DNA of 32,403 nucleotides. Source: Gammaproteobacteria bacterium (GTDB taxonomy: Bacteria; Pseudomonadota; Gammaproteobacteria; Pseudomonadales; Azotimanducaceae). Below the pieces are notes generated by a model, which searched no databases, was not told the origin of the DNA, and saw only the letters and a list, made by a program, of their open reading frames with translations. Positions 1 through 32,403 of this stretch are shown here, piece by piece (the stretch's first letter is position 1; every line of letters begins with the position of its first letter). The stretch is from positions 1 through 32,403 of the forward strand of contig JAPPAV010000051.1 of NCBI GenBank assembly GCA_026705345.1, read 5' to 3'. The position numbers and the translations under genes are program-made.

Positions 1-17
1 TGTCCGGTGGTGTGGGA

Positions 18-45
18 GGGGTGACGGGCGCAATCCCGTCACCCC
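18..45 (-). terminator. Terminator-like hairpin after the methyltransferase gene
   Basis: A perfect 11-bp inverted repeat (18-28 with 35-45, arms ggggtgacggg and cccgtcacccc) encloses a 6-base loop and lies 11 bases beyond the stop codon of the leftward methyltransferase gene. It would form a very stable GC stem at the end of the leftward operon. There is no T-run on either side, so it is not a classical intrinsic terminator. It may act as an mRNA 3'-end stabiliser or be a small dispersed palindrome. Confidence 0.5.
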
Positions 46-56
46 GACCCGATCGG

Positions 57-980
57 CTACTTGGTCGCCGTCAACTCGAAGACGAGGGGTAGAAAGTCCC
101 CGTCGAAGGGCAACCGCCAGAGTCCGTCGTCACCTTGGGTCATTCCGGAGAATTGCTTGTAAAGGGTTGCCGGGTGTTCGGCGAACGACGTAAGACGCAG
201 GCCGGCGCGCAACAGGGCCGTGAGAATCTCCCCGATGCTGTGGTGCCACTCGTGGCAGGGCGACTCGATGGGCTCGTCGCCAGCATAGGACGGTACCCCG
301 CCCGGGAAAGACAAGCCTTCGGGGTTCGGAAAGTAGCCGTAGCGAACCCGAAGATCCCGGCGCGAGTCGAGGGTCGTCTCGTCGTCGAACACTTGGCTCG
401 TCGGATGGATTTCCAGAAGGTAGAAGAGCCCGCCGGGCTTGAGGTGGCGCGCTACCACCTCGGCCCAGCCTTCGAGGTCGGGAAGCCAGGCGAGGACGCC
501 CATCGCCGTGTAGACGATGTCGAATTCATCGTCGAGGACTCGGGTTAGATCGTAGACGTTCGAACGGATGAAGCTGGCATCGAGACCGACCTGGTCGTTC
601 AGGTCCCGGGCGAGCCGGATGGCATCGTCCGAGATGTCGACGCCGGTGGCCTTCGCGCCGAGCCGTGCCCAGGACAGCGTGTCGAGGCCGAAGTGGCATT
701 GCAGGTGGAGAAGCGACTTGCCGCGAACGTCGCCGACCCGGGCGCGTTCATATCGGTTCAGGGTGATCCGGCCGGCCTTGAAGCCGGCTACGTCGTAGAA
801 ATCGGATTTCGCGTGTACCCGCGTGCGCTCGTTCCAATTCGTGCGATTCAGCCCGATACGCGACGCGACCGCTTCGCGGTCGCCCCGGGAATTCGCTGCG
901 CGAATTCTCTCGGCGGCGGGGCGGCGCTGACCGCTAGGCGACAAAGGAGGGTCTTGTTCCATGGAGGGATCCTCGGTCAT
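57..980 (-). CDS. Class I SAM-dependent methyltransferase with an element-derived N-terminal stretch
   Basis: The 307-residue product has a Rossmann methyltransferase core: motif I LHLQCHFGLDTL (about residues 90-101), an acidic ribose-binding GVDISDD, and a post-motif region around DIVYTAMGVLAWL. This fits the general SAM-binding methyltransferases (Methyltransf_11/25 type). The substrate is not recognisable. Conserved similarity seems to begin near LNRTNWNERT (about residue 44), so the first 40 residues are an extension. Residues 24-39 of that extension are encoded by a palindromic repeat shared with the WaaG-like gene far to the right. ATG at 980 is used here. ATG at 962, with a GAGGA 7 bases upstream, is an equally good start. 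The gene follows the YyaL-like gene by 7 bases and is probably the last gene of its operon. Confidence 0.85.
   Translation of the reverse strand: MTEDPSMEQDPPLSPSGQRRPAAERIRAANSRGDREAVASRIGLNRTNWNERTRVHAKSDFYDVAGFKAGRITLNRYERARVGDVRGKSLLHLQCHFGLDTLSWARLGAKATGVDISDDAIRLARDLNDQVGLDASFIRSNVYDLTRVLDDEFDIVYTAMGVLAWLPDLEGWAEVVARHLKPGGLFYLLEIHPTSQVFDDETTLDSRRDLRVRYGYFPNPEGLSFPGGVPSYAGDEPIESPCHEWHHSIGEILTALLRAGLRLTSFAEHPATLYKQFSGMTQGDDGLWRLPFDGDFLPLVFELTATK
865..909 (-). repeat. Double-hairpin palindromic repeat, copy A, inside the methyltransferase gene
   Basis: Two adjacent dyads are seen on the plus strand. The first is gcgaccgc/gcggtcgc (865-872 with 876-883, loop ttc). The second is gggaattcgc/gcgaattctc (887-896 with 900-909, loop tgc, one G-T pair). 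Read on the minus strand the whole unit matches 26955-26999 almost base for base, with 31 of the first 32 positions identical and then a short indel in the second hairpin. Here it is in frame and encodes residues 24-39 of the methyltransferase. The shape is like REP or RPE-type intragenic palindromes. The family is not identified. Confidence 0.85.
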
Positions 981-987
981 GTTGCGG

Positions 988-3063
988 TTACGCGGTGGCC
1001 TTCTTGAATTGGGCGAAGTCGGTGATCGGTGCCGAACACTGCAAGCCGTTGCACAGGTAGGCCGAGATGGGCGATGCAGCTTCCTCCGAGACCAAGCGCA
1101 ACGGACTTGGCCGGGGCAGGTAGGCCGGCAACCGTTCGGCGTCGTCCGGGATCCCGTAGACGACGCGGGAAGGCCGGTAGCCGGCCCGGGCGGCGGTTAG
1201 CCACTCGCCGATCGCCGGTCCCGGTCCACGAACGATCACCAGTTCCGCGGGATACCGATGCTCCTCCACGGCCGTGAGGAGCGTGCAGTGGCTCGCGGCA
1301 TGCAGGGCGATGAAGCCCCGGGCCCAATCGACGGTTCGCTCGGCAGCGTCGAGGTAGCGGGGCTCGCCGAGGAGGTGTCCGAGCCCCAGCAACGCCCTCG
1401 CGGCGATTCCGTTGCCGGGGGGCATGGCGTCGTCGGTCGTCGGTTTGGGGCGGTGGATGAGCTTTTCGTGATCGTGGGCAGTGAAGAAAAACGCACCAGT
1501 TTCGGGATCCTGGAATCGTTCCAGCAGTTCGTCGCCGAGGAAGGTGGCAAAGTCCAGGTCTTCGTCGCGCCATTGGACCGACAGCAGCGACAGGACGCCA
1601 TGCAACATGTTTGCGTAGTCGTCCAGATACCCCGGGTACTTGGCGTTGCCCTCCTTCCAAGTTGCGAACAAACGTCCGTCCTGGACCATTCGTGTGCGTA
1701 TGAAGTCAGCGGCGCGGGCTGCCGAGTCGATCCAGGACGGTTCGCCTAGCCGCATACCCGCCTTCGCCATGCCGTGAATCGCCAGGCCGTTCCAGGCGGC
1801 CAGCACCTTCTCGTCCTTGCCGGGCGGCGGACGCTTGGCGCGTTCGGCGAAGAGTTTGGCCTTCGCGCTCGCGAGTAGCGCCGCGGCGGGGTCTTCCTCG
1901 AGGTAGAGCCGTTCGACGACTGACCGCCAGGCATCGCGCCGGTGGAGGTTCCACTTGCCCTCGAAGTTCGGTGGCTTGTCGAGTCCGTAGAGCGTCTCGA
2001 CGACAAGGTATTCGTCCTCGGTCAGGGTCCGCTTCACGGCATCCCGCCGCCAGACGTAGAACTTGCCTTCCACGCCCTCGCTGTCGGCGTCCTGGGCGGC
2101 GAAGTAGCCGCCTTCGGGATGTTGCATCTCTCGCGTCATCCAGCCGGCCGTTTCGCGCACCGCGTCGGCGAACAGCGGGTCCGAGCCGAGTCCCAAGGCG
2201 TCCGAATAGAGAGCCAGCAGCGAGCCGTTGTCGTAGAGCATCTTCTCGAAGTGCGGAATCATCCATTGGCGGTCCGTGGAGTACCGGCAGAAGCCCCCGC
2301 CTAGGTGATCGTAGATGCCGCCCCGTGCCATCTTGGTCAGCGTGGTCATGACCATGTTCAGGGCTTCCCGGTCGGGCTCGAGCGAGAGGTCGGCGTGAAT
2401 TCGCGCCCAATGTCTGAGGAGGCGCTCGATGGCTGTCGGCATCGGGAACTTCGGTGTCGAACCGAAGCCGCCTTCGGACGCGTCGTACATGGCCGCGAGT
2501 TGCTCGCGCGCGCTCGCCAGCAACGATTCATCGTCCTCTTCGGATTCGTGCTCGAGTTGCTCCAGGTTCGCGAATGCCGCCGCAAGTTGCTCGCCGTGGC
2601 TCGCCACCTCGTCACGCTTGGCAGCGTAGCGTTCGCTGATGCGCATCAGGAGGTCGGTGAAGCCGGGTAGGCCGTACCGGGGCTGCCGGGGAAAATACGT
2701 GCCGGTGAAGAACGGCAGGAGCGTCGGCGGGTCGAGAAACACCGTCAACGGCCAGCCTCCCGCCTGCCGGTTCAGCAACTGGTGGCTCAACTGGTAGATG
2801 CGGTCCAGATCCGGCCGTTCCTCGCGGTCGACCTTGATGTTGACGAAGCGGGCGTTCATCACACCCGCGGTGGCTTCATCCTCGAATGACTCGTGGGCCA
2901 TGACGTGACACCAATGGCAGGACGAATAGCCGATGGAGAGCAGAATCGGCAGATTCTCCGAGCGGGCGCGGTCGATGGCTTCCTCGCCCCACGGGTACCA
3001 GTCCACCGGATTGTCCGCATGTTGCCGAAGGTAGGGACTCGTCTCCCGGGCGAGCCGGTTCAT
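988..3063 (-). CDS. DUF255 thioredoxin-domain protein (YyaL/SSP411 family)
   Basis: The 691-residue product starts [20 protein letters not shown] and carries SSCHWCHVM at about residues 47-55, the N-terminal signature of the DUF255/YyaL (spermatogenesis-associated protein 20-like) family. The N-terminal thioredoxin-like domain is followed by a long alpha/alpha-toroid resembling N-acylglucosamine 2-epimerase folds ([33 protein letters not shown], then AAWNGLAI). Length is normal for the family. The biochemical role is not established; a redox or carbohydrate-related role is often suggested. The ATG is 3 bases past the desaturase stop codon, so the two are probably translated together. Confidence 0.93.
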
Positions 3064-3066
3064 GGG

Positions 3067-4182
3067 CTAGGGCGTCTCGCGAGTACGCGAGCCGTTTGCG
3101 TGGGTCGACGGGGAAGTGGCTTCGCGTCCCGCCGGCGGACATTCGGGAACGAACCGGTAGGTAGGATCGGCGATGCACCTTTTGCGCAGTTCCAGAAGTT
3201 CCCGCCAGGTCGCCACGAGCCCGTGGGTGGCGGGCGGCAGGTCGTGTTCGATCGCACGGCGCAGCTTAGGCAGGTTGTAGAAAGGAACGGCCGGGTACAT
3301 GTGGTGTTCGAGGTGGTACTGCATGTTCCAGTAGTAGAACGCGGGAAGCCAGGAGCAGGTGAAGGTCCGGGTGTTCTGGCGGAAGTCCGGAATGTCCGGG
3401 TTCAAGCCATAGTGCTGGGGCCGTCCGCAAAGCAGCCCCAACCAACTGCAGTAGAACGTGCCGAAGGTGAAGACAACGATCAGGAACGCGTGCCCGGAAA
3501 GAATGAAGACCAGCGCCAGCGAGGCGTGGCCGGCCAGCAACGTTCGGGCCCAGTTGCGGTGCCGGCGACGTAGCGGCTCGTTCGACCCCGGCAGCACGTG
3601 GTTGTACCAGTCGCCCCGGATTTCGCCCCGGGCATGGCGCCAGACGAGTTTCAGTCTCTGCCAGGTCGCATTGGGATCCCACGCGAGGACGCCTATCCAG
3701 AACCGCCACCGCCGCAGGCTGAACCGTATGGGCAGGGGCACTTCCCCGTCGTAGTCGCCGTGGCAGGTGGCCTGGTGATGAATGGCGTGGCTCTCCTGGT
3801 ACCAGATGTAGTCCGACCAACTGATGAAGGCGTAGACCCTTTCGAAGAACGCGTTCAATGCCCTCGATTTGAATACGGTTCGGTGCTGCAGCTCGTGGAC
3901 GGCGATCAATCCCATGAACGGTCCGATGGTTCCGTGAACGAATAGTGCCGCGACAAGCAACACAACCGCCCACGGCCAGTTGCCGACGTCGATGTTCAGG
4001 AACGCAAGGTAGGCTAGCGCTCCCGTAACGAAGAAGAGGCCCAGGTGGCAGATTGTCTGCATCCAACCGCTCAGATCGTTGCGCTGCATGAGTTCGGCGA
4101 GCACCGCCCGGTCGATTGGGCTGCGGTACCAGTCGATCTTGAAGTCCGAAGCGAACGGCTCCTTAGTCGTGGTCGATTCCAT
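3067..4182 (-). CDS. Membrane fatty acid desaturase family protein
   Basis: This is a polytopic membrane protein with the three histidine boxes of the fatty acid desaturase/hydroxylase superfamily: HELQH (H-x3-H), HAIHH (H-x2-HH) and HLEHH (H-x2-HH, followed by MYPAVPFYNLPKL). These would bind a di-iron centre. Hydrophobic segments occur near LGLFFVTGALAYLAFL, NWPWAVVLLVAALFVHG, LLAGHASLALVFIL and LIVVFTFGTFYCSW. The family uses O2 to desaturate or hydroxylate lipid chains. The substrate is not determinable, and a hydroxylase is possible. I use ATG 4182 (371 residues), with GGAG 12 bases upstream. A TTG at 4203 would add seven residues. It is the first gene of the leftward group and is divergent from rppH. 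Confidence 0.88.
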   Translation of the reverse strand: MESTTTKEPFASDFKIDWYRSPIDRAVLAELMQRNDLSGWMQTICHLGLFFVTGALAYLAFLNIDVGNWPWAVVLLVAALFVHGTIGPFMGLIAVHELQHRTVFKSRALNAFFERVYAFISWSDYIWYQESHAIHHQATCHGDYDGEVPLPIRFSLRRWRFWIGVLAWDPNATWQRLKLVWRHARGEIRGDWYNHVLPGSNEPLRRRHRNWARTLLAGHASLALVFILSGHAFLIVVFTFGTFYCSWLGLLCGRPQHYGLNPDIPDFRQNTRTFTCSWLPAFYYWNMQYHLEHHMYPAVPFYNLPKLRRAIEHDLPPATHGLVATWRELLELRKRCIADPTYRFVPECPPAGREATSPSTHANGSRTRETP

Positions 4183-4615
4183 TGCGGCAAGGGCTCCAGG
4201 CAAGGGCCCGGACGTGATCCGGTGCGTTGGACGATTGCTCCGTCAGCACCGTAGAGACTTGGGCTGTTTCGGTCAACCGTGCGCCTGTGTGGGCAGCCGA
4301 GCCGCCGCGAAGGAGCATGGTCCGTTTCAAAACGGAACCGAGTTGCGTTCATTGGCCGCGGAACAGTTCGCCGAATCGCATGACACTGTTGACATGATCG
4401 GTGCATAAACACCTCGCCTCGCGCATCGCGAGAGCGCATCTTGACCAGGCTGGCAACTAGGCGTTTCACGCAGCATTGTGGAACAATCTGTGGATGGAAG
4501 GACGCTCGGACAATCTGGGAGGCTGCAGGATTACCCGCGTGGGCGGCACTTCCGACGGTCGCTTGGGGCGGCTTGGGCGGGGGCGAGACGCGCTGCCTGA
4601 GGGGGGACGGATTTC
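4183..4615. promoter_or_regulatory. Divergent intergenic control region between the desaturase gene and rppH
   Basis: This stretch of about 430 bases has no credible gene; short ORFs crossing it show no family signature. It must hold the start signals for two divergent operons. Visible structure: a dyad at 4321-4336 (separate entry); a perfect 6-bp palindrome with a 3-base loop, ctcgcg/cgcgag, at 4418-4432; and an ACAATCTG 8-mer occurring twice between 4470 and 4530. A TTGACA at 4389-4394 has no convincing -10 box at 16-18 bases. AGGGGGG just before 4616 is the rppH ribosome site. Confidence 0.5.
4321..4336. promoter_or_regulatory. Operator-like dyad in the divergent region
   Basis: A perfect 7-bp inverted repeat with a 2-base centre (tccgttt-ca-aaacgga) lies about 140 bases before the desaturase ATG and 280 bases before rppH. 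Size and symmetry suit a homodimeric regulator of the TetR or MarR type, but no regulator gene is adjacent and there is no second copy to support it. Confidence 0.3.
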
Positions 4616-5131
4616 GTGGCCCTAGACCGCGACGGTTTCAGGCCCAATGTGGGCATCGTCCTGCACAATGATCGCGGCCAGGTGTTCTGGGGACGCCGCG
4701 TTGGCGGTTTCGATGCTTGGCAGTTTCCGCAGGGCGGAATCGAACGGGGGGAGTCCATCGAGCAAGCTCTCTACCGGGAGTTGTACGAGGAAGTGGGGCT
4801 CGACGAGAGCGACGTCGAGATCCGCTGCCGTACCCGGGGCTGGTTGCGCTACCGCACGCCGGAGGGACTTCGCCGGCGAGACTCGACGCCGGGGTTCCTG
4901 GGCCAAAAACAGAAGTGGTTCCTGCTTCGGATGCTTGCCGACGATGCGGCGGTTTGCACCGAGACCGAAAAGCCGGAATTCGACGGCTGGCGCTGGGTCA
5001 GCTACTGGTATCCGGTGGGCCAGGTGATTGCCTTCAAGCGCGGCGTCTACCGGCGGGCACTCCGCGAACTGGCATCGGCGTTGACCGTCGCCGCCGACCC
5101 CGACGGCGAACCGGCCGGAGCGACTGGCTAG
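4616..5131 (+). CDS. rppH: RNA 5'-pyrophosphohydrolase RppH (Nudix)
   Basis: RppH removes pyrophosphate from the 5' end of triphosphorylated mRNA and so triggers RNase E decay. The 171-residue product begins [13 protein letters not shown], the typical RppH N-terminus, and carries a complete Nudix box from G40 to L62 (G-x5-E46, R54-E55, E58-E59-x-G61). [16 protein letters not shown] and KRGVYRRAL near the end are also RppH-like. The start is GTG 4616, with an AGGGGGG ribosome site about 9 bases upstream. The C-terminal 20 residues are low-complexity. ptsP follows 9 bases after the stop, the arrangement found in enterobacteria and pseudomonads, so the two are likely one transcript. Confidence 0.95.
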
Positions 5132-5140
5132 ACACCGCCG

Positions 5141-7432
5141 ATGCTCGACGCATTGAGACAGATCGTCCAGGACGTGGGTGCCGCGTCGGGTTTCCGGGCG
5201 GCATTGGACCTGCTTGTCGCCCGGGTGTCGATGATTCTCGATGCCGAGGTCTGTTCGATCTACCTTCGCGACCGACACACGCGCCGTTTCGTCTTCGTCG
5301 CCAACGAGGGGCTCAACGCGGAAATGATGGGACGCGTTTCCTTGGGCTCCGACGAAGGGGTAGTGGGGCTGGTCGCGGAGCGCGCAGAGCCGATCAACCT
5401 GGACAACGCCCCGGACCACGAGCGCTACCACAAGGTACTGGGCATGGGCGAGGAGTCCTTCCGGGCGTTCCTCGGGGTGCCCGTCATCCACGTCCGGGAG
5501 GTGCTCGGGGTGCTCGTCGTACAGGATCGCGAGTCGCGTCGCTACCTCGAGGAAGAGGTCGCGTTCCTGGTCACCCTCGCGGCGCAGGTGGCGGGGCTCG
5601 TCGCCCATGCCGAGGCCACGGGTGACGTCGATGACCTGTTCCCGGGTGCTGACGGTGCGGAAGAGCGCGAGGCCCGTTTTCACGGCATCCCGGGTGTTGC
5701 AGGCGTTGGCATCGGTACCGCCTACGTGGTGCTGCCCGCGGCACGGATGGAGTTGGTGACGGATCGGGAAGCGGAAGACGTGGAAACCGAACTCGCGCTT
5801 TTCGACCGCGCGATCGGGCAGGCGCGCGACGACATCGAACGCATCAATGCGCAGATGGCCAAGAACCTGGGGCCGGAGGAGCGTGAACTCTTCGACGCCT
5901 ATCTGCACATGCTCGACGACGGTGCCCTGGCCGGCGATGTCCGGGAAGGCATTCGCGAGGGGCAGTGGGCCCAGGGGGCGCTGAAACATGCGATCCTCGA
6001 GCAGGCCGCAACGTTCGAGCGGATGCAGGATTCCTACCTTCGGGAGCGTTCCGCCGACGTGCGCGAACTCGGCCAGAGGGTGCTCGCTAACCTCCAGGAG
6101 ATCCGCGACCCCCGGGGATCGTATCCCGAGGACATGATTCTCGTCGCGGACGAACTGACCGCCCCCATGATGGCCGACCTGCCCATCGAGCGACTGCGCG
6201 GCATTGTCTCCCTTAAAGGGTCGCGCAACTCCCACGGCGCGATTCTCGCCGACGCGTTGGGCATTCCGACGGTGATGGGTGCGGTCAACGTGCCCATCTA
6301 CGAACTCGAGAACCGAACCGTGGTCGTCGATGGACACTATGGCGAGGTGTTCGTGAACCCCAGTTCGCCGGTTCGCGATCTGTACGAGACCTTTCAGGAA
6401 GAGGAAGAGGAGTTCGCCAGGGAACTCGAGACGCTGCGCGACCAGCCGAGCGTTACCCGGGACGGCCATCGCATCAACCTCTGGGTGAACATCGGCCTAG
6501 TGAGCGAAATCACCCGTTCCCTGGACCGCGGTGCGGAGGGGATCGGCCTCTTCCGCACGGAGGTGCCCTTCGCGGTCGGCGATCGATTTCCCACGGAAGA
6601 GGAACAGCGGGTCATCTACCGCGAGCACATGGAGGCGTTCGACCCACGCCCCGTGACCATGCGCACCTTGGACATCGGCGGCGACAAGCCGCTGTCCTAT
6701 TTCCCCATCGAAGAGGAGAACCCGTTTCTCGGTTGGCGGGGCATTCGCGTCACCCTCGATCACCCGGAGATTTTCCTCGCCCAGGTGCGCGCCATGATCA
6801 AGGCCAGTGCGGGGCTCGAGTGCATCCTGCGCATCATGTTGCCGATGGTTAGCCGATTGGAGCAGGTGGAGGATGCCAAGGCGTTGATCCACCGCGCCTA
6901 CGAGGAGGTCCGGGAGGAAGGCCACGACGTCAAGGAGCCCCTAATCGGCGTGATGATCGAGGTACCGGGCGCCATCTACCTGATCCGCGAGTTCGCCCGG
7001 GCCGTGGATTTCGTGGCCGTCGGCTCCAACGACCTGACGCAGTACCTGCTGGCGGTCGACCGCAACAATTCCCGGGTTGCGGAACTCTTCGAGGAAGTGC
7101 ACCCGTCGATGCTCCAGGCACTTCGGGAGATCGCCAAGGCCTGCCATGCGGAAGGCAAACCCGTCGGCATATGCGGCGAACTCGCGGGCACGCCGGAGGG
7201 GGCCGTCCTGTGCGTCGGGATGGGCTACGACGTGCTGTCGATGAACGCCGCGAACCTGCCGCGGGTCAAGTGGGTGATCCGCCAGGTGTCGCTGATCGAC
7301 TGCCGGCGAATACTCGCCCGCGCGCTCAGGATGCGATCGAACAGCGAAATCCTCGACTTCGTGCGGGACCAGCTAGTCGGCGCCGGGCTCGACCGCGCCG
7401 TTCCTCACCATGAAGTGCCGATTAGTTTTTGA
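5141..7432 (+). CDS. ptsP: Phosphoenolpyruvate-protein phosphotransferase PtsP (EI-Ntr)
   Basis: First enzyme of the nitrogen-related PTS: autophosphorylates with PEP and passes phosphate to NPr, then PtsN. The 763 residues match the family length (E. coli about 748). Residues 1-170 form a GAF domain (SGFRAALDLLV, EVCSIYLRD), the proposed sensor of glutamine/2-oxoglutarate balance. The EI N-terminal helical domain follows to about 310. The phosphohistidine is H365 in SRNSHGAILADALGIPTVMG. In the PEP-binding barrel, EGIGLFRTEV contains R472 and GICGELAG contains C678, the conserved barrel arginine and active-site cysteine. All key residues are present. No npr or ptsN genes are in this window. 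Confidence 0.96.
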   Translation: MLDALRQIVQDVGAASGFRAALDLLVARVSMILDAEVCSIYLRDRHTRRFVFVANEGLNAEMMGRVSLGSDEGVVGLVAERAEPINLDNAPDHERYHKVLGMGEESFRAFLGVPVIHVREVLGVLVVQDRESRRYLEEEVAFLVTLAAQVAGLVAHAEATGDVDDLFPGADGAEEREARFHGIPGVAGVGIGTAYVVLPAARMELVTDREAEDVETELALFDRAIGQARDDIERINAQMAKNLGPEERELFDAYLHMLDDGALAGDVREGIREGQWAQGALKHAILEQAATFERMQDSYLRERSADVRELGQRVLANLQEIRDPRGSYPEDMILVADELTAPMMADLPIERLRGIVSLKGSRNSHGAILADALGIPTVMGAVNVPIYELENRTVVVDGHYGEVFVNPSSPVRDLYETFQEEEEEFARELETLRDQPSVTRDGHRINLWVNIGLVSEITRSLDRGAEGIGLFRTEVPFAVGDRFPTEEEQRVIYREHMEAFDPRPVTMRTLDIGGDKPLSYFPIEEENPFLGWRGIRVTLDHPEIFLAQVRAMIKASAGLECILRIMLPMVSRLEQVEDAKALIHRAYEEVREEGHDVKEPLIGVMIEVPGAIYLIREFARAVDFVAVGSNDLTQYLLAVDRNNSRVAELFEEVHPSMLQALREIAKACHAEGKPVGICGELAGTPEGAVLCVGMGYDVLSMNAANLPRVKWVIRQVSLIDCRRILARALRMRSNSEILDFVRDQLVGAGLDRAVPHHEVPISF

Positions 7433-7462
7433 TCGGTCCGAAACCCCGTCGTGGATGCACGG

Positions 7463-8413
7463 CTAGATGGGCGGACAGGTATCGATGCGTTCCCACTTTT
7501 CCGCGCGTCGTCTCATAGTGAAGGTCTCGTCAAGTCCGTAGTCGGCGACTAGCCGGAGGGCGTCCTTGTCCTCGTCAAGGTAATGCGCCAGCACGGCAGC
7601 TGGGTATGACTTGTCGGACTCACTCGCCGGATAGTCGGCGAGTATCTTTTCCGCGCGCGTCGGCGCGGTGCGGGCAAGAACCTCCAACAGGTCGTCGAAC
7701 AACATGTTGCCGTGATCGTACATGCCGTTTGCGGCGAACCACGCGATTGCCTCGTCGGGGTTGATCTCGGCCCAGCCCGCGGCAATGTCTCCTTTGTCCC
7801 ATGTGTCGTCGGCGAACAGCACGATAGCCTTCTCGGGGTTGTTGGTTGCCAGGGCCCGGGCAAAGTCGAAGGCGGCGTCATCGTCGGTGTCGGGCAATGA
7901 CTCCACGAGCGCGGCAGCGGCATCCACGTTCCGCCGGGCGAGGTTGTTGACCGCGGCCTCGACAAGCTCGTCGTGGGATGGATGTCCCGCGTGGCGGTCG
8001 AGCCAGGCCGAAATGGCGGCGGAGTCTCCTGGCAGGTTCTCCGCGACATGCAGCAGGAACAACGCCTGCCTGGTCCCTCGGAAACCGGCGGCGATGTCGG
8101 CGGCGAGATCGGGATCGGCTTGACCGAGGTGTCGCGCCAGGGGTACGAGCCGGTCGTCGTCGGGGCCATCCTCCGACAGCCCGGTGTTCACGGTCTCGAG
8201 GAGGGCGCGTTCTTGGCCGGAAACCCCCAACGCGCGCGGGAGTTGCTCTTGCTCGGATTGCCCGGGTGCGGATGCAGACCGCTGTTCGCCCTCTTGTCGT
8301 CTCTCCGTCACCGTCGCGCCGCCGTCCGACAGCCCGCTGCCGGCCAGATAGCCGATGCAGCCCGCAGCACAGGCGGCCAGACCAATCAGAACTGCGGCGC
8401 GCGACCGTGACAT
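7463..8413 (-). CDS. Membrane-anchored helical-repeat protein of unknown function (paralogue 2)
   Basis: The reading frame stays open to 8914, but the likely start is ATG 8413, which overlaps the upstream stop codon as TGATG; this gives 316 residues. The N-terminus MSRSRAAVLIGLAACAAGC is a signal or anchor sequence. LAAC (C15) and AAGC (C19) are both possible lipoprotein cysteines. After a low-complexity linker (about residues 30-60) come repeated helical hairpins rich in Ala/Leu with NPD/NPE turns (NPEKAIVLF, NPDEAIAWF), resembling Sel1/TPR-like or HEAT-like solenoids. The C-terminus (DALRLVADYG, then ERIDTCPP) matches that of the neighbouring gene, so the pair arose by duplication. A periplasmic scaffold role would be inference only. 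Confidence 0.75.
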   Translation of the reverse strand: MSRSRAAVLIGLAACAAGCIGYLAGSGLSDGGATVTERRQEGEQRSASAPGQSEQEQLPRALGVSGQERALLETVNTGLSEDGPDDDRLVPLARHLGQADPDLAADIAAGFRGTRQALFLLHVAENLPGDSAAISAWLDRHAGHPSHDELVEAAVNNLARRNVDAAAALVESLPDTDDDAAFDFARALATNNPEKAIVLFADDTWDKGDIAAGWAEINPDEAIAWFAANGMYDHGNMLFDDLLEVLARTAPTRAEKILADYPASESDKSYPAAVLAHYLDEDKDALRLVADYGLDETFTMRRRAEKWERIDTCPPI

Positions 8414-9774
8414 CACCGGACCCCGTAGCGAATCGCATCGCGAGGGCAATCCACGTTGATTGTGCGAAAACGGCGGTCGGATGAACGTTGATGCACGACT
8501 TCCTCTCGGTCGATGGCGGTGTATCCGTAGTCGCGCACGATCTTGAAAGCCTCCTCGTCGCTGGCGGCGATCGTGATCAACCTGTCGATGGCGTGCCACC
8601 TGCGGCCCTCCTCCGTAATCGCCTCGAAGGCCCGTCGCGCGATGGCGGGGTGTTCGGCGTGCGCGTAGGCCGCGACGTCGACGAGGGCGTCGTCGCGGAG
8701 CCATGACGGGTCGAGACTCAACGACCATGTGAAGGCGGCGTCGGGATCGGCGTTTGCCCAAGTCGAGAGCAGCCGTCTTAACAGGCTGGGTGTCGTGATG
8801 AGGTGGCGTGGTTCTTCTCTGGCCTCGGCGACGCGTTCGGCTAGGAAGGCGGCCGCGCGCTCGGGGCTTTTTTCGGCGAAGCCGCTGATCAGGTCCGGGT
8901 ACAGGGTCCGCCATACATTGCCGGTAGAGGTCGCGGCCAATTCCAGTGCGGCATCGGGATTGGCACGCGCGATTTGGTAGATCGCGGCCCGTTTGCCTCG
9001 TTCCAGGGCGGGTCCCGACAGTTCGCCCAGCAACGTGACCACGGCGTCCACGTCGTCGCCGAGTTTACCCACCACGCGTTCGACGATCCCGGGAAAGGCC
9101 GAGTCGGTTCGGTAGTTCTTGGCCCAGGCCAGCAGTTCGCCCGCCGGTCGTTCGATCCGGGCCAGGCGGTACAGATAGGTGGTTCGCAGCGTTCCGGCGA
9201 GCCGGTCGGCGAATGCGGAGGCAGTCCTGAAGTCCCGGGAGCCCCAGTGGGCGGCCACGGATGGCCGAGCCAGGCGGCCGATTCCCGGCGGCGCGTCGAC
9301 AAGCCACTCAGCGGCGGCCGTTGGTGATTCTTCGGCCCAGATGTCCACGGCGAGGCGAAACATCCCGCGTCTCATCAGTTCGTTGGGGATCGTCTCGATG
9401 AGGTCCAGGGCGTGGAGCGGGTTGGTTCCGGCCAGCGCGATGACGGCGGCGCGAATGCGATGCCGTCGTGCCATCACGTTGGACATCTCCAAGGCGGCTT
9501 GGAACTCGGCCGCTGGATCACCGGCGACCTCGTCGGCTGGGGATTGCCGAGGCCAGTGGCTTGCGTCGAGATCCGCAGCCGCGAGCGCGTCCATGAGACG
9601 CTGCTCGGCACGCGTGCCTTGTTCTGAAGGCTCTGGGCCCGCGTTGCCTGAACCGGCGATCGCGGGCTCCCCAGCGGCATCGTCGGGAGGCCGGCGAGGC
9701 TCGACGTCCAGCCAACCCAGCGCAAAACCCGCGGCACCGCCGAGGACAATCGCAATGGTTGCTACGGCCTTCAC
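8413..9774 (-). CDS. Membrane-anchored helical-repeat protein of unknown function (paralogue 1)
   Basis: The 453-residue product has one N-terminal hydrophobic segment (VATIAIVLGGAAGFALGWL, residues 4-22) followed by a Pro/Glu/Gly-rich linker, so most of it is probably periplasmic. From about residue 90 it consists of repeated helix pairs with NP or DP turns (NPLHALDLIETIPNELMRR, NPDAALELAAT, SPERAAAFLAERV, DPDAAFTWSLSLD, HPAIARRAFEAI). This is the style of solenoid repeat common in uncharacterised secreted proteins. Its C-terminal block (EEAFKIVRDYG ... INVDCP) corresponds to that of paralogue 2. The gene lies 27 bases after the SDR stop and is coupled by TGATG to paralogue 2. I recognise no enzymatic motif. 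Confidence 0.78.
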   Translation of the reverse strand: MKAVATIAIVLGGAAGFALGWLDVEPRRPPDDAAGEPAIAGSGNAGPEPSEQGTRAEQRLMDALAAADLDASHWPRQSPADEVAGDPAAEFQAALEMSNVMARRHRIRAAVIALAGTNPLHALDLIETIPNELMRRGMFRLAVDIWAEESPTAAAEWLVDAPPGIGRLARPSVAAHWGSRDFRTASAFADRLAGTLRTTYLYRLARIERPAGELLAWAKNYRTDSAFPGIVERVVGKLGDDVDAVVTLLGELSGPALERGKRAAIYQIARANPDAALELAATSTGNVWRTLYPDLISGFAEKSPERAAAFLAERVAEAREEPRHLITTPSLLRRLLSTWANADPDAAFTWSLSLDPSWLRDDALVDVAAYAHAEHPAIARRAFEAITEEGRRWHAIDRLITIAASDEEAFKIVRDYGYTAIDREEVVHQRSSDRRFRTINVDCPRDAIRYGVR

Positions 9775-9801
9775 GGTTTGAGCTCCGGAATGTCCGTGGG
9801 G

Positions 9802-10584
9802 CTACACCACCCGGGACAGTCCCCCGTCCATGTTGATCGCGCAGCCGGTCAGGTACGACGCCCCGCCGGAGGCGAGGAACAGGGCCACGTTGCCGCACTC
9901 CTCCGCCTCGCCCATGCGGCCCATGGGCAGCGATCTGCCCGAGTTGGCCATGAACTCCTCGAAGCCGACTCGCTTGTCGGAACGGTCGTAGGCGCGGCGG
10001 ACCTGGTCGGACTTGATGCTGCCGATCATCAGGGCGTTCACCAGCACGTTGTGCGGCGCGCCTTCCCCGGCCAACACCTTGGTCAGGGCCATGCCGGCGG
10101 CGCGGGAAACGGAGGTGGGCGCCGATCCGGGCGGCGGCGCTTTCGCGGCGGTATTCAGGATATTGATGATTCGCCCCCAGCGGCGCTCCTTCATACTCGG
10201 AAACACCAGCCGGCTGAATCGAATCGCGGCGAACAGCTTGAGATCGAGGTCGGCCTGCCAGACTTCGTCGGTGATGTCCTCGAACCGACCGGTTTGGGAT
10301 TGGCCGGCGTTGTTCACCAGGATGTCGACGGGGCCCAGATCGCCAACGGTCGCCTCGACGGTCCGCTCGATCGCCCCGGCGTCGGTGACATCGCAGGAAA
10401 AGGTCGCCACACGTCCGCCGCTTTGTGCCTCGATGGCCTCCCTGGCTTCGGCCAGCAGGTTTTCGCGGCGCGCCACCAATGCCACGTCGGCGCCAGCGCC
10501 GTGGAAGGCCGCGGCCATCGCCCGGCCGAGTCCCAGGCTGCCGCCGGTGACCAGCGCGGTGCGTCCGGTTAGATCGAGGTCCAT
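9802..10584 (-). CDS. SDR-family protein with a non-canonical catalytic site
   Basis: A 260-residue Rossmann protein of the short-chain dehydrogenase/reductase superfamily. The dinucleotide-binding TGGSLGLG motif (13-20), the structural NNAG (91-94) and a C-terminal MDGGLSRVV are all present. The catalytic Y-x3-K, expected at about 157-161, reads T-S-V-S-R. The usual Ser is in NTAAK and appears to be Thr, and the usual Asn region reads DLDLKL. It therefore probably still binds NAD(P) but cannot use the standard SDR tetrad. It could be a divergent reductase, an isomerase-like protein or a regulator. The start overlaps the NRDE gene by 16 bases, indicating translational coupling. Confidence 0.85.
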   Translation of the reverse strand: MDLDLTGRTALVTGGSLGLGRAMAAAFHGAGADVALVARRENLLAEAREAIEAQSGGRVATFSCDVTDAGAIERTVEATVGDLGPVDILVNNAGQSQTGRFEDITDEVWQADLDLKLFAAIRFSRLVFPSMKERRWGRIINILNTAAKAPPPGSAPTSVSRAAGMALTKVLAGEGAPHNVLVNALMIGSIKSDQVRRAYDRSDKRVGFEEFMANSGRSLPMGRMGEAEECGNVALFLASGGASYLTGCAINMDGGLSRVV

Positions 10585-11405
10585 GTCGTCTCCTTGTTTC
10601 GAGGTTTGGAAGTCCCAGCCAGATCGATTGAGGTTGCCGAACGCTCACCCCGTTCACCGAACGGACCGTACTGGCACTCCACGAATTCTAGCGAGTCGCG
10701 CCCGAGGATAATCGCGGTGCTTGCCCGCGTGCCGTAGTCGGAACCGTGGATGAAGCACGGCGAATAGCTGCGCTCGGGCGCAAGTTCTCGATCGGACGGC
10801 GTCTCCAAGGGCAAGTGGGGCTGTCCGAGTAGCTGGATGAGGTCGTCCGTCGACGCCTCGTGGACGATGGCTGCCAAGGCAGCGGCGCCGAACACCGCCT
10901 TGGGCCACTGTTGATACGCGGGCATATGCGGTTCGGCATTCGGCGTCCCGTGCGGCGGGCCAAGGCGGGTATTGGTGAGACCGTAGACGCCGGCGCCGAG
11001 ATGGCGGACTTCGTTGGTTCGGTTGGACGTGTAGATCAATTCGCGGCCGTCGTAGGCGATGAAGTTGAAACCGGCGTAGCGGTCCAGATCAATCGTGGCG
11101 ACGAAGTCCTGGGCGGGCCGTGTGCCAGTGAGAAACTGCCTGGGAAGGTCACCACGTGACCCGGGTGGTTTAGGGGCGGTCTTGTCCTCGGTCCAGTTGG
11201 TTACCGCGGCCAGGCGCCCGTCCCGGGATACTGCGAGCCAGGTGCCGTGGGCTTCCTGGTCCCGACCGCCGAAGATTTCCGCCGGTGTCGGGTCTTCCCA
11301 CCAATGTGCGGGGCGCGTAGGCCGCGCGTAGAATTCGTCGCGGTTTGCGGCGAGTACCAGGGGGCGTTCCGGGTGCGACCGGTAGGCGAATAGGATTAGG
11401 CACAT
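10569..11405 (-). CDS. NRDE family protein (TANGO2-like)
   Basis: The 278-residue product starts MCLILFAY and has AANRDEFYARPTRPA at residues 19-33; N-R-D-E gives the family its name. Cys2 directly after the initiator Met is conserved and has been proposed as an N-terminal nucleophile. The family is found in bacteria and eukaryotes (TANGO2, linked to lipid, CoA or haem homeostasis); the bacterial function is unsettled. TNWTEDK, YGLTNTRLGPPH and STAIILGRDS are further family-like blocks. It is the first gene of a leftward four-gene group and is divergent from lgt, with 105 bases between them. Confidence 0.9.
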   Translation of the reverse strand: MCLILFAYRSHPERPLVLAANRDEFYARPTRPAHWWEDPTPAEIFGGRDQEAHGTWLAVSRDGRLAAVTNWTEDKTAPKPPGSRGDLPRQFLTGTRPAQDFVATIDLDRYAGFNFIAYDGRELIYTSNRTNEVRHLGAGVYGLTNTRLGPPHGTPNAEPHMPAYQQWPKAVFGAAALAAIVHEASTDDLIQLLGQPHLPLETPSDRELAPERSYSPCFIHGSDYGTRASTAIILGRDSLEFVECQYGPFGERGERSATSIDLAGTSKPRNKETTWTSI

Positions 11406-11510
11406 AGCGAGCCAGCGAGATGCACCTCAATCCGACAGGTGAAAGACACCATGGCGGCATCAGACAGTTGGCTCAATTGACGACGTTTCCCGACGGTCAG
11501 GAGAAACAGT

Positions 11511-12338
11511 ATGAACTATCCCGCCATCGACAAGGTGATCGTCGAGTTGGGTCCGTTGTCGATACGTTGGTACGGGTTGATGTACGTGCTCGGGGTGGCC
11601 GGCTTCTACCTGTTGGGCAAATGGCGGGTGCGGCGTGGCCTCGCGACCTGGCGGATTCAGGATCTCGCCGACCTTGTCTTCTACGGCGTGATTGGCGTCA
11701 TCGTGGGCGGGCGTGTCGGGTTCGTTTTGTTCTACGGCATGGACGCTTTCTTGATGGATCCGCTGATGCTCCTGCGCATCTGGGAGGGGGGCATGTCGTT
11801 CCATGGCGGCTTGCTGGGGGTGATCGTTGCCTGTTGGGTGTTTGCCCGCCGATCGCAACGCGATTTCCTCGAGATCTCCGACTTCGCCGCTCCGCTTGCC
11901 CCGTTGGGTCTCGGGCTTGGCCGGTTGGGGAATTTCATCAATGCCGAGTTGCCGGGGCGCGTGACCGAATTGCCGATCGGTGTGCACTTCCCCTGCGACA
12001 GCGTTCGGGAGCTGACCATGCGCTGCTTTGGCGACTATGAAACCGTCGCCCGGCATGTTTCGAGTCTCTACCAGGCCGCCTCGGATGGCGTCGTGCTGTT
12101 CGTCGTCGTCTGGCTGTTCGCGGCGAGACCGCGGACCGCCGGCCATGTATCGGGCGTATTCCTACTCGTCTACGGCAGCCTTCGGTTCATGACGGAGTTC
12201 GTCCGCGAACCCGACCCCGGTCGTGGTTTCGTGGCCTTCGACGCCTTGACGACCGGGCAGCTCCTGTCGCTGCCCATGGTCGCCTTGGGTATCTACCTGC
12301 TTTTTCTGCATCGGACGGCGTCTCGGACACCACCGTGA
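11511..12338 (+). CDS. lgt: Prolipoprotein diacylglyceryl transferase
   Basis: Lgt moves diacylglycerol from phosphatidylglycerol to the lipobox cysteine of prelipoproteins at the inner membrane. The 275-residue polytopic protein has SIRWYGLMYVLG near the N-terminus, MSFHGGLLGVI (catalytic His region) at about residues 95-105, and the Lgt signature GLGRLGNFINAELPGRVTE at about residues 136-154. Seven hydrophobic segments can be counted. The start is ATG 11511, with GGAGA 6 bases upstream. The stop overlaps the folA GTG by 4 bases (GTGA). In enterobacteria and pseudomonads thyA normally follows lgt; here folA does directly. Confidence 0.97.
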   Translation: MNYPAIDKVIVELGPLSIRWYGLMYVLGVAGFYLLGKWRVRRGLATWRIQDLADLVFYGVIGVIVGGRVGFVLFYGMDAFLMDPLMLLRIWEGGMSFHGGLLGVIVACWVFARRSQRDFLEISDFAAPLAPLGLGLGRLGNFINAELPGRVTELPIGVHFPCDSVRELTMRCFGDYETVARHVSSLYQAASDGVVLFVVVWLFAARPRTAGHVSGVFLLVYGSLRFMTEFVREPDPGRGFVAFDALTTGQLLSLPMVALGIYLLFLHRTASRTPP

Positions 12339-12832
12339 AGCGGCCGAGTCAGCGCGTCTCCCTCATCTGGGCGATGACGAGAAACCGCGTCATCGGGAAC
12401 CGAGGGGGGTTGCCGTGGAACCTGCCCGACGAAATGGCCCATTTCACCGACACGACCATGGGTCATGCCGTCATCATGGGTCGGCGGACATTCCAGTCGA
12501 GGGGTAGTCCCCTCCCGGGTCGGCACAACATCGTGTTGTCGCGGCGCGGCCATACGGCTGTCGGCGCGACGGTGGTCCGCGACTTGGACGAGGCATTGTC
12601 CGCGGCCGGTGATGGCGACTGCTTCGTGATCGGGGGCGTGTCGCCGTGCCTGGAAGCCCTGCCCCGGGCACACCGGTTAATTGTCACTTTCATCGACGCC
12701 GTAGTCGAAGGCGACACGGTTTTTCCGGAGTTGGACTTCGCTCCCTGGCGGAAGGTCGAACGCGTGCGTCATCCTGTCGACGAACGACACGCCTACGCAT
12801 TCGATATCAAGACGTTTCTGCGGCGTTGTTGA
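12335..12832 (+). CDS. folA: Dihydrofolate reductase, divergent
   Basis: Reduces dihydrofolate to tetrahydrofolate with NADPH. The 165-residue product aligns end to end with E. coli DHFR: VSLIWAMTRNRVIG, LPWNLPDEMAHF (Trp22 kept, acid 27 is Glu), VIMGRRTF, PLPGRHNIVLSRR (Arg57 kept), FVIGG, EGDTVFP. Deviations by my alignment (E. coli numbering): Ile50 is Arg (FQSRGSPLPGR), and after FVIGG the usual G-x-x-Y reads V-S-P-C, so Gly97 is Val and Tyr100 is Cys. These positions contact folate or nicotinamide, so antifolate sensitivity or kinetics may be altered. The start GTG 12335 overlaps the lgt stop. thyA is not in the window. Confidence 0.92.
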   Translation: MKRPSQRVSLIWAMTRNRVIGNRGGLPWNLPDEMAHFTDTTMGHAVIMGRRTFQSRGSPLPGRHNIVLSRRGHTAVGATVVRDLDEALSAAGDGDCFVIGGVSPCLEALPRAHRLIVTFIDAVVEGDTVFPELDFAPWRKVERVRHPVDERHAYAFDIKTFLRRC

Positions 12833-12884
12833 GGACAGGTTTCGTGCTACTAGTGGCCGAACTCGACGCGCCAAAACCAACCCC

Positions 12885-12901
12885 CCTCGCTACACGCGAG
12901 G
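12885..12901 (+). terminator. Small hairpin after folA
   Basis: A 6-bp stem, cctcgc/gcgagg, with a 5-base loop is followed by TTTG, about 50 bases after the folA stop. It could be a weak intrinsic terminator for lgt-folA. The T-run is short, so termination by this stem alone is uncertain. Confidence 0.4.
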
Positions 12902-12910
12902 TTTGAAATA

Positions 12911-12938
12911 CCTGCGGGGCGCTTAGTGTCCCCGCAGG
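12911..12938. terminator. Hairpin between convergent folA and the small membrane gene
   Basis: A perfect 9-bp stem, cctgcgggg/ccccgcagg, with a 10-base loop lies midway between two convergent genes. A third, weaker dyad (cagtta/taactg, 12949-12968) follows. Position suggests a shared bidirectional terminator or end-of-transcript structure, but neither strand has a clear T-run. Confidence 0.45.
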
Positions 12939-12978
12939 CCTATCCAGTCAGTTACCGGGAAATAACTGGCTCGGTACG

Positions 12979-13317
12979 TCAATCCCCGTCCGACGGCATG
13001 ATTCGGTTCCATGTCCGAATCGCCAGCACGGCCACGACTCCACCGAACAGTGCCACGCTGATCTGATCAACGATGTTGTCGAGGTGGGGCCCGATGACGT
13101 GGATGTGTCCGAGGACGTCGGTGGCTGCAGCGCCACCGACCGCGATGGCGAGGGCTAGGTATCCCGTCGCGTCTTCCGCATCGAGGCACATGACCCCGTA
13201 TACCAGACCAAGAACGACGATCACCAGGGGCAGGATGTTCTCCGGTACAAGATCCGGCCACAAGCCCTGCACGATTGCCGCGATGACGGCCAGGCCAACG
13301 ATGATTCTCGCTGCCAT
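12979..13317 (-). CDS. Small four-helix membrane protein of unknown function
   Basis: The frame is open from 13413, but ATG 13317 is preceded by AGGGAGG 5 bases upstream, a near-perfect ribosome site, giving 112 residues. Four hydrophobic segments follow: IIVGLAVIAAIVQGLW, ILPLVIVVLGLVYGVMCL, YLALAIAVGGAAATDVLG and ISVALFGGVVAVLAI. A short polar tail (RTWNRIMPSDGD) follows. I recognise no family. The gene stands alone, convergent with folA and divergent from fabV. Confidence 0.7.
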   Translation of the reverse strand: MAARIIVGLAVIAAIVQGLWPDLVPENILPLVIVVLGLVYGVMCLDAEDATGYLALAIAVGGAAATDVLGHIHVIGPHLDNIVDQISVALFGGVVAVLAIRTWNRIMPSDGD

Positions 13318-13585
13318 TGTTGCCTCCCTATTGTTGTTGTGTCCCAATGTGCTAACGAGCCGCCCGGTTCGGGCGAATGCCCGCGGCACGATTTGACATA
13401 TAGCACCATCCACCGGCCACCGATAGCAGCAAGTGGTAGCAAGATGTGTCTATCTGTTACGCCCTCGCCGATGCGGCCATAGCGATCCACGCCGATGCCC
13501 AAGTCCCGGCCCCCGTTGGACGGCATGGGGTCGGCGCGCGTCTATACTTGGATGCACCCATGGCAGGACCGGTGTTGTTGACTCA
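13318..13585. promoter_or_regulatory. Divergent promoter region, small membrane gene / fabV
   Basis: This holds start signals for two divergent genes. For fabV, TATACT at 13543-13548 lies 38 bases before the ATG and is a plausible -10 box; ACGGCA 17 bases upstream is a poor -35. For the leftward gene, the minus strand at about 13396-13407 reads TGCTATATG, an extended -10 type, about 80 bases before its ATG. The fabV frame is open across part of this region, but without FabV-like sequence. Confidence 0.35.
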
Positions 13586-14761
13586 ATGATCATCAAACCT
13601 CGGATTCGTGGCTTCATCTGTACGACTGCGCATCCGCTCGGATGCCGTGCCAGCGTGGATCGGCAGATCGCTGCGGTGGAAGCCGGCGGCGCGCTGGACG
13701 GGTCGAGCAACGCCCTGGTCATCGGCTGTTCGGGGGGATTTGGCTTGGCCTCGAGGATCGCGGCCGCATTCGGTTGCGGCGCCTCGACCATCGGCGTGTC
13801 CTACGAACGTGCGCCGTCGGCCAAGCGGACGGCGACGGCGGGGTGGTACAACAACCGCGCTTTCGAGTCCGTGGCAGCCGAGCGCGGACTCTACGCGCGG
13901 ACGTTCGACGGCGACGCCTTTGCCGACGACATGCGTGACGAGGTCGTGGCCGCTATCGCCGAGGACTTGGGCAAGATCGATCTCCTCGTCTACAGCCTGG
14001 CGGCGCCGGTACGGACCCACCCACGTACCGGCGAACCGTTCCGCTCCGCAATCAAGCCCATTGGCGAGCCGCTGGCCGTGAAGACATTGGACGTGAACCG
14101 AGGCGATGTCAGGGACATCGTCCTAGACCCGGCGAACGAAGAGGAAACCCGGGCGACCGTGGGCGTCATGGGGGGTGAGGACTGGGAATTCTGGATCGAC
14201 GCCTTGCACGAGGCGGGCGTCTTGGCGCCCGGCTTCCAAACGGTAGCGTTCTCCTACCTCGGTAGCGATCTCACGGCACGCATCTACCGCGAAGGAACCC
14301 TCGGACGCGCGAAGGCCGACGTGGATCGCGCCGCCGCGGTCATCAATGATCGGCTTGACGGCATGGGGGGTCGGGCACGCGTCGCCGTGCTGAAGGCGAT
14401 CGTCAGCCAGGCCAGCACGGCGATCCCGGTGGTACCTCTCTACATGTCGATATTGTTCCGGGTCATGCGGGAACAAGGCAGCCACGAGTCCTGCATCGAA
14501 CACATCGACCGGTTGTTCCGCGACGGCCTGTACGGGGAGGCCATTCCCCGCGACGAGGTGGGCCGTCTCCGCGCCGACGCTCGCGAATTGGCAGCAGAGG
14601 TGCAAGCGGAGGTCAAGCGCCGCTGGGACGTTGTCGACTCGAAGAACGTCGGTGCGCTCGCCGATCTTCAGGCGTTCCGCGAGGAGTTCCTGGCGGTGTT
14701 TGGATTCGGTCTCCCTGGCGTCGACTACGATCAGGATGTCGACCCCATGGATGGGACTTGA
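13586..14761 (+). CDS. fabV: Enoyl-ACP reductase FabV (NADH-dependent)
   Basis: FabV does the last reduction of each fatty acid elongation cycle; the family is known for resistance to triclosan. The start is ATG 13586 because MIIKPRIRGFICTTAHPLGC is the typical FabV N-terminus; the frame extends upstream without homology. The product has 391 residues, the usual length. Visible motifs are the NADH-binding GCSGGFGLASRIAAAFG (48-64), TAGWYNNRAF, VYSLAAPVRTHP, MGGEDWEFWIDAL and the catalytic Y-x8-K (Y234 to K243 in YREGTLGRAK). All expected residues are present. The VanZ-like gene starts on its stop codon. Confidence 0.97.
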   Translation: MIIKPRIRGFICTTAHPLGCRASVDRQIAAVEAGGALDGSSNALVIGCSGGFGLASRIAAAFGCGASTIGVSYERAPSAKRTATAGWYNNRAFESVAAERGLYARTFDGDAFADDMRDEVVAAIAEDLGKIDLLVYSLAAPVRTHPRTGEPFRSAIKPIGEPLAVKTLDVNRGDVRDIVLDPANEEETRATVGVMGGEDWEFWIDALHEAGVLAPGFQTVAFSYLGSDLTARIYREGTLGRAKADVDRAAAVINDRLDGMGGRARVAVLKAIVSQASTAIPVVPLYMSILFRVMREQGSHESCIEHIDRLFRDGLYGEAIPRDEVGRLRADARELAAEVQAEVKRRWDVVDSKNVGALADLQAFREEFLAVFGFGLPGVDYDQDVDPMDGT

Positions 14762-15186
14762 CCAGCGTTCCGCCGCGTCGACAGGCGATGCTGGCTTGGG
14801 GGCGAATACGCCAACGGGCTAGCGGAGGTGTTCGCGTCGCTCTCATGCGGGCGGCCTTCTGGATCCCGCTGGCCCTTTGCACCGCGGCGGCGCTCACGGC
14901 GAATCCCTCCGGCGGGGTGGCCAGCCTGTCCGGCGACACCGCCCACTTTGTCGCCTTTGCGTACCTCGCCGCAGCCCTGTTCGCGGCGCACTTCCGAGGG
15001 GGCCCGACCGCGGGGGTGGTTCTATGGCTGCTGGCCTTCGGGGTTCTAATCGAGGTGGGGCAGACGTTCATCGACGGGCGTAGCGGGGAGTTGCTCGACG
15101 TGGCCGTCGATGCGTTCGGCATCGCAATCGGATGCGCGGCCTACCGCCTGTGGGCGCGGCGTCGGCGTGCCGTAGTGGCCCCGTAG
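14758..15186 (+). CDS. VanZ-like family membrane protein
   Basis: A small polytopic protein, 142 residues from TTG 14758. It has the VanZ-like signature: GDTAHFVAFAYLAAALF in the second helix, then EVGQTFIDGRSGELLDVAVD and a final GIAIGCAAYRLW helix. VanZ gave the family its name through low-level teicoplanin resistance, but most members have no known role. The start is uncertain. The TTG overlaps the fabV stop, ATG 14788 is an alternative, and ATG 14845 directly before the first helix is the start most like other family members. The stop codon lies inside the palindromic repeat at 15181. Confidence 0.82.
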   Translation: MTSVPPRRQAMLAWGRIRQRASGGVRVALMRAAFWIPLALCTAAALTANPSGGVASLSGDTAHFVAFAYLAAALFAAHFRGGPTAGVVLWLLAFGVLIEVGQTFIDGRSGELLDVAVDAFGIAIGCAAYRLWARRRRAVVAP

Positions 15187-15263
15187 GGGCGGGGCTTGTC
15201 CCCGCCCGCGCCGGACATTGGCGTTGCCGTGGGAACGGGACGGGACAAGCCCGTTCCCTACGG
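15181..15263. repeat. MITE-like palindromic repeat with 23-bp imperfect inverted ends
   Basis: The left arm 15181-15203 and right arm 15241-15263 (reverse complement) match at 19 of 23 positions, both starting ccgtaggg and containing gggcttgtccc. Each arm also folds locally: gggcgggg/ccccgccc (15187-15194 with 15200-15207) and gggaacggg/cccgttccc (15231-15239 with 15250-15258). It has no ORF. It supplies the stop codon of the VanZ-like gene and lies between convergent genes, so it may serve as a terminator. The GTAGGG...CTTGT...CCCTAC style resembles dispersed palindromes seen in many bacterial genomes, but only one copy is in this window. Confidence 0.75.
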
Positions 15264-15289
15264 GTCGGTTGGCCTTGCTCGTCGGTTCG

Positions 15290-16360
15290 CTAGTGGATGC
15301 AACCCCGCGCGGTTGCTTCGATCACCGTCTCGACCATCCCGTTCCGTACGCCCAGGTAGCGATCCCAGCGGTTCATCGTCACGTCCTGCTGGTGGGTCAG
15401 CAGGAAGAAGGGGTCCCCAATCAACAGTCTCCCGGCGGAGTCGCCGTGCAAGACGACGCCGTGGTGGTCGATGGAGGCGACTTCGACGCCTTCCGGGCTG
15501 TCTACCGTCGGAACCCCATTGGGTGCGCCGATCGCGTCGATAGGCACATCGCCGAGGACCGTGCCGGCATCGAGCCGGCGAACCACGCGCCCCATGACAC
15601 GTGCCGCGAATCGAAACTCGCTCATGTAGGCGTAGGGCACTTCCATCACGATATAGGTTCCGCCCTGGATCTCGTCGATCTCCGGGTGCATCGCCGCCAC
15701 GTCGTAGGTCCAGGACTCACCGGTTGATACCAACTCCACCTCTATGCCGGCATCCTCGATGGCTTGCTTGACCTCGAGGATCCGGGCGAACCAGTGATTG
15801 CCCTCGGCGAAGCGCTGCTCCCGGGACGGTGGCCGTGTCTTCGGCACTTGGTGACTCATCACGCCGCGGAATCGCAGGTTCGGTGCCTCCATCGCCAGCC
15901 GAGCGAGCGCCACCGCCTGTTGCGTCGTTCGTACCCCGCCACGTCCCATGGACGTGTCGATTTCGATGACCACGCCCAAGACCACGCCCGCTGCCCGTGC
16001 ACCCCGCGACAACTGTTGGACTTGAACACCGGCGTCCACGGCCACCGTCGTGTCCACACGACGAGCGAGGGCGGCAAGGCGGGCGATCTTTTCCTCACCC
16101 ACGATCTGGTTCGCAATCAGGGCGTTCCCGGCGACATCGGCGAACGCCTCGGCTTCGGACACCTTGGCGGCGCAGATTCCGCCTACCGTGCCGCCGGCTG
16201 CCATTTGCATTCCAAGAATCTGCGGCGATTTGTGGTTCTTGACGTGGGGTCTGAGCCGAATCGATTTGCCCCGGTAGTGGTCGGCGACCACGGCGATGTT
16301 GTGCTCAAGGGCATCGAGGTCGATGACCAGGGCAGGCGTTTCAACTTCGCCAATCTGCAT
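15290..16360 (-). CDS. D-threonine aldolase / D-serine dehydratase-like PLP enzyme
   Basis: A fold-type III PLP enzyme (alanine racemase N-terminal barrel plus DSD1-type metal-binding C-terminal domain), 356 residues, full length. ETPALVIDLDALEHNI opens the barrel. RLRPHVKNHKSP (35-46) contains the expected PLP lysine K41. EIDTSMGRGGV and STGESWTYD fit the phosphate-binding end. In the C-terminal domain, SIDHHGVV and LTHQQDVTMN supply likely metal ligands. The family cleaves D-threo-3-hydroxyamino acids or dehydrates D-serine; which substrate is used cannot be told. ATG 16360 overlaps the upstream stop as TAATG. It is the last gene of the leftward run. Confidence 0.87.
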   Translation of the reverse strand: MQIGEVETPALVIDLDALEHNIAVVADHYRGKSIRLRPHVKNHKSPQILGMQMAAGGTVGGICAAKVSEAEAFADVAGNALIANQIVGEEKIARLAALARRVDTTVAVDAGVQVQQLSRGARAAGVVLGVVIEIDTSMGRGGVRTTQQAVALARLAMEAPNLRFRGVMSHQVPKTRPPSREQRFAEGNHWFARILEVKQAIEDAGIEVELVSTGESWTYDVAAMHPEIDEIQGGTYIVMEVPYAYMSEFRFAARVMGRVVRRLDAGTVLGDVPIDAIGAPNGVPTVDSPEGVEVASIDHHGVVLHGDSAGRLLIGDPFFLLTHQQDVTMNRWDRYLGVRNGMVETVIEATARGCIH

Positions 16361-17052
16361 TAGAAGGCTCCCCGGGCGGCAATGGGCCACACGGCCTCCA
16401 ACGCGCCGTTTCGCGTCGCGTAGACGAAGTCGTGAAGTGCGAAGGCGGTGGCGACGTCCGCCGGAACGAGCTGTAGCCAGTCGCCGATGGCGAGGGCGTC
16501 ATCGGCAGGAAAGGCGACGACGCCGTGTTCGGCGCTTCCGGCGGATGCCCTGCAGTTTGGCCGCCCAGGCAACCGGGGGTCGCCGAAATCGCGACCAACG
16601 GCTTTCTGACCGGCATCTAGGATCGCGCGCCCCGGCTCGGGGACGCCGACGACGCGAGCCGAGACGGTCACGGCACCCACGAGCCAGTTCGCGCCGACGA
16701 GTGGCCGGTCGGCTTCGAGCACCACCGTTGCGCTGTCGGCGATTGCTCCGACGCGGCGTTGGGATGCGGGGGTTGCGAGGGGCCGGAGGATACGGATGTC
16801 GTCGAACCCGGCGGCGGCGAAGATTTCCGCCTCGGCGAGGCTGCGCACCGCAATGCCCGAAACGCCGGGCAGCGCGATCTGCACTCGCGCGATGGCGGGC
16901 GTCTTGTGCACCCAGACCTCGGCGCGGGCGGGTCTTGCCGGGTCGAACAGCCGGGAAGCGTTGGCGTTGAACGTCGCCAGGTCGAGTAGCAACGCAGGCG
17001 TATCGAGTTCTTCGACGCGCGTACCGACAGGCTTCTCGATGGGGCGCTGCAA
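16360..17052 (-). CDS. Shortened D-threonine-aldolase-like protein without PLP lysine (possible pseudoenzyme)
   Basis: The 230-residue product is homologous to its downstream neighbour at both ends (LDTPALLLDLATFNAN at the N-terminus; EHGVVAF and a C-terminal VYATRNGALEAVWPIAARG), but about 120 residues of the barrel are missing. The R-P-H-V-K-x-H-K block reads R-A-E-V-W-V-H-K (43-50), so the PLP lysine is Trp47. The C-terminal metal-binding His/Cys or His/Asp pair is also not evident (PADVATAFALHD). It may be a non-catalytic partner of the downstream enzyme or a decaying copy that keeps an open frame. The only start is TTG 17052. The frame is the same as ilvD, separated by just TAG-CCC. Confidence 0.7.
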   Translation of the reverse strand: MQRPIEKPVGTRVEELDTPALLLDLATFNANASRLFDPARPARAEVWVHKTPAIARVQIALPGVSGIAVRSLAEAEIFAAAGFDDIRILRPLATPASQRRVGAIADSATVVLEADRPLVGANWLVGAVTVSARVVGVPEPGRAILDAGQKAVGRDFGDPRLPGRPNCRASAGSAEHGVVAFPADDALAIGDWLQLVPADVATAFALHDFVYATRNGALEAVWPIAARGAF

Positions 17053-17055
17053 GGG

Positions 17056-18732
17056 CTAGAGGTATTTGTCCGTGACCGCACCTTCCGACGCCGAGGACAC
17101 GAGCTTGGCGTACTTTGCCAAGGTACCGTACTGGGTGTAGGCCTCGGGGCGTTGCCAGCGCTGGCGGCGGCCCGCGAGTTCGCCCTCGTCGACCTCCAGG
17201 TTGATCTCCCGTCGTTCTGCGTCCACGGTTATGGTGTCGCCGTCCTCCACAAGGGCGATGGGACCGGCTTCGAACGCCTCCGGCGTGACGTGGCCGATCA
17301 CGAAGCCGTGCGAACCGCCGGAGAACCGCCCGTCGGTGATGAGTGCCACCTCCGACGACAGGCCGCGACCGTTGATGGCGCTGGTCGGGCTCAGCATCTC
17401 TCGCATGCCGGGACCGCCCTTGGGGCCCTCGTAGCGGATGACTACAACGTCGCCGGCCCGCACCGTGCCGTCCATGATCGCGGCCATGCCGGCTTCCTCG
17501 CCGTGGAAGACCCGTGCCGTGCCCGTGAAGTGGAGTCCTTCGTGGCCGGTGATCTTCGCCACGGCGCCTTCCGGGGCGAGGTTTCCGCGCAGGATCACCA
17601 GGTGTCCGTCCGGCTTGATGGGGTCGTCCAGGGGCCGAATGATCCGCTGGCCCTCGGGGTAGGGATCAATGTCGGCGAGATTCTCGGCGAGGGTTTTGCC
17701 GGTCACCGTCAGGCAGTCGCCGTGCAGGAGGCCGGCATCGAGCAACGTCTTCATCAGGGGCTGTATGCCGCCGATGTCGATGAGTTCCGACATTGCGTAG
17801 TTGCCCGCGGGACGCATGTCCGCGAGCACCGGCACGCGGCGGCCGATCCGTGTGAAGTCGTCGATGGAGAGCGGAACACCGGCGGAGTGGGCGATCGCCA
17901 GGAGGTGAAGCACGGCGTTCGTCGAACCTTCCAGCGCCGTTGCAACCGCGATCGCGTTCTCGAATGCCTCCATGCACAGGATGTCGGAGGGCTTGATGCC
18001 GCGGCCCACCAAACGTGCCACCGCGGCACCGGCATCGTGCGCGTCGCGTCGCTTGTTCTCGCTGACGGCTTCCTGGGCGGACGAGTTGGGCAGGGACAGC
18101 CCCATCGCCTCGATCGCCGACGCCATGGTATTGGCGGTGTACATGCCGGCGCAGGAACCCGGTCCGGGAATCGCAGTCTGTTCGACGGCCAGCAGTTCCT
18201 CGTCGCTGACCGTGCCCGCGGCGTGTCCGCCCACGGCCTCGAATACCGAGATGATGTCCCGACGTTCGGCACCCGTCTGGATCGTACCCCCGTAAACGAA
18301 GACGCTCGGCCGGTCCAGGCGCGCCATGGCCATGGCGCACGCCGGCATGTTCTTGTCGCAGCCGCCGATGGCGACGAAGCCGTCGAATCCCTGCGCGCCG
18401 ACCACGGTCTCGATGGAGTCGGCGATCACCTCCCGGGACACCAGGGAGTAGCGCATCCCGGGGGTGCCCATGGAAATCCCGTCGGAGACGGTGACGGTAT
18501 TGAAGACGACGCTCTTTGCGCCCGCCTCGTCGGCGCCGAACGCCGCGGCGCGCGCGAGTTCGTCGATGTGCATGTTGCACGGCGTCACCATCGACCAGGT
18601 CGACGCGATGCCGACCTGCGGTTTGGCGAAATCTTCGCGCTTGAAGCCGACCGGGTAGAGCATGGCGCGGCTCGGAGCCTGCTCGACGCCGTCGACGACG
18701 ATGGAGGAATAGGGGCGATTGGTGTCGGTCAT
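17056..18732 (-). CDS. ilvD: Dihydroxy-acid dehydratase
   Basis: Third common step of isoleucine/valine synthesis: dehydrates 2,3-dihydroxy-3-methyl acids to 2-oxo acids using an Fe-S cluster. The frame is open to 18999, but homology starts at [20 protein letters not shown] (ATG 18732), giving 558 residues, the usual size of the shorter IlvD class. The cluster cysteines are in [18 protein letters not shown] and [29 protein letters not shown] near the C-terminus is also typical. The start overlaps the argA stop as TGATG. ilvE lies about 3.7 kb away on the other strand. Confidence 0.96.
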
Positions 18733-19958
18733 CAATTCAGTTCTTTGACAAGGACGAGGGAGTTCCGGCGGTAGTTGTACAGGGCTTTGCGGTCGACGGG
18801 AAGCGCATCGACGGAGGTCTTTGCGAAGCCGTGCTCGAGGAACCAATCGGCGGCCTGGGTGGTGAGGGCGAACAATCGGCGCACGGCGGACGCGCGCGCA
18901 GCTTGTTCGACGGATTCGAGCAGCCGCGGACCGACGGCGTCGCCCCCGACTAGGCAGGCGAGTTCCGCCGCGTCGGCGTCGAGGGGAAACAGCGCACAAC
19001 AGCCGGTGAGCGCACCATCGAGCTCGGCGACGAAGAAACTGTCGATCCCGCGCTCGACAAGATCCGCCGGTCGGGTTGCCAAGGCACCGGACGCTTCAAG
19101 CGGTCGCATGAGCTCGGCGATCGCGCTAGCGTCGGCGGGCACGGCACGGCGGATCACCCGATAGTCGCCGTCGCCCACTTGTGTACCCGCGCCTTCGGCG
19201 GTGAACAGTTCCCTGAGCAGTACGCCGTCGTCGTCGAAACCGATCAGGTGGGCGCGGGGCACGCCGCGTCGGCAGGCGTCGTCGAGGGCGTCGACCCGGC
19301 GTGCCGTGCGGGCATCGTGCTCCCAACCGGCTCGCACCTGCGCCAACTCGCGGGTGTTGAGATCGCTCCGATCCGCTATGCGCCCGACGGCGTCGTAGAC
19401 GATCAGCTTGTCCGCACCGAGGTCGCCGGCCACGTGCGCGGCCAGCGGTTCCACGCGGAGCGCATAGGTGGCTCCGGTGGTGCCGTAGCCCACGGGCGAG
19501 ATCAATACGACGCTATCGGCGCCCAGCAGGTCGCGGATAACGTCGACATGAACGCGTCGCACCGTGCCGGCGGCCAGTTGGTCGATACCGTCGACGACAC
19601 CGATCGGCCGGGCCGTGACGAGGTTGCCGCCGGCCAACGGGATATGACGGTCGCGCAACGGGCTCAAGGGTATGCCCGTCGTGAACAGCGACTCCAGCTT
19701 CGACCGGGCCATCGCAACGGCGGCTTGGATGTCTCCGAGATGGCCCGAATTCACCGGTCCGTCGGATTCGACATCCGCGCCGTGCACGACGACCAGTCGT
19801 ACGCCGAGAACGTGCAGCAGGGCCAGGTCGTGGACGATGTTGACGGCGTTGTCGGAGTCCAGCGCATCGGCTCCGAGCATCACCACGAACGTGCGACCGC
19901 TGTGGGCGCGAATATAGGGGGTGGACGCGCGGAACCAGCGCGCGTAGGTCTCGTTCAT
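18732..19958 (-). CDS. argA: N-acetylglutamate synthase ArgA, with divergent ligand sites
   Basis: Acetylates glutamate, the first step of arginine synthesis. The 408 residues follow the Pseudomonas/E. coli ArgA plan: an amino-acid-kinase-like domain (TPYIRAHSGRTFVVMLGADAL, VNIVHDLALLHVLGVRLVVVHG, GNLVTARPIGVVDG, LISPVGYGTTG, DLGADKLIVYD) and a GNAT domain from about residue 265 (YRVIRRAVPADA, LTTQAADWFLEHGF, YNYRRNS). After VVHG the segment with the usual G-x-R-I-T-D motif is about 16 residues short and the motif is absent. The acetyl-CoA loop (R/Q-x2-G-x-G) reads GGDAVGPRLL. ATG 19958 fits the family N-terminus; ATG 19973 is possible. It lies 94 bases after argE. Confidence 0.88.
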   Translation of the reverse strand: MNETYARWFRASTPYIRAHSGRTFVVMLGADALDSDNAVNIVHDLALLHVLGVRLVVVHGADVESDGPVNSGHLGDIQAAVAMARSKLESLFTTGIPLSPLRDRHIPLAGGNLVTARPIGVVDGIDQLAAGTVRRVHVDVIRDLLGADSVVLISPVGYGTTGATYALRVEPLAAHVAGDLGADKLIVYDAVGRIADRSDLNTRELAQVRAGWEHDARTARRVDALDDACRRGVPRAHLIGFDDDGVLLRELFTAEGAGTQVGDGDYRVIRRAVPADASAIAELMRPLEASGALATRPADLVERGIDSFFVAELDGALTGCCALFPLDADAAELACLVGGDAVGPRLLESVEQAARASAVRRLFALTTQAADWFLEHGFAKTSVDALPVDRKALYNYRRNSLVLVKELN

Positions 19959-20052
19959 GGCTAGCGGCGGCATTCAGTCCGATAGGAGGCACAGAACAAT
20001 ACGTCATCCCAAGTACGACGGAACCAACAACGATGCAAGGGGGACACGGAAA

Positions 20053-21252
20053 TCAGAGGCAGTACCGGCCGATCAGGGCGGCGAGCGCGTCTTCCGCGGG
20101 GTGGAGTTGTGCGGCGTCCAGGTATTCGTTGGGTTGATGGGCCTGGTCGATGGATCCGGGACCGAACACGACCGTCTCGATGCCCAGCGACTGGAAGAAC
20201 GGTGCCTCCGTGCCGAAGGCAACGGCGCGCGCGGGCTGCCCGGAGAGAGACTCCAGTGCCTTCACCAGTGGCCCTTCCGGCGGCGTCTGGTACGGCTCGA
20301 CCGGCTCGAAAAGCGGCTTCACAGTGGCCGGCGTACCGCCGCTTGCCTTTTCCACCCGATCGCGAAGTTCGTCGAGGATCGCCGCGGTATCCATCCCCGG
20401 GAGCACGCGCATGTCGATCTGCAATTCGGCGTGCTCGCAGATGCGGTTGGGGTTGTCGCCGGCGTGAAGGCAGCCGAGATTGAGGGTGGGGACCCGCACC
20501 TCGAACGCCGGATCGACATGGCGTTCGGCCAATTCACGCCGATAGGCGATCACCGCACCCATCACGCGGTGCATGGCATCCAGCGCGTTGTCGCCGAGAT
20601 CGGGATTGGATGAGTGGCCGGAGGATCCGGCCAGCGAGATGGAGATCATCGCGACGCCCTTGTGGGCACGAATGGGTGCGAGTCCCGTCGGTTCGCCGAT
20701 GATCGCTGCAGCCGCTCTCACTACGCCGTTCGTCGCCAGTACGCGAGCACCGTCCATCGACGATTCTTCGTCCGAGGTGGCCACGATGGTCAGCGGTTTG
20801 GTGAGTCGAGTTTCCCGATACCGCGAGGCCGCGGCGAGCGCCAAGGGGAAGAACCCCTTCATGTCGGCGGTGCCGAGCCCATAGAGCTTCGACTCCCGCT
20901 CGGTCACCGCGAACGGATCGACGCTCCAGAGCGTCTCGTCGCAGGGCACCGTATCCGTATGACCGGCCAGGATCAGCCCGTCCTCGCCGGTGCCGCGTCT
21001 GGCCACCAGGTTGGCTTTTCCAGGTCTTGCGGGCAGCGGCTGCACGTCGACCTCGAAGCCGAGGTCGTCGAGCCAGTTGGCCAAGTGGTGCAGGACGCCC
21101 AGGTTGCTTTGGTCGTGGGCGGCATTGATGCAACTCACCGAGGGCTCGGCAACGAGCGTCTTGAGCATGTCAACGGGTTCGGGGATCGGCACGGAATGTC
21201 TCGCGACCTCGAGGGGTTGCGCATTGTGCCGGTAATGGGAACATCGTTCCAT
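20053..21252 (-). CDS. argE: Acetylornithine deacetylase
   Basis: M20-family di-zinc peptidase that releases ornithine from N-acetylornithine. The product has 399 residues. Visible family blocks are LVAEPSVSC, LAGHTDTVPCDE (metal His and catalytic Asp), YGLGTADMKGFF (metal Asp), TSDEESSMDGAR (catalytic Glu pair), IGEPTGLAPIRAHKG, GCLHAGDNPNRICEHAELQIDMR and GPGSIDQAHQPNEYL (C-terminal metal His). The first 20 residues before VPIPEPVDML are not family-like, so an internal GTG at about 21192 is an alternative start. It stands upstream of argA on the same strand, so both ends of the acetylated branch are together. Desuccinylase (DapE) is a less likely call. Confidence 0.93.
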   Translation of the reverse strand: MERCSHYRHNAQPLEVARHSVPIPEPVDMLKTLVAEPSVSCINAAHDQSNLGVLHHLANWLDDLGFEVDVQPLPARPGKANLVARRGTGEDGLILAGHTDTVPCDETLWSVDPFAVTERESKLYGLGTADMKGFFPLALAAASRYRETRLTKPLTIVATSDEESSMDGARVLATNGVVRAAAAIIGEPTGLAPIRAHKGVAMISISLAGSSGHSSNPDLGDNALDAMHRVMGAVIAYRRELAERHVDPAFEVRVPTLNLGCLHAGDNPNRICEHAELQIDMRVLPGMDTAAILDELRDRVEKASGGTPATVKPLFEPVEPYQTPPEGPLVKALESLSGQPARAVAFGTEAPFFQSLGIETVVFGPGSIDQAHQPNEYLDAAQLHPAEDALAALIGRYCL

Positions 21253-21317
21253 GCGATTTCGCGCATCGCACGCCGCCGGTGATCGAGGCGTTTTCGCCGG
21301 TCGCCGCCGGGAACTGG

Positions 21318-22280
21318 CTAAGGCCGAAGTCGACGCAGGAAGTCGTCGAGACCGGTGCTTCGGAGCGCGGCATGAAGTAGCGAGTCCCGCGGCAGTCCTG
21401 CTAGCCGTTCCGCCTCCGCGTGCAACTGCGGCGTAACACGAACGCCCCGGTTCCTAAACAAACCTTCGAGCATGGAAATCCGTTCGTCGCGGCGGCCCTC
21501 GCGCTGGCTCAGCTGGCGTTCGACGCGTAGGAACGGGTCGTCATCCGGCCCGGTTCCGGTGCGCCGGCCCATGATCCCTCCCACCCGACGCACGGTTTCC
21601 ACCGTCGTCGCGGACATGCTCGGCTCGTTCAGCGCCGCGTGGATCTCCCGCGCCGACAACGTTGGGAACGCCGCACTCTCGGCGGACACCCGGAAGGTGC
21701 CGCCGTCGAGCAGGAGGATCGTCAGGCCCGGACGCTTGCGCTTGCTGGGCATGTCCGCGTCGGGCACTTCGACCCACAGCTCCGGGACGCCCCAGGCGGC
21801 GTAGACGTCGAGCTTGCGGTCGCGGATGTCGGTGGTCAGATCCACCTCGAACGCCACGTCGGGCAAGGGAAGTTCGCCGACCACGAACACGTCTGGTACA
21901 TCATAGTGGTAGTTGAGGTAGACCAGCTCGTCGGCTTGGGCGGCGCGGATCCGGGTGCCGCCGACGCCGCGCTCCTGAAGGTCTGCCGTCCGGAACATCT
22001 CGATGGGCGTGCCGCGCATCTTGGCAATGTCGGCAACCAGTTCGGCCAGGCGGACGCTCGGCCGCTCGTGCTTCGGGCTGACGTCGCGCAGTTCCCAGGC
22101 GATCCCCGCTTCCCAGTACTCGTAGCGCCCGTCGTAGTCGGCGATCTCGGCCGCCGACAGGGGGAAGGGCCGGCAGCCGGAGAGCGTAAAGGTGCTACCC
22201 AGCTTGGGCCGATGCGCCGATTGCAGGGGCGAGGACGCCATCATCGAGGAGTGCGACCGTCGGTTCAGTGAGCGGAACAT
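21318..22280 (-). CDS. Uma2 family (DUF820) putative nuclease
   Basis: The 320-residue protein has the Uma2/PF05685 core with a PD-(D/E)xK nuclease pattern: P140-D141, E145 in FEVD, and K156 in DRKLDVYAAWGVPELWVEV. Uma2 proteins are common in cyanobacteria and other bacteria, often in multiple mobile copies; the function is unknown. The N-terminal 30 residues and the C-terminal 75 (charged, with VERQLSQREGRRDERI) lie outside the core. ATG 22280 is used; two further Mets (13, 14) could be the start. The gene lies between argE and ilvE, next to an AT-rich patch, which suggests acquisition rather than an arginine role. Confidence 0.85.
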   Translation of the reverse strand: MFRSLNRRSHSSMMASSPLQSAHRPKLGSTFTLSGCRPFPLSAAEIADYDGRYEYWEAGIAWELRDVSPKHERPSVRLAELVADIAKMRGTPIEMFRTADLQERGVGGTRIRAAQADELVYLNYHYDVPDVFVVGELPLPDVAFEVDLTTDIRDRKLDVYAAWGVPELWVEVPDADMPSKRKRPGLTILLLDGGTFRVSAESAAFPTLSAREIHAALNEPSMSATTVETVRRVGGIMGRRTGTGPDDDPFLRVERQLSQREGRRDERISMLEGLFRNRGVRVTPQLHAEAERLAGLPRDSLLHAALRSTGLDDFLRRLRP

Positions 22281-22476
22281 ATACTCAAGACCTGACTGAC
22301 GGCAAGGGCGTTTTTTGTAAAAAAATTAATGAAAACAAGCTACTTAGTACACTTCTGTGCGAGTCGAACCGCGTTGGGCGCCCGCCCGATTGTCGCGTGC
22401 CTGGACCGGACGATCCGACGGTTTGTTGCCCGTGACGGGAACGGCTAAGCTCGCGCAACCTTCAGCGGTGGCAATC
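22281..22476. promoter_or_regulatory. AT-rich divergent region before ilvE and the Uma2 gene
   Basis: Positions 22300-22355 are strikingly AT-rich for this window, with a T6-GT-A7 tract at 22311-22325. For ilvE a possible promoter is TTAATG (22326-22331), 16 bases, TACACT (22348-22353), 124 bases before its ATG; the match is weak. A UP-element-like A/T tract lies just upstream of it. The ilvE frame is open from 22357 but is not ilvE-like before 22477. Confidence 0.35.
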
Positions 22477-23412
22477 ATGGCCCAAGACTCCCTCGACGAT
22501 CGCGACGGTTGGATCTGGCAGGACGGTGAACTCGTTCCCTGGCGCGACGCCCGGGTACACGTCCTCACCTACACGCTGCACTACGGCATCGGCGTGTTCG
22601 AGGGCGTGCGGGCCTACGATACCTCGGCGGGCACATCCATTTTCCGGCTTGGCGACCACACCCGGCGGCTGATGGACTCCGCGCAGATCGTGCAGATCGA
22701 CGTGCCCTATTCGCAAGACGAACTGGAAACTGCGCAATGCGAGGTCTTCGCGGCCAACGAGTTGCGCGAGGGCTACCTTCGCCCGGTCGTCTACCTGGGT
22801 TCGGAGAGCATGGGTCTGCGCGCCAAGGACTTGAGCGTGCGCGTCGCCATCGCCTGCTGGGCTTGGCCCAACTACATGGACCCCGAAGCCCGTGAACGCG
22901 GCATCGCCGTGCGCACATCGTCCTATACGCGCCATCACGTCAACATCACGATGTGCAAGGCCAAGGCGAGCGGCAACTACATCAACTCGATCCTGGCTTT
23001 GCGTGAAGCCCAGGACGCGGGTTGCGACGAGGCGCTCCTGCTCGACAACGAAGGCTACGTCGCCGAGGGTACCGGCGAGAACATCTTCGTGGTCAAGAAC
23101 GGCACGATCCACACGCCGGAACTCACCTCCTGTCTACCCGGAATCACCCGGGACACGATCCTGGTGTTCGCCCGCGAGCAGGGCATCGACGTTGTCGAAC
23201 GGCGCATTACCCGGGACGAGGTCTATATCGCCGACGAGGCGTTCTTCACCGGAACCGCGGCGGAAGTGCTGCCGATCCGCGAACTCGATGGCCGTGTCAT
23301 CGCCGGCGGCCAACGGGGTCCGGTCACCGAGAAGCTACAATCGCTCTACTTCGATCAGGTCCGGGGACGGCGCGAGGCGCATCCGGAATGGCATACGCCG
23401 GTCAGCATGTAG
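22477..23412 (+). CDS. ilvE: Branched-chain amino acid aminotransferase
   Basis: PLP enzyme (fold type IV) that interconverts branched-chain amino acids and 2-oxo acids. ATG 22477 gives 311 residues, the usual length, beginning just before DGWIWQDGELVPWRDARVHV. Typical blocks are THTLHYG-like TYTLHYGIGVFEGVRAY, RLGDHTRRL, LRPVVYLGS, MCKAKASGNYINSILA (PLP lysine region), EALLLDNEGYVAEGTGENIF, LPGITRDTI and ADEAFFTGTAAEV. As in Pseudomonas, it stands directly before waaF. Its last 25 bases overlap the waaF start, so the LPS genes may be translated from the ilvE transcript. Confidence 0.96.
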   Translation: MAQDSLDDRDGWIWQDGELVPWRDARVHVLTYTLHYGIGVFEGVRAYDTSAGTSIFRLGDHTRRLMDSAQIVQIDVPYSQDELETAQCEVFAANELREGYLRPVVYLGSESMGLRAKDLSVRVAIACWAWPNYMDPEARERGIAVRTSSYTRHHVNITMCKAKASGNYINSILALREAQDAGCDEALLLDNEGYVAEGTGENIFVVKNGTIHTPELTSCLPGITRDTILVFAREQGIDVVERRITRDEVYIADEAFFTGTAAEVLPIRELDGRVIAGGQRGPVTEKLQSLYFDQVRGRREAHPEWHTPVSM

Positions 23413-24407
23413 GCGCGGCCGCGGCGAAGGTTCTCGTAGTCGCCCCCGCGTGGGTGGGGGACATGGTCATGGCGCACACGCTGGTGCCGGGCCTCGTCCG
23501 TCGCGGTGCCGTGGTCGAGTTTCTGGCACCGCCCGCCACTGGCGATCTCGCGCGGCGAATGCCCGGGGTCTCAGCGGTGCACGACTTGAACGTGGAGCAT
23601 GGGACACTGGGTTTCCGCGAACGGGCGGATGCGGCAAGAAGGCTTAAGGCGCGAGGGTTCGACTGGGCGATTGTCCTGCCGAACTCCCTCAAGTCGGCGA
23701 TCGCGCCTTTCCTTGCCGGCATTCCCCGTCGAACGGGTTTCATCGGCGAGTTGCGTTACGGACTGCTCAACGACAGACGCCAACTCGACACCGGGAATCT
23801 GCCTCGGCTGGTGGACCGGTTCGCATCCCTTGCCGATGTGGCGCCCGAAAGTCCCCGACTGCAACCTGACACCTCCAGGCGCGAGGCGCTATGCGCGGAG
23901 CATGGTTTCCGGCTGGAACACACCCTGATCGCGCTTTGTCCCGGCGCGGAATACGGATCGTCGAAGCGTTGGCCCGCCGAACGGTTCGCCGAACTGGCGA
24001 GACTGCTGGCCTCGCAAGGTGCCGTGGTCTGCATCTTGGGAAATGCACAGGACGTCGAATTGGGCCGGTCGATCGTGCGACGTTCACCGGCGGTCGACCT
24101 AACGGGGAAGACGGATCTCCTGGACGCCGTGGATATTCTCTCGGCAGCCGGCGCGGCGGTTGCCAACGACTCCGGTCTGATGCATGTCGCGGCCGCGCTC
24201 GGCGTGCCCGTTGCCGGCATCTACGGTTCCACGACGCCCACTTTCACGCCGCCTTTGTCGACCCGGTCCTTGGCCATTGGCCACGATCTACCCTGCCGGC
24301 CGTGCTTCAGGCGCGAATGTCCTTTCGGTCATCGGGCATGCCTCACCAACACCTCGGCGGATCGCGTGATGGGTGCCTTGGACGCGCTCGGTGTCGTCTG
24401 GTCGTGA
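23388..24407 (+). CDS. waaF: ADP-heptose:LPS heptosyltransferase II
   Basis: GT9 enzyme that adds the second L-glycero-D-manno-heptose to the LPS inner core at the cytoplasmic side of the inner membrane. The product has 339 residues. Family blocks are VLVVAPAWVGDMVMAHTL, VLPNSLKSAIAPFLAGIPRR, LCPGAEYGSSKRWPAERF, NDSGLMHVAAALGVPVAGIYG, TPTFTPPL and a late Cys-rich CRPCFRRECPFGH. ATG 23388 adds about 13 residues before the conserved start and overlaps ilvE by 25 bases. No nearer ATG or GTG exists before VLVVAP. The stop overlaps the waaC GTG as GTGA. Confidence 0.95.
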   Translation: MAYAGQHVGAAAAKVLVVAPAWVGDMVMAHTLVPGLVRRGAVVEFLAPPATGDLARRMPGVSAVHDLNVEHGTLGFRERADAARRLKARGFDWAIVLPNSLKSAIAPFLAGIPRRTGFIGELRYGLLNDRRQLDTGNLPRLVDRFASLADVAPESPRLQPDTSRREALCAEHGFRLEHTLIALCPGAEYGSSKRWPAERFAELARLLASQGAVVCILGNAQDVELGRSIVRRSPAVDLTGKTDLLDAVDILSAAGAAVANDSGLMHVAAALGVPVAGIYGSTTPTFTPPLSTRSLAIGHDLPCRPCFRRECPFGHRACLTNTSADRVMGALDALGVVWS

Positions 24408-25459
24408 ACGTCTTGCTGGTCAAGATGTCGTCCCTGGGCGACATCGTGCACACGCTGCCAGCCCTCGACGACGCGGTTCGCCACGGGGTGCGCTTCGACT
24501 GGGTCGTCGAGGAGAACTACCGGGGGGTGCCGGCCCGGGTCCCGGGTGTGGGCCGGGTACTCGAAGTCGCCTTTCGCCGTTGGCGTGGAGCGCCGATCAC
24601 TTTCCGGAATGAACTTGCGGCGTTCCGAAGACGCCTTCGGGCGTGTCGCTATGACATGGTCGTGGACGCGCAGGGCTTGCTGAAGAGTGCGGTGGTGGGC
24701 TCGTGGGCGAAGGCCGAGGAACGGGTGGGGTTCAACGCGGCGAGCGCCCGTGAGCGAGGGGCTACGCTGGCCTACCACCGTGGAATAGCGGTGCCAAGGG
24801 ATTGGCACGCCATCGACCGAACACGCCGACTATTCGCGCACGCCCTGGGTTATGACCTTGCCGATAGCGAACCTGCCTTCGGCCTCGACGTTGCGGGCAC
24901 CGACGGGGGAACCATCGCCGACCAGTCCCTGGTGCTCGCCCATGGAACGACCTGGCGTACCAAACACTGGCCGGAGCCGTTCTGGTCGGCCCTCGCCCGG
25001 CTTGCGACCGAGGGAGGTCTCGTTCCGGTGTTGCCGTGGGTGCCGGGGGAGCGGGGTCGGGCGGAACGCATTGCCGCCGCCGTACCCGGTGCGCGCGTCT
25101 GTCCGCCCATGGACTTGGACGCGGTGATGCGATTGCTCGCGGTTTGTCGTGGCATCGTCGGAGTCGATAGTGGCCTCGCGCATCTCGGTGCAGCCATGGG
25201 CCGGCCGACGGTCATGTTGTTCGGACCCTCCGACCCGGCCCTAACGGGATGCCGTGGAACATTCGTCCGCAATCTGGCGGCTTCGATGGCCTGTTCGCCT
25301 TGCGCGTCGAGACGATGTCGTCTGACGAGTCAGGCTCGCGAGCAGCGACAGGCCAGTCGGTGGGCGCCCCCCTGCCTTGAGGCCGTGGGACCGGCCGACG
25401 CTTGGGCCGCCCTGACCGATCTGGTTTCTCGTCAACGCCGACAGGATGCGGGATCGTAG
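24404..25459 (+). CDS. waaC: ADP-heptose:LPS heptosyltransferase I
   Basis: GT9 enzyme that adds the first heptose to Kdo of the LPS core. The GTG start 24404 overlaps the waaF stop; the N-terminus MNVLLVKMSSLGDIVHTLPAL is diagnostic for WaaC. The product has 351 residues. Further blocks are WVVEENYRGVPARVPGV, DMVVDAQGLLKSAVV, LAHGTTWRTKHWP and GVDSGLAHLGAAMGRPTVMLFG with a late TGCRG. The last 30 residues are Arg/Ala-rich and variable. The next gene starts 13 bases after the stop. Confidence 0.95.
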   Translation: MNVLLVKMSSLGDIVHTLPALDDAVRHGVRFDWVVEENYRGVPARVPGVGRVLEVAFRRWRGAPITFRNELAAFRRRLRACRYDMVVDAQGLLKSAVVGSWAKAEERVGFNAASARERGATLAYHRGIAVPRDWHAIDRTRRLFAHALGYDLADSEPAFGLDVAGTDGGTIADQSLVLAHGTTWRTKHWPEPFWSALARLATEGGLVPVLPWVPGERGRAERIAAAVPGARVCPPMDLDAVMRLLAVCRGIVGVDSGLAHLGAAMGRPTVMLFGPSDPALTGCRGTFVRNLAASMACSPCASRRCRLTSQAREQRQASRWAPPCLEAVGPADAWAALTDLVSRQRRQDAGS

Positions 25460-25472
25460 AGCTGGCTGGAAA

Positions 25473-27656
25473 ATGCACGTCGCGTTCACGATCTTCAAAT
25501 TCTTTCCCCATGGGGGTTCGGCCCGGGATTTGGCGAAGATCGCTGCCCGCTGCCGGGAACGGGGACACCAGGTGAGAATCTACGCCCTCGAATGGGAAGG
25601 CCCCGATATGCCGGGCACCCAGCGCGTCGTCATGCCGGCGCGCGGCATCCGCAGCCATGTTCGCCAACGCCGGTTCGCCGATCGGGTCGCCGATCATGTC
25701 GCGGCCCATCCGGTCGACCTCCTAGTGGGTATGAACAAGATGCCGGGTCTCGACGTCTACTACGCTGCCGATTCCTGTTTCGAGGACAAGGCAAGGATCC
25801 AGCGCCCGTGCATTTACCGCCTGACGAACCGGTACCGCCACTACGCCGAATTCGAGCGGACCGTGTTCGCGCCGGACTCCCCCACGCGCATCCTCACGAT
25901 CGCGCCGGGCCAGCAGGCCGCGTTCACGACCGTCTATGGCACCCCGTCGTACCGTTTCCACTCGCTGCCACCGGGAATCGAGCGGGACCGGGGCGCGGCT
26001 ACGGTCGAGGCTGGCCGTGCCATTAGGCGCGAATTCGGCGTGGGCGACACGGAGATCCTGCTCCTGTTCGTGGGATCGGGATTCGTCAAGAAGGGACTCG
26101 ACCGGGTTCTTCGCGGCGTGGCCGCCTTGGCTTCCCCGGTCCGGGACCGGGTACGTCTTTTCGTGGTCGGCGACGACAAGGCAGAGCGATTTCAGCGTTT
26201 GGCGCGTCGCTTGCGGATCGCCGCGCGGGTCCGGTTCGTCGGTGGTCGGGACGACGTGGCGGCGTGGCTCCAGGCGGCGGACGCACTAGCTTTGCCGGCC
26301 TACGACGAAGCCGCGGGGATGGTGATCCTCGAAGCCGCCAGTGCCGGGGTGCCGGTGGTGGCGACGGCGAACTGCGGCTACGCCGCGTTCATCCGGGAAG
26401 CCAAGGCGGGAATCGTCACTCCCGTGCCGTTCGATCAGGCACGGTTCAACGCCGACCTCGAACGACTGCTCACCGTGGACGAACGCGAACTCATGTCCCG
26501 GAGAGGTCGGGAACTGGCGGCGAACGAGTCCCTCCACGCCATGCCGTCCCGGGCGGTCGAGGTGCTCGAGACTGTCGCCGCCGGGGGCGAGCCACCCGTG
26601 GTTTCCTTTTGCGCTCTCGAGTATTCGAAGACCGATCCGAGGTATCGATCCCTCGCGCCGGTTGCCCAGGCGTGCCGTCGCCGTGGCTTAGACGTTCAGG
26701 TCTTCGTGGTCGATCGGCGCGCGCCGCTGCCGGAGGGCGTTGACGTGGTTGTCGTACCGGCAACCGCGGTTGGCCAAAGCAGGCGGCGGGCCAGACGCCG
26801 CGAATGGGTGGCGAAGTCGTTGGGTTCGAGCCGGCCAGGACCCGTGGTGGGATTCGAGGCCCAGGGCGGCATCAACATTCGCTTCGGGTGGGAACCGACC
26901 CCCGAACCCAATCACGGGAAGGCCGGAAAGGCATCGCCTGTTACATCGCGCCGGGAGAATTCGCGCAGCGAATTCTCGGGGCGACGGCGAAGTCGCGTCC
27001 TCGACGGACTGCCGCCGGGACTCGGACCGGCGCCAACGCCACCGCAGGGATCCCGTGAAGTCGTGCGTGCCCAGTTCGGTTTCTGCGAGGAGGATGTCGT
27101 CTTTGCGATGGCGGGCAACGACCTCGTCTCGCGTGGGTTCGAGCGCCTGTTCATGGCGCTCGGGAGGTTGCCGGTGGCGCTTCGCGGTCGTTGCGCAGTG
27201 CTGGCTGCTGGCCGACCGGGCCTTCGCCTTGGGGGTGCCGAGCGTGTATTCGAGCTTGACCGTCGGCTGCGGTTCGACAGCGACCTGTCGCCCCTGGATG
27301 CCATCGAAGCGGCGGACGCGTTCGTGGATCTCCCCTACCGGCGATCCTCGAGTGGTTGGATATTCGATGCGCTGGCTGCCGGGCGGCCGGTGGTGACCCA
27401 CGCCGCGGTCCCCGAGTCCGGGCTGGTACGCGATGCGTGCGCCGGCGTGGTGCTGGCGTCGCCGTTTCCCCAGGGTGACCTCAGCCGGGCTCTCGTGTTT
27501 TTGCTGGGCTCGCCGGACAAGCGGGCCGAATGGTCGGCCAATGCCGCGGAGTTCGCATCGGGCCGCGAACACTTCGGCCAGGCGGAGGCCGCGGCGGCGG
27601 CCATCGAACAATATGCGCGCGGGAGGAGCGGTCATGCAGAGTCTCTATTTGCGTGA
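25473..27656 (+). CDS. waaG: Fused double WaaG-type glycosyltransferase (LPS core)
   Basis: Residues 1-370 match WaaG, the GT4 enzyme that adds the first outer-core hexose to heptose II: MHVAFTIFKFFPHGGSARDL, GMNKMPGLDVYYAADSCF, RYRHYAEFERTVF, SLPPGIERDR, VGSGFVKKGLDR, and E279-x7-E287 in DEAAGMVILEA. Residues 375-727 are a second, degenerate WaaG-like unit: VSFCALEYSKTDPR, GFEAQGGINIRF, LDGLPPGLG, AGNDLVSRGFER and SSSGWIFDALAAGRPVV, where both glutamates are lost. Most of the segment between INIRF and LPPG is missing and holds palindromic repeat copy B. ATG 25473 fits WaaG; ATG 25446 overlaps waaC. Single-domain WaaG has about 375 residues. The first half is likely active. Confidence 0.9.
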   Translation: MHVAFTIFKFFPHGGSARDLAKIAARCRERGHQVRIYALEWEGPDMPGTQRVVMPARGIRSHVRQRRFADRVADHVAAHPVDLLVGMNKMPGLDVYYAADSCFEDKARIQRPCIYRLTNRYRHYAEFERTVFAPDSPTRILTIAPGQQAAFTTVYGTPSYRFHSLPPGIERDRGAATVEAGRAIRREFGVGDTEILLLFVGSGFVKKGLDRVLRGVAALASPVRDRVRLFVVGDDKAERFQRLARRLRIAARVRFVGGRDDVAAWLQAADALALPAYDEAAGMVILEAASAGVPVVATANCGYAAFIREAKAGIVTPVPFDQARFNADLERLLTVDERELMSRRGRELAANESLHAMPSRAVEVLETVAAGGEPPVVSFCALEYSKTDPRYRSLAPVAQACRRRGLDVQVFVVDRRAPLPEGVDVVVVPATAVGQSRRRARRREWVAKSLGSSRPGPVVGFEAQGGINIRFGWEPTPEPNHGKAGKASPVTSRRENSRSEFSGRRRSRVLDGLPPGLGPAPTPPQGSREVVRAQFGFCEEDVVFAMAGNDLVSRGFERLFMALGRLPVALRGRCAVLAAGRPGLRLGGAERVFELDRRLRFDSDLSPLDAIEAADAFVDLPYRRSSSGWIFDALAAGRPVVTHAAVPESGLVRDACAGVVLASPFPQGDLSRALVFLLGSPDKRAEWSANAAEFASGREHFGQAEAAAAAIEQYARGRSGHAESLFA
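26955..26999 (+). repeat. Double-hairpin palindromic repeat, copy B, inside the waaG fusion gene
   Basis: A perfect 10-bp dyad gagaattcgc/gcgaattctc (26955-26964 with 26968-26977, loop gca) is followed by a smaller one, gcgac/gtcgc (26981-26985 with 26992-26996). The unit is nearly identical to the reverse complement of 865-909, differing by one substitution in the first 32 positions and a short indel in the second hairpin. It is in frame and encodes about residues 495-509 (ENSRSEFSGRRRSRV) in the linker of the degenerate second glycosyltransferase unit. Confidence 0.85.
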
Positions 27657-29871
27657 CGATCTCGAGGCGGCGGTGCGGACCGGCGAGTCGGGGGCGCGGG
27701 GGGACGATAGCGTGTTCTCGGCGTTGTCGGCGGTGGAGGGCGAGGTCTATCGCCGCTCCGCCCGCCGGTGCACGTCACGCGTAGTGATCGCGGGCAAGAC
27801 CTACTTCGCGAAGATTCACGAGGGCGTCGGGTGGCGCGAGATCGCGAAAAACGTGCTAGCCGGAAAACGACCGGTACTCGGTGCGCGGCACGACTTCGAA
27901 GCCAGCCGGCGACTGTGTGCACGGGGCGTGGCGGTGCCCGGTGTGGCCGCCTTTGGAGAGCACGGCGTCAGTCCGGCTCGCCGCCGCTCCTTCGCAATCC
28001 ACGACGCATTGGACGGTTTTCGGAGCTTGGAGGACGTGGGAAACGGCTGGCTGGTGACCCCTCCGCCCGTCAAGTCAAAGCGAGCCGTGCTGGCCGAGGC
28101 GGGGCGGCTGACCGCGGCGATGCATGCGGCGGGGGTTTGCCACCGGGACTACTACGCGTGTCACCTCATGGCCGACGCGGCCAAGTTGGCGCACGGGGAG
28201 GCGGAACTCGCGGTGATCGACCTGCACCGCGCGGAAGTTCATCGCCGTCTCTCAAGGCGTGCCCGGGTGCGGGACCTCGGCGCATTGCTGTATTCGACGT
28301 TCGGGATGCCGCTCACCGAACGCGACCGATTGCGTTTCGTGGCGGCCTATGCGGGGACGACCGGTGCCGTCGAGTTGCGCCGCCGTGGTCCTTTTTGGCG
28401 CGCCGTGCTGCGCCGAGCGGAACGTCTCCATGCGCGTGCCGTTGCCGGTGGCGTGGCGACGGGTGCGGAAACACTCGTCGGCACCGGGATTGCCTCGGTT
28501 GGGCGCCTAGCGGATCTGGATCGCGATCCGCCGCTGCCCTTTCGGTTCGACGTGACGCTGGGCAAGGGCGGTGTGCGAGCGATTTGCACGGCGGTACTTC
28601 GTGCCCAACCGGGTCGACGGTTGGTCTTGCGCGCAGTCGTTGACGGTCGGGAAGTGATCTTAAAAGCGTTCTTCGGACCTCACGGTAGTCGCGACTCGAC
28701 GCGCGAACACCGCGGCGTGAAAGCCCTGCGCGAGTCGGGCGTGGCGACTCCCGAACTGCTCGGGAGTGGTCGGGGCGGTGCGGCGCGCATCCTCGCGTTC
28801 GAGTTGCTCGAGGATGCCCGCGAACCGTCGGTCGGAGACGTTGGGAAATTGCTCGCCACGCTGGCGCGAATGCACCGCAGCGGCATCCGGCAACGCGACC
28901 TGCACCCGGGAAACTTCCTCGTCTCCGGAAGGCGCCTTTTGGCGATCGACGGCGGCGGCGTCGCGGTGTCGAAGACGGTGGGTCGTGCTAGCCGCCTGGC
29001 CGACGTGGTCCGCCTGCTCGCCCACTACCCGAGCGACACCCTGGGTTCCCTTGCACCACTTGCGGCCGCCTATGAAGATGCCGCCGGCGTAGCTTTGCCC
29101 AACCGGCCGTCGGGCGATCTCTACGACCGTGTGGCGTCAGCGCGGCGGCATCGTCTGGCCAAGTTCATGGCCAAGGCGAGTCGCGAGTGCACCGCCTTCT
29201 CGGTACGCGAGGAACCCCGCCGCCGGATCGTTGTGGAGAGGGGCGACGACGATCCTCAACTGATGGACATCGTTGCCGACCCGGATCGTGCGGTGTCGTC
29301 GAGCGAGCCGTTGAAACGGGGCAACACGGCCGTGACGGTCCGGTGCGGCAACTTCGTGGTCAAGCGGTACAACGTGAAGGATTCGTGGCATCGCCACCGC
29401 CTGCGGTGGCGGCGCACCCGGGCGCTCAATGCCTGGCGCGCGGGCCACGGACTGCGGTTCGCCGGCTTGGCGACGCCGCGGCCGCGCGCCTTGATCGAAA
29501 TGCGTAGCCCGCAAGTCGGCGAGGCCGTGGCATTCCTTGTCGTCGACCATGTCGACGGGGAGCGGCTCGACGGGGCTGTTGATGGTGCTAATGTCGATCC
29601 GGATTTGAACGGCGCGTTAGCGCGACTGTTCGGCGCGTGGCGGGAACTTCGTTTCGAGCACGGCGACACGAAGGCGAGCAACTTCGTCGTCAAGCATGGC
29701 GAGATCTACGTCCTGGATCTGGACGCTGCCGTTTTTCACCGCGGTGGACGGCGTTTCGCCCGGGCCCATCGGCGCGAGCGCATGCGGTTCCTCGCCAACT
29801 GGCCGGACGCGCCCGTAGCGCTTCGAGACGCCGTCACTGCCGAACCAGGTCTCGGCGAGGAGTGCGCTTGA
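27634..29871 (+). CDS. waaP: Three-domain LPS core kinase (WaaP plus two further kinase domains)
   Basis: The 745-residue protein holds three kinase-like domains. Domain 1 (1-270) is WaaP/RfaP, the heptose I kinase: GEVYRRSARRCTSR, K60 in YFAKIHEGVGWREIAKN, RPVLGARHDFEA, HRD (170-172) in CHRDYYACH, and D196 in IDLHRAE. Domain 2 (about 285-515) has K344 in VILKAFF, QRDLHPGNF (D422, N427) and D439 in AIDGGG. Domain 3 (about 530-745) has K577 in FVVKRYN, EHGDTKASNF (D678, N683) and VLDLD (D695). All three keep the ATP-lysine, catalytic Asp and metal ligands. Pseudomonas encodes several core kinases as separate genes here (waaP, wapP, wapQ, PA5006), so this looks like a fusion. ATG 27634 has GGGAGGAG upstream and overlaps waaG by 23 bases. 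Confidence 0.9.
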   Translation: MQSLYLRDDLEAAVRTGESGARGDDSVFSALSAVEGEVYRRSARRCTSRVVIAGKTYFAKIHEGVGWREIAKNVLAGKRPVLGARHDFEASRRLCARGVAVPGVAAFGEHGVSPARRRSFAIHDALDGFRSLEDVGNGWLVTPPPVKSKRAVLAEAGRLTAAMHAAGVCHRDYYACHLMADAAKLAHGEAELAVIDLHRAEVHRRLSRRARVRDLGALLYSTFGMPLTERDRLRFVAAYAGTTGAVELRRRGPFWRAVLRRAERLHARAVAGGVATGAETLVGTGIASVGRLADLDRDPPLPFRFDVTLGKGGVRAICTAVLRAQPGRRLVLRAVVDGREVILKAFFGPHGSRDSTREHRGVKALRESGVATPELLGSGRGGAARILAFELLEDAREPSVGDVGKLLATLARMHRSGIRQRDLHPGNFLVSGRRLLAIDGGGVAVSKTVGRASRLADVVRLLAHYPSDTLGSLAPLAAAYEDAAGVALPNRPSGDLYDRVASARRHRLAKFMAKASRECTAFSVREEPRRRIVVERGDDDPQLMDIVADPDRAVSSSEPLKRGNTAVTVRCGNFVVKRYNVKDSWHRHRLRWRRTRALNAWRAGHGLRFAGLATPRPRALIEMRSPQVGEAVAFLVVDHVDGERLDGAVDGANVDPDLNGALARLFGAWRELRFEHGDTKASNFVVKHGEIYVLDLDAAVFHRGGRRFARAHRRERMRFLANWPDAPVALRDAVTAEPGLGEECA

Positions 29872-31604
29872 TCATCCTAGGGCTTTCGGGCGCATTGGGT
29901 CATGACCCGTCGGCCGCCCTGCTGATCGACGGCGAAATCGTCGCTGCGGCCGAAGAGGAGCGCTTCGTACGGGAAAAGCACGCCAGGAACCGGATGCCCC
30001 GGGAAGCGGCGCGGTATTGCCTCGAAGAAGCGGCCCTGGCGGCTGCCGAGATCGATGCCGTGGCATTTCCGTATGCGCCGATCTCGATCGGATCAAACGC
30101 CCGATGGCACTACGCCAAGCGCCATTGGTACGCGCCGGACCGGGCGCTCGACGCGATCTTCAACGGCAATCGCCGCTTCCGGCGCAACCGCGCGAGGGTG
30201 ACGGCGCTTGGCGAGGAGTTGGGAATCGACTGGTCGCGGACGACCTTCGAGCCGGTGGAACACCACCTTGCGCACGCGTCCAGCGCCTATCACCTGTCCG
30301 GCTTCGAGGGACGAACGGCGGTGCTCGGGGTGGATGGGAAGGGCGAGTACGCGACGACTTTCTTCGGTGTGGGCGAGGGAGGCGCGATCCGGCGCATCCG
30401 CGAGTTCTACGACCCCGATTCGCTCTCGGGGGTCTATGGCGCGCTGACCGAGTACCTGGGTTTCCAGATGCTCGATGGCGAGTACAAGCTGATGGGAATG
30501 GCCCCCTACGGCGACCCGCAGCGTTTCGACTTCGCACCGCTTCTCGGCTGCCGGGACGGGGACGTTCGCGTCGATACGCGGCTGGTGAATACCGTGGGCC
30601 TCCGGCGCTACCGCGACGGGGACCGAGGGCGTTACTTTGGTCCCGGCCTGGTAAGGCGTCTCGGGCCGCCGCGGCGCGGCGACGCGGCGGACGAACCCTA
30701 CATCCACCACGCCGCCGCCATGCAGCGTGCCTACGAGGATGCATGCCTGGCGCTCATCGACCGATACCTGGGCGATGTTCTCTCCGACACCCGTCGCCTA
30801 GCGTTCGCAGGCGGAGGCGCGCTCAACGTCAAGCTGAACCAGCGCATTCTCGCCCGTGACGATGTCGACGAACTGTTCGTTCAACCGGCCGCCGGCGATG
30901 CCGGCACGGCGTTGGGTGCCGCGACCTTCGTGGCGAGCCGTGCGGGCGACGTCCTGCGCCCAATGACGCACGTCCACCTGGGGCCGGGTTTTTCGTCCCG
31001 CGAGTGCCGGGAGGCGCTGGAAGATCTTGCCGACGTTTCGGTGCAGGAACTCGACGACGTGCCCGGACGCACGGCAGAGCTTCTCGCGGCCGGCCATCCC
31101 GTGGCGTGGTTCCAGGGGCGGATGGAATTCGGTCCCCGGGCCTTGGGAGCGCGCAGCATCCTCGGCTGCCCCAGCATTCCCGGGATCGCGGCGCGCATCA
31201 ACGCCGAGATCAAGTACCGCGAGCGGTGGCGGCCGTTCTGCCCGTCGCTCACCGATGCCGTCGCCGCCGACATCCTAGGCACGAGCCATCCGGCGCCGTT
31301 CATGACCACAGCGTTTGACGTGACGGAGCCGTGGCGGTCACGTATTCCGGAGGTCGTGCACATCGACGGCACCGCGCGGGCGCAGGTGGTGACGCGGGAT
31401 ACCAACCCCCGCTACTACGCCCTGCTTGAGCGACTCGGCGAATTGACCGGCGCACCCGTGGTGCTCAACACGTCCCTGAACCGGCGGGGCGAACCCATTG
31501 CCTGCTCACCCGCCGACGCCTTGGATATCTTCGTCGGCTCCGACCTCGGCTTCCTGGTCATGGAGGATCTCTTGGTCACCAAGAAGGGCGTGACGGGTGC
31601 CTGA
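29868..31604 (+). CDS. Carbamoyltransferase, probable LPS core O-carbamoyltransferase (WapO-like)
   Basis: NodU/CmcH-type carbamoyltransferase, 578 residues. The Kae1-like N-terminal domain has LSGALGHDPSAALLIDG, EEERFVREKHARNRMP and the metal-binding HHLAHASSAY (H132, H136), plus YKLMGMAPYG and AFAGGGALNVKLN. The C-terminal domain has FQGRMEFGPRALGARSILGCP (about 415-435), KYRERWRPFCPS and VVLNTSLNRRGEPI. It transfers a carbamoyl group from carbamoyl phosphate through a carbamoyl-adenylate. Its place after the core kinases matches wapO (PA5005) of P. aeruginosa, which carbamoylates heptose II; the same substrate is inferred. TTG 29868 overlaps the kinase stop (TTGA) with GAGGAG 6 bases upstream. 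Confidence 0.9.
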   Translation: MIILGLSGALGHDPSAALLIDGEIVAAAEEERFVREKHARNRMPREAARYCLEEAALAAAEIDAVAFPYAPISIGSNARWHYAKRHWYAPDRALDAIFNGNRRFRRNRARVTALGEELGIDWSRTTFEPVEHHLAHASSAYHLSGFEGRTAVLGVDGKGEYATTFFGVGEGGAIRRIREFYDPDSLSGVYGALTEYLGFQMLDGEYKLMGMAPYGDPQRFDFAPLLGCRDGDVRVDTRLVNTVGLRRYRDGDRGRYFGPGLVRRLGPPRRGDAADEPYIHHAAAMQRAYEDACLALIDRYLGDVLSDTRRLAFAGGGALNVKLNQRILARDDVDELFVQPAAGDAGTALGAATFVASRAGDVLRPMTHVHLGPGFSSRECREALEDLADVSVQELDDVPGRTAELLAAGHPVAWFQGRMEFGPRALGARSILGCPSIPGIAARINAEIKYRERWRPFCPSLTDAVAADILGTSHPAPFMTTAFDVTEPWRSRIPEVVHIDGTARAQVVTRDTNPRYYALLERLGELTGAPVVLNTSLNRRGEPIACSPADALDIFVGSDLGFLVMEDLLVTKKGVTGA

Positions 31605-32403
31605 CGCGCTGCAACTCTGTCCGAGCGATCGGGCACCGTTCTTTGACGTGTGCGCGGGGCATGCCCAAGCACTTGGATTGCTGGGATTCCGGGTGCGCAC
31701 GGTGTTCTTCGAGGCGCGCGGTCGGTCCCGGCCGTCGTCGGATGTCGACTATGCGACCGCCCGGGAACTGCCTGGCCTGCTTGGCGGAGAACCACCGGCG
31801 CTGCTCGTTTCGCATCGCCACAGGGCCTACCGGGTTGGCAACAGGATAGTCCGGCGTCTCGGGATTCCTTCGCACATTGCCATTGCGCACGAGTTCGGCA
31901 TGTTCAGGCGTTTCACGCGCCGACTGCGTCGACGGCTGGACGGGCGCAACCAGACTCGGTTCGCTGCGGTCTCGGAAGCCGTCGCGGAGGATCTTCGAGC
32001 ATGTGGCGTCGACTCGCCAATCGTTCTCCCGAACGCCATCGACTCGCGTGCGCTCGGCGAGTCGATGGGGCGTCGGTCGGATGCAAGGGCCACCCTTGGC
32101 ATCCCGGGTTCGGCGTTCGCGATCGGCGTTGTTGGGCGTCTGCATCCGAAGAAGGATCCCCTTCGGGCGCTTCGTGCCTTCGAGAGGTACCGTCGAGAGA
32201 ACGCTCGAGCTTGGCTGGTGTTCGTAGGGGAAGGAGTCTTGCGTGGGCGTCTTGAGGAGGAGGCTGGTGAGAACGTTGTCTTCGCAGGATTCAGGACGGA
32301 TGCCAGAAGCCTGCTTCGGGCTTTCGACATCGTCCTGCTTTGTTCCACGAGTCGCGAAGCCTTCGGTGTTGTCCTCCTCGAGGCCATGGCCGGTGGAGTG
32401 CCC
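31597..32403 (+). CDS. GT4 family glycosyltransferase, 3' end outside the window
   Basis: An open frame of 269 codons from GTG 31597 to the window edge, overlapping the carbamoyltransferase by 8 bases. It begins VPDALQLCPSDRAPFFDV. Family-like blocks are SHIAIAHEFGMF, FAAVSEAVAEDLRACGV, VLPNAIDS, IGVVGRLHPKKDPLRALRAF, WLVFVGEG, NVVFAGFRTDA and STSREAFGVVLLEAMAGGVP. The last contains E-x7-E, the donor-binding pattern of GT4 enzymes. Position after the carbamoyltransferase matches wapH (PA5004) of Pseudomonas, a core glycosyltransferase, which I take as the most likely role. The acceptor sugar cannot be read from the sequence. Confidence 0.9.
   Translation, partial: MPDALQLCPSDRAPFFDVCAGHAQALGLLGFRVRTVFFEARGRSRPSSDVDYATARELPGLLGGEPPALLVSHRHRAYRVGNRIVRRLGIPSHIAIAHEFGMFRRFTRRLRRRLDGRNQTRFAAVSEAVAEDLRACGVDSPIVLPNAIDSRALGESMGRRSDARATLGIPGSAFAIGVVGRLHPKKDPLRALRAFERYRRENARAWLVFVGEGVLRGRLEEEAGENVVFAGFRTDARSLLRAFDIVLLCSTSREAFGVVLLEAMAGGVP

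Follow-up and report, generated by a model that had tools for sequence, protein, structure and literature searches.

A palindromic sequence found in two unrelated genes of a 32,403-nt stretch of gammaproteobacterial DNA (the window) belongs to a repeat that is specific to one group of uncultured gammaproteobacteria and is dispersed through their genomes. We read it, with a probability of about 0.87, as a palindromic repeat of the REP/RPE kind (RPE, Rickettsia palindromic element), specific to this lineage and non-autonomous, that usually lies beside genes and is sometimes tolerated inside them. Since other bacteria have repeats that behave alike, it is a new repeat family of a known kind; no published description of the family was found among the matches listed from the open-access literature.

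One window copy lies on the minus strand, in the N-terminal coding part of a SAM-methyltransferase gene (57-980, minus strand). A sequence-only reading of this DNA had placed it at 865-909, whereas the inserted segment is a long form of 106 nt at 861-966, with ends that are approximate rather than placed to the exact base, and the net gain over orthologues is 105 nt (35 codons). The two-hairpin core of this copy is recognised at 859-912 (minus strand) by covariance model R2 (76 bits, E 1.8e-18), the palindrome of hairpin 1, GAATTCGC-GCA-GCGAATTC, occupies 889-907 on the same strand, and the predicted insert peptide, SMEQDPPLSPSGQRRPAAERIRAANSRGDREAVAS, stands between MTEDP and RIGLNR. The other core, at 26952-27002 on the plus strand (R2, 62.2 bits, E 2.0e-14), sits in the poorly conserved interdomain linker of a waaG-like gene for a two-domain glycosyltransferase (25446-27656, plus strand); its hairpin 1 palindrome was located by a pattern search of the window at 26957-26975 (plus strand), and 3 nt are missing from its hairpin 2. 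The unit reported earlier in these two genes is real: the arms at 872-915 and 26949-26992 match at 93% over 44 nt, and both copies lie in open frames and are read in different frames, as had been said. With up to three mismatches the hairpin 1 palindrome occurs in the window only at these two places, giving 4 strand-wise matches against 0.03 expected from 100 shuffles, and the exact palindrome with a free loop has 7 sites in the whole genome (5,072,030 bases in 151 contigs) against 0 for a reversed control. These counts rule out a chance repeat.

Aligned copies define a core of 54 nt with two adjacent hairpins, GAGAATTCGC-nnn-GCGAATTCTC and GCGACCGC-GAA-GCGGTCGC, followed by GT(C/T). The two consecutive hairpins proposed from the window are supported by covariation in 20 copies from the window's genome: 93.1% of cells in the hairpins pair, compared with 90.3% after shuffling, two-sided changes occur in 4 of 18 pairs (1.3 shuffled), and 8 cells have changed on both sides (1.6 shuffled), figures that come from related copies and from a structure drawn from the same copies. 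Compensatory variants in the hairpins include GAGATTTCGC/GCGAAATCTC.

At E <= 1e-8, the genome that contains the window (G000; 5.07 Mb) has 22 copies matched by R2. The expectation of many genomic copies is thus borne out, although the density guessed from the window was too high, two copies per 32 kb being a local excess. Across the genus there are 230 copies in 11 of 16 genomes at the same threshold, a count that rests on at most 150 scored candidates per genome and in a few cases may include a copy twice, through an antisense match; the other ten genomes with copies hold 53, 34, 32, 26, 20, 18, 10, 8, 6 and 1, and five of the 16 hold none. Outside the genus, 1-2 weak matches were seen in 2 of 22 genomes of the family and order (best E 4.2e-4 and 1.2e-4), and in a sample of the class, scored with 15 candidates per genome and stricter filters, the window's own genome alone matched (1 of 369, E <= 1e-6). 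Carriage by phage or plasmid was rejected, since the 105-nt consensus matched nothing among plasmids and phages and a 30-nt stretch of the element had no exact match in IMG/VR.

The element appears to have been mobile, as we infer from filled and empty versions of the same gene sites. In the methyltransferase, G000 reads MTEDP-(35 residues)-RIGLNRTNWNER, and G003 and G004 read TEDPRIGLNRANWNER. The insert is absent from the DNA of G003, G004 and G006 and from the proteins of G009 and G011; it is present in G002 in a version 9 codons (27 nt) shorter, with the frame kept. In a protein comparison where 5 of 32 loci gave no row, with DNA compared for five genomes, relatives of this enzyme, including distant ones, lack the insert residues, except in G002, among the matches listed. 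As a separate matter, the seven best relatives of the methyltransferase (57-980) are Gammaproteobacteria or Pseudomonadales MAGs and those that follow are mostly Chloroflexota MAGs, which hints at gene transfer. The waaG core is found in G000 and G002, survives as a half remnant in G003 and is absent in G004 and G006. A gene that we call an oxidoreductase by eye, with weak Pfam matches to TPP_enzyme_C and Transketolase_C, carries a net 60-nt in-frame insert in G000 relative to G002, G003 and G004; diverged or decayed relatives of the insert occur in G006 and G011 and none in G012 and G013, in a comparison where 9 of 22 loci gave no row. A single insertion passed down a simple tree would not give this distribution; losses, recombination or repeated insertion are needed. 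In G008, a DUF1365 gene has a net 93-nt in-frame insert within a single PF07103 match, absent in G007 and G004. The sequence-only reading had pointed to orthologues without the insert as the proper comparison, and at these four gene sites (methyltransferase, waaG, oxidoreductase and DUF1365) such orthologues exist and the inserts keep the frame.

Other sites add to this picture. A long form near the C-terminus of a ClC gene is common to G007 and G008, the G007 copy missing 27 nt relative to that of G008 (hairpin 1 plus four bases) with the frame kept; an insert-free orthologue of this site was not found. In G002, an insert at the start of an ABC-transporter gene (5' end) splits a stretch that runs uninterrupted, or almost so, in G000, G003 and G004; read by eye, the gene's original frame hits a stop within the insert, and translation could restart from an ATG at the insert's right end. 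The 3' end of a further gene also has filled and empty versions. A MITE of a DDE transposase would show terminal inverted repeats and a target-site duplication. Inspection by eye of the empty sites gave no clean or consistent target-site duplication; CATG stands at both ends of many long forms, and the adjoining bases vary independently. At another site in G000 (L044; C99:142438-142491), the flanks lie close together in G000 and are separated by about 1.3 kb in G003 and G002, which would fit a deletion that came with the element.

Where do copies lie with respect to genes? We examined 159 copies in 144 loci, which represent 112 sites grouped by flank similarity with one copy per site, so that sites with a shared repeated flank may be merged. 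The loci are a non-random set: 120 are the best-scoring rows of the genome search, with several rows, mostly near contig ends, left out, and 24 are from the window's own genome, including two weak matches (E 2.0e-6 and 1.2e-5). Six sites are internal to genes, two of them doubtful (L264 and L317), 5 are C-terminal, 12 are near a called start, 57 lie within 60 nt of a gene end, and 32 fall into the class that our own gene caller, a codon-usage script, labels unresolved. The 12 near-start sites are ambiguous because the true start may be downstream, and the waaG site is not among the internal ones because its representative copy (L255, from G002) was not called in a gene. Compared by eye with the list of open reading frames, the caller overlooked genes of the window, at about 23000-24400, 27433-29871 and 18732-19973 (minus strand), and the site classes and stop-adjacency counts are therefore approximate. 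The insertion in genes seen in the window is thus real at several sites, but it concerns a minority of them (of 112, 6 internal and 5 C-terminal). Unrelated genes read this DNA in different frames and on different strands, and the predicted insert peptides arise from several frames; the wider search that had been proposed turned up many more copies, in the genome and in the genus, inside and outside genes. Neither finding that would have spoken against a spreading element, a lack of further copies or the same residues in distant orthologues, was made, the latter among the matches listed for the methyltransferase. With copies dispersed and orthologues free of the insert, the proposal of an RPE-like element that adds peptide to proteins holds, the peptide being a predicted one.

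At 21 sites a called stop codon touches the element, and all 21 have one orientation, with the GCGACCGC hairpin nearest the stop; where the stop is 1-60 nt away, both orientations occur equally often (7 sites each). By eye, the C-termini at stop-touching sites look native for several housekeeping proteins, including ones that resemble the C-termini of GroEL, RpsO, RpoB and MetK. Such an arrangement, together with the sites that are common to several species, lends some weight to the view that most copies are functional RNA elements, selected after stops as terminators or as stabilisers of mRNA 3' ends, with intragenic copies as rare by-products. This view is compatible with the repeat reading given above, and we hold it as a genuine though minority possibility: Rfam gave no match at the gathering threshold in seven sources, copy number within the genus runs from 0 to 53 over 16 genomes, and many of the 112 sites lie at the start of a gene or within one, or belong to the unresolved class. 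All five called C-terminal tails read in the same direction as the stop-touching sites, and such tails could come from loss of a stop adjoining the element. At L048, L307 and L323 the element adjoins sequence that by eye resembles a tRNA 3' half, and ARAGORN finds no tRNA there.

The core is often preceded by a 5' arm of about 50 nt, making up the long form, which a crude pattern applied to the upstream 75 nt finds at about half of the sites (50 of 112). The arm starts near CTTCCATGGAACAAA, and the folded consensus has two further hairpins there. Used as a query, the 105-nt consensus gave 44 matches at E <= 10, five of which span nearly the whole query. Copies also occur in tandem, 57-66 nt from start to start at L256, L286, L309, L313 and L343 and about 105 nt at L303 and L322; at L309, four copies with 57-nt spacing follow one another in frame at the C-terminus of what by eye is like a transport substrate-binding protein. 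These seven loci, the right flank of the long form, kept as TCGCATG or TTCCATG at 48 sites, and the presence of other modules that end in CTCGCATGG or similar would fit long composite units made by tandem duplication and recombination of palindromic modules with a CATG joint, rather than transposition of one element. We consider this doubtful, since identical units occur at different sites of one genome and dispersal is then needed, local duplication alone being insufficient. Eleven cores at different places are identical over all 54 nt (8 in G008, 2 in G009 and 1 in G002), which argues for recent dispersal. The waaG orthologues of G008, G009 and G002 are 56, 54 and 80% identical to that of the window, so the identity of the cores suggests recent sharing or homogenisation; bin contamination is a possible source of these identical cores. 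Two observations on module structure stand apart: at L264, L265 and L043, other palindromic modules (e.g. GAGCCTTCAGCCGGGGAGCGCGAGGGGCTTGCCCCTCGCATGG) are chained upstream of the long form and share the CATG joint, and at L064 and L322 additional palindromic sequence lies inside or between the arms of hairpin 2.

What might move the copies? In a classical REP/REPIN system the repeats are mobilised by a genome-encoded RAYT (Y1/HUH tyrosine transposase), and G000 has five matches to PF01797 (Y1 transposase). The location right after stops also resembles that of REPs as described in PMC3733652. Against such a system, a survey of draft assemblies that covered 14 of the genus's 19 Y1_Tnp matches, with up to 1.5 kb of flank on each or less where a contig ended, gave no match to the element at E <= 0.1, and two copy-rich genomes, G001 (81% complete; 34 copies) and G006 (20 copies), have no Y1_Tnp match. 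The GTAG tag, which in GTAG-tagged REPs stands unpaired beside the stem, is found, as CTAC within 14 nt on the 3' side of the hairpin, in just 7 of 112 sites. Mobilisation by a RAYT was thus searched for and is unsupported, and we regard the classical system as unlikely here; the analysis linked the element to no transposase and to no known repeat family. Y1-transposase-like fragments were seen at contig ends (G000:C10:11-136 and G000:C123:11-124), as if repeated copies had broken the assembly. That the shared sequence is ancestral coding sequence or a convergent peptide, with no insertion at all, could appeal to the open frames of both window copies, but it is refuted by empty sites in orthologues and outgroups and by identical DNA in different frames and strands of unrelated genes, and its probability is close to nil.

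On the preferred reading of a non-autonomous repeat, copies would be dispersed in trans by a process akin to transposition. The majority would settle next to genes, often immediately behind a stop codon and with the GCGACCGC hairpin closest to it, where they would be harmless or might serve as hairpins of the mRNA 3' end. The GC-rich, mostly stop-free sequence would allow inserts divisible by three in linkers, termini and loops to survive as extra peptide, and selection would remove the remaining insertions. Openness of frame need not be a special design, a notion that we rejected because shuffled sequences are nearly as open: all six frames of the core consensus are open, which holds for 62.6% of its shuffles too; the long-form consensus has 5 open frames, a number reached by 64.5% of its shuffles; and 57 of 112 sites are fully open compared with 39% of shuffles, a mild excess. 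Openness in six frames is thus mostly a matter of base composition. More speculative, and in our estimate improbable, is an undescribed mobilisation system that would copy palindromic modules to two preferred places, after stops in a fixed orientation, and at CATG joints where modules chain and may bring a new start codon; if it existed, it would systematically supply proteins with new starts, tails and internal peptides.

The repeat adds a case outside Rickettsia of palindromic repeats turned into (predicted) protein sequence. Within the genus, one gene can be compared with the insert, without it and with part of it deleted, which allows one to ask directly which insertions are tolerated, how the frame survives decay, and why such a large number of copies lie just behind stops in a single orientation.

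REPINs are paired hairpins, dispersed, with copy number differing between genomes. The present repeat is similar in all three respects, and it is unlike the REPIN/RAYT system in that its two hairpins have different sequences, rather than being one REP in two inverted copies, and in having no linked RAYT. With the REPs of the GTAG and CGTC super-families, as characterised in PMC3733652, it shares short hairpins often just downstream of open reading frames, some intragenic copies and a copy number that varies among relatives. It departs from them in that its unit is a double hairpin, neither tag is present in the expected form, and no association with RAYTs was found; the Y1_Tnp matches surveyed lack the flanking repeats of GTAG-REPs and REPINs. 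The same paper gives the CGTC-tagged REP an unpaired CGTC at one end, an 8-9 bp stem starting A-T, a 4-5 nt loop and a CCA tail (PMC3733652). Here, 84 of the 112 sites end in CGTC on the 3' side, yet its first C is the last base of the stem, the first pair of the stem GCGACCGC is G-C, and the loop is 3 nt long. Like ERIC, Correia/NEMIS, YPAL and RUP, the element is a small non-autonomous repeat, and several of those have open frames fused to genes; according to PMC2229807, all four have target-site duplications, three have terminal inverted repeats and TA ends, and empty-site evidence exists for YPAL. Unlike these, our element had no clear target-site duplication, terminal inverted repeats or TA ends that we could find, and no Rfam match in the seven sources.

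The kinship with RPEs is one of kind: a palindromic family with in-frame inserts in unrelated genes that are absent from orthologues. RPEs have no known enzyme. CGTC repeats are likewise without a linked transposase, RPE-4 and RPE-6 are themselves CGTC repeats, and REPs can be intragenic, with REP ends supplying stop codons (PMC3733652). RPEs are described as long stem-loops of 105-146 or about 150 bp with terminal inverted repeats (PMC10969869, PMC2229807). Unlike RPEs so described, the present element has a 54-nt two-hairpin core with an optional arm, resides in GC-rich gammaproteobacteria and has most of its sites outside genes; like them, it is a small palindromic repeat of one genus, found in frame in unrelated genes as well as between genes.
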